Source: Chloroflexota bacterium
GTDB taxonomy: Bacteria > Chloroflexota > UBA6077 > FW602-bin22 > CADDYW01
Reading direction: 5' to 3'
Assembly: GCA_021323915.1 (NCBI GenBank)
Contig: JAJPKB010000640.1
Coordinates: 1 to 45,483 of the forward strand
Length of the DNA: 45,483 nucleotides
A program made the position numbers and the translations under genes. Of this stretch, positions 1-45,483 are shown piece by piece; positions within the stretch are counted from its first letter, which is position 1, and each line of letters begins with the position of its first letter. The notes below the pieces were generated by a model, which made no database searches, had not been told where the DNA came from, and saw nothing but the letters and a program-made list of their open reading frames with translations.

Positions 1-11
1 GGCCGAAAAAG

Positions 12-37
12 AGGACGCCCACCGGAGTGGGCGTCCT
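12..37 (-). terminator. Intrinsic terminator, attL copy
   Basis: 11-bp stem AGGACGCCCAC/GTGGGCGTCCT, CGGA loop; T-run on the - strand (aaaaa at 6-10). Confidence 0.7.
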
Positions 38-40
38 GGG

Positions 41-87
41 TAGGCCGTGCAGGGCTCGAACCTGCGACACCCTGATTAAAAGTCAGG
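41..87 (-). pseudogene. tRNA-Lys 3' fragment (anticodon arm to acceptor 3' strand)
   Basis: Same as the 3' part of the tRNA-Lys at 45389-45461; the 5' half is absent. Confidence 0.9.
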
Positions 88-196
88 GACATCTGGTCGA
101 AGGAGAGTGACTCCTCTCCACTCCTGTGCCATTCTTCCCATCGCGTCGCCCTTCCCGCAGTCATCGGTCTTCCTCATGGATCGTCGTCTCCAATCC

Positions 197-226
197 GATT
201 GGTGCACCTGTTGGTACACCAATCGG
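197..226. promoter_or_regulatory. Putative integrase arm-type sites (left)
   Basis: GATTGGTGCACC (197-208) plus a degenerate tandem copy TGTTGGTACACC (209-220) and inverted CACCAATCGG (217-226). The same 12-mer is tandem near attR. Confidence 0.55.
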
Positions 227-242
227 TGGCAAAGAACCGATG

Positions 243-515
243 TTATTCGGCCTTTGGGCGCAGCCCCTCGCGTACCGCTCGGCGGACTTCCTCCGCCGGT
301 ATTCGCCACCCGACCCGACGGCCTCCTAACTGGATGCCTCTGAGTCTCCCGGTCCGCAACCATTCGCGGACGGTATAGCGAGACACCTTGAGGATCTGCG
401 CGGCCTCCTCGACCGTCAAAACCTTTTCGTCGGCCAACATCACACCCATCACGTCAAACTCCGCAGTCCATTCTACGGGGATACCCCTCGTTCGATCAAT
501 CTCAAACTCCGTCAA
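243..515 (-). CDS. HTH excisionase/MerR-like DNA-binding protein (putative Xis); exact start uncertain
   Basis: LTVEEAAQILKVSRYTVREWLRTGRLRGIQLGGRRVGWRIPAEEV is a typical excisionase-family wHTH; adjacent to attL. Confidence 0.75.
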   Translation of the reverse strand: MTEFEIDRTRGIPVEWTAEFDVMGVMLADEKVLTVEEAAQILKVSRYTVREWLRTGRLRGIQLGGRRVGWRIPAEEVRRAVREGLRPKAE

Positions 516-536
516 AATTTGTCAACATTTGTCAAC
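511..536. repeat. GTCAA direct repeats with 10-bp period (511, 521, 531)
   Basis: ATTTGTCAAC twice in tandem (517-526, 527-536), preceded by GTCAA at 511. Confidence 0.6.
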
Positions 537-538
537 CA

Positions 539-567
539 ATTATAGGCCACAATACTTGACACGGCAA
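539..567 (-). promoter_or_regulatory. Promoter TTGCCG-N17-TATAAT on the - strand
   Basis: ATTATA (539-544) and CGGCAA (562-567) on +, 17-bp spacer; drives the xis-like gene. Confidence 0.5.
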
Positions 568-583
568 TCATAAGCGATATAAT
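556..583 (+). promoter_or_regulatory. Promoter TTGACA-N16-TATAAT on the + strand
   Basis: TTGACA 556-561, TATAAT 578-583; upstream of the left-arm + genes. Confidence 0.6.
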
Positions 584-624
584 TGAACTATAAGCAATAT
601 GAAGCAACATACGGAGGCGACAGC

Positions 625-963
625 ATGCTGCACCAGGTTGAATCTCTTGGCGAAACGATCATCATCTTGCGCGAAGGGACTGCCTATCTGGTCCGCTCGC
701 ACAGTGAGCCGGATGCGTGGCATGAGTGCTCGCGGCTCACTTGCGATTGCAAGGGCTACCAGTACCGCGGCCACTGCCGCCACATCGCCGCCGTGCGGGC
801 ATACCTGCTTCGCGTCGTCTCTGAGGAGGTCGGCCACCATTGGCGCCAGCGCGCCGAGGACGAGAGCTACTGGGCGCAACTTGACGAGGCCAAGGCAAAT
901 GCTGTCGTCTATGAGGAGGTCGGCCGCCATTGGCGCCAGCGGCGGCCCCGAGCGCAGGTATGA
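625..963 (+). CDS. SWIM-type zinc-finger protein
   Basis: CDCKGYQYRGHCRHI fits CxCx(n)CxH; ATG at 625 after ggaggcgacagc. Confidence 0.7.
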   Translation: MLHQVESLGETIIILREGTAYLVRSHSEPDAWHECSRLTCDCKGYQYRGHCRHIAAVRAYLLRVVSEEVGHHWRQRAEDESYWAQLDEAKANAVVYEEVGRHWRQRRPRAQV

Positions 964-991
964 CCGATCACAGAGGAAAGGAGAGGCGAAA

Positions 992-1417
992 ATGGCAGAT
1001 CTGATCGAACGTGCGAAAGCGGCCTACGAGGCCCGGGAGGAGCGGCGCGCGGAGGAGGAGGCACGCCGGCGCACGGGGCGCGTGTGCAGCCAGCGTCTCA
1101 CGGAGATCTGGGGGCGATTGGCGGCAATCGGCATCGCGCGCGCTGACTACGACGCCGAGGCCCGGGTGGAGTGGCTCGACGTCCGGGGGATACCGTGCAT
1201 CCCCATTCTGCACCTCGCGGGGCTGCGCTTCGAGCCACTGCTCAGCGACTTGGGTGAGGTCTGCGCGCTCGCCGTGCGCCGCGTGTGTCTGCGCTGCGGC
1301 GCTCTTTCGGGCTGCAAGCCGGTGAAAGAGCTTGCCGATCTCTACGAGGTCAGCCAGTATCCCTGCCCCCGGTGCCAGCCCGACGTCCCCGGTGCCCCGG
1401 ACGACGTCCCGTTCTAA
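992..1417 (+). CDS. Zinc-ribbon hypothetical protein with SSB-like acidic C-terminal tip (DDVPF)
   Basis: CLRC...CPRC pairs; gaggcgaaaATG start; C-terminus PDDVPF. Confidence 0.7.
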   Translation: MADLIERAKAAYEAREERRAEEEARRRTGRVCSQRLTEIWGRLAAIGIARADYDAEARVEWLDVRGIPCIPILHLAGLRFEPLLSDLGEVCALAVRRVCLRCGALSGCKPVKELADLYEVSQYPCPRCQPDVPGAPDDVPF

Positions 1418-1474
1418 GATTGTCTGAGAAATCGGCCGCTGTCCGAACGCGGCGGCCACGAAGGAGAGAGGATC

Positions 1475-2143
1475 ATGACCATCCGCCCGGAATTCCTGGT
1501 CGAACGCCAGGGCAGGCAGTTTGTCTTGTACGCGGGGTTGCTCGATCTGGCGCATAGCCAGGGACTGCGCGCCATTCGGACCACGCTGCTTCAGGTTCCC
1601 TCCGACGACAATGGCCAAACCGCCATCGTCCGTGCCGAGGTCGAGACCGACCGCGGGACCTTCTCCGGAATCGGCGACGCCAACCCGAACAACGTGAACC
1701 GTGCCATGCTCACCTGCACGATTCGCCTCGCCGAAACGCGGGCGAAGGCCCGCGCGTTGCGCGACGCCGTGAACGTGGGCGTTGCCGCCTGCGAAGAGCT
1801 GGACGGGACCGACAGTGCGGACCTGGCCCCCTCATCACTGAGGGCAGCCGTGCCCAAACCGATCCCCGCAGCAGCCATTCCCGCCGAGGGCCAGCGCATT
1901 GCTCCGCCGACCGGCCAAAGCACGGCCTCCCGTCCGTCGACTCCCGTGCCCGTCCCGGGAGCGGAGCCTCCCGCGACGCCGGCCCAGCTTGGCAAGATCC
2001 GAACGCTCATGACCACGCTGAACTATACCGACCACGACGTTGAGCGCGCCCTGGGAGTCGACGTTGCTCACCTCAGCAAGCGCCAGGCGAGTCAGGTCAT
2101 CGACATGCTCGAGTCTCACCTGCACCCGGGGAGGGCTGGATGA
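1475..2143 (+). CDS. Putative phage single-strand annealing protein (Rad52/Sak-like)
   Basis: FVLYAGLLDLAHSQGLRAIRT...RAEVETDRGTFSGIGDANPNNVN...RLAETRAKARALRDAVNVG plus a C-terminal TPAQLGKIRTLM..L helical tail; RBS ggagagg. Confidence 0.55.
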   Translation: MTIRPEFLVERQGRQFVLYAGLLDLAHSQGLRAIRTTLLQVPSDDNGQTAIVRAEVETDRGTFSGIGDANPNNVNRAMLTCTIRLAETRAKARALRDAVNVGVAACEELDGTDSADLAPSSLRAAVPKPIPAAAIPAEGQRIAPPTGQSTASRPSTPVPVPGAEPPATPAQLGKIRTLMTTLNYTDHDVERALGVDVAHLSKRQASQVIDMLESHLHPGRAG

Positions 2144-2198
2144 GCGCCTCACTGATCGACCGAGTCGTGACTGTCGCCAGTGAGCCGCAGGCGGCGTA

Positions 2199-2414
2199 AT
2201 GGGCGTGAAGAAGATCGAACCCGCGGCGATGGGCGAGGCGGTGAACGAGAGAATTGCCTACCTTTGGCAGGCGATGCAGCACGAGCGACGGGAGGCGGAA
2301 AACAGCGAGCACAGCCCGCGCGTCCGTCGCTTCCTGCGGCGCGTCGCGGATGTTCACCGCGACGACCTTCGTCTACTGCTGCAAATTCGTCGTGAGGCAC
2401 GGCGACTCACATAA
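2199..2414 (+). CDS. Hypothetical protein
   Basis: 71-aa ORF just downstream of the SSAP-like gene. Confidence 0.45.
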   Translation: MGVKKIEPAAMGEAVNERIAYLWQAMQHERREAENSEHSPRVRRFLRRVADVHRDDLRLLLQIRREARRLT

Positions 2415-2553
2415 TGCTCGGGGCACAGCTATTCGGCCGTGCTCAAACTTTCCTTATTGCTCGCTTGTGGCACGGCCCAATGATTCGTCCGCCCACCCCA
2501 CTACCGTGTTATCCACATCTGCACGCTACAGGCCTTACAGAACATTTTGCCTG

Positions 2554-2582
2554 TTGACAGGGTACCACCCGGCCGCTATAAT
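2554..2582 (+). promoter_or_regulatory. Consensus promoter TTGACA-N17-TATAAT
   Basis: TTGACA 2554-2559, TATAAT 2577-2582. Confidence 0.8.
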
Positions 2583-2587
2583 GCGAG

Positions 2588-2608
2588 CTGTAAGCAATCC
2601 GCTTACAG
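2588..2608. promoter_or_regulatory. Putative operator CTGTAAGC-AATCC-GCTTACAG
   Basis: Perfect 8-bp inverted repeat at the expected +1; a half-site CTTACAG also occurs at 2534-2540. Confidence 0.65.
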
Positions 2609-2650
2609 CAATTTATCCGGTTCTCAGCCTGACGAGGAGTGTCTACCGCG

Positions 2651-3016
2651 ATGTTCGGACAACTGCTGCAGCAGATGCGCGCGCGATCACGGGTCAGCTT
2701 GCGCGAACTGGGTCGTGCAGTTGGTCTGTCGGCGGTTTACCTAAGCGATATTGAGGCGGGAAGCCGGCGACCGCCAGCACCAGCCACGGTACGCAAGATT
2801 GCCCAATGCCTCGGGGTCGATCCCGGCCCCCTTCTGAGCGCATCCCTCGCCGAGCGGAATGCCATCGAACTTCCTATTTCCCGCGACGAAAAGTCGATGC
2901 GACTGGAAGCCGCTCTAGCGCTAGCTCGCACATGGGATGAACTCGACGAGGAGGATCTCGCCGAGATAACCCGTTTCCTCGACGAGAAGAGGGAACAAAA
3001 GGGACAAAGTGCATGA
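2651..3016 (+). CDS. XRE-family HTH transcriptional regulator
   Basis: LLQQMRARSRVSLRELGRAVGLSAVYLSDIEAGSRRPPAPATVRKIAQCLGV; gaggag RBS. Confidence 0.85.
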   Translation: MFGQLLQQMRARSRVSLRELGRAVGLSAVYLSDIEAGSRRPPAPATVRKIAQCLGVDPGPLLSASLAERNAIELPISRDEKSMRLEAALALARTWDELDEEDLAEITRFLDEKREQKGQSA

Positions 3017-3193
3017 AGGTCGGTTCGCAGGTACCTCGGGTGCCCGGTATGGGGCATCGCGATACTGACCGTATCGCCGTCCAGGTGATCCGAAAATTCC
3101 GCTGGCAAGCTAATCGAGTAGCGGAAGCTATCTTGATGCCAGTCAAAAGCGGTCGAGGACCGCTATGGCGTCGACCCACCGGCGCTGACGGGA

Positions 3194-3496
3194 GTGTTCG
3201 AAGTCTCATTCTCCGCAGTCGACACAAAGGGACAGCGAGCACGGACGCGTGCTCCGGGCTCAGAGGCACTGATAACCAGAGACTCGAAATGTTGCAGACT
3301 GCAGTTTACTGGTTGCCTGTCTCGGCTGTCAACAACCAACCAAGGGGACGTCTTGTACGTCTGCCGCTCTTGCGCTGGTTGGGTCACCTTGCGGATGGGG
3401 AAGATGGGCTCCGACGGCAAGGACATTGTCTACCATCGGTCATTCCCTATCCACCTGGATGGTCACCATGTGGTAGGCCACGCTAGGATAGCGTAG
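3194..3496 (+). CDS. Low-confidence hypothetical protein (possible CxxC motif)
   Basis: ORF with VLYVCRSCAGWVTL; competing ORF 3013-3486 in another frame looks less protein-like. Confidence 0.25.
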   Translation: MFEVSFSAVDTKGQRARTRAPGSEALITRDSKCCRLQFTGCLSRLSTTNQGDVLYVCRSCAGWVTLRMGKMGSDGKDIVYHRSFPIHLDGHHVVGHARIA

Positions 3497-3612
3497 CGTC
3501 ACCACCTCGCTCGAGGCACGCGATCGGGCGAGTGGCTCAATCCGATGGAAATGACGCTTACGCGTGGTGGGGAGTTCTCAGCAGATGCAATCTAACTTGA
3601 AGGAGATGTCTC

Positions 3613-3783
3613 ATGTCTCGGAAAACCAATTCGCGCAAGGTTACCGGACCCAAGGTCGCCAGCGATGCTGGTGAATTGCTAAACGACCCACGAACTTCCA
3701 AGAAGGTGAAGAGCGTCGCCGGCAGCGCGCTGTCACAAACTCCCAACAGGCGGAAACGGAAAAAGGGGAAAAATGAGGGATAG
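3613..3783 (+). CDS. 56-aa basic small protein (MSRKTNSRKVTGPKVASDAGELLNDPRTSKKVKSVAGSALSQTPNRRKRKKGKNEG)
   Basis: Not in the ORF track (too short); GAAGGAG RBS 7 nt upstream; the KVAS..LNDP..SKKVKSVAGSALSQ pattern resembles a recurrent small-protein family of mobile elements. Confidence 0.65.
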   Translation: MSRKTNSRKVTGPKVASDAGELLNDPRTSKKVKSVAGSALSQTPNRRKRKKGKNEG

Positions 3784-3815
3784 GGCCAGGGCGTTGAGGG
3801 ACGAGTGAGGGAGCC

Positions 3816-3965
3816 ATGACCTTTTTCTGGCGCATTCTCCGACTGATCTTCCTCGGTCGGGCCCTTGCGCGCGGCCCCGGTTCCTTCGCGCGCTATGCTG
3901 CCCGCCGGCAGGGGCGCCAGATCGTCGCCACGTGGACGCGCGGGGCGCGTCCACGGCGCCGCTGA
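3816..3965 (+). CDS. 49-aa basic/hydrophobic small protein (MTFFWRILRLIFLGRALARGPGSFARYAARRQGRQ...)
   Basis: Not in the ORF track; follows the 3613 ORF by 32 bp; gtgaggga upstream. Confidence 0.5.
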   Translation: MTFFWRILRLIFLGRALARGPGSFARYAARRQGRQIVATWTRGARPRRR

Positions 3966-3990
3966 CGTGGCTTCGGTGCCCCATCCTGCC

Positions 3991-4029
3991 AACAAAAAAA
4001 GACCCCGTCCGGTTCGAACCGGACGGGGT
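3991..4029 (-). terminator. Intrinsic terminator of the - strand structural/lysis operon
   Basis: 28-bp perfect palindrome ACCCCGTCCGGTTCGAACCGGACGGGGT (4002-4029) followed on the - strand by CTTTTTTTG. Confidence 0.9.
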
Positions 4030-4044
4030 GATCATGGCGCTCAG

Positions 4045-4500
4045 TCAGGCAGACGGTCCGCATATCCTCGTCGTGATCGTCACGAATACCAGATGCCGCG
4101 AAAACATGTTCGTGAGCGCCAGCCGCACGGCGCCGTCCGCGGCCGGCACGAAGCGCTGCCAGCCGGTCGTTGTCGAGACGAGGGTGCTGCTGACGATCAC
4201 GTCATCGATCGTGATGGACATCGCCAGCACCGTCGGCGGTTGGACCTGCACCGCATAGAAAAACCACTGGCCTGGGCCAATGACGCCGATATCGTCCGCC
4301 AGCGCCCCGCCACGGCCTATCTCGTCCTGCATGACCTGCAGCGTGCAGCTTGGCCGAGCCCGGGCCGATGACGCCGTGGTCTGCACCACGGGCAGGTAGA
4401 TCTGCGGCGTCATCGGCCCGGGCTCGGCGTGTGCGCCCGCTCCACTCGCTCCGATGGCGAGAAGGCTCGCGAGGAGCAGCGCGCTGATCAGTCGTCCCAT
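4045..4500 (-). CDS. Secreted protein with N-terminal signal peptide
   Basis: MGRLISALLLASLLAIGASGAGAHA signal-like start. Confidence 0.7.
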   Translation of the reverse strand: MGRLISALLLASLLAIGASGAGAHAEPGPMTPQIYLPVVQTTASSARARPSCTLQVMQDEIGRGGALADDIGVIGPGQWFFYAVQVQPPTVLAMSITIDDVIVSSTLVSTTTGWQRFVPAADGAVRLALTNMFSRHLVFVTITTRICGPSA

Positions 4501-4510
4501 GCTGCGCTGC

Positions 4511-4771
4511 CTACGCCGGGGGCGCCGGGCGGCTCAGGTACTGACCGACCGTGCCGGCGCCGGCATAGAGTCCGTACGCCGAAAGCCCGGCGATGATGCC
4601 ACTCAACACTGTCGTGTTCCAGGTGGCCAGGGCCGGTTGCTCCAGCAGGGCCAAGCCGACGGCAGCGACGATCGCGAGGATCGGCGAGAACGCCGTCGGC
4701 ATGCCGGCGCGCTCGGCGGCATGCACAACTCCCAGCGCTGCCGGCACGATGATGGGATCCGAGGTTGGCAT
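4511..4771 (-). CDS. Small membrane protein, putative holin
   Basis: MPTSDPIIVPAALGVVHAA...AFSPILAIVAAVGLALL...TTVLSGIIAGLSAYGLYAG: hydrophobic segments; lysis-region location. Confidence 0.5.
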   Translation of the reverse strand: MPTSDPIIVPAALGVVHAAERAGMPTAFSPILAIVAAVGLALLEQPALATWNTTVLSGIIAGLSAYGLYAGAGTVGQYLSRPAPPA

Positions 4772-4781
4772 CTTTCCTCCC

Positions 4782-5012
4782 TTACCAGCCGAATGCCGCA
4801 CAGATCGTGGCGGCAAGAGGATTGGTTGCTGCCTGCGCCTTGAGCGCCGCAATCGCGGTCTGTCGCGCGGTCTGCGCCGCTGCGACGCTTTGTTGCCACG
4901 TGGTGATCGTTTGCTGATCGCTGGTGTAAGTCGCCTGCTCGCTCGCGGTCATCGGTCGCGAGACGATTTGCCCCTTTTGGCAATCGACGATGGTCAGGTT
5001 CGGGGGCGCCAT
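4782..5012 (-). CDS. Hypothetical tail-region small protein
   Basis: 76-aa ORF in the operon, helical Gln/Ala-rich. Confidence 0.55.
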   Translation of the reverse strand: MAPPNLTIVDCQKGQIVSRPMTASEQATYTSDQQTITTWQQSVAAAQTARQTAIAALKAQAATNPLAATICAAFGW

Positions 5013-5021
5013 CCTTTCCTC

Positions 5022-6098
5022 CTAGAGATAGCCGTAGAGGCTGATCGGTGTATTGTTTGTCAACCCGACCCCCGAGCCGAGGAGCAGGTCGATCCGGTTG
5101 ATTGCGGCGGTACCGGCATACTTCACCGCCCAACTCTCGAGTTTCCGCCCGGTGCCACTGTCATTGCTGCAGTTTGCGTGGCCGAGGGCATAATGCGGGG
5201 TGGCCGCCGCGTATCCGGGAATGTCAATCGCGAACGTGGCCAGGTCATTCGTCAGGCTCGCTCCCGAGACCTCGCCAATCTGCCCGAGGGTCGTCGCGGT
5301 CGCGATGTCGGTTGCACTGACCGACGTGCCCTGGCTGAGTACCCCGTGCGCGGTGTAGCTGGCCGAGGCGTCGTTATTGAAGCGCAGGTAGAGTCCCGTG
5401 TTGTAGACGCTGGCGTTGGTGTTTGCGCTACCGGCGATACGCAGGTGGCTGAACCCCGACGGAATGTTCTGAAAACTGACCGTGGCGGCATTCCAGAGCG
5501 TGCCACTCGCGATCAGGAGCGGCACGTGGCCGTCCGCCCCGGCGAGAGAGCGAGAAAGCGGGAGCCCGTTGGCGTCGACGAGAAACGGATTCCCTCCGAA
5601 GCCGGCCGCCCAGTCGAGCGCGAAGACCTGGAGTCCCGCGATGTTTGCGTACCCCCCCGTTGAGAACCCGTTGATGGTGAGGCGCAGAGCCTGGAAGGAC
5701 GGGAGCGAGCCCCTCACGTTCAGGAAGAAGCTGATCACCGGCGACGTATTGCCGGTGATCGTTGCCACGTTCGTCCAGGTGACGTTATCCGGGGAGAGAT
5801 CAATGGCGACGGCCGTCGGAATGTACCGGGTATCATTACGGAAATACGTACCGAAGGCGACACCCCAGAACGTGTGGGAAGCCGCAAAGGCGATGTCGAT
5901 CTGTTGTCCGATCGCCGTGGCCTGCCAGTAGTCCTGATTCCCGCGGCCGAGCGGCCCCTGGCCAAAGAGAGTCCCACCAGTGATCGCCGTCGAGGTCGCA
6001 GTTGCGCTAATGTCCCAGCCCGCGCCGAAGTTTGCCGCGAGCAGGTTGTAGTCGGCGGAGGCGATGACGTCGCCCGCCGCGTGAGGGGTAGCAGTCAT
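5022..6098 (-). CDS. Putative tail fibre/receptor-binding structural protein
   Basis: Beta-rich Ser/Thr/Gly/Asn composition, position after the tail genes. Confidence 0.5.
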   Translation of the reverse strand: MTATPHAAGDVIASADYNLLAANFGAGWDISATATSTAITGGTLFGQGPLGRGNQDYWQATAIGQQIDIAFAASHTFWGVAFGTYFRNDTRYIPTAVAIDLSPDNVTWTNVATITGNTSPVISFFLNVRGSLPSFQALRLTINGFSTGGYANIAGLQVFALDWAAGFGGNPFLVDANGLPLSRSLAGADGHVPLLIASGTLWNAATVSFQNIPSGFSHLRIAGSANTNASVYNTGLYLRFNNDASASYTAHGVLSQGTSVSATDIATATTLGQIGEVSGASLTNDLATFAIDIPGYAAATPHYALGHANCSNDSGTGRKLESWAVKYAGTAAINRIDLLLGSGVGLTNNTPISLYGYL

Positions 6099-7159
6099 TG
6101 GGTCGCGACCGCCTGACGCAGGTCGTACCCTCGGTTCGCCCAGTTCGCTTTCTCCGCCCAGGCGATGCCGCGTTCAAACTCCTGACATCGCCAGCGGCCC
6201 GCGTCAAACTCCGGGCCCCGCGGGCGGCCGAGATAGTGACCGTCGCGCCAGGCTTGGATCCACACCGCGGTCAATGCCGCGGTGGGGTTGAAATCGACCC
6301 CTGCCCCGCCGTGAAAGATCTGCTGGCCAATGGCCGCTAGTTCGCTCTCATCCATCGCCCCTCCCCAGGCAAAGCGCGCGATCGCCTCCTGCAGGTCGCT
6401 CGGCATGTCATCCTCGCGCCAGAGCGACACGCCCGGTAGCCCCATCTGCTGCGCCAAGCGCAGTCCGACCACCACTTCCGCCACGCTTGCCGTGGCGGGC
6501 AGGATGGGGACGACCGGGAGGTCGTCCCACCCCTGGGCGCTCACCGCCGCACGGTAGGCCTGCACGAGCCCAAATGCCTCGCTCATCGAGACGCCAAAAT
6601 CGGTGCTATACAACTGCGGCATCACGGCGTCGCAGTGAGCAAGAAAGGTCTGCCACGGCCACGGCTCGGCCATCAGATTGACCGAACTTGCCGACCACGG
6701 CGGCGGCGCATTCCCCACCAGGATCCGTATATCCGGCGCGAACGCGAGCGGCACACGCCGGGGGAGCGCGCCCCAGAGTACCGTGAAGAAGCGCGCCGCC
6801 GGCTCCATGCGCCCGATCGCCTCGTACTCGACGTCGAAGACAAGAAAATCGGCCCCATCTGCAACCGCCTGAGCAATCGCCTGAGCCTCCCCGACCGGGT
6901 CCACAAGGTAGAGATAGCCGTAGGCGCCGACCGCGCGGCCGGCCGCGGCGAACGCGGCCCGCGTTGCCCGAAACTGGTCCCGGAAAATGGTCGGATTGCT
7001 TTCATCGCCCCATCCCGCCCCATCGCTGTATTTCTCGACCAGCCAGCCCAGGTGGGCCGCCTGGGCCACCGCGATGATTTGCTGGGTCGAGCCCCCGAGA
7101 TCAGCGTACCAGAGCCATGCCCCCACGCCGCGCCACGGCACCCCGAGAGTGGTACTCAT
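6095..7159 (-). CDS. Putative endolysin (TIM-barrel glycoside-hydrolase-like)
   Basis: WRGVGAWLWYADLGGS...VLVFDVEYE-type barrel pattern; ATG at 7159; 4-nt overlap with the lipoprotein gene. Confidence 0.45.
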   Translation of the reverse strand: MSTTLGVPWRGVGAWLWYADLGGSTQQIIAVAQAAHLGWLVEKYSDGAGWGDESNPTIFRDQFRATRAAFAAAGRAVGAYGYLYLVDPVGEAQAIAQAVADGADFLVFDVEYEAIGRMEPAARFFTVLWGALPRRVPLAFAPDIRILVGNAPPPWSASSVNLMAEPWPWQTFLAHCDAVMPQLYSTDFGVSMSEAFGLVQAYRAAVSAQGWDDLPVVPILPATASVAEVVVGLRLAQQMGLPGVSLWREDDMPSDLQEAIARFAWGGAMDESELAAIGQQIFHGGAGVDFNPTAALTAVWIQAWRDGHYLGRPRGPEFDAGRWRCQEFERGIAWAEKANWANRGYDLRQAVATQ

Positions 7160-7908
7160 GGTGTCCCATTCGGCGTCACCGGATATGCGCTGAACGGCTC
7201 GCTTGAGGAGAGATCCACTCGCCCCAGAAAGCCCATCGGCACCTGCGTCACCTCTCTCATCACGACCACCTGTGTTGCGCGCGGCGGGATCGTTGTTGTG
7301 ATCGTCGTCGAAAAACTCGACGAGCGGAACTGCTCCTGGATCGTGTTGGGGACCGGCACCGCGTTGGCGATCACATAGGCACGCAGCGCGGTTGGTGTCA
7401 CGGTCGCGGTCGGACTCGCCGTCGGGGTGGCGGAAGGGGTCGCGCTGCTGGCCACCGGGGGCGTGAGCGTCACGGTCGGCGTCGCGGTCGCGGCAAGCAC
7501 CGCACAGGCGCCGGAAATCTGGTTTGTCTGATTGTCGGTGAGGGCGAAGAGCGTCGTGCACTGAGCAATGAAACTCCCGCCGGGCGCCACGCTCAGAAGG
7601 ATCGGTGTCGGCGGCGGAGTGTTCGTCGCCGTGGGCGTGGGGCTAGGCGTCGATGATCTCGTTGCCGTCAGTGTCGGTGTTGCCGTCGCGGTGGTCGTCG
7701 GAGTCGCGGTGGACGTGCTGGTCGGCGTCAGAGTCGCGCAACTGCCGGCGATCTCGGTCGGATTGCTCACGACGGAGACGAATCCCGTCGCACAGCTCAG
7801 ATCGAACTCGCCTCCCGGCGGGATCGGTGTCACATTTCCCGCGGCGCCGGCCACGCCGCATGCGGCCAGGAGGATAAGGATGCTCAGGAGACCGAGAATC
7901 CGTGTCAT
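7156..7908 (-). CDS. Lipoprotein with Thr/Pro-rich stalk
   Basis: MTRILGLLSILILLAAC lipobox, TPTSTSTATPTTTATATPT linkers. Confidence 0.75.
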   Translation of the reverse strand: MTRILGLLSILILLAACGVAGAAGNVTPIPPGGEFDLSCATGFVSVVSNPTEIAGSCATLTPTSTSTATPTTTATATPTLTATRSSTPSPTPTATNTPPPTPILLSVAPGGSFIAQCTTLFALTDNQTNQISGACAVLAATATPTVTLTPPVASSATPSATPTASPTATVTPTALRAYVIANAVPVPNTIQEQFRSSSFSTTITTTIPPRATQVVVMREVTQVPMGFLGRVDLSSSEPFSAYPVTPNGTP

Positions 7909-8435
7909 GCCCCCTCCCGTCGTGTTGGGAGGATTTGCCACTCCGGACGGGCGGGATTCTGCGTCCAGTCGCGCCTGAACTTCGCGACTGCTTGTGCCAC
8001 GAGTCCCGGGTCGTTATCCCAGGTCGCGTAATTATCCTGCTGCTCCGCCGCCGCGCTGAAGTTATAGGAGCCGTTCCAGACCGAGCTCGAGTCCGCCAGC
8101 GCTCCATCGACTCCATCGAGAATCAGCATCTTCAGATGATCGATACGGTGCTGCGTACTCTCGACGATCCGCACCGCCAGCCCCGGCAGATTGGCGTCGA
8201 CCAGGGCCTGGAGCACCGCCCGATCGGCCGGCCCCGCGCTCTGCGTGCGATCGCACATCACGCGGATCGCCACGCCCCTGCGCCCGGCGGCGATCAGTGC
8301 CGCGACGAACGCCTCATCCGCTAGCCCGTAGCACTCGCAATCGAGCGTGTGGCGCGCTTCGCCGGGGAGTCTCAGCAGCACCGCCCGGACGTCGTCCTCG
8401 GGCGTGTAATAGGTGCGTCGCCAGCGCTCGATCAC
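7905..8435 (-). CDS. Phospholipase D-like (single HKD motif) nuclease/phosphodiesterase
   Basis: HLKMLILDGVDGALADSSSVWNGSYNFS matches HxKx4Dx(n)GSxN; GTG start overlaps the upstream stop (GTGA). Confidence 0.75.
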   Translation of the reverse strand: MIERWRRTYYTPEDDVRAVLLRLPGEARHTLDCECYGLADEAFVAALIAAGRRGVAIRVMCDRTQSAGPADRAVLQALVDANLPGLAVRIVESTQHRIDHLKMLILDGVDGALADSSSVWNGSYNFSAAAEQQDNYATWDNDPGLVAQAVAKFRRDWTQNPARPEWQILPTRREGA

Positions 8436-8758
8436 CCGATCAGCCTCATCTGGTGCAGCTTGTCGACGATATTGAGGAGCCCGTACACCCCGCCGATCAA
8501 GGTCACGAGGCCCAGTGCCACCCGCCACATCTTGCCAAACACGGCGATACTGATACGCTGGTCGACGGCCGCGCGCATCTCGGCGAATCCCCGCGTGACC
8601 TTGCTATCGAGCTCATCCAGGCCGCGTGCCTGGGTGTCCAGCGCCGACTGCACCTCGCCCAGGCGACTCTGCAGCTCGGCGACTTGGCTGCTCAGTTCCC
8701 CGAGCCAACGGCCGAACGCCTCATCAACTGGCACTCGTCGCTCGCGCGTCACGGGCAT
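8432..8758 (-). CDS. Coiled-coil plus single TM protein, XhlA-like holin accessory
   Basis: LSSQVAELQSRLGEVQSALDTQARGLDELDSKV then VALGLVTLIGGVYGLLNIV. Confidence 0.5.
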   Translation of the reverse strand: MPVTRERRVPVDEAFGRWLGELSSQVAELQSRLGEVQSALDTQARGLDELDSKVTRGFAEMRAAVDQRISIAVFGKMWRVALGLVTLIGGVYGLLNIVDKLHQMRLIG

Positions 8759-9288
8759 CAGGGCCCCACCGTGATCACGAATTCCACCGTCATCGTTTCG
8801 GTAGCGTTCTTTGTCTCAGTGATTGAGACATGACTGAGGAGATTGCCACTGTTCGTCGCCAGTGTGCCATTGAGAAACACCCCCGCTTCCCGGAGTGTAC
8901 CGCTCGCGTTCCCCTGACTCGTCGTCCAAAAGAAGTCCCAGGTCAGGGTGTTCACCGATCGATAGCCACTCGCCTTCGCCACCCGTCCGACCAGCGCACT
9001 CGAGACTTCCGCGCCGAGTTGCGTATCGGTCGCCGTCGGCGTCGTCCCGCTTGTGCCGACGGCGGCGTAGACCGTCGGCTGCGCACTGCCAATCTCTCCG
9101 TTCAGCCATTGGGCAATCCAGACCTTGCCGTTGAGGCAGGTCACATTCGTATAATGCGTGCGCCGTTTGATCCGTGCGCTCTGTCCGTCGCGGATCGTGA
9201 TGAAGTACTCGCCGCGCACGGCGATCTGCTGGTGTTCCGCTCTCCTCGCGAGGACCGTCCGGACGATACGCTGCAGAAAATCTCTCAA
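8758..9288 (-). CDS. Hypothetical phage structural protein
   Basis: Intact ORF with abutting neighbours; TVYAAVGTSGTTPTATDTQLGAEV resembles tail/baseplate-associated proteins. Confidence 0.5.
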   Translation of the reverse strand: MRDFLQRIVRTVLARRAEHQQIAVRGEYFITIRDGQSARIKRRTHYTNVTCLNGKVWIAQWLNGEIGSAQPTVYAAVGTSGTTPTATDTQLGAEVSSALVGRVAKASGYRSVNTLTWDFFWTTSQGNASGTLREAGVFLNGTLATNSGNLLSHVSITETKNATETMTVEFVITVGP

Positions 9289-9506
9289 CTGAACTGCGCC
9301 TTGTCGAACAGACTCGTCGGGTCGTCAAAGACATAGGTGCCGCTGTGCCCGAGGTTCGGGAACGAGACCGCGTCGGAGAGGGTTACCTGCTGGACATCGG
9401 GCGCCTCAAATGCGTCCTGGGTCTGCTCCTCCGCCGCGATAAACGGTGTTGACTGGATCGTCAGATTCTGGAGAACATCCCACAGGTCACGCGGCCGGTT
9501 ACTCAC
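9285..9506 (-). CDS. Hypothetical tail-region protein
   Basis: 73 aa from GTG (SNRPRDLWDVLQNL...). Confidence 0.5.
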   Translation of the reverse strand: MSNRPRDLWDVLQNLTIQSTPFIAAEEQTQDAFEAPDVQQVTLSDAVSFPNLGHSGTYVFDDPTSLFDKAQFS

Positions 9507-9510
9507 TCTC

Positions 9511-10881
9511 TCATCCTTGCAAGTCCAGGCAGTACCGATAAAAGTTCGCGTGGGTGCCCTTGATCGCATTCTTCACGACCAGGAGAGTTGTATCAACGCC
9601 CAGTTGGCTATTGATCAGCCGGAGCTTCTGCCCGGCGATCAGAGTGCCAATCCCGCCCGCGCCGGTCGCGACATCCTGCACCTCGACGTGCACGTTGATA
9701 TAGCTCTGCGCGTATGCACCGAGCTCGGCCAGCGCCCGTGCGTGCGCCGCCGGCGAGGACACGAGTGTCGTGTCGGCGACGTAGCGGTCAAAGAATCCTT
9801 GATTGGGGAGGTTCGTCAGGGCGGCAACCTGGTCGTTATTCTTTGCTTTGACCAGCACCGGCAGGTCGAATTGATAACTCGCCTGAATCACGACTCCGCT
9901 GCCCGGCGCGCTCGCCGTCCCGACCGACAGCACCCACGTGTTGCTGTCGACCGCCTGGCTCACCACCCATTGGGTCGTCGGCGTCACTCCTTGCTGGCCC
10001 TGGGCGACCGTCTGGCTGACCCCGCCCACGGTCACCGTTGGCAGCCCTGCTCCCTGGATGTCCGGGGGATAGTCGAGGGGAAAAGACGTTTGCTGACCAT
10101 TGCCCACCCACGTTTGTAAGTACGGATTGCTGAGGTACGTCCCGCCCCGCACGGTAACCTGCGTGCCGAGCTGAGTATCATCCACCTCGTACGTAAACGA
10201 GTCGCGGTCGTACCAATACCAGCCCGGCGGCAGCGGCGGCTCCTGGTCAGTCAGGACCACCGCCGATAGGGGCGCCTGGTCGGCGTAGAAGAAATGCAAA
10301 TCCGCGTTCCAATCGAGATACCAATCCCACACCAGTCCGACACTCGCCAGCTTCGCCAGACGGGTCAGTTCGGTGGCAATCGCCCCATGACTGATCCGAA
10401 AGTAAGGGATCAGGTACCCCTGGCCGGGCGGCGTATTGTTCGCGGTGATCCCGACGGGCGGATTGGCGTTGAGCACCATGTCCCGCGCGATGTCGGTGAC
10501 GTACGCGTTTTGGTAGACCTTGTTATGGAGACGCGACATCAAGAAGACCGTGGCGTCCACGCATGTCAGGTCGATCGTCCGCTCGTTCGGACTCGGCACC
10601 TCGTAGTGGGTGAGCGCGACCCATCCCTTGAAGAGTGTATTATTCTGGTCATCGCTGATCCGGATCGGGCTGTATCGCCCGACGGTGATCTGGTTCCCGA
10701 CGTCGATCAAGCGCAGCTTCGCGGTACTTCCCCGTCGGCTGACCACCTGATCGATCTCCAGTGAGTCGACCTCGACCGCGGGGCCGATCGCTGCGCCCAG
10801 CGCGGAGTTCGGCCCCACCAGGCGCGCCGCGCCCTTCGTCCCGGCGCCGCCGCCGAGCATGATCGTCAGAGGCGGCGCCAT
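9511..10881 (-). CDS. Phage tail/baseplate hub protein
   Basis: Large ORF between fibre genes and TMP, VDSLEIDQVVSRRGSTAKLRLID...ILRYSPIRIS-like hub/Tal pattern. Confidence 0.55.
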   Translation of the reverse strand: MAPPLTIMLGGGAGTKGAARLVGPNSALGAAIGPAVEVDSLEIDQVVSRRGSTAKLRLIDVGNQITVGRYSPIRISDDQNNTLFKGWVALTHYEVPSPNERTIDLTCVDATVFLMSRLHNKVYQNAYVTDIARDMVLNANPPVGITANNTPPGQGYLIPYFRISHGAIATELTRLAKLASVGLVWDWYLDWNADLHFFYADQAPLSAVVLTDQEPPLPPGWYWYDRDSFTYEVDDTQLGTQVTVRGGTYLSNPYLQTWVGNGQQTSFPLDYPPDIQGAGLPTVTVGGVSQTVAQGQQGVTPTTQWVVSQAVDSNTWVLSVGTASAPGSGVVIQASYQFDLPVLVKAKNNDQVAALTNLPNQGFFDRYVADTTLVSSPAAHARALAELGAYAQSYINVHVEVQDVATGAGGIGTLIAGQKLRLINSQLGVDTTLLVVKNAIKGTHANFYRYCLDLQG

Positions 10882-10934
10882 CTACACCCCGCGTGCTGTC
10901 GGCAAGTCGGTCGTGACGAAGCCAAGTCGAAGAC

Positions 10935-11801
10935 TCATGCGGTGAACCCCCACAGATCGAGGTGGACGTAGGTCGGATTGCTGAGGTTTTCGACCAGCAG
11001 GTTGAGCGCACTCGCCGCCGGTACTTTGATCGGATTCGCAAAGACGACACTGCCCTGGAGGTCTTTGCCGTAGCCGCTGCGTAACTGATTGGCGGTCGAG
11101 CTTCCGTAGTAGAGGATCCAGTCGCCGCCGACGTTCTGGAGCGAGATTCCCATCCCACACAGGTAAAGCGACTGGCCCGATGGAGGCGCCGCCTGGGTCA
11201 GCGTGTAGCCGCCGGTCGTATTCGTCTGCACGCTCGCGGTCCAGGTCGCCGGCTGGGGCACCGTGACGATCTTGCCCAGACCGTCGGCGTTGGCCGAGAG
11301 AGTTCGGACGCGGTCGAACGTCGCACCGTTGAAGCAGTACAGCGCTCCGGAGACGCCGACCGTGCGCGTGTAGCTCGCGGAGTCGAATGTTCCGTGCAGA
11401 ACGTCGATTGGGCTCGCATCGTCGGCCCAGAGCCGTGAATATGCCGAGCCATTTCCGTCTACGCTGAGCGGTTGGCCGCTGCTCCCATAGAGCGTGACCT
11501 TCGCTGGATGGTGCGCCCCTGCGGTCGCGATCTCCAGAGGAGTATCGCCCGGGTTGGTGCCCTTGCCATAGATACTCGACCGGGCCGCCCCGGTATTGTC
11601 GCCCCGTTGGCGGTCCCAACTCGCCCCGTTGTACACCCATTGGCCGACGGCCAGCTCGTACTGCCCGGCGTCTCCATCGCCCAACGAGCGGACCGACCGC
11701 AGCGCGTAGAACACGCTCCCGGTCGCGTCCCACAGGCCCAGGAAGGGCACCGTATTCGTGTCGCTCGGGAGCGCCTGCGTCCCCTCGAAAGGCACCGGCA
11801 T
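10935..11801 (-). CDS. Tail structural protein (distal tail-like)
   Basis: Immediately downstream of the TMP in operon order; beta-rich. Confidence 0.55.
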   Translation of the reverse strand: MPVPFEGTQALPSDTNTVPFLGLWDATGSVFYALRSVRSLGDGDAGQYELAVGQWVYNGASWDRQRGDNTGAARSSIYGKGTNPGDTPLEIATAGAHHPAKVTLYGSSGQPLSVDGNGSAYSRLWADDASPIDVLHGTFDSASYTRTVGVSGALYCFNGATFDRVRTLSANADGLGKIVTVPQPATWTASVQTNTTGGYTLTQAAPPSGQSLYLCGMGISLQNVGGDWILYYGSSTANQLRSGYGKDLQGSVVFANPIKVPAASALNLLVENLSNPTYVHLDLWGFTA

Positions 11802-11810
11802 CCGTCTCTC

Positions 11811-14800
11811 CTAGTGCTGCAAGCTCAAGCTGAGCTTGCGGTTGAAATACTGGGCGAGCAGCTCGGCGAGATCGGAGACGTCCGACGACTTCAGGATCTT
11901 GTTGCCGGTCACGCTGAAGTAGTTGTTGATCACCGTCCCGCCCCCCGGCGCGCCCGGGCTGCTGATCCCCCCGCCGGCGCCCCCGACGTAGCTGTCGTAG
12001 GTCGTCCGGCCGAGCTGGTCATTGGGGATGATCTGTCCGGCTTCATCACTGACGAACAACTCCGGCCCGCGCTCGCCGACCATGTAGACCTGCCCCGCTG
12101 CGACCGGACCACCGCTCGCGTGGCCGTAGACGTCGATGTGGTGGGTGACGATGTAAATATCGTGCTGGGTCGGGATCGCGTTGATCGCGTTGGTGATGTT
12201 GGTCGCATCGGTCGTGACGACCTGCTGGGACTGGTCCATCGACGTCTGAATCGAGCTGTGTGCAGCGTCCATATGCGTCCTCGTCGTATCAGCGAAGGCC
12301 TGCATCTTCTGATCGTGGTACGTCGTCATCGCGTCCATCGTCTGCTGGTGATAGCTCTGCATGTCCGCCAGCTTCGTCTGCGTCGTCGTGTCGATCAGAC
12401 TCATCTGCTCATTATGGTAAGTCTGCATCTCCAGGTCGCGCGCCTGCTGATAGCGGCTGATCTCCTGGGCGGTCGACTCGTGCTTCGCCCGCAGTTGCTG
12501 CATGATCTGGTCGTGTTGCGCCGCGAGCTGGGCCATCTTCTGCTGATGATCGAAGGAAAGCTGCTTGATCTGCGCCGAGTGGTCCGCCGACATCTTGGTC
12601 AGCGTCTCTTTGTGCTGCTCGGCCAGGTTGGAGACCGTCGTCTGGTGGTCGAAGGCGAGCTGTTCCATTTCCTGCTGATGGGTGTTGGCCATCCGCGTCG
12701 TGATCTGCTGGTCAGATCGCGCAATGTCCTGGCTCGTCGTGACGTGCGTGTCCTTGATCGCACCCAGCGTCTTGACCGTGTCGGCTTGCTGCAGTGCCAG
12801 GAGCGCTGCGCTGTTCTCCTGCATCCCCTGGTAGCTCTGGTTCGACTGCGCCTGGAGCTCGGCGAGCGCGGCCCCCCCTTGCGCTTGGAGCGCGTCCAAA
12901 CTGCTGACGCCTCCGCTTTGGAGCCCGGCCAGCGAACTGAGTCCCCCGGTGGCGAGGGTGTTGAAGCTGCCCATGCCTTGCAGCGAGAGCCCGGCGAGCG
13001 CGCCGACGCCCCCACTCTTCACCTGGTCAAACGCCGAGGTCGCCGTGCCCGCGATCGTCGACGCGGCGCTTGCCGTCTCGGACTTCATCGACTCCCAGGA
13101 GTCGCGCCAGTTCGCCGGGAGGATGCCGACTTTGACCAGCAGATCGCCGATCGCCCCGAAGACCGCGCCAAGCTTGTCGACGATGAAACTCACCACCGTG
13201 CCGACGATATCGCGAATCCCCAGGAAGTTGTGGGTCCACGCCTCGTAGAGCGCGATGACTGCCGCGACGCCCAGGGCAATCGGCGCCAGCACCGGCAACA
13301 GTGCCATGATCGTCGCCGCGGCGGCCGCGACCGCCGCACCTGCCCAGGCCAAAAAACCAGCGACCATGCCGGAGAGCGCTTCGGCCGCCGAGATCGCGAG
13401 ATATGCCAGTCCCTCGCGCACCCCGAGCACAGCGATCGTGTTGACCAGCGCCGCCGCAGTCATCACCGTGAAGCGTGCCGCCGCGATCAGGAGTTGGGCG
13501 CCCATGAGGATCAGGTTGCCGATAAAACCGGCGATACTGATCGTCGCCCCGACCGCGCTGATCCCCAGTCGCACCAATCCGAGCGTCGTCGTGAGCAAGA
13601 ACCCGGCAACCGGCAAGAGAATTCCGGTCACCAGCAGGAATGCCCCCCCCAGCAGCAAGAAAGTCGCGACCGTGGTCAGTGTCTGCGCCACGAGCTGGGG
13701 ATTCTGACTGACGTAACTCTGGACGCGGCCGAGGAGAGTCATCAGCTCGTCAGCCCCCTTGCGCACACTTGGCGTCAAGGCGTCTCCCAGGGTAATCGCC
13801 GTGGCCTCGAGTCCGTTCTTCAGCCGCGCCATCTCGTTGCTGAGCGTCGCGTGGGTGCGATTCATCGAGTCGGTCGTGACATTGTTGACGAGCTGCTCGT
13901 TCGTCAGGTCCGTGAGAATCTTCCGATTGTCATCCCAGGCCGTCCCGAGCAGCGACGCCAGGCCAAGGCCGCCTCGCTGGGCATTGATCACCCGCATCGC
14001 CGAGCCGGTCACATCGTCCTGGGAATAGCCCAGACGGTGGTAGGCGGTCCGCAGATCCGCGAGTACCCCATCCAGCCCCTTCGAGGACAACCCGGCCGCC
14101 GAGAAGTCCGAGACCAGGTCGACCCCGGAGGCCTGCGAGAGCTTTCGGATCTCCGACTCCGCCGCCTTCGTCGGGTTGATCATATGGGTCATCAGGTCGA
14201 CCATCTGCGTCTGGGCCTGGGACGCATCGTACCCGTGCTTGGTCAGTGCGGTGTAGGCCGCTGCCGCCTGTTCGAGCGGGATATGCAAGTTCGCCGCGAC
14301 ACCGAACATCTTTCCCGAGTTCTCGCTGAACTGCTCCAGCGTCATGTTGCCCTCGGCGGCCGCCAGATGGAACACCCCCATGACCCGGGTCGCATTGGCG
14401 GTGATCTCGGCGTTGCGCTGCTGCGCCGTCGCCGCGTTGCTCGTGTCCAGACCGTACTCGTGCATCGCGTTGGCGAGCACGTTCGCCGTCGCCGCCGCGT
14501 CGCCCCCCGTCGAGACTGCCGACTCGGTCGCAACGGCCAGGATATCCTGAGCGGCCGCGGCGTCCCCGGTGATGTTCATCACATGCATGAAGCCCTGTTC
14601 GAGACTGGCGAAGCTGGCTCCGGTGTCCTGGCCGAGCGAGAGAATCGTGTCCCGCATCGTCTGCACGTCCGCGTCGCTCATGTTCGTGTTGTTCTGGACG
14701 TCCACGAGTGCCGCGTCAAAGCTCGCCGCCTGGTCGACCAGCCCGCCGATCGCCGCGGTGAGCCCGCCTCCCGCCAGCATCATCCCGCCGCCGATCAGCG

Positions 14801-14936
14801 CCAGATTCTTGCCGATCGCCGTGACGCTCGACTGAAACGCGCTCAGTTCCGCCGTCGCCGCGGCAAGTCCCTCGGTCGTCTGGTTCTTCGCATCGACGAT
14901 GATCTCGACGACGCGCCGCGTCAGGTTATCCGCCAC
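11811..14936 (-). CDS. Tail tape measure protein (1041 aa)
   Basis: Longest - strand ORF, TMP-like N-terminus, hydrophobic central segments, coiled-coil QQ/HDQ repeats. Confidence 0.92.
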   Translation of the reverse strand: MADNLTRRVVEIIVDAKNQTTEGLAAATAELSAFQSSVTAIGKNLALIGGGMMLAGGGLTAAIGGLVDQAASFDAALVDVQNNTNMSDADVQTMRDTILSLGQDTGASFASLEQGFMHVMNITGDAAAAQDILAVATESAVSTGGDAAATANVLANAMHEYGLDTSNAATAQQRNAEITANATRVMGVFHLAAAEGNMTLEQFSENSGKMFGVAANLHIPLEQAAAAYTALTKHGYDASQAQTQMVDLMTHMINPTKAAESEIRKLSQASGVDLVSDFSAAGLSSKGLDGVLADLRTAYHRLGYSQDDVTGSAMRVINAQRGGLGLASLLGTAWDDNRKILTDLTNEQLVNNVTTDSMNRTHATLSNEMARLKNGLEATAITLGDALTPSVRKGADELMTLLGRVQSYVSQNPQLVAQTLTTVATFLLLGGAFLLVTGILLPVAGFLLTTTLGLVRLGISAVGATISIAGFIGNLILMGAQLLIAAARFTVMTAAALVNTIAVLGVREGLAYLAISAAEALSGMVAGFLAWAGAAVAAAAATIMALLPVLAPIALGVAAVIALYEAWTHNFLGIRDIVGTVVSFIVDKLGAVFGAIGDLLVKVGILPANWRDSWESMKSETASAASTIAGTATSAFDQVKSGGVGALAGLSLQGMGSFNTLATGGLSSLAGLQSGGVSSLDALQAQGGAALAELQAQSNQSYQGMQENSAALLALQQADTVKTLGAIKDTHVTTSQDIARSDQQITTRMANTHQQEMEQLAFDHQTTVSNLAEQHKETLTKMSADHSAQIKQLSFDHQQKMAQLAAQHDQIMQQLRAKHESTAQEISRYQQARDLEMQTYHNEQMSLIDTTTQTKLADMQSYHQQTMDAMTTYHDQKMQAFADTTRTHMDAAHSSIQTSMDQSQQVVTTDATNITNAINAIPTQHDIYIVTHHIDVYGHASGGPVAAGQVYMVGERGPELFVSDEAGQIIPNDQLGRTTYDSYVGGAGGGISSPGAPGGGTVINNYFSVTGNKILKSSDVSDLAELLAQYFNRKLSLSLQH

Positions 14937-14942
14937 GCTCGC

Positions 14943-15553
14943 TCACTTCTGTTCGTTCTTCGCTGCGGTGGCTCGAGATTCCCACCGCAGGTACTGCAGA
15001 AATAGCCGCCGCACCGCTTTCGGTGTCCCCTGGTACTCTTGCCAGCTCCAGCCCAGGTGCCGGCAGAGAATGTACGCCTCGATCAAGGGCAACTCGCGCG
15101 CGTCGATCGTCAGCCCTTTGAAGAACTGGAGGGCGCGGCGGCCGATTTTCCCCAGGCTTCCTCGGAGATCTGCTTGTCGAACTCTTTGATCGCCAGAAAG
15201 ACCGCGTTCTTGTCTTGCGCCAGCATCGCCTGGATATTGGCTTCGGTCACGGGCACGATCTCGCCCTTCCGTCGGAGATCCCAGCTTTTTATTCCCCGCT
15301 GGAGCACGGCCAGCCGATACCGGAGAAAGTCGGCCGGCATCTCGGTCTCCTGCACCGTCTCCGGCTCGCTCGTGTTCGCCTTGACGACGGTGCGCACCCG
15401 CGTGCGCGTCCGCTCATTCGCGTTGAGGATGGCGTTGCACTCGTCGTCCTCCTCGCCGGTCAGGCGCCGCACGACAACCGTGAAGCCCCCGGTGATCCGG
15501 ACCGCGTGAGTCTGCTCAACGACTCCGTCTTCGCCAAAGTAATCGAGAACCAT
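14943..15553 (-). CDS. Frameshifted tail assembly chaperone (gpGT-like), -1 PRF product of about 203 aa
   Basis: After G-GGA-AAA (15152-15146) the -1 frame reads IGRRALQFFKGLTIDARELPLIEAYILCRHLGWSWQEYQGTPKAVRRLFLQYLRWESRATAAKNEQK* ending at 14943. Confidence 0.8.
15110..15553 (-). CDS. Tail assembly chaperone (gpG-like)
   Basis: Upstream of the TMP; slippery site near the 3' end. Confidence 0.8.
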   Translation of the reverse strand: MVLDYFGEDGVVEQTHAVRITGGFTVVVRRLTGEEDDECNAILNANERTRTRVRTVVKANTSEPETVQETEMPADFLRYRLAVLQRGIKSWDLRRKGEIVPVTEANIQAMLAQDKNAVFLAIKEFDKQISEEAWGKSAAAPSSSSKG

Positions 15554-15571
15554 CGGCTGCTCGTCTCCTTA

Positions 15572-16759
15572 TTAATACGGAAGGTACTGGGATGATTGAT
15601 TGGTCAGCGCGAGCGTATTGGCTTGTGTCCCCAACCACGCCTCGAGGGTCAGGTCGACCATGATCACGTCGCCGACTTTGTCCGGTTGACTCAACTTCGT
15701 GATCGACATCTGCGGCAGGCTGATCACGCTCTGGTTACTCGCCCCGTCAGTCAGGCTGATTGTCTCGGCCCCCACGGGGGGGGCCCCCTTCGCGGTCGCC
15801 GCCGCGAGTTGGTTGTAGTAGGTGAGCGACGTCAAGGCCTCGCTCACCTTCAAGGTGAGCTTGCGGCCGGCGGGCACAACGAAGGTCGGAAACCGGTTGC
15901 CGCTGAAGGTGTAGTGGGATTTCACATCATTGTCCAGGTCGAGTTCGAAAGACTCGACATTCGCATCAGCGGCGCCGAAAAGAGAGACGGACACCCCGGC
16001 CAGGGTAATCGGCGTATCGGTCGTGTAGGCAGGCACCGTCGGCGCAATCGGCTGTTCGTTCTGGCCCATGAAGTCGATCGCGACTTCGACCTCATTCTTG
16101 GTCGCCCCTTTCACCGTGAGCTTGCTCCCGACCATGCCCGTGTACTGGAGCGAGGTCAGACCGCCGAGGTTCTTTTCCAGCGTGAAGCTCGGGAGCGTAT
16201 TCGCTTCGACGATCGCGTGCAGGAAAGGAGCAATCACCGGCTGCACCGTGGCGCCGCTGGCGTGCGCGTAGACCAGTGCCGAGTCCAGGGTCAGCGTGTA
16301 GGGTCCCGTGCCAGCGATGTTGGTGATCTTCCGGCACTCGGCAATCTTGTTCGCCGCGGAGTCGATCTGGACGATCGTTGTCCCGGCCACCAGCCCGCTC
16401 GAGCTGGCCACCGTGATCGTTGTCGTCTGGGCGACGCTATTTGCCGAGAGCGTCGTCGAGGCGCCGCTGTTCGTGCCGGTCTGGTACTGATCGACGCCAA
16501 TCGCTCCGCAAATCAGCGGCATGCCCATGAGGGCAAAGAAGGGAAAGGTGACTTTTCCTTGCACCTTCTGCTCGCCGGCAATCAAGAATGATGCCGACTC
16601 CCGGACGTTGCGCGCCAGCTTCAGCTCGGCAACCCCCGGATCCCGCTCAAGGGATTCATCTTTGAATGGGACGTACGCCGTCGCCGCGACGGCCGTTCCA
16701 AAAACAGACTCCTTGGCATACCCGAGATCACCCAGACTGCCGATGTACGGCTGCGGCAT
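15572..16759 (-). CDS. Major tail (tube) protein
   Basis: Position directly upstream of the chaperones; MPQPYIGSLGDLGYAKESVFGTAVAATAYVPF N-terminus. Confidence 0.75.
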   Translation of the reverse strand: MPQPYIGSLGDLGYAKESVFGTAVAATAYVPFKDESLERDPGVAELKLARNVRESASFLIAGEQKVQGKVTFPFFALMGMPLICGAIGVDQYQTGTNSGASTTLSANSVAQTTTITVASSSGLVAGTTIVQIDSAANKIAECRKITNIAGTGPYTLTLDSALVYAHASGATVQPVIAPFLHAIVEANTLPSFTLEKNLGGLTSLQYTGMVGSKLTVKGATKNEVEVAIDFMGQNEQPIAPTVPAYTTDTPITLAGVSVSLFGAADANVESFELDLDNDVKSHYTFSGNRFPTFVVPAGRKLTLKVSEALTSLTYYNQLAAATAKGAPPVGAETISLTDGASNQSVISLPQMSITKLSQPDKVGDVIMVDLTLEAWLGTQANTLALTNQSSQYLPY

Positions 16760-16946
16760 CGTCTCCTCCCTTTATTTTCCGTGTTCCCGACGGGACTGTT
16801 CGATTTGGTGCCAAATAAAAGTGCCGCGTCGCACAGAGGCGCGCTGCCTCCCCGGGCGATACCTCGTATCGCCCGGGGACAAACGTGCCGACGCCCATCA
16901 CGGTTACCGCGCCGGTGATTCCCACTGGCGCACAGATCACCATCAC
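16728..16946 (-). CDS. Small hypothetical structural-region protein
   Basis: FVPGRYEVSPGEAARLCATRHFYLAP; overlaps the tail tube start. Confidence 0.5.
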   Translation of the reverse strand: MMVICAPVGITGAVTVMGVGTFVPGRYEVSPGEAARLCATRHFYLAPNRTVPSGTRKIKGGDDAAAVHRQSG

Positions 16947-16958
16947 CCTCTTCTCCCG

Positions 16959-17276
16959 CTAGCCGAACATGCTCGGCAAGACATCGAACTCGCCCTCGAC
17001 CGCCGCGGTCACGGCGCCGGTGGCCGCGAAGCGCAGCGCCCAGCGCCCGACGACGTTGCCCGTCAGATCGACATGGTACTGGCCGGTGGCGTCCCGCAGG
17101 ATCTGGCCATTGACGCCGTAGAGGTAGGTCGTCACGGATCCGCCCGGCGGGAGGAACTGAAACGTGACCGTCGTGGGATCTGTCGCCACGCCTCCGCTGG
17201 TGAAAGTCACGCTGCAGCGCACCCCCTGGCCGAGGACCACCGTCCCCAGGTTCACCATCTGTGCTGGCGCGGTCAT
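16959..17276 (-). CDS. Hypothetical structural protein (Ig-like)
   Basis: TFQFLPPGGSVTTYLYGVNGQILRDATGQYHVDLTGNVVGRWALRFAA pattern. Confidence 0.55.
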   Translation of the reverse strand: MTAPAQMVNLGTVVLGQGVRCSVTFTSGGVATDPTTVTFQFLPPGGSVTTYLYGVNGQILRDATGQYHVDLTGNVVGRWALRFAATGAVTAAVEGEFDVLPSMFG

Positions 17277-18802
17277 GCCAGCTCCGTCAGCGTCAGCGTC
17301 GCTGTCCAGGGCTCCGTCAGCGTCAGCGTCGCTGTCCAGGGCTCCGTCAGCGTCAGCGTCGCTCCACCTGGCTGATTCGCCACGAACCGCCGCACGGTCG
17401 TCGTCAGACTCGCCAGTGCCGCCGCGATTGAGGCAATCGCGTGACCAATTCCCTTCACGATCGCCGCCGCCGTTGTCGCCGTCGCGGCGATCGTGTGCGT
17501 GAGTCCCTTCGCGATGCCTGCACTCGCCGCCGCCGTCGCCCCGCGCGTTGCGCTGACGCCGCGCCCCAGGCCGCTCGCCGCCGCCGCCGTCCCGCCCATC
17601 GCCTTGCCGACCGCCGTCGGTCCCCAGCGGGCGATGCTCCCTGCCGTCGCGGCGATCACTTGCAGGTGCACCTTGAGACTGCTGATCGTCGTCGCGCTGC
17701 TCACGGTCGTCAGCAGCACCTTACTCATTCCTTTACCCAGCGTCGTGCCGTTGCCGGCCATCGCACTGAGTGCATGGGCGATGGCCTTCCCCAGCGAGCT
17801 GCTATTGCCTCCCGTGGCGACACGCACAGCCGTGACGGCTTTGCTCAGCGTGAGAGCCGTGCTGGCGACGACCGGTCGGATGACGTGCGCCTGCTTGATG
17901 GCGGCAGCCGTACTTCCCACGGGGGCCGCGCGCGCGATCGCCGCCTGGCGACTCCCCTGCGCGGTGGAGTTCCCTGTCGCGGCGCGGATGGCGCCGACCG
18001 CCTTGGCAAGCGCGGCCGTCGATCCCGCCGTCGTGCTGATCGTCTGGCCGTGTGCCGTGCCGCCAGCGAAGCTGACTGCCCAGCGTTGGACAATCGGCGG
18101 CTCAAACATCGCGTACGCCGTTGCCGGATCCGCCAGCGCCGCGATCTCGGCCGCCGGGAGTGCGCGGTTGTAGATCGAGACCTTGAGGATGTCGCCGGCG
18201 AGGGTACCCCCGAAACTGCCGACGAACTTCTCCCCGAGGCCGAAATGCACGCCGGAGAAGTCGAACGTGGTCGAGACCGTACTCTGCTGCTTCCCATTGA
18301 GCCAGAGGGTGCATTGGCCCGACTGGTAGACGAAGAGCAGATGATAAAGCTGGCCCACGCTCAGGGTGCCGGTGGCCGCCAGGGTGCTCCAGGTGTTCCC
18401 GTTCCAGAGTGTCACGGCCCCGGCGCCCACTCCGGAGGAGATGCCAATCGCTCCTCCTTGGGTCGTCGACCCGCTGACCTGGGAGTACAGGCGGTGGTCG
18501 GTCGAGACGTCGGTGAAGCGTGCCCGCACCTCGACGGTCCCCGACGTTAACCCAAGATCCCCGAGGTCAATCCAGGTCGCGGTGCCGTCGAAGTGCAGCT
18601 GCGAGCCAAGCAGTCCGGCAGTCCAGCCGGCCGGACTGCTCACCGCATACGTCGTCCGCTTGGCCGCGTCGAAGACGGCGCCGCCCGCATTCTCGTTGAG
18701 AGGCAGGCAACGGACGAGCCCCCGCGCCAACGGATGCGCCCAGTTGATCCGTGCCCCGCGCGTCGGTTTTTGCTCGACCTCGGGCCAAATCGTCTTAAGC
18801 AA
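17273..18802 (-). CDS. LamG/concanavalin-like domain protein with degenerate Ala-rich repeats and C-terminal (ATLTLTEPWT)n
   Basis: N-terminal LHFDGTATWIDLGDLGLTSGTVEVRARF...HHLLFVYQSGQCTLWLNGKQQ jelly-roll pattern; repeats visible. Confidence 0.75.
   Translation of the reverse strand: MLKTIWPEVEQKPTRGARINWAHPLARGLVRCLPLNENAGGAVFDAAKRTTYAVSSPAGWTAGLLGSQLHFDGTATWIDLGDLGLTSGTVEVRARFTDVSTDHRLYSQVSGSTTQGGAIGISSGVGAGAVTLWNGNTWSTLAATGTLSVGQLYHLLFVYQSGQCTLWLNGKQQSTVSTTFDFSGVHFGLGEKFVGSFGGTLAGDILKVSIYNRALPAAEIAALADPATAYAMFEPPIVQRWAVSFAGGTAHGQTISTTAGSTAALAKAVGAIRAATGNSTAQGSRQAAIARAAPVGSTAAAIKQAHVIRPVVASTALTLSKAVTAVRVATGGNSSSLGKAIAHALSAMAGNGTTLGKGMSKVLLTTVSSATTISSLKVHLQVIAATAGSIARWGPTAVGKAMGGTAAAASGLGRGVSATRGATAAASAGIAKGLTHTIAATATTAAAIVKGIGHAIASIAAALASLTTTVRRFVANQPGGATLTLTEPWTATLTLTEPWTATLTLTELA
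17281..17370. repeat. 30-bp tandem repeat, 3 copies (last partial)
   Basis: gctccgtcagcgtcagcgtcgctgtccagg at 17281 and 17311, partial at 17341. Confidence 0.95.
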
Positions 18803-19181
18803 TCCCCGTCACCACGTCGCTTGTCACCTCGACCGTGACCGCATTGGTCGCGTCAAGATTCGTCAGGGTAAATTGCCACTGGCCATTGTCCAGGGCAAAC
18901 GTCTTGCTCGTCGTCGTACTCGGCGTGGCCACCGGGATCACCTCATCGATCGTCGGCACCGTCTCGTAAGCCGCCGTCGACCCCGCTCCGCGATAGGCTT
19001 TGAACTCTACTCCTGCCGTCGTCGAGACCGCGCCGCCGGCCGTGACCTGGACAAGTAAGCGTGCGGCAAAATCGGCCGAATAATCCAACGTCGTCGGGGC
19101 ATTCGTGACCCCCGCAGCGAGATTGGTTCCCGCCGCGATGACGTTCCCGGCCGCGCCTTTCGTGACCTGTGGTGCGGCCAT
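18795..19181 (-). CDS. Hypothetical structural protein
   Basis: 128 aa, beta-rich, abutting neighbours. Confidence 0.55.
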   Translation of the reverse strand: MAAPQVTKGAAGNVIAAGTNLAAGVTNAPTTLDYSADFAARLLVQVTAGGAVSTTAGVEFKAYRGAGSTAAYETVPTIDEVIPVATPSTTTSKTFALDNGQWQFTLTNLDATNAVTVEVTSDVVTGIA

Positions 19182-19184
19182 CGC

Positions 19185-19646
19185 TTACCCTCCCCACGCT
19201 GACCGACATTGATCCGCGGTCACCTGGACGCCTTCGCCAAAGAGCGATTCGGCCCGGCTACACGGATAGGCGTCGAGAGCGAGGATATTCGCTCCGGTCG
19301 GCGTCGTCCCCGGAAAGAGAGCTTTCAGGCGCGTGAACATGACCGAGTCCGCCGGCGGAGTTGTCAGAGACAGCGGGTCCTTCAAGAGCAGCGTGCCACT
19401 CGCGGCAATAGCCTGAATGAACGCCAGTTGCGATACCGTAAAGTTAGCCATATCGCGTTCGTCAAGGTAGCAGAGCGCGGCGGCGCTCGGTACCGCCAGT
19501 CGGGGAAGAGTCTCCCGGGATGCGCCGGGTTGGTTCAAGAGGGCCGCGACGCCAATCCAGTTCGCCACCGTGATCAACGGCGCATATCCCAGCGCCTTGG
19601 GGTCGGTCTGCAGCTCGATCTTGAGCGCGCTGAAACTGACGCTCAT
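19185..19646 (-). CDS. Hypothetical structural-region protein
   Basis: 153 aa, compact operon spacing. Confidence 0.55.
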   Translation of the reverse strand: MSVSFSALKIELQTDPKALGYAPLITVANWIGVAALLNQPGASRETLPRLAVPSAAALCYLDERDMANFTVSQLAFIQAIAASGTLLLKDPLSLTTPPADSVMFTRLKALFPGTTPTGANILALDAYPCSRAESLFGEGVQVTADQCRSAWGG

Positions 19647-20632
19647 GTATACTGCACGCTCGCCGTCAATTGCAGCGTATCGCCGGTGGCGAGGTTGATC
19701 ACCGCAAAATCAGCGAGCATGAATGCGTTCCCGCCCGCCGTCCCGGATCCCCCCACGACGTTTGCGCCACTATTGATCGCCGCCTGCGCGGTGCTCCCCC
19801 GCGCCCCGCGTGTCACCGTCCATGTTGTTGTCCCCTGGCCGGCCGTGACCGTCATCGTCTCGGCCGGATGTGTCCCATCCGAGACCTCGATGTCATAGTT
19901 TCCCGAGGTGGGGAAGCCCGTTGCCGCGCTCACCGAGATCGAAGTTGCCGTCGCCGAGGAGATCGCCGCGCTCAAGGTCGTCGCGGGCGCCGCCGCTGAG
20001 GCGTCAAAGCACCCCGCTTCGGTCACCGCCCTTGCCGCCGACGCGGTGATCGTCCCAACGATCTTCTCGGTATCCGTAATCGCCGGCGCCGCCGCGAAGC
20101 CGGCCGCCGTTGAGACCAGGCTCGCCGTGCCGGCGGCCCGGGCTTCTGGACTCGGATTGAAGAGTGCCGAGTCATAGTTCTGGTGCGTGCCGGTTCCCAG
20201 GCCCATGCCAACGTAGATCGGTTCGGTCTGTGCCACCCCGTGCAGCTTGTTCGTCGTGATCAGTTTGCCAGCGTACGCGAACACGGGGCCGCCACCGCCA
20301 ATGTGGGGGTGGGGCAGCCCGCGGAAGGGGCTGACACAGGAGTCGCGTCGGGTGCAGAGGGTGAGCGGCCGCGGCCGAAAGAGTCCGTGAATCTCCTCGT
20401 CCTTCAGGAATTGCTCGAGTGCGGGAATGGCGAGACCCTTCACCCGGCTCTTCGCGGCCGCCCGCTCGGCGTGCCTATGCCAGCCAAGGTAGCGGTCGAG
20501 CAACACCGCCCGGTGCTGGCGGGGATCGGTATGCTGGATCGCCACCACCCCGTGGTCCTCAACGCACCCACAGACACGGATAACCGTCGCCTCCCACTTC
20601 ACGACCAGTCCGGCCTTCGCGATTGCCCCCAT
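19643..20632 (-). CDS. Hypothetical structural protein
   Basis: 329 aa with TKLITTNKLHGVAQTEPIYVGMGLGTG and Ser/Ala-rich repeats. Confidence 0.55.
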   Translation of the reverse strand: MGAIAKAGLVVKWEATVIRVCGCVEDHGVVAIQHTDPRQHRAVLLDRYLGWHRHAERAAAKSRVKGLAIPALEQFLKDEEIHGLFRPRPLTLCTRRDSCVSPFRGLPHPHIGGGGPVFAYAGKLITTNKLHGVAQTEPIYVGMGLGTGTHQNYDSALFNPSPEARAAGTASLVSTAAGFAAAPAITDTEKIVGTITASAARAVTEAGCFDASAAAPATTLSAAISSATATSISVSAATGFPTSGNYDIEVSDGTHPAETMTVTAGQGTTTWTVTRGARGSTAQAAINSGANVVGGSGTAGGNAFMLADFAVINLATGDTLQLTASVQYT

Positions 20633-20644
20633 TCCCTCAACTCC

Positions 20645-21094
20645 TTATTGGTAGATCCACAGGTCCTCGACCTCGATCACGAGCTCTGCCGTGATGAGCG
20701 GGAAGCCCAAAGCGTCATCCCTGACCGGTCCGTCGACCGAGACGCTCATTTTGTCCCCCGCGATAATGCAATTCGCCACGCCCGCTATTTTCAGAGTCGG
20801 ATTCGCGTCAACGTTCGCGACCATCTGCGTGATTGCCGTACGCGTATCGGTGAGGATCTGCTCGAGCGTGCGTGTCGAATCTTCCCAGCGGTCCAGATAG
20901 AGCACGTGCACCTGATGGGTCTCTTTCTTCGCCCGAACCGCGACACGCGCACGGTCGGTGTGCGGACAGTTCACGATGAGCGCGGGATAGGGGCCGCTGA
21001 CCGCGTTGATCCCCTTCTCGACCACCGTTTGGGCGATCGTCGTGCCGGCCGGGAGGATCGTCGCCAAAGCGGTCATCACCGACTGCGCGCTCAT
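20645..21094 (-). CDS. Tail terminator-like protein
   Basis: Order (after HK97-gp10-like) and size fit. Confidence 0.45.
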   Translation of the reverse strand: MSAQSVMTALATILPAGTTIAQTVVEKGINAVSGPYPALIVNCPHTDRARVAVRAKKETHQVHVLYLDRWEDSTRTLEQILTDTRTAITQMVANVDANPTLKIAGVANCIIAGDKMSVSVDGPVRDDALGFPLITAELVIEVEDLWIYQ

Positions 21095-21570
21095 GCGCGG
21101 AAGCTCACCGCGATCGTCTCCCCCGCGAGCGCCAGCGCCGCGTTGATCGCCGGCTGCGCCCTTTCCCATGCTCGCGTCGGATAGGGGTTCGGCTTCGTCC
21201 CCGGATGCTGCACACTCCGCCGAAACACCACGCCGTTCGCCGTCTCGAAGCGCAGCGCACGCGCATTGGTTGCCACGATCATGTGCGGCTTGGTCCCGTC
21301 GATCACGTACCGGGCGTAGCTCTCGCTCGTCCAGGTGATCACGTAGCCGCCGCCGGTCGGCGTGACCGTGCTCCGCGTCTGCTTCTGGAGCTGACCAGTG
21401 CGAACGGGCGTCTCGGATCGCAGCAGCGGCGTCATGATCCGCTCGATCGCCGTGGCCAGCGACCGTTTGACCTCGCTCGTCGTCAGCTCCACCGTGGCCG
21501 CCGCTTCGACGATCCGCCGCGCCTCGTCGCCGAGCTGCGACGCATTCCGGAGGATGATCTGGAGATTCAC
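21091..21570 (-). CDS. HK97 gp10-like neck/tail-completion protein
   Basis: IMTPLLRSETPVRTGQLQKQTRSTV...SESYARYVIDGTKPH...RAWERAQPAI. Confidence 0.7.
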   Translation of the reverse strand: MNLQIILRNASQLGDEARRIVEAAATVELTTSEVKRSLATAIERIMTPLLRSETPVRTGQLQKQTRSTVTPTGGGYVITWTSESYARYVIDGTKPHMIVATNARALRFETANGVVFRRSVQHPGTKPNPYPTRAWERAQPAINAALALAGETIAVSFRA

Positions 21571-21782
21571 TGGATCAGTCCTCGACAGAACGCGACCGCC
21601 GCGGCCGCGGCGGTCTTGCGGACCCCCAGGGCCTGCCGGACCCCGGCCAAGTGATTCTTGACCGTCTGGGTGCTGATCCGCAACTGTCGGGCAACTTCTT
21701 TGGGACTCTTGCCGTCGGCAAGCATCTGGAGAATTTCGATCTGGCGCGCGCTCAGCGCTCCGCGCCTTGCTGGTGTCAGCAT
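21567..21782 (-). CDS. Minimal LuxR/NarL-type HTH protein (71 aa)
   Basis: LSARQIEILQMLADGKSPKEVARQLRISTQTVKNHLAGVRQALGVRKTAAA. Confidence 0.85.
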   Translation of the reverse strand: MLTPARRGALSARQIEILQMLADGKSPKEVARQLRISTQTVKNHLAGVRQALGVRKTAAAAAVAFCRGLIQ

Positions 21783-22106
21783 CTACTGCCTCACTGCGCG
21801 TAAGAGCGCGACCTTGAAGCTGCCCATGGTTCCCTTCTTTAGCGCGACATGGCGCACCTGCCAGAGCGGCGCTGTTCCCGTCGGATCATAGCCACTGATT
21901 TGGTCGCCGTCGACGATGTCCCAGATGGCATCGAATGTCATTCGCGCATCGTACTCCGGTGCGAACCCCCGTATGCGCAGATCGTTGCCGATCTCGCGGA
22001 TGTAGACGGGCACGGTCGCCAGGTGGAGCACGAAGACTGATTGCTTGGTCGCTGCGTTATAGCTCGCTCGCGTGGTGCTGATCGTCGCGTTGCTTGCCAG
22101 GAGCAT
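21783..22106 (-). CDS. Head-tail connector/stopper-like protein
   Basis: Position and size between adaptor and gp10-like genes. Confidence 0.5.
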   Translation of the reverse strand: MLLASNATISTTRASYNAATKQSVFVLHLATVPVYIREIGNDLRIRGFAPEYDARMTFDAIWDIVDGDQISGYDPTGTAPLWQVRHVALKKGTMGSFKVALLRAVRQ

Positions 22107-23017
22107 CAGATCATCCCCACCGTGCGCCGAAACGGCCCGAGCGCCTCCTGCAGGTCAGGATCCAGCGGCACCGGTTTCCAGTCCGCGTAGCTCACGCTCT
22201 GATCGTCCAACCGCCACTGGCGCACGCCGCCCGCCCCCAGATGCCCGCTACGCAACACGATCCGTCGACACTGCTCGAGACAGACCTCCTGGAGCACACC
22301 GGGTATCTGACCGAGCAGATAGCCGTAGGTGTAGCGCACCAAAAGGGGCAGTTCGCGCGGGAAGATCGTTGCGTAGCCAAGATTCTGAAACATCAGCGGC
22401 GTGTAGTTGATGAGCAGTCCTTTCTCCGCGTCCACCACCAGCTGCTGGATCGGAATCGGGAAGAATGACTGTCCGGGCAGCACAATCTGCACGTAGTCCA
22501 CGGTGTTCACGATGACCTGGGCGCCGCTGGCGTGCGCGCTCTGGAGCGCGCTCGTGAGGGTGATCGTCCCCGGTCCGCTCGGCACGCTTGCCCCGGCGAT
22601 CGCGATTCCGTTTTCGCCGGCGTTGTCGTTCCACTGCAGGTATTGGCCGGCGACGATATTGGACGTGTCGGCGACGCTGACGACCGTGTCTCCCTTCCCG
22701 TTCGCCGTGGTCGTCGTCGTGTTCACCACGAGTGACTGGCTGAGCACCCCCGCCCCGCCAAACACCGAGGCCGGTATCTGCGCCAACGGATATCTCCGTA
22801 AGCGCAGGGTGTTCGTGCCACGCCCCATGTAGCGCTCCTGGGCATTGGTCAGCGCGAATGTTTGTTTGCAGTAGCCGTCAATCTGGCGGGACGCGCGGGT
22901 GATCAGCGATTGGAGCTGCGCTGCGGTGTATTGGGAAAAGTCCACGCCTTGCGTCCCCCACGGCGAGAGATATTGCACCGTCGCATCCTGGAGGTCGCTC
23001 GGCTGCAAATAGCCCAT
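22106..23017 (-). CDS. Head-tail adaptor-like protein
   Basis: MGYLQPSDLQDATVQYL...ITRASRQIDGYCKQTF; downstream of the capsid genes. Confidence 0.6.
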   Translation of the reverse strand: MGYLQPSDLQDATVQYLSPWGTQGVDFSQYTAAQLQSLITRASRQIDGYCKQTFALTNAQERYMGRGTNTLRLRRYPLAQIPASVFGGAGVLSQSLVVNTTTTTANGKGDTVVSVADTSNIVAGQYLQWNDNAGENGIAIAGASVPSGPGTITLTSALQSAHASGAQVIVNTVDYVQIVLPGQSFFPIPIQQLVVDAEKGLLINYTPLMFQNLGYATIFPRELPLLVRYTYGYLLGQIPGVLQEVCLEQCRRIVLRSGHLGAGGVRQWRLDDQSVSYADWKPVPLDPDLQEALGPFRRTVGMI

Positions 23018-23018
23018 C

Positions 23019-23354
23019 TCAGCTCACGAACGCGGTCAACTTACCGCCGGTCGCCGACGCCTGCGCGGTGATTCCCTGCGCCGCGGGCACCCCGCCACTC
23101 AAAAAAGGCACGAACGTCCCCACTGCCGTGCTTGCGGGCACGTACCCGATGATCGTGCCCGCGGCTGCGCTCGCGTTGTCGTAGATCGTGACGGTTCCCG
23201 TCAGGGCTGCTGTCACGAGGACGCCGAAGATCCGCCCGGGCGTTCCCTGGATGACCTGGAGCGCGGCTGATGTGAAGTCGACCGGCACGCTCACCGCGGA
23301 CTGGGGGGAAATGACGCGTGTCTTGGCATCGACAACCTGGATCGTCTGGCTCAT
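23019..23354 (-). CDS. Hypothetical capsid-associated protein
   Basis: 111 aa, beta-rich, start ATG 23354. Confidence 0.5.
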   Translation of the reverse strand: MSQTIQVVDAKTRVISPQSAVSVPVDFTSAALQVIQGTPGRIFGVLVTAALTGTVTIYDNASAAAGTIIGYVPASTAVGTFVPFLSGGVPAAQGITAQASATGGKLTAFVS

Positions 23355-23356
23355 GA

Positions 23357-23800
23357 TCACACGCTCGGCGACGCTTCGACGACCGCGGTCAGCGCCGGCA
23401 GCGCCGCCCCGGTGCCGGCGTGGACGCTCTGCAGCGTGATGATGTCGCCGGGCTGGAGCGCAAACGCGCCACTGAACAGCGCAAGCTCGGTCAACGCGGC
23501 GAGGTTCGCCGTGGTCGCGTACGTCGTTGCGCCGGGCACGGTGCCGACGAGCGCACCGCCACGCCATTGACGGAACTGGAGCGTCTGGTAGTTCGTCGCC
23601 GCGCCGGCGATCGCGACGTCAGCGATGATGCTCAGACGTGTGAGGGTGGTGCCGATACCACTCGCGCCGGCCTTGAACACCGCGATCTCATAGTCGGCTG
23701 CTGCCGCCGCCGCCGGCACCACGGCGTGATGGGGGCGAGCCACGCCCGCCAGGCCTTCCGCCTGCGCGATCCAATCAGTTTCATTCGGATTCCAGGGCAT
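23357..23800 (-). CDS. Hypothetical capsid decoration/fibre-like protein
   Basis: 147 aa adjacent to the MCP block. Confidence 0.45.
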   Translation of the reverse strand: MPWNPNETDWIAQAEGLAGVARPHHAVVPAAAAAADYEIAVFKAGASGIGTTLTRLSIIADVAIAGAATNYQTLQFRQWRGGALVGTVPGATTYATTANLAALTELALFSGAFALQPGDIITLQSVHAGTGAALPALTAVVEASPSV

Positions 23801-24131
23801 CTTCTCCCTCGCCTTCGGCGCCTTTCGGGCGCGCCTTTCGCTTCGCTTCTTTGGCTCGCTTTGCCCGTGTCGCGATCGCGGTGTCGCTCTCCTCCGACGA
23901 ACGCGGGAGCTGACGCACCCACACGCCGCGATTCCCGCGTGCTTCGTCGGCGACGACCTTCAACAGCAACTCAATCTCCGTGGGGTCGCTGGTCCGGTAC
24001 TCGCCGTGGCGGAAGCTGATCACGTGACGCTCCGTGCGCACGAGCAAGCTCGGATTGCGCGCCCCGAAGACCGCCTCCTGGTCGAGCGCGGTCGCGATTC
24101 CACTCGGCCCAAACGGGAACTGATCGCTCAC
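23781..24131 (-). CDS. Hypothetical protein downstream of MCP
   Basis: 116 aa, basic C-terminus. Confidence 0.5.
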   Translation of the reverse strand: MSDQFPFGPSGIATALDQEAVFGARNPSLLVRTERHVISFRHGEYRTSDPTEIELLLKVVADEARGNRGVWVRQLPRSSEESDTAIATRAKRAKEAKRKARPKGAEGEGEDALESE

Positions 24132-24145
24132 CCACTCCTCCTGAG

Positions 24146-25222
24146 CTAGTACGGGAGACCGTAGATGATGGCATGCGCCTTCTGGACGCGCGCCTCGAAG
24201 CTCAGTTCGGCTGTGATCATGCGCTCGACCTGGGTTTGGACTCGGGCCAATGGCTCGGCACCCATCTTGATCAGGTCAGCGAGCTTTAGCAGCTTGCTGT
24301 TGCACAAGATCATGTAGCCGCTGGGAAGGTTCGGCTCCCAGGCCACGCAGACGGTCGAGAACCCCGTGTTGTAGAAGTCCACCGAGCCACCGCCGGTCAG
24401 GCCAGCATTGTCGCTGGTGATGATCGACGGGCGCCAGGTGTTGATCACCTCGAGCTGTCCCGACGTCACCAGGAGCAGATCGGGCATGTACGGAGTCTTC
24501 TTATCGGCGAGTTGCTTCGCGGCATCGCGCACCATCTGCTCAACCAGAGCGTTGCTCGTGTACGGAGCAGCGCCGGCATTGACGAGCACCGCGTTGCCAT
24601 AGCCGGTCACCGCGTTGCCGGTAAACGTGCCACTGTTGGCAGCCGCACCCGCGAGGATCTCGAGCAAGCCATTGAACTGACTGGTGACCGGTATTCCCGA
24701 TGCCGGCGAGGGCGACGCCGGGATACTCGCGGCCGTGTTATTCGCCGAGTTGCCCTGGACCAAGCACCACTCGATTTCGTTCAGCACTTCCGTCGTCTTC
24801 AGTTCCGTATCGAAATCAAGGGCGGCCTGATAGAGCCGCTGCAGCTCCCCTTCCTGGAGCTGGTACGAGCCGGCTCCCGTCCAGATTGCCGCCTCCGTGT
24901 CGGTCACGGCGGCGACTTTGCCAAACCGACCGATAACGTTATTGATCTGCGCCACGGTGCCAAAGTCAGCGACCGGCTTACCCCCTTCCTGGTATCCCGC
25001 CGAGCTACCGGTCGCCGTGACGAGTCCTTGCTCGTCCCAATAATGCGTTTTGCCCTTGGCCGGCACGTGGCCAAGAGGCGGCACAACCTGCGTGCCACGA
25101 ATGGTCTGGCCCTGCAGGAGCGGACGGATCGGTCCGTCCTGCAAGCTGATCAGGGCACTCAGGTCCTTGCGCTCGTAGTTCGCGCCGAGCAGCGAGTCCA
25201 TCGCTTTGCGAATCTGGTCCAC
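24146..25222 (-). CDS. Major capsid protein
   Basis: VDQIRKAMDSLLGANYERKDLSALISL...; GTG 25222 after GAGGAGGGGGAG RBS; downstream of scaffold. Confidence 0.85.
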   Translation of the reverse strand: MDQIRKAMDSLLGANYERKDLSALISLQDGPIRPLLQGQTIRGTQVVPPLGHVPAKGKTHYWDEQGLVTATGSSAGYQEGGKPVADFGTVAQINNVIGRFGKVAAVTDTEAAIWTGAGSYQLQEGELQRLYQAALDFDTELKTTEVLNEIEWCLVQGNSANNTAASIPASPSPASGIPVTSQFNGLLEILAGAAANSGTFTGNAVTGYGNAVLVNAGAAPYTSNALVEQMVRDAAKQLADKKTPYMPDLLLVTSGQLEVINTWRPSIITSDNAGLTGGGSVDFYNTGFSTVCVAWEPNLPSGYMILCNSKLLKLADLIKMGAEPLARVQTQVERMITAELSFEARVQKAHAIIYGLPY

Positions 25223-25250
25223 GGTGTTTCTCTCCCCCTCCTCGAAACTC

Positions 25251-25274
25251 AAAAAGCCGCGGTGGCCACCGCGG
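25251..25274 (-). terminator. Putative terminator/attenuator just upstream of the MCP start
   Basis: 18-bp palindrome CCGCGGTGGCCACCGCGG (25257-25274) then CTTTTTG on the - strand. Confidence 0.5.
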
Positions 25275-25290
25275 GACAGTTTGCGCTCCC

Positions 25291-26070
25291 TTAGTTCGCG
25301 ACAAGGTAGCGCAAAGCTTCTCCGAAGCTCATCGTCTTGACCGCCGCGGCCCGTTCCTTCGCCCCGTCGGTCTGTGTGGGCGCAAGCGACACGGTCGGGT
25401 TGAGCGTGCGCGGCAGCCGCGCATGGGCGATCCCGAGGTCCTCGATGGCTTTCACGACCGGCTCCAGCGCCGCGGTAATGCGCGTGTCGACGAGCTTCTC
25501 GAGCGCCTCCGTGGTCGGGATCGCCTTCGAGATCTCGTTGTCTTTCTCCTGGGCGGCCTTCAACTGCGCAAGCACCTCTTCCATCTGGCCAATCAGCTTC
25601 GTCACCTTCGCGTCGATCGCCGCGTCGGCGTCGTGTGCTTTCATCACGCTGGCGTGCGCCGGGTTGTCATCGTGATAGTGAAAGGCATCATCGCTGTGGC
25701 TGTGCTCGTGCGTATGGGTGTACACGCCGCCTTTCCCATCGCTGTGGCTGTGCTCGTGGCTATGGATGCCACTCATCCGTCCGTGCGAGCCATCATCCGC
25801 GATGAGGTGGGTCGCCATCTTGGCTTTCGCGATGGGCGCGCTTTGCTCAGCGCCCGCATCGCTATCGCCGGCGAAAAATGCCTTCATCGCCTTCACAAAG
25901 CGTTCGGCGAGAGCGCCCGAGCTTTCCGCGCCCGCGGGGTAGGCCTGTAAATCCACTTTATCCTCCTCTGCCTTGACGACGGTGATCCGGGCCCCGTCAT
26001 TCACCGGCCGGTAGCCCTTCCGGACCAGGGCGATTTTTGTGATCTTCAGGTCGCGCAGTTCTTTGGGCAT
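25291..26070 (-). CDS. Capsid scaffold-like protein with His-rich segment
   Basis: Coiled-coil C-half; HSHEHSHSDGKGGVYTHTHEHSHSDDAFHYHDD. Confidence 0.65.
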   Translation of the reverse strand: MPKELRDLKITKIALVRKGYRPVNDGARITVVKAEEDKVDLQAYPAGAESSGALAERFVKAMKAFFAGDSDAGAEQSAPIAKAKMATHLIADDGSHGRMSGIHSHEHSHSDGKGGVYTHTHEHSHSDDAFHYHDDNPAHASVMKAHDADAAIDAKVTKLIGQMEEVLAQLKAAQEKDNEISKAIPTTEALEKLVDTRITAALEPVVKAIEDLGIAHARLPRTLNPTVSLAPTQTDGAKERAAAVKTMSFGEALRYLVAN

Positions 26071-26771
26071 CAGACGCTCACCTCGACCCGGTTTCCCGTG
26101 CCTTCCATGCTCCAGCCGACGTAATCGCCCCGGGCAGCCGCCTTGGCAATTTCGATATCGTCTGGCTGGAAGCCGATCATCCAATCACCGTTCGGCTCGG
26201 TCCAGCACTCGACCACCGCACCGGGGATGTCGCCGAAGCAGTGGGTGTCATTCACGGGACTCTCGCCGGCCCCCGATTGAAGGTAGCGCATAAAACCCCA
26301 GCAGGCCTTGCGGAGCTCGTCGGGACGAATAAACTCCTGCTGGTGGTCGATCAGGTTGGCTTGGTTCACGCGGCCATAGATGATCCCATTCAGCGAGTCG
26401 GCTTTCTCGATCTTGACGAAGAGTCCCGCCGCGCCGGTCTCTGCACGCTCGGCCTTGGCGACGTCGTCGTCTTCACTGACCGCGATGCCGAATTTCTTCG
26501 CTGCGGCACGGATCCGTGCCGCAGCACTCTTTCTTTTGGCCGCCGACTCGAAGTGAGTCTGGTTGAAGCGCGCCAGGGCCGCCTTCACGTGCGCTTCGTC
26601 GTGGATCGGCAAGTGTCGGCCGCCCTTGCTATCGATGTACGCGAAGTCGTCATCCGCGAGTTTCTTGCGCGCCGCCGCGTTCAGCACGGCTTTCACGACC
26701 TGGTCGTCGGACAGCGTCGCCAGGCGCGCGATCAGTTCCTCGTCCACCGTCCCTCCGTTATTGGGCGCCAA
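26070..26771 (-). CDS. XkdF-like prohead protease
   Basis: IIYGRVNQANLIDHQQEFIRPDELRKACWGFM...VNDTHCFGDIPGAVVECW...GWSMEGTG; N-terminal KGGRHLPIHDEAHVKAALARFNQ module. Confidence 0.75.
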   Translation of the reverse strand: MAPNNGGTVDEELIARLATLSDDQVVKAVLNAAARKKLADDDFAYIDSKGGRHLPIHDEAHVKAALARFNQTHFESAAKRKSAAARIRAAAKKFGIAVSEDDDVAKAERAETGAAGLFVKIEKADSLNGIIYGRVNQANLIDHQQEFIRPDELRKACWGFMRYLQSGAGESPVNDTHCFGDIPGAVVECWTEPNGDWMIGFQPDDIEIAKAAARGDYVGWSMEGTGNRVEVSV

Positions 26772-27103
26772 ATCGGCTCGTTCAGCACGAGCGAGAGACC
26801 ACGCAAGCGCCGGCGCCGCTCCTCATCCTGCTGGCGTCGGCCCCAGCGCACGAGCTGGTCCGCGTACTTCCGGAGCGTCTCCCGTCCTCCCACCAGCGCC
26901 GCGGCCAGCGCGCGCACGCCGACGGCAACCTGGCCATGAGCTCCGTCCGTCGCGTAAAAGTCGGCGATGACAACGCCACTCGTCAGGCTCAGACGGCAGA
27001 GATCCTGGTCGTCGCGCTTGGCCAGCTCGTCGCAGAGCGGCACCAGCGCCACGGCCGCCCGCCGGGCAATCTGCTCATCGTGATGCGAGACTTCGACCTT
27101 CAT
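26732..27103 (-). CDS. Hypothetical head-region protein
   Basis: 123 aa from ATG 27103, overlaps the protease gene. Confidence 0.5.
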   Translation of the reverse strand: MKVEVSHHDEQIARRAAVALVPLCDELAKRDDQDLCRLSLTSGVVIADFYATDGAHGQVAVGVRALAAALVGGRETLRKYADQLVRWGRRQQDEERRRRLRGLSLVLNEPIWRPITEGRWTRN

Positions 27104-27158
27104 CGGCCCACTCTCCCCCTCCCAAGACGATGCGCTCGCTCGGCACCGTCTCGCTGAC

Positions 27159-27839
27159 TTAGTCCCCTTGCCATGGGCGGCCGATCGACTGGTAGTGCAC
27201 CGTCCAGGAGTCGAGGCAGTGCGGGTGAGGAATCTCGAATACCCCGAAGTCGCCGAGGTCATACGGGTTCCCTGCCGCGATCCCTTGGCAGACCGGGCAC
27301 TGCAAGCTGCCGCCAAACGTCGCCGTCCCCTTGGCCCCCGAGCGCTTGACGAACTCTTTCTGCGCCGCCCCCCGCGCCTTCGCCGTCTCCGTGATTGCGA
27401 TCTGCGGGATCTTCCAGATGTCGCGCTGCAGATTCCAGCGCGCCACCAGGGACGGGACGACGGACGGATCCGTGTCCGCCGGCAGCGCGTGGACGAAGCT
27501 CAGCAGGTCTTTCTCAAATGTCTTCATGATCCCGCTGGCCGTCGCCGCGCTCTGCTCTTGGAGCGCGGCCAAGATCTGGGGATCCGTCAGCTTGACCACG
27601 CCGCCCGAAAAGCCGGCGTTGGCAGCTTCCGACAAAAGTGTTGCCTCGAAGGTCGAGACCCAGCCGTGGTAGATGATCCCCGCCAGAGTGTGTGAGACCG
27701 TCGCGTCCGCTTCCCCCGCCAGCGCGGCCTGCGCGGCCTGCACCGCCGCCTGGGCGACTCTCCGTTTCTCCTCATCGGTCAGGGCCTGACGGTCGTCAGC
27801 GGCCATCGCCTTGCGCAGCGCACTCAGCACACCCCCCAT
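27159..27839 (-). CDS. Minor head/morphogenesis protein (SPP1 gp7-like)
   Basis: ITETAKARGAAQKEFVKRSG...CPVCQGIA...IPHPHCLDSWTV typical of the family C-terminus. Confidence 0.65.
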   Translation of the reverse strand: MGGVLSALRKAMAADDRQALTDEEKRRVAQAAVQAAQAALAGEADATVSHTLAGIIYHGWVSTFEATLLSEAANAGFSGGVVKLTDPQILAALQEQSAATASGIMKTFEKDLLSFVHALPADTDPSVVPSLVARWNLQRDIWKIPQIAITETAKARGAAQKEFVKRSGAKGTATFGGSLQCPVCQGIAAGNPYDLGDFGVFEIPHPHCLDSWTVHYQSIGRPWQGD

Positions 27840-29341
27840 CAGGTGTGTGCCCCCAGGAGACGCGTGAAGTAATGCTGACGAGCCGCCGCGTTCTCGGTCA
27901 GCCGCTCGGCGACCTTCCGGACCTCCTCCTTCACCCACTCGGGCACGTCGGACTCCCCGCCCGACGTGGCCTTTGCGACCGTCGTTTGCTCTCCGTCGTG
28001 ACGGTCTGTCGCCGCCGGCGGAGAGGGCGCTACATTCACCTCGTCCGGATCCTGAATCCGCGCGCTCATCGCGCCCTTATCGGTCAGGAGCACGGAATCC
28101 TCCGACCCCGGAATGCCGATCAAGGCGAGCCGACTGGACTTCAGGTAGAGCGGGTCGTCCATCCCTTCCACGTCATCCAGCCCCATGACCCGCCGGGCTT
28201 CATTCCCCGTCGCGCCCGCGGTCGTCATCTCCGCTGCCATCTGCACCAGATCCAGGCGAATCTTTGCCACCTTCGGCGCCACGAGCATCAGATCCATGTT
28301 GCCCATCCGCTCCCGAAGCAGCTCGCGGTTGAGATCCTCGAACACCTGCTTCTGCAAAGGAGCGATCACCGCATCTTTGAACAAAATCGCATCCTGTTCT
28401 TTGCCGTTGGCCCCAAGCGCGCCAACCTGACCCGTGACCAGGCTCAGTGGCACCGAGTAGACCGCGCACACCTCCTCACGGTTCCAGCGGCGCAGCTCGA
28501 CGAACTCCATGTCCTTGCGCAGCGCCGCCCCGTCACGCAGCAACTTCACGCCGCCCTGGAGAAAAAGCGGCTCGAAGCTCTGACTCGGCTTGGTGAAGTT
28601 CTGCTTGAGGTACTCGCGCTCGCGCTCGACCTGGTCGGGGCCCAGATCCGGCGCCATCTCGTAGATGTCCCCGGCTTTTGCTCCGTTTTGGAAGAAGCCC
28701 GTGTTGTAGCTAATTGCTGCCTGATCATTCGCCAGCGTCGCATCGAGCGACTCCAGCGGCGAGAGACCGCACCCGTTCTCGCCCGCGTCATTGAGCGTCA
28801 AGTGCAGGATCTCTTCGGCGGGAATCTCGACCGGGCTGTAGTCGAAGCGCCCATTTTGGTACAGATGGTAGGTCTGCGGTGCGCCGATCTTCTCCGGCTT
28901 CGGCACAATTGTCCGAAAGTCGACGCGATAGACAGCGACGGGGAGTTTCGACTCGAACTGGACGCGCCCATACCAGTTGCCGTTGATCTGCAGATCCCGA
29001 TAGATCCCGCGCAGCAGTCGGTCGAGGGACTGTTTCGGGTTGATCGAGGACAAGAAGACCCGCAGCGCGGCAATCCCCGCATCGTCGTCGCTCGCCGACT
29101 GGATCGCATATGCGTCCGCGGTCGCTCGCTGGGCGATCAGATCCACGCAGGTGCGCACCCACGGGTTCACCTTATAGAGCCACCAGTGGATCGCCGCGTC
29201 GCGCAGAATCGTCTGCTGCCACGCGCGGTACTCGGTATACAGGGCCGAGGAGATCGCCGCGTCGGACATCGCGTTGCCGAGCGCTCCGAAATCGCTGACC
29301 GCTTTGCGGATCAGCGTATCACCGCTCGGCGCCATGCTCAT
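27839..29341 (-). CDS. Portal protein
   Basis: WVRTCVDLIAQRA...YRDLQINGNWYGRVQFE...PAEEILHLTL...CAVYSVPLSLVTG. Confidence 0.9.
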   Translation of the reverse strand: MSMAPSGDTLIRKAVSDFGALGNAMSDAAISSALYTEYRAWQQTILRDAAIHWWLYKVNPWVRTCVDLIAQRATADAYAIQSASDDDAGIAALRVFLSSINPKQSLDRLLRGIYRDLQINGNWYGRVQFESKLPVAVYRVDFRTIVPKPEKIGAPQTYHLYQNGRFDYSPVEIPAEEILHLTLNDAGENGCGLSPLESLDATLANDQAAISYNTGFFQNGAKAGDIYEMAPDLGPDQVEREREYLKQNFTKPSQSFEPLFLQGGVKLLRDGAALRKDMEFVELRRWNREEVCAVYSVPLSLVTGQVGALGANGKEQDAILFKDAVIAPLQKQVFEDLNRELLRERMGNMDLMLVAPKVAKIRLDLVQMAAEMTTAGATGNEARRVMGLDDVEGMDDPLYLKSSRLALIGIPGSEDSVLLTDKGAMSARIQDPDEVNVAPSPPAATDRHDGEQTTVAKATSGGESDVPEWVKEEVRKVAERLTENAAARQHYFTRLLGAHT

Positions 29342-30636
29342 CGCCCGAGTCTCTGATGCTGCCACGTGCTCTCCGTCGCGTCCCTCTCTCTCAGCCAATG
29401 GATCCGCGTCGGCGCCCCCCGCGCGGTCAGAAGCTCGACCGCCAGGGCGAGCGCACAGACACAATCGTCGTGCATCCCCTCCGGCGCGCCATAGCGGACG
29501 CCGGCCCGGGAGTAGTGATACTCGTAGGCCTCGAGCTCGGAGCGGATCGGCCCCTCCGGGTAGCGGACGTGCTTTTGCTGGATCGCCACCGCGAGTCCTT
29601 CCATCAACTGCTGTTTGCTTTGGCTGGTAAACTTAAAACCTTCATAATAGCCGCCGCGTTTCTGCAGCGTTTCCAGGACCGGATCACCCACGCCCGTCGA
29701 GTCGACGAGCGTGGGACAGGTGCGAGTCTGCGCATGGATGCGCTCGATTGTCGAATCCCAGGAGCCCTGCCAGCGCGCGAACCGGCACACCGCGCCGGTC
29801 GCATCCAGGCCGATCACGACAGTCCAGTCCACCGCCTTGGCAAGGTCGACCCCGAAGACAACCGGCGGCGCCGACGACAACGGAGCAAGACACTCCCCAA
29901 TGGCGCTGATCCCAAACGGATTCCCGCCATCATCGGAAGGAATTGCAAGATACAGCTCGTTGAAGACCGACTCGGGCAGCGTCCGCCGCGCGTCTGCGAT
30001 CTCTTCTGCTGCCAAGATACCGGCGGCGACCGCGTCGTAGGCCGTAATCTTGGCATAGTGCATGCCCGGCGCGCCGGCTTCGGCCTGGCGCGCGAGATGA
30101 TAAGCCCAGTTCTTTCGCCCTTTGACGTTGCCGATGATCCGCACCGGCCCCCGGGTCTGCGTGAGCGTCGAGCGCACGGCAACCCACGCCTCTTCCTTGC
30201 AGCGCGACGCCTCGTCGATCACCGCGGCGTAGACGTCCTCACCATACAGCGAGTCTGGCTTGTCTGCTCCCTTGAACCAGATAATCGCCCCATTCGCCAG
30301 CGTCAGAGTCAGCTCCGTCTGGTTCGCCACGTAGACCGCGGGGGGCAGGCCGCGCGCCAGACGACGGAAGGCAATCTTCGCCTGGGGGTAGATCGGAGAG
30401 ACCCACCAGTAATTCCGACCCGCCTTGCCCTGCATGGCCTGCTCTGCCAGCCAGACCATGCAACCGGTGGTCTTGCCCGCCTTCGTCGAAGCCTCGACAA
30501 TGCCGTAGCGCTCGGGACAAAAGATGGCCGATACCTGGTAATCTGCTAGCCAGGGACGACGGTAGACGAGCAGTCTAGGTGGCTTCGTCGCGGGCACGGG
30601 AGTCAATCTCAATCGTGAAGGCGATGGCCTGCCCAC
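29338..30636 (-). CDS. terL: Terminase large subunit
   Basis: Walker-A-like EASTKAGKTTG, Walker-B-like AVIDEASR, nuclease FGVDLAKAVDWT...HDDCVCALALA. Confidence 0.92.
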   Translation of the reverse strand: MGRPSPSRLRLTPVPATKPPRLLVYRRPWLADYQVSAIFCPERYGIVEASTKAGKTTGCMVWLAEQAMQGKAGRNYWWVSPIYPQAKIAFRRLARGLPPAVYVANQTELTLTLANGAIIWFKGADKPDSLYGEDVYAAVIDEASRCKEEAWVAVRSTLTQTRGPVRIIGNVKGRKNWAYHLARQAEAGAPGMHYAKITAYDAVAAGILAAEEIADARRTLPESVFNELYLAIPSDDGGNPFGISAIGECLAPLSSAPPVVFGVDLAKAVDWTVVIGLDATGAVCRFARWQGSWDSTIERIHAQTRTCPTLVDSTGVGDPVLETLQKRGGYYEGFKFTSQSKQQLMEGLAVAIQQKHVRYPEGPIRSELEAYEYHYSRAGVRYGAPEGMHDDCVCALALAVELLTARGAPTRIHWLRERDATESTWQHQRLGR

Positions 30637-31114
30637 CGGAGGTCACGTCTTTGCGTTCGGTCCACTGCCCAAGCTCGATCGCCGCCTGCTTCTCGTGCTC
30701 CCGCGCTTCTTTCAGCAGGGCGGCGTCCAGGTGGAATTCCTCCACCAGCGTCATGTCCGCACCGGTCCCCATGGCCTTGAGCTCGCGCACCAACAGCCCC
30801 GTCTGGCCACCCGGCACCGTGGCCATCGCGGGGTCCCCGCCGCGCTCGCGGATGATCTGCTGCAGTCGTCCCCAGCGATCGTTGAGGGCAGCGAGGCGAT
30901 TCTGCTTCTCCGCGATCCCGCGGGCCTGCACCGCAGCACGCGTCGCCGAGACAATCTCGGCGACGCGTGCTGCGAACTCTGGACGCGCCTTCCACTTCTT
31001 CAGACCGGCCACGCTGATCTTCACCGCGCCAGCGATCGCGACGTCGGTGAGTTCATCCTCTGCCACCAAGAGCGCAGCGCGCTCTTTGCGTTTCGTCCAC
31101 GTGAAAGGCTTCAT
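30575..31114 (-). CDS. Terminase small subunit
   Basis: HTH-like ELTDVAIAGAVKISVAGLKKWKARPEFAARV; overlaps terL. Confidence 0.75.
   Translation of the reverse strand: MKPFTWTKRKERAALLVAEDELTDVAIAGAVKISVAGLKKWKARPEFAARVAEIVSATRAAVQARGIAEKQNRLAALNDRWGRLQQIIRERGGDPAMATVPGGQTGLLVRELKAMGTGADMTLVEEFHLDAALLKEAREHEKQAAIELGQWTERKDVTSGGQAIAFTIEIDSRARDEAT
30932..30974. repeat. 20-bp perfect inverted repeat (3-nt spacer) inside the small terminase gene
   Basis: CGCAGCACGCGTCGCCGAGA-CAA-TCTCGGCGACGCGTGCTGCG. Confidence 0.97.
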
Positions 31115-31130
31115 GTCCGGCTACTTTTGG

Positions 31131-31733
31131 CTACCGCCGTGCCCGGATGCGCAACGCGATCTGCTCGGCAACCAACGCACAACCTTGCCCGATCCCGAGC
31201 CGCTGGATCGTCCCGATCTGCTGCTCGGCGATCTGCGCGCAGGCTTCCCGCTCCGTGGCGACCGCACGCTCGATCTCTTCCTTGACATGCTGTGCCAGCA
31301 CCGTGCGATCGAACCCCTCCGACCCTATCGCCTCGCGGCACGCGTGGCGCAGCCAGCGATACACCGCGCGCTGCCAGCGCGCCTGGGCGAGAGCATCGTC
31401 GGTCCCCGGCCGCCTGGGCAAAGCCGGCAACGCCAACTGGTCGGCCCACTGGTGCAAACTGCGCACATAGCGTGGCCATCCCCTGGGCCAGGATATCTCT
31501 CCCCATGACGAGTGGCGTGGCGGAGTTCGCACGTACTGCTGGAAGAGAGTGAACGCACGGTCACCGTCCCAACTCCAGAACTCCGGCGCCTCGCCGTCGC
31601 GTCCCATCGCCTCGCGCAGAGTAGCGCATGCGCCGGCCGTCCCGTCGCACAAATACCCCTGGTTGTCCTCTCGGACAATCCCGAGGAGTTCGACACCTGC
31701 CCAATCCACCTGACACGCTAGGAAATAGCGCAC
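31131..31733 (-). CDS. Hypothetical protein
   Basis: GTG start 31733; RYFLACQVDWAGVELLGIVRE. Confidence 0.5.
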   Translation of the reverse strand: MRYFLACQVDWAGVELLGIVREDNQGYLCDGTAGACATLREAMGRDGEAPEFWSWDGDRAFTLFQQYVRTPPRHSSWGEISWPRGWPRYVRSLHQWADQLALPALPRRPGTDDALAQARWQRAVYRWLRHACREAIGSEGFDRTVLAQHVKEEIERAVATEREACAQIAEQQIGTIQRLGIGQGCALVAEQIALRIRARR

Positions 31734-31906
31734 GCCACGGCGTTCCTCTCGATGGGGTTCGTTCCCGGGTCGGGCCAGTCGGTCACCCGCCCGGAATCGA
31801 CGAGATAGCGGAGAAAGTGTCGATGCGCCCAATCTGCCCAGAGCAAGTCATAGACGTACGGCACATCGTGGTCACTGCCTGGCCCCCGATCCCGGGACTC
31901 GTCCAT
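31718..31906 (-). CDS. Hypothetical small protein
   Basis: MDESRDRGPGSDHDVPYVYDLLWADWAHRHFLRYL..., overlaps the next gene. Confidence 0.5.
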   Translation of the reverse strand: MDESRDRGPGSDHDVPYVYDLLWADWAHRHFLRYLVDSGRVTDWPDPGTNPIERNAVACAIS

Positions 31907-31991
31907 CCTTCTCCTCTTCTGCGGTGAGACAATTGGACAGGCTACACCATAGCAGAGATTCCCCGCCCTTTGGACACTCCCGTTCTTCCCG

Positions 31992-32201
31992 TCACTCCGT
32001 CGACTCCGTCGACCCGCCCCGTCGCAGCAGCGCGCCGCGGTGCAGGAGGACCAGATAGTCTCGGACCATGGCGAAGGACTCCTCCCGTGTGAAGCCGACC
32101 GCGAGATACGCGTCGCGCATCGCGGCCAGGCTCTGGGCGAGGTCGCGATACACCGCCGTTCTCTGATCGAGCGCGGCAATGCCCGTCAGAAACTCATCCA
32201 T
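31992..32201 (-). CDS. Hypothetical small protein
   Basis: 69 aa, TREESFAMVRDYLVLLHRG. Confidence 0.5.
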   Translation of the reverse strand: MDEFLTGIAALDQRTAVYRDLAQSLAAMRDAYLAVGFTREESFAMVRDYLVLLHRGALLRRGGSTESTE

Positions 32202-33093
32202 GGGTATTCCCCTTTCCGAGATATTGCCCGGACGAGGCGCCGGGTCTCACGTGCAGGTAGCGCCCGGTCGTCGCCACCGAGGCGTGGCCGAGGGTGGCTT
32301 GGACCAGGTGAATCGGCGCACCATTGTCCAGGGCGTGGCTCGCGTGGGAATGGCGAAGAAAGTGCGGTGAGACGCCGACGGTGATCCCCACGCGCTCTGC
32401 CGCCGCCCGCACGATCTGCCATGCGCGCACCGTCGAGAGCGCTTTCTGATTCCGGCTCCGGAATACCGGGTCGGTGGGCCCATCGCGTGATCGGCGCAGG
32501 CCGAGGAGCGCGTTGAACGGTCCCGCTGGCAGGAGCACGGCCCGGGTCTTCGCCCCTTTCCCGTACACGGTAATTTGGCCGCCCTCCTGGCGTGTTCGGA
32601 GATCGCGCCAGCGGAGCCCGCATGCTTCGCTGACCCGGAGGCCTCCGAAGTAGAGGGCCAGCAAGAGAGCCCGGTTCCGTGGCTCGGTCTCGGCGCTGAG
32701 CATGCGCTGGACCTCATCCTCGGTCAGGATTCGCTCGGCCAGCGTATCTTTGCGCGGTGGCAGCCGGAGCGGTCGGCCGACGTCGACCGCCAGCATGCCG
32801 ATCCGGTGGCCGAAGCTCAGCAGACTCTTGAGCGCGGCCAACGTCCGCGCCCGCGATGCCGGTGCGAGTGCTCTGTCCTCGAGATCGCGCGCAAAGTCCT
32901 GCACGTCCCCCAGTGTGACCTCGGTGAGCGGTTTCTTCACCGACTCCCGAAACCGGGCGATGTCACGGCGATAGGCCCGCTGAGTGTGGGCGCTGCGCCC
33001 ATGCAACCACAAGGCGATCAGCGTCGCGTCGGAGTCCGCCGCGGCGATCTCCACCCCTGTCCGCGCCAGCGGCTGATCATGGGGCGCGGCCAT
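32194..33093 (-). CDS. Second tyrosine recombinase (XerC/D-like)
   Basis: Core Arg LYFGGLRVSEACGLRWRDL, HFLRHSHASHALDNGAPIHLVQATLGHASVATTGRYLHV. Confidence 0.9.
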   Translation of the reverse strand: MAAPHDQPLARTGVEIAAADSDATLIALWLHGRSAHTQRAYRRDIARFRESVKKPLTEVTLGDVQDFARDLEDRALAPASRARTLAALKSLLSFGHRIGMLAVDVGRPLRLPPRKDTLAERILTEDEVQRMLSAETEPRNRALLLALYFGGLRVSEACGLRWRDLRTRQEGGQITVYGKGAKTRAVLLPAGPFNALLGLRRSRDGPTDPVFRSRNQKALSTVRAWQIVRAAAERVGITVGVSPHFLRHSHASHALDNGAPIHLVQATLGHASVATTGRYLHVRPGASSGQYLGKGNTHG

Positions 33094-33207
33094 CGACCTT
33101 CGGCCGCCGACTCACACGCCGAGCCTGGACATCGATGAAGATCGAGAGGCGATCAATTCCCGCGCCACATAAAGATAACCGCTCTTCTCCTTCCTTCAGC
33201 CGCGCGA

Positions 33208-33600
33208 TCATGACTGTCCCCCGTCCCTCCAGATCACGTCGATCAAGCGATTGAGACCTTCTTCCACCTTCTGGCTCACGGTCGTCGGCGACAAATGCAG
33301 GACCTCGGCAACCGCGCGGCGGGTGCGCCCGTGGGCGTAGACGGCCTCCAGCAGAACAACCAGGTCAGCGCGCTGGTGGGCGAGCTCCGCGAGCGCGGAG
33401 CCGAGCTCGAGTCGCGAGACGAACTGGCCGGTCAGCTCGGGACCGGTTCGCGCCTGTCCCCGACGCATGCTCTTCGTCATGGTGTTCCCGAGAGATCCGT
33501 CGAAATACAGGCGCAGACAATACGCGAGCGCGTCGCGATTGGCCTGCGTGCGGTGATCCTGGTGAGCCGCGGCGCCTCGGCCAAGGGGATGATTCGGCAT
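33208..33600 (-). CDS. Sigma-region-4-like/ArpU-like HTH protein, possible late-gene activator
   Basis: RADLVVLLEAVYAHGRTRRAVAEVLHLSPTTVSQKVEEGLNRLIDVIW. Confidence 0.6.
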   Translation of the reverse strand: MPNHPLGRGAAAHQDHRTQANRDALAYCLRLYFDGSLGNTMTKSMRRGQARTGPELTGQFVSRLELGSALAELAHQRADLVVLLEAVYAHGRTRRAVAEVLHLSPTTVSQKVEEGLNRLIDVIWRDGGQS

Positions 33601-33630
33601 GCTCCTCCTGCGAGATGCGCTCAGACGCAC

Positions 33631-33906
33631 TCAGACAGCAGTCTCGGAAACCAGAACCATCAGACATGCGGGCGAGCAGCCCGCCGCGAGCAACGCCACC
33701 GCACGGATGTAGACCTCGGCATCCATATGGTGGATCCGCTTGCACTTCGGGCAGCGAACGTCGCACTGCCGAGCCGTCACATCACCCAGCTTACGCCAAA
33801 ACCGTTGCTCGTTCGGAAGATATTCGCCTAGAATTTCTCCACGGGGCTGACAGGAACATTTGACCAGAGTTGCTCCCCGTATCGCCGCGCGCAGGGTCTC
33901 GTCCAT
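33631..33906 (-). CDS. Small zinc-binding protein
   Basis: CSC...CDVRCPKCKRIHHMD. Confidence 0.55.
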   Translation of the reverse strand: MDETLRAAIRGATLVKCSCQPRGEILGEYLPNEQRFWRKLGDVTARQCDVRCPKCKRIHHMDAEVYIRAVALLAAGCSPACLMVLVSETAV

Positions 33907-33974
33907 CGGCCGACTCTCGCATCATCGCACTCAAGACGGCGCAACCATGCGGGGGAGATCACGCGGGTCCACGC

Positions 33975-34019
33975 AAAAAGGCCGCCCGTTCGGATCGGAG
34001 AGGTCCGAACAAGACGGCC
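33975..34019 (-). terminator. Intrinsic terminator at the early/late boundary
   Basis: On -: GGCCGTCTTGTTCGGACCTCTCCGATCCGAACGGGCGGCC then TTTTT. Confidence 0.65.
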
Positions 34020-34076
34020 GTACGGTCGCGCTATCGTAGCGTGATTGTCCGCGAGAGACAGTTGACTGTCAAGGAG

Positions 34077-34098
34077 ATTGTCCAGAAATTGTCCAGAA
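34077..34098. promoter_or_regulatory. Tandem 11-bp repeats ATTGTCCAGAA x2 (RHH operator candidate)
   Basis: 34077-34087 and 34088-34098 identical; 12 bp upstream of the RHH gene ATG. Confidence 0.65.
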
Positions 34099-34109
34099 AA
34101 AGGAAGACA

Positions 34110-34331
34110 ATGGAAGACATGACGCAACGGACACCTCGCTCGCCCTCCGTCGCTGTCCGACCCCGCCTGGGAGGCTATCTGCGACTGCGCATCGCCAGTG
34201 ATCTGCGCGAGGCACTCGATCAGATCGCAAAGCAGGAAGAACGCACGACCAGCGACATCGCGCGGCGGTTTCTGCGTCACGCCGTGGCGCGCTGGGGCAA
34301 GCGCCACGGCGTGACGCAGAAGGCGACGTAA
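34110..34331 (+). CDS. Ribbon-helix-helix (CopG/Arc-like) regulator
   Basis: GGYLRLRIASDLREALDQIAKQEERTTSDIARRFLRHAVARW; AGGAAG RBS, opposite strand to the surrounding operon. Confidence 0.75.
   Translation: MEDMTQRTPRSPSVAVRPRLGGYLRLRIASDLREALDQIAKQEERTTSDIARRFLRHAVARWGKRHGVTQKAT
34270..34321. repeat. 21-bp perfect inverted repeat (10-nt spacer)
   Basis: TTCTGCGTCACGCCGTGGCGC ... GCGCCACGGCGTGACGCAGAA. Confidence 0.97.
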
Positions 34332-34441
34332 CCGTCTGGAGAAACGTTAGCGTACAGGTGGACCTGGCCACAGAAGCCGTTGGGGATGTTGGCGACATCA
34401 GCCATATCGACCACGAGCGTTGCCGTCGGTGGCACCGTCAT
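34277..34441 (-). CDS. Small hypothetical protein (54 aa), convergent with the RHH gene
   Basis: MTVPPTATLVVDMADVANIPNGFCGQVHLYANVSPDGYVAFCVTPW; ATGA-coupled to the upstream gene. Confidence 0.5.
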   Translation of the reverse strand: MTVPPTATLVVDMADVANIPNGFCGQVHLYANVSPDGYVAFCVTPWRLPQRATA

Positions 34442-34749
34442 TCCAGAGTAACCGGACGACCAAAATGATTGCTGAGCCGCTGCTCGTATCTCTCTTTCTC
34501 TCGCTCCATCTCCTCGGCGATCGCGGTGATATATTCGTCCTCGGTTATCAATCCCTTGCTGATGAGCAACCGGACCAGCGCAGTATGGTCGCACATCACC
34601 GCGTTCACTCCGACCCGCAGGTGCTTCGGATCGGTCGGGCGCGGATTGATCTGGCGTTCGTTCTCCACGCCACTCTGCATCGCGTGCAGGGCGCGTCCGT
34701 AGCGAAGCATCATCGTCTCCATCGTCGTCTTTTCTTCCTCGGTGGCCAT
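34438..34749 (-). CDS. Hypothetical protein
   Basis: MATEEEKTTMETMMLRYGRALHAMQSG... 103 aa. Confidence 0.6.
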   Translation of the reverse strand: MATEEEKTTMETMMLRYGRALHAMQSGVENERQINPRPTDPKHLRVGVNAVMCDHTALVRLLISKGLITEDEYITAIAEEMEREKERYEQRLSNHFGRPVTLE

Positions 34750-34802
34750 TGGAAACCTCCGCCTCTTTGGATCCGCCCCTGGCCTCCGGGCCAAGGGAAT
34801 TC

Positions 34803-34994
34803 TCAGAACAGCGTCGGCGCGCCTGCGCGCTTCAGCTGGAAATACTCCGGCAGCTCCTCGGTGTGCGTGCAGCGCGGGTATTGGCTGCAGCCGAGAAACT
34901 CTTGGCCGGTCTGGCGATTCGTACGGATCACCAAGGGCTCGCCGCACTTCGGGCAAGACTTGGTGACCTTGGCATCCTTCTCCATGGGTTTCAT
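34803..34994 (-). CDS. Topoisomerase-type C4 zinc-finger protein (start 34994 or 34985)
   Basis: CPKCGEPLVIRTNRQTGQEFLGCSQYPRCTHTEE. Confidence 0.85.
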   Translation of the reverse strand: MKPMEKDAKVTKSCPKCGEPLVIRTNRQTGQEFLGCSQYPRCTHTEELPEYFQLKRAGAPTLF

Positions 34995-34997
34995 CTC

Positions 34998-35381
34998 CTA
35001 ATGATGCCCCGTCAGGTCCCACGACTGCATTGCCGAGACGTGAAATTTTTGCCGAAATTCGCGCTTGGCCTGGCAGCGTTGGCAGCGGCCAATTTGTGTC
35101 AGTCTCCCCTCGCCATTCATCTCATACGTGATCTGCCAGTAATGCTGGCAGATCACGGGTTTTTTGGGAGTCCGAGCATCTTTTTTCGGTTTTTGAGCCG
35201 TGTGCGCAATATCACCAACCGGATACAACCGACTGGCACTGATGATTACCCGCTGCTTTGTCCGCGGATCACTGACCGCGACTTTGCCGCCGGCGTAGAC
35301 AAGCTGAGCGACGACGATATGCCCAGTCACGGGATCATCGAGGCGATAATGCCGTGTGATCGTAATTTCCGTTGCGTCCAA
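34998..35381 (-). CDS. Hypothetical protein with CxxC pair
   Basis: RCQRCQAKREF; 127 aa. Confidence 0.55.
   Translation of the reverse strand: MDATEITITRHYRLDDPVTGHIVVAQLVYAGGKVAVSDPRTKQRVIISASRLYPVGDIAHTAQKPKKDARTPKKPVICQHYWQITYEMNGEGRLTQIGRCQRCQAKREFRQKFHVSAMQSWDLTGHH
35127..35165 (+). terminator. + strand intrinsic terminator inside a - strand CDS
   Basis: CGTGATCTGCCAG-TAATG-CTGGCAGATCACG then GG-TTTTTT. Confidence 0.75.
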
Positions 35382-35393
35382 TTGGCACCTCCT

Positions 35394-35852
35394 TCAGATT
35401 TTCTCCGGCCCCGGCGGCAGTGCTTGCCAACGTTCCGCTATCAGCTCGTGCAGCGGCCGTCCGGACTTTTCCTCGATCTGGTAGGGCAGCATCACGGTGT
35501 GTAATGTGGCCATTCCCGCCTCAATAATGGCTGATTGCGCCTCGATCCAATCTTTGAGAATCCGCCAGGCAACACGCTCCGCATGGTCATAATCCGGTCG
35601 CGTGCGAACTTTTCCTTCTTTCCATTGGCGCGTCATGACCTCGAGCACGCCGGCAACGTTCGCGGGCAGTTCATACTCGTAATAACCGCCCGGGGTTTGC
35701 AGGCCAAAGGATATGCCAGTCGGCCGCTGCTTGCCGTTGATTTTTTTGTAACTCGTGGTAATTCGCTCAGCATCGTGGGCAGCGAGCACCGCATAAATTT
35801 CGCCAATGGATTGGTGGGGCGGAATCTTCGTCGTGTAATTGAGAAGAGGCAT
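35394..35852 (-). CDS. Hypothetical phage protein
   Basis: 152 aa, well-formed ORF. Confidence 0.6.
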   Translation of the reverse strand: MPLLNYTTKIPPHQSIGEIYAVLAAHDAERITTSYKKINGKQRPTGISFGLQTPGGYYEYELPANVAGVLEVMTRQWKEGKVRTRPDYDHAERVAWRILKDWIEAQSAIIEAGMATLHTVMLPYQIEEKSGRPLHELIAERWQALPPGPEKI

Positions 35853-35896
35853 ATAGTCTTTTGTTTCTCCGTTTCTTGACTATTTACTTTGACACA

Positions 35897-36265
35897 TCAA
35901 GATTCCTCCCCATCTTCCCCGAATCCCTCCGAACTCTTGTCTCGACCGCTGTCTCGACCGCGCAGAACCCCGCGTCCTGGGATCGGCCCACACCAGCCCA
36001 CCAGATAATCCAAGAGTTCGCAGATCACGTCTTCGTCCGACTCCCGACCGCGCTCGCGGAGATGATCACGGAAGCGCTCGATGGCTGCCCAGACATCGGA
36101 TGTGCGAACGACACCCAGCGGCACATCCCTGGAAAACGACGGCAGGATCGGATTGTGCGTGGCGCAGTAGTACCGTGGCGCAGTCTCGCCGACGACGACC
36201 GTTGCCGGCATGCCACACACCTGACATGGGTGTCCGAAATGGATTGTCCGCACTGTCTCACTCAT
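35897..36265 (-). CDS. Hypothetical protein with CxxC
   Basis: HFGHPCQVCGMPATVVVGETAPRYYCATH. Confidence 0.6.
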   Translation of the reverse strand: MSETVRTIHFGHPCQVCGMPATVVVGETAPRYYCATHNPILPSFSRDVPLGVVRTSDVWAAIERFRDHLRERGRESDEDVICELLDYLVGWCGPIPGRGVLRGRDSGRDKSSEGFGEDGEES

Positions 36266-36279
36266 CGATCACACCTCCC

Positions 36280-36526
36280 CTAGAACGGTATATCGTCGTC
36301 CGCGTTCTCCTCATCGGGCAGCGTGAGCGGCGTGAGGAGAGCGCCGAGGTCCTCCGGGATCGGGATCGTCTCTGTCGACACGATCCCGTGCGCGGCCAGC
36401 AAAAGAACGTGCAAACAAACTCAGAGAAACAACCAAACAAACCAGCCAGAAAACCGCCCGCTTTCTCCTCATCGTTGGGTTCCAGGTGGCATCGGTCCAG
36501 CCGATGCCGGTGTGGTCATTGGCCAT
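36280..36526 (-). pseudogene. Remnant: N-terminus of a DUF5131 (gp37/gp68-type) protein joined to unrelated sequence ending ...ENADDDIPF*
   Basis: MANDHTGIGWTDATWNPT then MRRKRAVFW...; the C-terminal tip lies in another frame. Confidence 0.5.
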
Positions 36527-36797
36527 CCGTCGCCTCGCACGCCTTGGCCGCCAGGACGGTGCGCCACTCGTCGAGCAGCTCCGCCAGCCCGCTCCCGGGC
36601 GGCGACGGATGATTCAGCACCCAGCAGAGTGCTATGTACAGCGCAGCGACAACACTTTTGCTCAGCTCATCCTTTAGGTGGATCGGCACGGTGCCGTCGA
36701 GCACGTCTTCGAGCAGATCGTGCGCCTGGCGGATCTGGACCACGGGCCGGAGTTGGTCCCCGGCGAGTGGAGTGAACGGTTGCGACTGACTGGTCAT
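36516..36797 (-). CDS. Hypothetical protein
   Basis: 93 aa helical ORF. Confidence 0.5.
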   Translation of the reverse strand: MTSQSQPFTPLAGDQLRPVVQIRQAHDLLEDVLDGTVPIHLKDELSKSVVAALYIALCWVLNHPSPPGSGLAELLDEWRTVLAAKACEATDGQ

Positions 36798-36806
36798 ATC
36801 TCCTCC

Positions 36807-37349
36807 TCATTTGGCACCAAATACCACTGATCGGCCGGCCGCCTTCCGCGCGGCGATTTCCTGCGTCTGGCGCACCTGTGCACGCACTTCCTCCTCGACC
36901 TCACGGTCGACGTCCCAGATCTGGAGCGAGCCGCGGCAGACCACCGGCTCGTACAGCGGCTGGATCTCCTCCAGCAGGAACCCGTAGCGCCGCGGCGAGA
37001 AATCGCCAAAAGCCCGCTCCAGATCTGGGACCACACCCAATTCCAGGAGTTCCTCGGTGGCCACACAGCCGGACAGCTTGCACACCGCAACGATCGCCCC
37101 GGTCGGCAGGCCCAGCCGCGTCGCCTTTCCCTGGCGGGTCTCCACGTCGTACACGAGGCCGAAACGCCGAAGGACGCGGGCGAATGGCTCGACGGAACAG
37201 ATCTGCTGGCAGTCCGCGGGGAAGACCTTCGCCGCGTGGATGGCCAACTCGCCCCGCCAGAGAGTATGCCAGCTTCTTGTCTCAATGCGTTTGGCTGAGC
37301 ACCAAACCAGACTAGCCCAGGGCTGGGTGAGCGAAAGCGCCTTCAGCAT
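36807..37349 (-). CDS. ASCH-domain protein
   Basis: MLKALSLTQPWASLVWCSAKRIETRSWHTLWRGELAIHAAK. Confidence 0.85.
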   Translation of the reverse strand: MLKALSLTQPWASLVWCSAKRIETRSWHTLWRGELAIHAAKVFPADCQQICSVEPFARVLRRFGLVYDVETRQGKATRLGLPTGAIVAVCKLSGCVATEELLELGVVPDLERAFGDFSPRRYGFLLEEIQPLYEPVVCRGSLQIWDVDREVEEEVRAQVRQTQEIAARKAAGRSVVFGAK

Positions 37350-37350
37350 C

Positions 37351-39411
37351 TCAGCCGTCCCCCTCCGGCACCTCCCGGGGCGTCAGCGCGCGGGTTCGCT
37401 CGTACTCGGCGGCGGCGACCTCGGGCGTACAGCACGCCGAGCAGAGGTCCGGCGCGACCCAATAGCACGTCTTGCCGGTCCGCTCGACGCACCCCTGGCA
37501 ATTCTCGTCCGTACATCCACACAGCCAACAGACCCGCGCCGGATCCTCTGTCTCGTTCAGTGCCCTGGTGCAGTCCCCACAGCGCAATCCGTGCGCGTCG
37601 ATCGTGCTGCCCTCTTCCGCGATTTCGTCGGCCGAGCGGTGGCAGTCCGGACAGACGAAGTCCTCGTCCTCGGCCATTCCGACCGCCTCCATGAGCGCGG
37701 GGCTTACCCCTGCCGAATCATCTCGGGGACGCTCGCGTTGCGCCAGATACCAGTCCGTCCACTGGGGGGAGATCAGATCGTCAGCGTACGCCGCCAGTTC
37801 GGCGCCGAGAATCCCCTCCACCGCGATCTGCACCGCCGTCACGACACGCAGTCCTTTGAAATGCGCCGGGTCGTGGCCGCTCAGTTCAACGCCGTGGCGC
37901 TTGCTTGCCGCAGCCACCCCCTGGCTCGCGCGGAAAACGCTACACCGCGGCCCGCTCGCCGCCGTCGCCGAGAGGAGCGCAATCTCCGCGCTCCCGATCT
38001 GATCGACGTCAGTGAGCGAGTCGACGAGCTTCTCCAGCCGGGCGCGCTTCGCCTTCGCATCGTCACGCCGTGTCTTGTTCTGCGCCTTGCTCGCGATGGC
38101 CGCGAGTCGACGCCAGCGGTTGGGGTCCAGGCAGACCTCGACGACCCTCTTGCCGTCGAGCGCCTTCCCTCGACACGGACAATCCGCGCTACAGCCCGGC
38201 GGCGCGTGCTCCCAGCGCAGATTGATGTAGCTCCCGAGCCTCATCTCGGCGGTACGGGGGAGTGGCGGCACGCCTTTCTCGACGACACCCTCGTGAACCA
38301 CGTGCTCCTGCTTCGCACGCGCTTTGGTCTCCGCCTCATGGGCAGCTTCCAGCTCGTCGAAGTGGGCCGGACGGAGGCAGACGTCACCGTAGCTGGCGCT
38401 GTGCCGCCGCGCGGCGAAGGGACAATCCCGGCAAACCGCGCGATCGAAGTGCGCCTGATCCAGGAGCCGGATGGCCTTCGCAAGGAGAAGCGCCTGGCAC
38501 GCCGGGAAAAAGTCACCAAGATCTTTCTCGAGCTGGGCCGATGGCCAGTGGTGAGCCACGGCCGCGGCCGCTAACACACTGGCCACCTCCGGGAATTGTG
38601 CATATTTGGCCAGCGCGATGCCGTGGCTCGCCGAGAGCGTTCCGGTGCGGACGTGTTCCTGGACGTCGGCCGGCAGCGTCAGCAGCCGCTCGTAGTTTGC
38701 CACGACGGGCTGACTCTTCCCGACCTCGGCGGCGATCTGCTTCTGTGTCAGGCCCGCGATCCGCCGCAAGGCCGCGTAGCCCTCGGCTCGCTCGATCGGG
38801 TCCAGGTCCACGCGTTTCTCGTTCTCGGTAATTGCCCACCGCAGTGCCGTCGCATCGTCGACCTCGCCCCTGTCGATAATCGGCACGGACTCGATCTCCG
38901 CGATCTCGGCGGCCCGCCAGCGCCGCTCACCGCAAATGATCTCGTATGCCTCGTCGGGCCAGCGACGGAAGCGGATCACCCGCTCGTGCTCCTGAGGCGC
39001 CTGGACGTCGACGACGTCGATGCGCCAGCCGAGCGTCTCGCCGACGTACCGATAGATCTCGCCGACCAGCCCGGGCGCCAGATCTGTATACCAGTTCGCC
39101 TCGTCGAGGTCGCCCGGTCGGCTCCGCGTGACCTGGTCATGCACGACCTTGAGCGTCGCTACGAGACTTTGGCCTGGCCACAAGCCCTCCAGCGCTTGGT
39201 GGGCGCGGGTCCCGTCGGCGGGGACATAGGGCCGCTGCCGCACGACGATGGGCTGGAGCATTCCTTCGGTCCGCAGCGACTCCGCCAGATCGGCGAGATC
39301 CTCGGCCGAGAATCGCTTCCTCGGATTGAAGGGGCTCGGAAATATGCTGGTCCGCGGGACAAGCTTCACCCGTTCGCTCACGGTGGGTTGGGAGACGACG
39401 TCGACAGCCAT
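37351..39411 (-). CDS. ParB/Spo0J-like protein with insertion in the N-domain and C-terminal zinc fingers
   Basis: PFNPRKRFSAEDLADLAESLRTEGMLQPIVVR ... YEIICGERRWRAAEIA ... ENEKRVDLDPIERAEGYAAL; CWLCGCTDENCQGC...CYWVAPDLCSACC. Confidence 0.85.
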   Translation of the reverse strand: MAVDVVSQPTVSERVKLVPRTSIFPSPFNPRKRFSAEDLADLAESLRTEGMLQPIVVRQRPYVPADGTRAHQALEGLWPGQSLVATLKVVHDQVTRSRPGDLDEANWYTDLAPGLVGEIYRYVGETLGWRIDVVDVQAPQEHERVIRFRRWPDEAYEIICGERRWRAAEIAEIESVPIIDRGEVDDATALRWAITENEKRVDLDPIERAEGYAALRRIAGLTQKQIAAEVGKSQPVVANYERLLTLPADVQEHVRTGTLSASHGIALAKYAQFPEVASVLAAAAVAHHWPSAQLEKDLGDFFPACQALLLAKAIRLLDQAHFDRAVCRDCPFAARRHSASYGDVCLRPAHFDELEAAHEAETKARAKQEHVVHEGVVEKGVPPLPRTAEMRLGSYINLRWEHAPPGCSADCPCRGKALDGKRVVEVCLDPNRWRRLAAIASKAQNKTRRDDAKAKRARLEKLVDSLTDVDQIGSAEIALLSATAASGPRCSVFRASQGVAAASKRHGVELSGHDPAHFKGLRVVTAVQIAVEGILGAELAAYADDLISPQWTDWYLAQRERPRDDSAGVSPALMEAVGMAEDEDFVCPDCHRSADEIAEEGSTIDAHGLRCGDCTRALNETEDPARVCWLCGCTDENCQGCVERTGKTCYWVAPDLCSACCTPEVAAAEYERTRALTPREVPEGDG

Positions 39412-39516
39412 AAAACGTTTGCGCGGCGGGGACTGTTGGCTTTAGCCGACAGAGGAAGCCGCGCCCGAGCCACAGGCTCGGAACCTCCTTTCGTTGCAGA
39501 ATCGCTCGATTTGTCG

Positions 39517-39550
39517 GCGTCAGCTGAGGCCTTCAGGCCTCAGCTGACGC
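39517..39550. repeat. 16-bp perfect inverted repeat (2-nt spacer) spanning the rep-like stop codon
   Basis: GCGTCAGCTGAGGCCT-TC-AGGCCTCAGCTGACGC. Confidence 0.97.
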
Positions 39551-40438
39551 TTTCGCTTTTCTCTTGGGTCCCTCTGGGCGCGCGATCTGCTCGGACAAGA
39601 TCCGGGCAAAGGTGTGCCAAAATCCGTCTAGTCCCTCCTCCCTTCGCTGTTCGGATACTGCCCGAATCGCGGCCGACCGGACTTGCTCGGGGGATGCCCC
39701 CACCGCGTGCGCGCGCTGGCTCAGACCGCGCTCGACGCTCGCGGTTTTCGACAGGCAGCCCAGCCGAAAGACCACGTCGCCGGCGATCGCGAGATACGGA
39801 CGGTCTGATGTGTTTGCCTGTGCCCTTTGCCATGACTCTTCTTCTCTTTCCTCTTCTTCCCATGAATCTTTTCCATGAGGTAGCACCGGCGGGCCGGGGG
39901 TGGCCCGCATGTGGGCCGGGGGTGGCCCGCATGTGGGCCGGGGGTGGCCCGCCGGCGGGCCACCCCCCTCTTCGAGCGGCAATATCTGCTGCTCCGCGAC
40001 GGAGGGGAGGGCAGACCGAGAGAGAGTGCTGACGATGCCGAAACGGGGAATTCTCTGCGCAATGGCCACCGACCGTGACTCCTCATCGACGAGTTCCTCC
40101 AGCCGACGCAGGAGGGGTTCAAGCCGATAGAGCGACGTGATCTTGGCTCCCGAGCTCGCCGTGCGACGCTCGACCTCGATCAGTCCTTTTGCCTCCAGGC
40201 CGCGAACGATCCGCTGCACCGTCGAGCGCGCAATGCCCATATGTTTTGCCAGGCGCCGCTCAGACGGGTACGGAGCACGGTCAGTCCAGCGGTACGAAAA
40301 CAACCGCACGATCAGCCAGCACTCGTCGCCGCTGAGCCCCAGCCGCGCCTGGAATTCGCCGAGCGCGTTCGGGTAGGTGCCGACGCCATGCGACCGAAAG
40401 AGCCGGCCATAGCGCTCCTCGAAGGTCCACTCTGGCAC
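39533..40438 (-). CDS. Replication-initiator-like wHTH protein
   Basis: YPSERRLAKHMGIARSTVQRIVRGLEAKGLIEVERRT wHTH N-domain, low-complexity linker, C-terminal helical domain. Confidence 0.65.
   Translation of the reverse strand: MPEWTFEERYGRLFRSHGVGTYPNALGEFQARLGLSGDECWLIVRLFSYRWTDRAPYPSERRLAKHMGIARSTVQRIVRGLEAKGLIEVERRTASSGAKITSLYRLEPLLRRLEELVDEESRSVAIAQRIPRFGIVSTLSRSALPSVAEQQILPLEEGGGPPAGHPRPTCGPPPAHMRATPGPPVLPHGKDSWEEEEREEESWQRAQANTSDRPYLAIAGDVVFRLGCLSKTASVERGLSQRAHAVGASPEQVRSAAIRAVSEQRREEGLDGFWHTFARILSEQIARPEGPKRKAKASAEA
39891..39956. repeat. 22-bp iteron-like direct repeats (3 units)
   Basis: gggccgggggtggcccgcatgt at 39891 and 39913; third unit at 39935 diverges in its last 6 nt; each has GGGCC...GGCCC dyad. 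Confidence 0.9.
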
Positions 40439-40442
40439 GCCG

Positions 40443-40637
40443 CTACGCCTCTCCCGCGCGATGATCAGGGTGCACCAGCAACGCGTGAATCCTCTGGCAT
40501 GTGGCGATGCGTGCCGCGACGTGGGGATCCTCCCGATCCACCGCCCCGATGACCGCGCCGCAGAGGCGACAGAGGAGGGGGGTCCATTTCCCTGGTCGGG
40601 GTGCGTCGCTCTGCGCTTTCTCTCCCCACCGGTGCAT
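40443..40637 (-). CDS. Small hypothetical protein
   Basis: MHRWGEKAQSDAPRPGKWTPLLCRLCGAVIGAVDREDPH..., TGATG coupling. Confidence 0.5.
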   Translation of the reverse strand: MHRWGEKAQSDAPRPGKWTPLLCRLCGAVIGAVDREDPHVAARIATCQRIHALLVHPDHRAGEA

Positions 40638-41113
40638 CAGGATCTCCGCCAATGGGCATGTCGCCAGTCGTAGCGTCCCGACCGTAGCGCGCCGAGTCGC
40701 CCGATGCACGAGCGTAGCAGCAGGCGCAGCGGAGGCCACCGCCGGACCTGGAGAGGACGGAGACGGATCCGCTCGTCGGATCCGCAGAAGGGCTGCACTC
40801 GTGCGTCGGGGATCTCGGGCAAGCACATCGCGCTCGGATACACCCCTTCCAGGGCGAGCAGCGCGCGCCGTCCGGCCTCCTCCAGACGGGTAAGGTGATC
40901 GTTTGTCAGCGCCGCGGGTTCATGGCGCGCCAGGGCCACGGCCCGGATCGTTGTCCGGACGAACGCGGTGAGTTGGCCCAGTGCCGCGAACGCGTGGGCT
41001 TCCGCCTCGTCGTAGACGAGCGCAATCACATCGCCCGGACGCCCGCAGTGGGGCTTCACGATCAGCCAGCGATCATGACTGTCGGCTTCACGCAGATAGC
41101 GCATGCTACTCAC
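40637..41113 (-). CDS. Hypothetical protein
   Basis: VSSMRYLREADSHDRWLIVKPHCGRPGDVIALVYDEAEAHAFAA; GTGA overlap. Confidence 0.55.
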   Translation of the reverse strand: MSSMRYLREADSHDRWLIVKPHCGRPGDVIALVYDEAEAHAFAALGQLTAFVRTTIRAVALARHEPAALTNDHLTRLEEAGRRALLALEGVYPSAMCLPEIPDARVQPFCGSDERIRLRPLQVRRWPPLRLLLRSCIGRLGALRSGRYDWRHAHWRRS

Positions 41114-41454
41114 GCACTCCTCCTCTGCACGCACCCGTGGGGTCCCGGCCGAAACCCCCCGGTTGTCTGCTGCAGACGCCAATCACCGTACCCGCGGAGC
41201 GGCATGCTCCAGACGTGTCTGCCGCAGACGGGGCAGAGTCCTCGCATGCGGAGCTGGGGAGAATCGGGATAGCCGGAGAGCAAAAAGGTATCAATCCCCA
41301 CCGTGACGCTCGCGCGCCCAGCGGGGACCATCACCTCCTGCCCGGTGAGGGTGAAGATCATCGCCGAGAGCACCGCTGCCAAAAGCAGCGGCTCCGGATC
41401 CGGACAGCCGACGATGGTTGGAACAGCTGATGAGTATTCAGGTATACTATACAT
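41110..41454 (-). CDS. Hypothetical protein with CxxC
   Basis: GLCPVCGRHVWSMPLRGYGDWRLQQTTGG. Confidence 0.5.
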   Translation of the reverse strand: MYSIPEYSSAVPTIVGCPDPEPLLLAAVLSAMIFTLTGQEVMVPAGRASVTVGIDTFLLSGYPDSPQLRMRGLCPVCGRHVWSMPLRGYGDWRLQQTTGGFRPGPHGCVQRRSA

Positions 41455-41536
41455 AGCATCCTTTCGCTGCGCGTCGCGCGCATGCGGCAGAAGAGAGTCC
41501 GTCCCGCATGCGCGCAACCTCTTTCGGGTTCGGCAT

Positions 41537-41725
41537 CTATGCAGCCGAGGGCAAATACGGGGGCGCTGCCGCGCCGGGCGGGCAACGGTCAAGGTGCTGG
41601 TTGAAGCGCACAAACGCGGCGTTGAGTTGGAAGCTCAGCTTGTCGATGTCCGCCAGGATCGACTGGAGTTCCATCGCCCATTCCTGGCCACTGGCCAGGC
41701 GCCGCTCACGCTCGAAAGCACTCAC
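41537..41725 (-). CDS. Hypothetical small protein
   Basis: 62 aa, 4-nt overlap with the upstream gene. Confidence 0.45.
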   Translation of the reverse strand: MSAFERERRLASGQEWAMELQSILADIDKLSFQLNAAFVRFNQHLDRCPPGAAAPPYLPSAA

Positions 41726-42135
41726 CTTCCTTTACTCCTTGTCTTCAGACTAACGACAGACGGTACGCCGTCTGCCGTCAATGAGACCGCGTCGACCTCG
41801 CAGCCAGATTCCAACAGGCGCAACCGGAGTTCGATGCGCACCTGCTCACCGCTGAGCAGGCGACGGAGCAGATCAGGGACAACGAGCAAATTATCCGCGC
41901 GGGGCGTCTCGGCGCTGCCCTGTGCCAGAAGACGCTCGACGTCGGCACGCAGGATCTGCCAATGGCTACCGACCTTCCCGCCCGGCTTGCGCGCCGGCAC
42001 CGGGAAGGTGCCGTGCTCGAGCATCTTGTAGGTCCGCCCGCGGGTCAGCCCAAGCATCGTTCCTGCCTGCTCGGCGGTAAGTACCGCCGCGTCCGGATTC
42101 CGCACCGGACGCACGTACCGCCGCTGTCCCTTCAT
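41722..42135 (-). CDS. Excisionase-like HTH protein
   Basis: AAVLTAEQAGTMLGLTRGRTYKMLEHGTFPVPARKPGGKVGSHWQILRADVERLL. Confidence 0.8.
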   Translation of the reverse strand: MKGQRRYVRPVRNPDAAVLTAEQAGTMLGLTRGRTYKMLEHGTFPVPARKPGGKVGSHWQILRADVERLLAQGSAETPRADNLLVVPDLLRRLLSGEQVRIELRLRLLESGCEVDAVSLTADGVPSVVSLKTRSKGR

Positions 42136-42341
42136 CACTTCTTCGCCTTCGGCGCTTGAGCGACTTTCTTTACCGTGACACGGAACCGCACCATCCAACC
42201 GTGGAACGTCCGGGGATTCACCCCGAGCGACTCGGCGGCCCGGTAGATCGTGCCGTGGCGCGTGTAGGCATCGGCGACGATCTCCGCGATCGGCCTTCCA
42301 TACGCCGACTCGAGCTTTTCAATTCTCGGATTCTTGCGCAC
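42135..42341 (-). CDS. Small HTH protein, first gene of the - strand early operon (Cro-position)
   Basis: GTG 42341, GAGG RBS; DAYTRHGTIYRAAESLGVNPRTFHGWMVRF. Confidence 0.65.
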   Translation of the reverse strand: MRKNPRIEKLESAYGRPIAEIVADAYTRHGTIYRAAESLGVNPRTFHGWMVRFRVTVKKVAQAPKAKK

Positions 42342-42353
42342 TGTTACCTCTTT

Positions 42354-42461
42354 GTCACTCTTCGTGAGTTCGCGGCGTGCCCCGCTAGCCCGTCGACCAA
42401 CCTCACAAGAAGTGAGCAGATAGTAACAGATCGTTTTGTCCGTGTCAAGACTTTTTGTGAG
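42354..42461. promoter_or_regulatory. Three related operator-like sites (42354-42368, 42402-42416, 42447-42461)
   Basis: GTCACTCTTCGTGAG; CTCACAAGAAGTGAG; AAGACTTTTTGTGAG. Confidence 0.6.
42420..42448 (-). promoter_or_regulatory. Early promoter TTGACA-N17-TACTAT on the - strand
   Basis: TGTCAA 42443-42448 and ATAGTA 42420-42425 on +. Confidence 0.75.
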
Positions 42462-42473
42462 AAAATCAGCACG

Positions 42474-42887
42474 ATGAGTGATGCACTGCTCATCGGCGTT
42501 CGGAGCCCGGGAGCGAGCGTGCCCCCCAAGAAGAGCCAGTATTATGTCCGTCTCGGCGCGCGGATCCGCGCTGCCCGCGAGGCGGCGAATATCACCCAAA
42601 GCGAACTCGCCGAGCGCATTGGAGTCACGTCTTCCGCGGTGACAATGTGGGAGGGTGGTGCGCGGGCGATCTCGATCGAATATCTCGATCGGCTTGCGCG
42701 TGTCCTTGACCGCCCCCTGCAGTTTTTCCTGCCCAGTGAGACGACGGCCGAGCCGGAGCTGGAGCCGTTGATCGAACAGATCAATCGCGAGGCTTTCGTG
42801 TCCCCGAAGGCACGCCGCTGGGTCGTCGACATCCTCGCGGGCGAGTTGGAAGAGTGGCGACGGGAACAGCGCCGAGAGGAGGAATAA
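42474..42887 (+). CDS. XRE-family cI-like repressor
   Basis: RLGARIRAAREAANITQSELAERIGVTSSAVTMWEGGARAISIEYLDRLARVL; divergent from the early operon. Confidence 0.85.
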   Translation: MSDALLIGVRSPGASVPPKKSQYYVRLGARIRAAREAANITQSELAERIGVTSSAVTMWEGGARAISIEYLDRLARVLDRPLQFFLPSETTAEPELEPLIEQINREAFVSPKARRWVVDILAGELEEWRREQRREEE

Positions 42888-42946
42888 GGTGAGTCCGCTT
42901 GACAGTTGCTGGCTTGATCGTGTAGCCTGCCGGTCGGCGGCAAGAT

Positions 42947-43477
42947 GTGCTGCAACGTCATTATTCGTCGGAGATTGCCGTGTTCTGGGACGAGCTAGAC
43001 GACCATGCGCGGTCGCTCGCCCGGACCCACCTCCGGGCGGTTGGCACTCCCATCGACGGCCCAACGGCGCTGCGGCCGATCGCCGCGTTCCTCGATGTGC
43101 GACTCGTTATCCGTCCGTGTTGGGACGACCCGTTGTTTACCGGTATCAGCTTGATCGGCGACGATGGCTTTCGACTGGTCATCGTCAACGAACTCTTGGC
43201 GCCGCCGCGCCGCGCGTTCACTCTTGCGCACGAGCTTGGACACGTGGCCATGGAGCACCGGCCGCCGCGCCGCGCGATGTGCGAGCGTCTTGCGAATGTC
43301 TATGCGGCGGAGTTGCTTATGCCGTACGATCGTCTGGTCCGTCAGGTGCGTCGCTTCGGTGCCAATCCCCGCATCCTCGCCCAGTGCAACGGCGTCTCGC
43401 TCTCCGCTATGCGGCGGCGCCTCGAGGCGCTTCAGAGGCAACTTGAACTTGGAGGGGGCGATGAAGATTTCTTCTGA
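42947..43477 (+). CDS. ImmA/IrrE-family metallopeptidase
   Basis: FTLAHELGHVAMEH (HExxH-type HELGH), ANVYAAELLMP. Confidence 0.88.
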   Translation: MLQRHYSSEIAVFWDELDDHARSLARTHLRAVGTPIDGPTALRPIAAFLDVRLVIRPCWDDPLFTGISLIGDDGFRLVIVNELLAPPRRAFTLAHELGHVAMEHRPPRRAMCERLANVYAAELLMPYDRLVRQVRRFGANPRILAQCNGVSLSAMRRRLEALQRQLELGGGDEDFF

Positions 43478-44054
43478 CCTGGCAGTAGGCATCGTGGTGA
43501 GTCTCGTAGCTCCCCTGCTGCTGCTCGCTTGTGCTTCCCCTGCCGCGACGGCGACATCTGTCCCGGTCACGGCCACCCCGCCTCCGTCCGCCACTCCTCT
43601 CCCCGCTCCCACCGCGGTCCCGACCCCATCTGCCACGGTGACATCGGAAGACAAGCTCCGTCAGGCCGTGCACCGTACCCCCCTGCTCGGAAAGATCGAT
43701 CGACTCCAGGTCTTCCCCAGCGCCGGCCAGCCCGGATTGTGGATCGTCGACATCCACGAGCAAATTGCGGACAATCTCACGGACAGCATGGTTGCCAACG
43801 GCGCCCTGATGGATTTTGCCGCCATCAGCAAATCTGTGTATCAGGCCGGCGTCCCGCTTCAATGGGTCGCATGGACCGGTTCCTTCTCGATGCAGGACCA
43901 ATATGGACGGACGCGGGTTGAGGACGTGCTGGTCCTCAAGCTCCCCGCCGATCGGGGGAACACAATCGCCTGGCAGAACCTCGATGGGCATGGAGTCTAC
44001 GATCTCGCTGATCACATTGTGGTCGCGCCGGCATTTGCCCAGGCCCTCCGGTGA
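43461..44054 (+). CDS. Prophage-expressed lipoprotein
   Basis: VVSLVAPLLLLACASPAATATSVPVTATPPPSATPLPAPT lipobox and stalk. Confidence 0.75.
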   Translation: MKISSDLAVGIVVSLVAPLLLLACASPAATATSVPVTATPPPSATPLPAPTAVPTPSATVTSEDKLRQAVHRTPLLGKIDRLQVFPSAGQPGLWIVDIHEQIADNLTDSMVANGALMDFAAISKSVYQAGVPLQWVAWTGSFSMQDQYGRTRVEDVLVLKLPADRGNTIAWQNLDGHGVYDLADHIVVAPAFAQALR

Positions 44055-44057
44055 ACA

Positions 44058-45248
44058 ATGGCGACGCGGAAAAAGGCGAAGGGCCATCACTCCCCGGGCG
44101 AGGGCTCGATCACCCAGCGCAAGGATGGACTGTACGTCGGCCGCCTGTATCTTGGCAAAGACGTCCAGACCGGGAAGGTCAAGCGCTGGCAGAAAACATC
44201 GATGGAGCGGTGGGTCGTCGAAGAGGCCCTGGCCAAGGCGGTCAAAGACCATCGGCGCGGCCGTCAGGTGGGACATGATCAGCAGACCCTCGCCGAGTTT
44301 CTCGACGACTGGCTGGAGACGGCGATCAAGGGGAAGCCGGCCAAGACCTATAGCTCGTACAAACAGATGGTCATCACCCACATCAAACCGGCTCTCGGCG
44401 ATCTTACCCTCGCCGAGCTCACCCCGCAGCACGTTGCTCAGATGCTTGCTCAGATGCGCTGCCATGATCGGAAGGGCAAGCCGACCGATCGTCCGGCCAG
44501 CGCCCGGACGAAACAATACGCCCGGGCAATTCTCCGCTCGGCCCTGAACCGCGCCGTCCGCTGGGAGATCTTAGACCGCAACGCCGCCGAGCTCAGCGAT
44601 CCTCCCCACGTGGACAAAACCCCGGTTGTGCCGCTTACCCCCGAGAGTGCGCTCACGCTCCTTGCTGTCATCCGCGGCCATCCGCTCGAAGCACTCTACT
44701 CGGTCGCTCTGGCGATTGGTCTCCGTCAGGGCGAGGCGCTTGGCCTGCGGTGGGACGACGTCGACCTCGAGGCCGCGCAGCTCCGGACAATGGTCTCCCT
44801 GGAGCGGGTCGACGGGACGTTTCGCTTGAAGGACCTGAAGAATCACCGCCGGGGCCGCGTGATCGCCTTGCCGCGGTTTGCTGTCGCCGCCCTCCGGGAG
44901 CGTCTGCGCATTCAGAAAGAAGAGCGCGTCCGGGCGGCCTGGGAATGGAAGGGCAACGCGCTCAATCTCGTCTTCACCACCAGCATCGGCACGCCCCTGG
45001 ATCGACACAACGTCTCCCACCAGTGGGAGCGCTTTCTCGCCCGCGCAAAGCTTCCCCATGCGCGCTTCTACGATCTGCGCCACACGTGTGCCAGCCTCTT
45101 GCTCGCCCAGGGGGTGCCTCTCAAGGTCGTCTCGGAGATCCTCGGCCACTCGACGATCACCCTCACCGCCGACACCTACAGTCACCTCGGCCCGGCCCAG
45201 TACCGCGACGCCGCCGATCGGATGGACTCCGTGCTGGGGCATGGCTAA
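44058..45248 (+). CDS. int: Tyrosine-type integrase
   Basis: AP2-like N-domain, ALAIGLRQGEALGLRWDDVDL, HDLRHTC-like YDLRHTCASLLLAQGVPLKVVSEILGHSTITLTADTYSHL; next to attR. Confidence 0.95.
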   Translation: MATRKKAKGHHSPGEGSITQRKDGLYVGRLYLGKDVQTGKVKRWQKTSMERWVVEEALAKAVKDHRRGRQVGHDQQTLAEFLDDWLETAIKGKPAKTYSSYKQMVITHIKPALGDLTLAELTPQHVAQMLAQMRCHDRKGKPTDRPASARTKQYARAILRSALNRAVRWEILDRNAAELSDPPHVDKTPVVPLTPESALTLLAVIRGHPLEALYSVALAIGLRQGEALGLRWDDVDLEAAQLRTMVSLERVDGTFRLKDLKNHRRGRVIALPRFAVAALRERLRIQKEERVRAAWEWKGNALNLVFTTSIGTPLDRHNVSHQWERFLARAKLPHARFYDLRHTCASLLLAQGVPLKVVSEILGHSTITLTADTYSHLGPAQYRDAADRMDSVLGHG

Positions 45249-45296
45249 CGTCGATTCCGTCCCCTACGCCCGGGGCGCGCCGAGTCTTTTTCACGC

Positions 45297-45320
45297 GATT
45301 GGTGCACCGATTGGTGCACC
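45297..45320. promoter_or_regulatory. Putative integrase arm-type sites (right): GATTGGTGCACC x2
   Basis: Exact tandem 12-mer at 45297-45308 and 45309-45320. Confidence 0.6.
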
Positions 45321-45348
45321 ATGACCCCCTGATTTCCGAGGCACCCGA

Positions 45349-45435
45349 GGCCGAAAAAGAGGACGCCCACCGGAGTGGGCGTCCTGGGTAGGCCGTGCAG
45401 GGCTCGAACCTGCGACACCCTGATTAAAAGTCAGG
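45349..45435. repeat. attR: 87-bp direct repeat
   Basis: Identical to 1-87. Confidence 0.95.
45360..45385 (-). terminator. Intrinsic terminator of tRNA-Lys
   Basis: 11-bp stem, tetraloop, T5 tract on the - strand. Confidence 0.85.
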
Positions 45436-45461
45436 TGCTCTGCCAACTGAGCTAACGGCCC
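45389..45461 (-). tRNA. tRNA-Lys (anticodon TTT)
   Basis: GGGCCGTTAGCTCAGTTGGCAGAGCACCTGACTTTTAATCAGGGTGTCGCAGGTTCGAGCCCTGCACGGCCTA folds as a cloverleaf. Confidence 0.96.
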
Positions 45462-45483
45462 CTACCATTGTAATCGGTTCTGA

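Follow-up and report, generated by a model that had tools for sequence, protein, structure and literature searches.

The stretch of DNA analysed here (hereafter the window; 45,483 nt) corresponds to one whole contig of a Chloroflexota metagenome-assembled genome, and is most likely a prophage of about 45.3 kb integrated at a tRNA-Lys gene. This assignment is based on the phage structural genes found on its minus strand (terminase, portal, capsid and tape-measure genes, recognised through PHROG), on the integrase, and on an 87-bp end repeat overlapping tRNA-Lys. The two terminal copies of this repeat represent the attachment sites of the integrated prophage, the right one covering the 3′ part of the intact tRNA-Lys(ttt) gene. 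The features discussed below are collected in Table 1. A second tyrosine recombinase, with an Xer-like SAM domain, is encoded at 32194-33093 and is distinct from the att-site integrase. No ParA was recognised among the open reading frames scanned, nor, in a scan of selected frames of the window, any gene for a helicase, loader or primase. The GC skew of the window falls steadily with gene orientation and carries no origin mark.

Table 1. Positions of the features of the prophage, its initiator gene and the candidate origin
Feature	Position	Strand	Basis or remark
Left attachment repeat	1..87		87-bp direct repeat of 45348-45434
ParB-like gene, 686 aa	37351..39411	-	Pfam ParB_N 1.1e-22, HTH_ParB 4.8e-20; next gene downstream of the initiator
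Hairpin with 16-bp arms spanning the initiator stop codon	39516..39551		terminator-like on + strand
Initiator gene, 301 aa, GTG start	39533..40438	-	wHTH (DnaD_N/HTH_36), linker, helical C-terminal part
C-terminal helical part (about aa 200-301) and stop codon	39533..39841	-	low-confidence predicted helices
A/T- and purine-rich tract (gene strand)	39831..39880		candidate unwinding element
Disordered linker (about aa 126-190), coding DNA carrying the repeats	39869..40063	-	pLDDT
Iteron-like array, three 22-bp direct repeats	39891..39961		seven alternating GGGCC/GGCCC half-sites every 11 bp
Perfect 28-bp palindrome GGGGGTGGCCCGCC/GGCGGGCCACCCCC	39940..39967		wHTH-side end of the array
Winged-helix DNA-binding domain (wHTH, aa 22-122)	40073..40375	-	Pfam 24-122; pLDDT; profile match to DnaD N-domain structures
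Tyrosine integrase of the prophage	44058..45248	+	Pfam Phage_integrase 7.2e-23
Right attachment repeat (45348-45434) and overlapping tRNA-Lys(ttt) gene (45387-45461)	45348..45461	-	

The protein encoded by the gene under study lies above the Pfam gathering score for both DnaD_N (PF21984; 1.5e-10, 41.6 bits versus 27) and HTH_36 (PF13730; 7.7e-8, 32.5 bits versus 25), and its best PHROG match is phrog_270, a replication initiation protein (3.9e-10). Compared with PDB sequences, the family profile hits the N-domain of DnaD in structures 2v79, 2vn2 and 8ojj, and the best fold match of the predicted structure (AlphaFold/Foldseek) is again DnaD 2v79; Pfam and fold comparison indicate that the wHTH also resembles MarR/GntR-type regulators. 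In the model, the wHTH spans aa 22-125; pLDDT is 59-90 per 10-residue block in this domain and drops to about 27-37 past residue 130, helices being predicted at low confidence in the C-terminal part, while the top fold matches fall on the N-domain. RepA_N (PF06970) is absent from the Pfam matches at E<=0.01, no Pfam match to the lambda O N-terminal domain was obtained, and the O-like PHROG matches are weak, 2.9e-5 at best. Judged from these profiles and from the modelled fold, the protein is a replication initiator of the DnaD_N/HTH_36 type, and the description of the gene as replication-initiator-like, made earlier from the letters alone, is supported by all four kinds of comparison (Pfam, PHROG, PDB sequences and fold). 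The hairpin at the end of the gene is perfect (z-score -7.2), and a T-rich tail follows it on one strand, the + strand.

The DNA coding for the linker, disordered in the predicted structure, carries the repeat array. Its three copies (39891-39917, 39913-39939 and 39935-39961) are spaced by 22 and 22 bp; copies 1 and 2 are identical, and copy 3 is 89% identical over 27 nt. TRF reports a period of 22 with 2.8-3.4 copies and a score of 113-124, the 22-mer (with <=3 mismatches) is expected 0.00 times in shuffles, and the array scores 42.4 against a maximum of 14.2 in 300 codon shuffles of the region following the wHTH. The half-sites alternate in orientation at a spacing of exactly 11 bp, being separated on the plus strand by GGGGGT and GCATGT in turns, with GCCGGC as the last spacer; the arrangement GGCCC-N6-GGGCC occurs three times, always inside the array, versus 0.18 expected. 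The dyad within a single repeat unit is unremarkable for such a G/C-rich sequence (p=0.20). The repeat unit is translated in shifting frames, giving the peptide PRPTCGPPPAHMRATPGPP, and it is this shift that places the repeat at the DNA level; since 3 x 22 = 66, the three copies together leave the flanking reading frame intact, each of them being translated in another way. Thus, the sequence-only reading, which had noted three 22-bp direct repeats with GGGCC/GGCCC elements read in shifting frames, was accurate on these points, the array itself being confirmed by TRF, shuffling and half-site phasing.

No DnaA box was found near the array, no Rfam RNA at it, and no exact 21-mer match in viral contigs. 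A role as an RNA hairpin was considered and discarded, as the strong RNA folding of this segment is attributable to its inverted half-sites. By TRF score, the array of the initiator gene ranks second in the whole window. The first is at 17281-17363, where a 30-bp unit occurs in 2.8 perfect copies; it occupies the 3′ end of the frame 17273-18802 on the minus strand.

Adjoining the repeats, downstream in gene sense, is the A/T- and purine-rich tract that had been described beside them. Its A+T content is 58% versus an average of 36%, and it is 80% purine on the gene strand, a strand asymmetry within the top 0.1%. Within the initiator gene, stability is lowest over the 45 bp at 39831-39876; across the window, this segment belongs to the least stable 0.2% of 45-bp positions and ranks fifth among separate local minima.

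The same layout was looked for in a homolog set obtained from Chloroflexota genome searches, comprising 17 usable members plus the window. These homologs are distant, mostly 25-40% identical over the wHTH, with none above 50% identity in the set. The region following the wHTH of each member was compared with 300 codon shuffles, a score of 14.5 being the cut-off rarely reached by shuffles. Ten of the 18 members score at least 14.5 for tandem repeats, at or above nearly all of their codon shuffles, whereas only 21 of 259 chunks (8%) cut from further open frames at these loci reach that score, five of them with a period of 20-28 (Fisher 1.7e-6 for score; 9e-7 for score and period 20-28). The period lies between 22 and 27 bp in seven of the ten array-bearing members: 22 bp in the window, 24 bp in L011, L013, L016, L053 and L057, and 27 bp in L017; the others have 48 bp (L012, twice 24), 42 bp (L061) and 36 bp (L062). 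No such repeats appear in the wHTH-coding part of family members. Except within the trio of related members L011-L013, the repeats bear no sequence relation to one another (e.g., GGGTCGCACGGGGCC in L013, GCGGCAGAAAACCGC in L016, ACCGGT...ACCGGT in L017 and GTTTACC-N6-GGTAAAC in L053), and the encoded peptides are unrelated as well. Dyads are significantly enriched in the repeat units of L016, L017 and L053, and not in those of the window, L013 and L057. Clear arrays are absent in eight of the 18 members, L014, L015 and L054 among them.

The position of the unstable tract is also shared. Determined independently of the repeats, the least stable 45 bp of the region following the wHTH lie 163-217 nt past the end of this domain in 10 of the 14 members (195 nt in the window, 197 in L011, 199 in L012, 198 in L013 and 196 in L057), just past the repeats, in the same order as in the window. 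Codon shuffles give 2.6 expected for these 10/14, and 1.7 for the 7/9 obtained with one representative per close group (p<0.003), a p-value that is somewhat optimistic because the counting interval, 140-260 nt, was picked after inspecting the tract positions. The peptide encoded at this place is acidic and rich in Lys or Glu, which could likewise explain the A-rich codons, so that a protein-level cause of the tract is possible. Moreover, within the trio, identical residues are more often encoded by identical codons inside the repeat region than outside it: 21/26 (81%) versus 107/190 (56%) for L011-L012, 31/35 (89%) versus 135/191 (71%) for L011-L013, and 23/29 (79%) versus 116/198 (59%) for L012-L013 (one-sided p 0.013, 0.018 and 0.024; the three pairs are not independent, and the significance is moderate only). 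The motif GTGGATAA, complement of the DnaA-box core, adjoins the repeats in L011 (one copy) and L013 (two copies). Judged from sequence, the order wHTH, iterons, unwinding tract and C-terminal domain appears to be conserved while the repeats and their peptides are not, as expected for an origin located inside an initiator gene.

Regarding their genomic setting, L011-L013 are preceded by an Xre-type gene, with which they make up a two-gene module; their downstream flanks are unrelated, and L012 stands between genes for LacI and DNA ligase (LigA). A tyrosine recombinase is encoded 1.5-2 kb from L065, L068 and L070, and a ParB-like gene near L016 and L071. This suggests that the relatives sit in integrated mobile elements; a phage nature was seen for none of them. 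The C-terminus of the relatives is either of the PYFF type or DnaA_N, which is domain I of DnaA. In L014 (3450-4640) and L015 (1146-2090), a DnaD_N-like wHTH is joined to a C-terminal DnaA_N, above the Pfam cut-off in L015 and just below it in L014. A search of 50,697 phage records yielded no initiator homolog, and four queries of viral contigs, by protein or by alignment, were likewise negative. Plasmid matches cover the wHTH only; in the short proteins examined (L038-L043), the linker is small or missing and the gene contains no repeats. L038, L041 and L042 are small plasmids (3.3-4.4 kb) from E. coli and Edwardsiella with very few genes, including the short wHTH relative; in L042, an array of 11/22-bp repeats lies about 400 bp beyond the wHTH gene, on its downstream side, possibly an origin outside the gene. 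A CRISPR-like array of eight copies of about 37 bp (GTCAGAACGAATCGATCTCCGTGAGGGGATTGAGAC), spaced by 70-75 bp, lies at L013:178-723, about 3.5 kb from the initiator relative.

Taking these data together with the analogies described below, it is proposed, with a probability of roughly three in four, that the array and the adjoining tract constitute a theta replication origin lying inside the initiator gene and bound by its own initiator. This candidate in-gene origin, which the sequence-only reading had already put forward, gains support from the recurrence of repeats and unstable tract at conserved positions in relatives, and the DnaA_N ends of L014 and L015 agree with a protein of initiator type. 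Against it stand the eight members with no clear array, the lack of a DnaA box near that of the window, the non-significant dyad of its unit, and the failure to recognise a helicase, loader or primase gene among the selected frames scanned. The iterons would be the sites at which the initiator binds its own gene through the wHTH domain; dimers of this domain, arranged on the phased half-sites along one helix face, would build a nucleoprotein complex; the A/T- and purine-rich tract would then melt as the strand-opening region, and the C-terminal domain may bring in the host helicase/primase machinery after excision of the prophage.

The main rival is a neutral minisatellite born of slippage: a G/C-rich segment would have been duplicated where the protein accepts any sequence, and the DNA would have no function. 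Very G/C-rich repeats are prone to slippage, the linker is predicted to be disordered, copies 1 and 2 are identical, as after a recent duplication, and the same prophage holds another tandem array, the background chunks with an equal repeat score pointing in the same direction. However, most relatives repeat in the same linker with a narrow period and mostly unrelated sequence, next to an unstable tract of conserved position, the half-sites alternate at an exact spacing, and codon conservation is raised in the L011-L013 repeats, all of which makes this explanation improbable. Still less probable is that the wHTH protein binds its own gene mainly to repress transcription, as an operator or copy-number control, with the true origin elsewhere: the likeness to MarR/GntR-type regulators would suit such a role, but the array lies some 480 bp into the gene and not at a promoter, the adjoining tract is conserved in position, and comparable initiators (lambda O, RepA_N) have internal sites that serve as origins. 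Origin function and autoregulation might also go together. A centromere (parS-like array) for the ParB-like protein, to which the directly adjacent gene, the ParB-like genes near L016 and L071 and the fit of phased inverted repeats to partition sites would lend themselves, is very improbable, given that no match to the window ParB was found near most of the array-bearing relatives (L011-L013, L017 and L069; several of these contigs are short), that L012 is flanked by LacI and LigA, and that the scanned frames include no recognised ParA.

If the array is indeed an origin within the initiator gene, the nearest described design is that of the staphylococcal RepA_N/pPR9-type Rep. In these proteins, the linker (residues 121-199) is encoded by origin DNA, the Rep boxes of pSK41 being central in rep, and a linker-less Rep still rescues replication in trans; the N-domain of pPR9 Rep is PF13730 and resembles a phage replication protein (PMC5703833). 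The window initiator shares with pSK41/pPR9 Rep a size of about 300 aa, an N-terminal wHTH of about 120 aa, a C-terminal domain from about residue 200, tandem repeats in the DNA coding for the linker between both domains (a likeness of layout only), and structural kinship with DnaD, as well as PF13730 with pPR9. A DnaD-like C-terminal domain that contacts DnaG also belongs to this type of Rep; the corresponding part of the window protein is predicted, at low confidence, to be helical, and the top fold matches lie on its N-domain. It differs in having no RepA_N match and an N-domain matching DnaD_N, in its G/C-rich repeats of 22 bp, and in its context, a tRNA-integrated prophage of a Chloroflexota host. 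To our knowledge, no antisense control is known for the window initiator, unlike the staphylococcal RepA_N plasmids.

The lambda ori within O, to which the locus had been likened, is a fair analogy. In lambda, an A/T-rich tract lies just past the iterons, within O (PMC7466680), and the likeness to lambda O/Stx extends to the position of both elements in the middle of the initiator gene, to a DNA-binding N-domain with a separate C-domain, and to a repeat number that can vary while protein function is retained (PMC7466680). The window has three 22-bp repeats versus four iterons in lambda or six in Stx (PMC7466680), its initiator carries no Pfam lambda O domain, and the gene that follows is ParB-like and not a P helicase loader. 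Thus, the analogy stands for the layout and not for membership in the lambda O family. Because the plan fits pSK41/pPR9 with no RepA_N match, and lambda O is another family, membership is claimed for the DnaD_N/HTH_36 type only; that the protein works like pSK41/pPR9 Rep or lambda O is suggested by analogy.

Bacillus DnaD (2v79, 8ojj) shares the N-domain fold and sequence profile, but is a primosome protein. We know of no origin inside its gene. The DnaD N-domain has been reported as non-DNA-binding (PMC7145576). The RepA_N of PLE, a mobile, phage-related satellite of Vibrio cholerae, has a DnaD-like N-domain that binds semi-palindromic direct repeats; the iterons of PLE are in the noncoding NCR3 and not in the gene (PMC7145576), and no close sequence relation to the window initiator was found. 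The Chloroflexota relatives (L011-L017, L051-L062) share the wHTH, in many cases linker repeats of 22-27 bp and in most the tract position; they differ in their unrelated repeats, missing in some, in the DnaA_N end of L014 and L015, and in that none has been placed in a prophage.

It might tentatively be proposed, as an idea somewhat short of even odds, that a distinct family of initiators is common to mobile elements of Chloroflexota. Its members would consist of a DnaD_N-like wHTH, an origin-bearing linker and a C-terminal domain (in some of them DnaA domain I); the place of the origin, the period and the unwinding tract would be conserved, and the iterons would diverge in sequence, presumably with the recognition helix of the wHTH.

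For a prophage from a phylum that is largely uncultured, the locus provides a concrete candidate replication origin, as well as a rule for finding origins in related elements, namely 22-27-bp repeats with the least stable DNA about 160-220 nt past the wHTH. The frame-shifting 22-bp repeats, together with the non-conserved linker peptides, illustrate constraint at the DNA level within a coding region, and the DnaA domain I of some members bears on how such initiators may recruit the helicase. The design in which the origin lies inside the initiator gene, known from lambda and from Firmicutes plasmids, would thus be extended to Chloroflexota.
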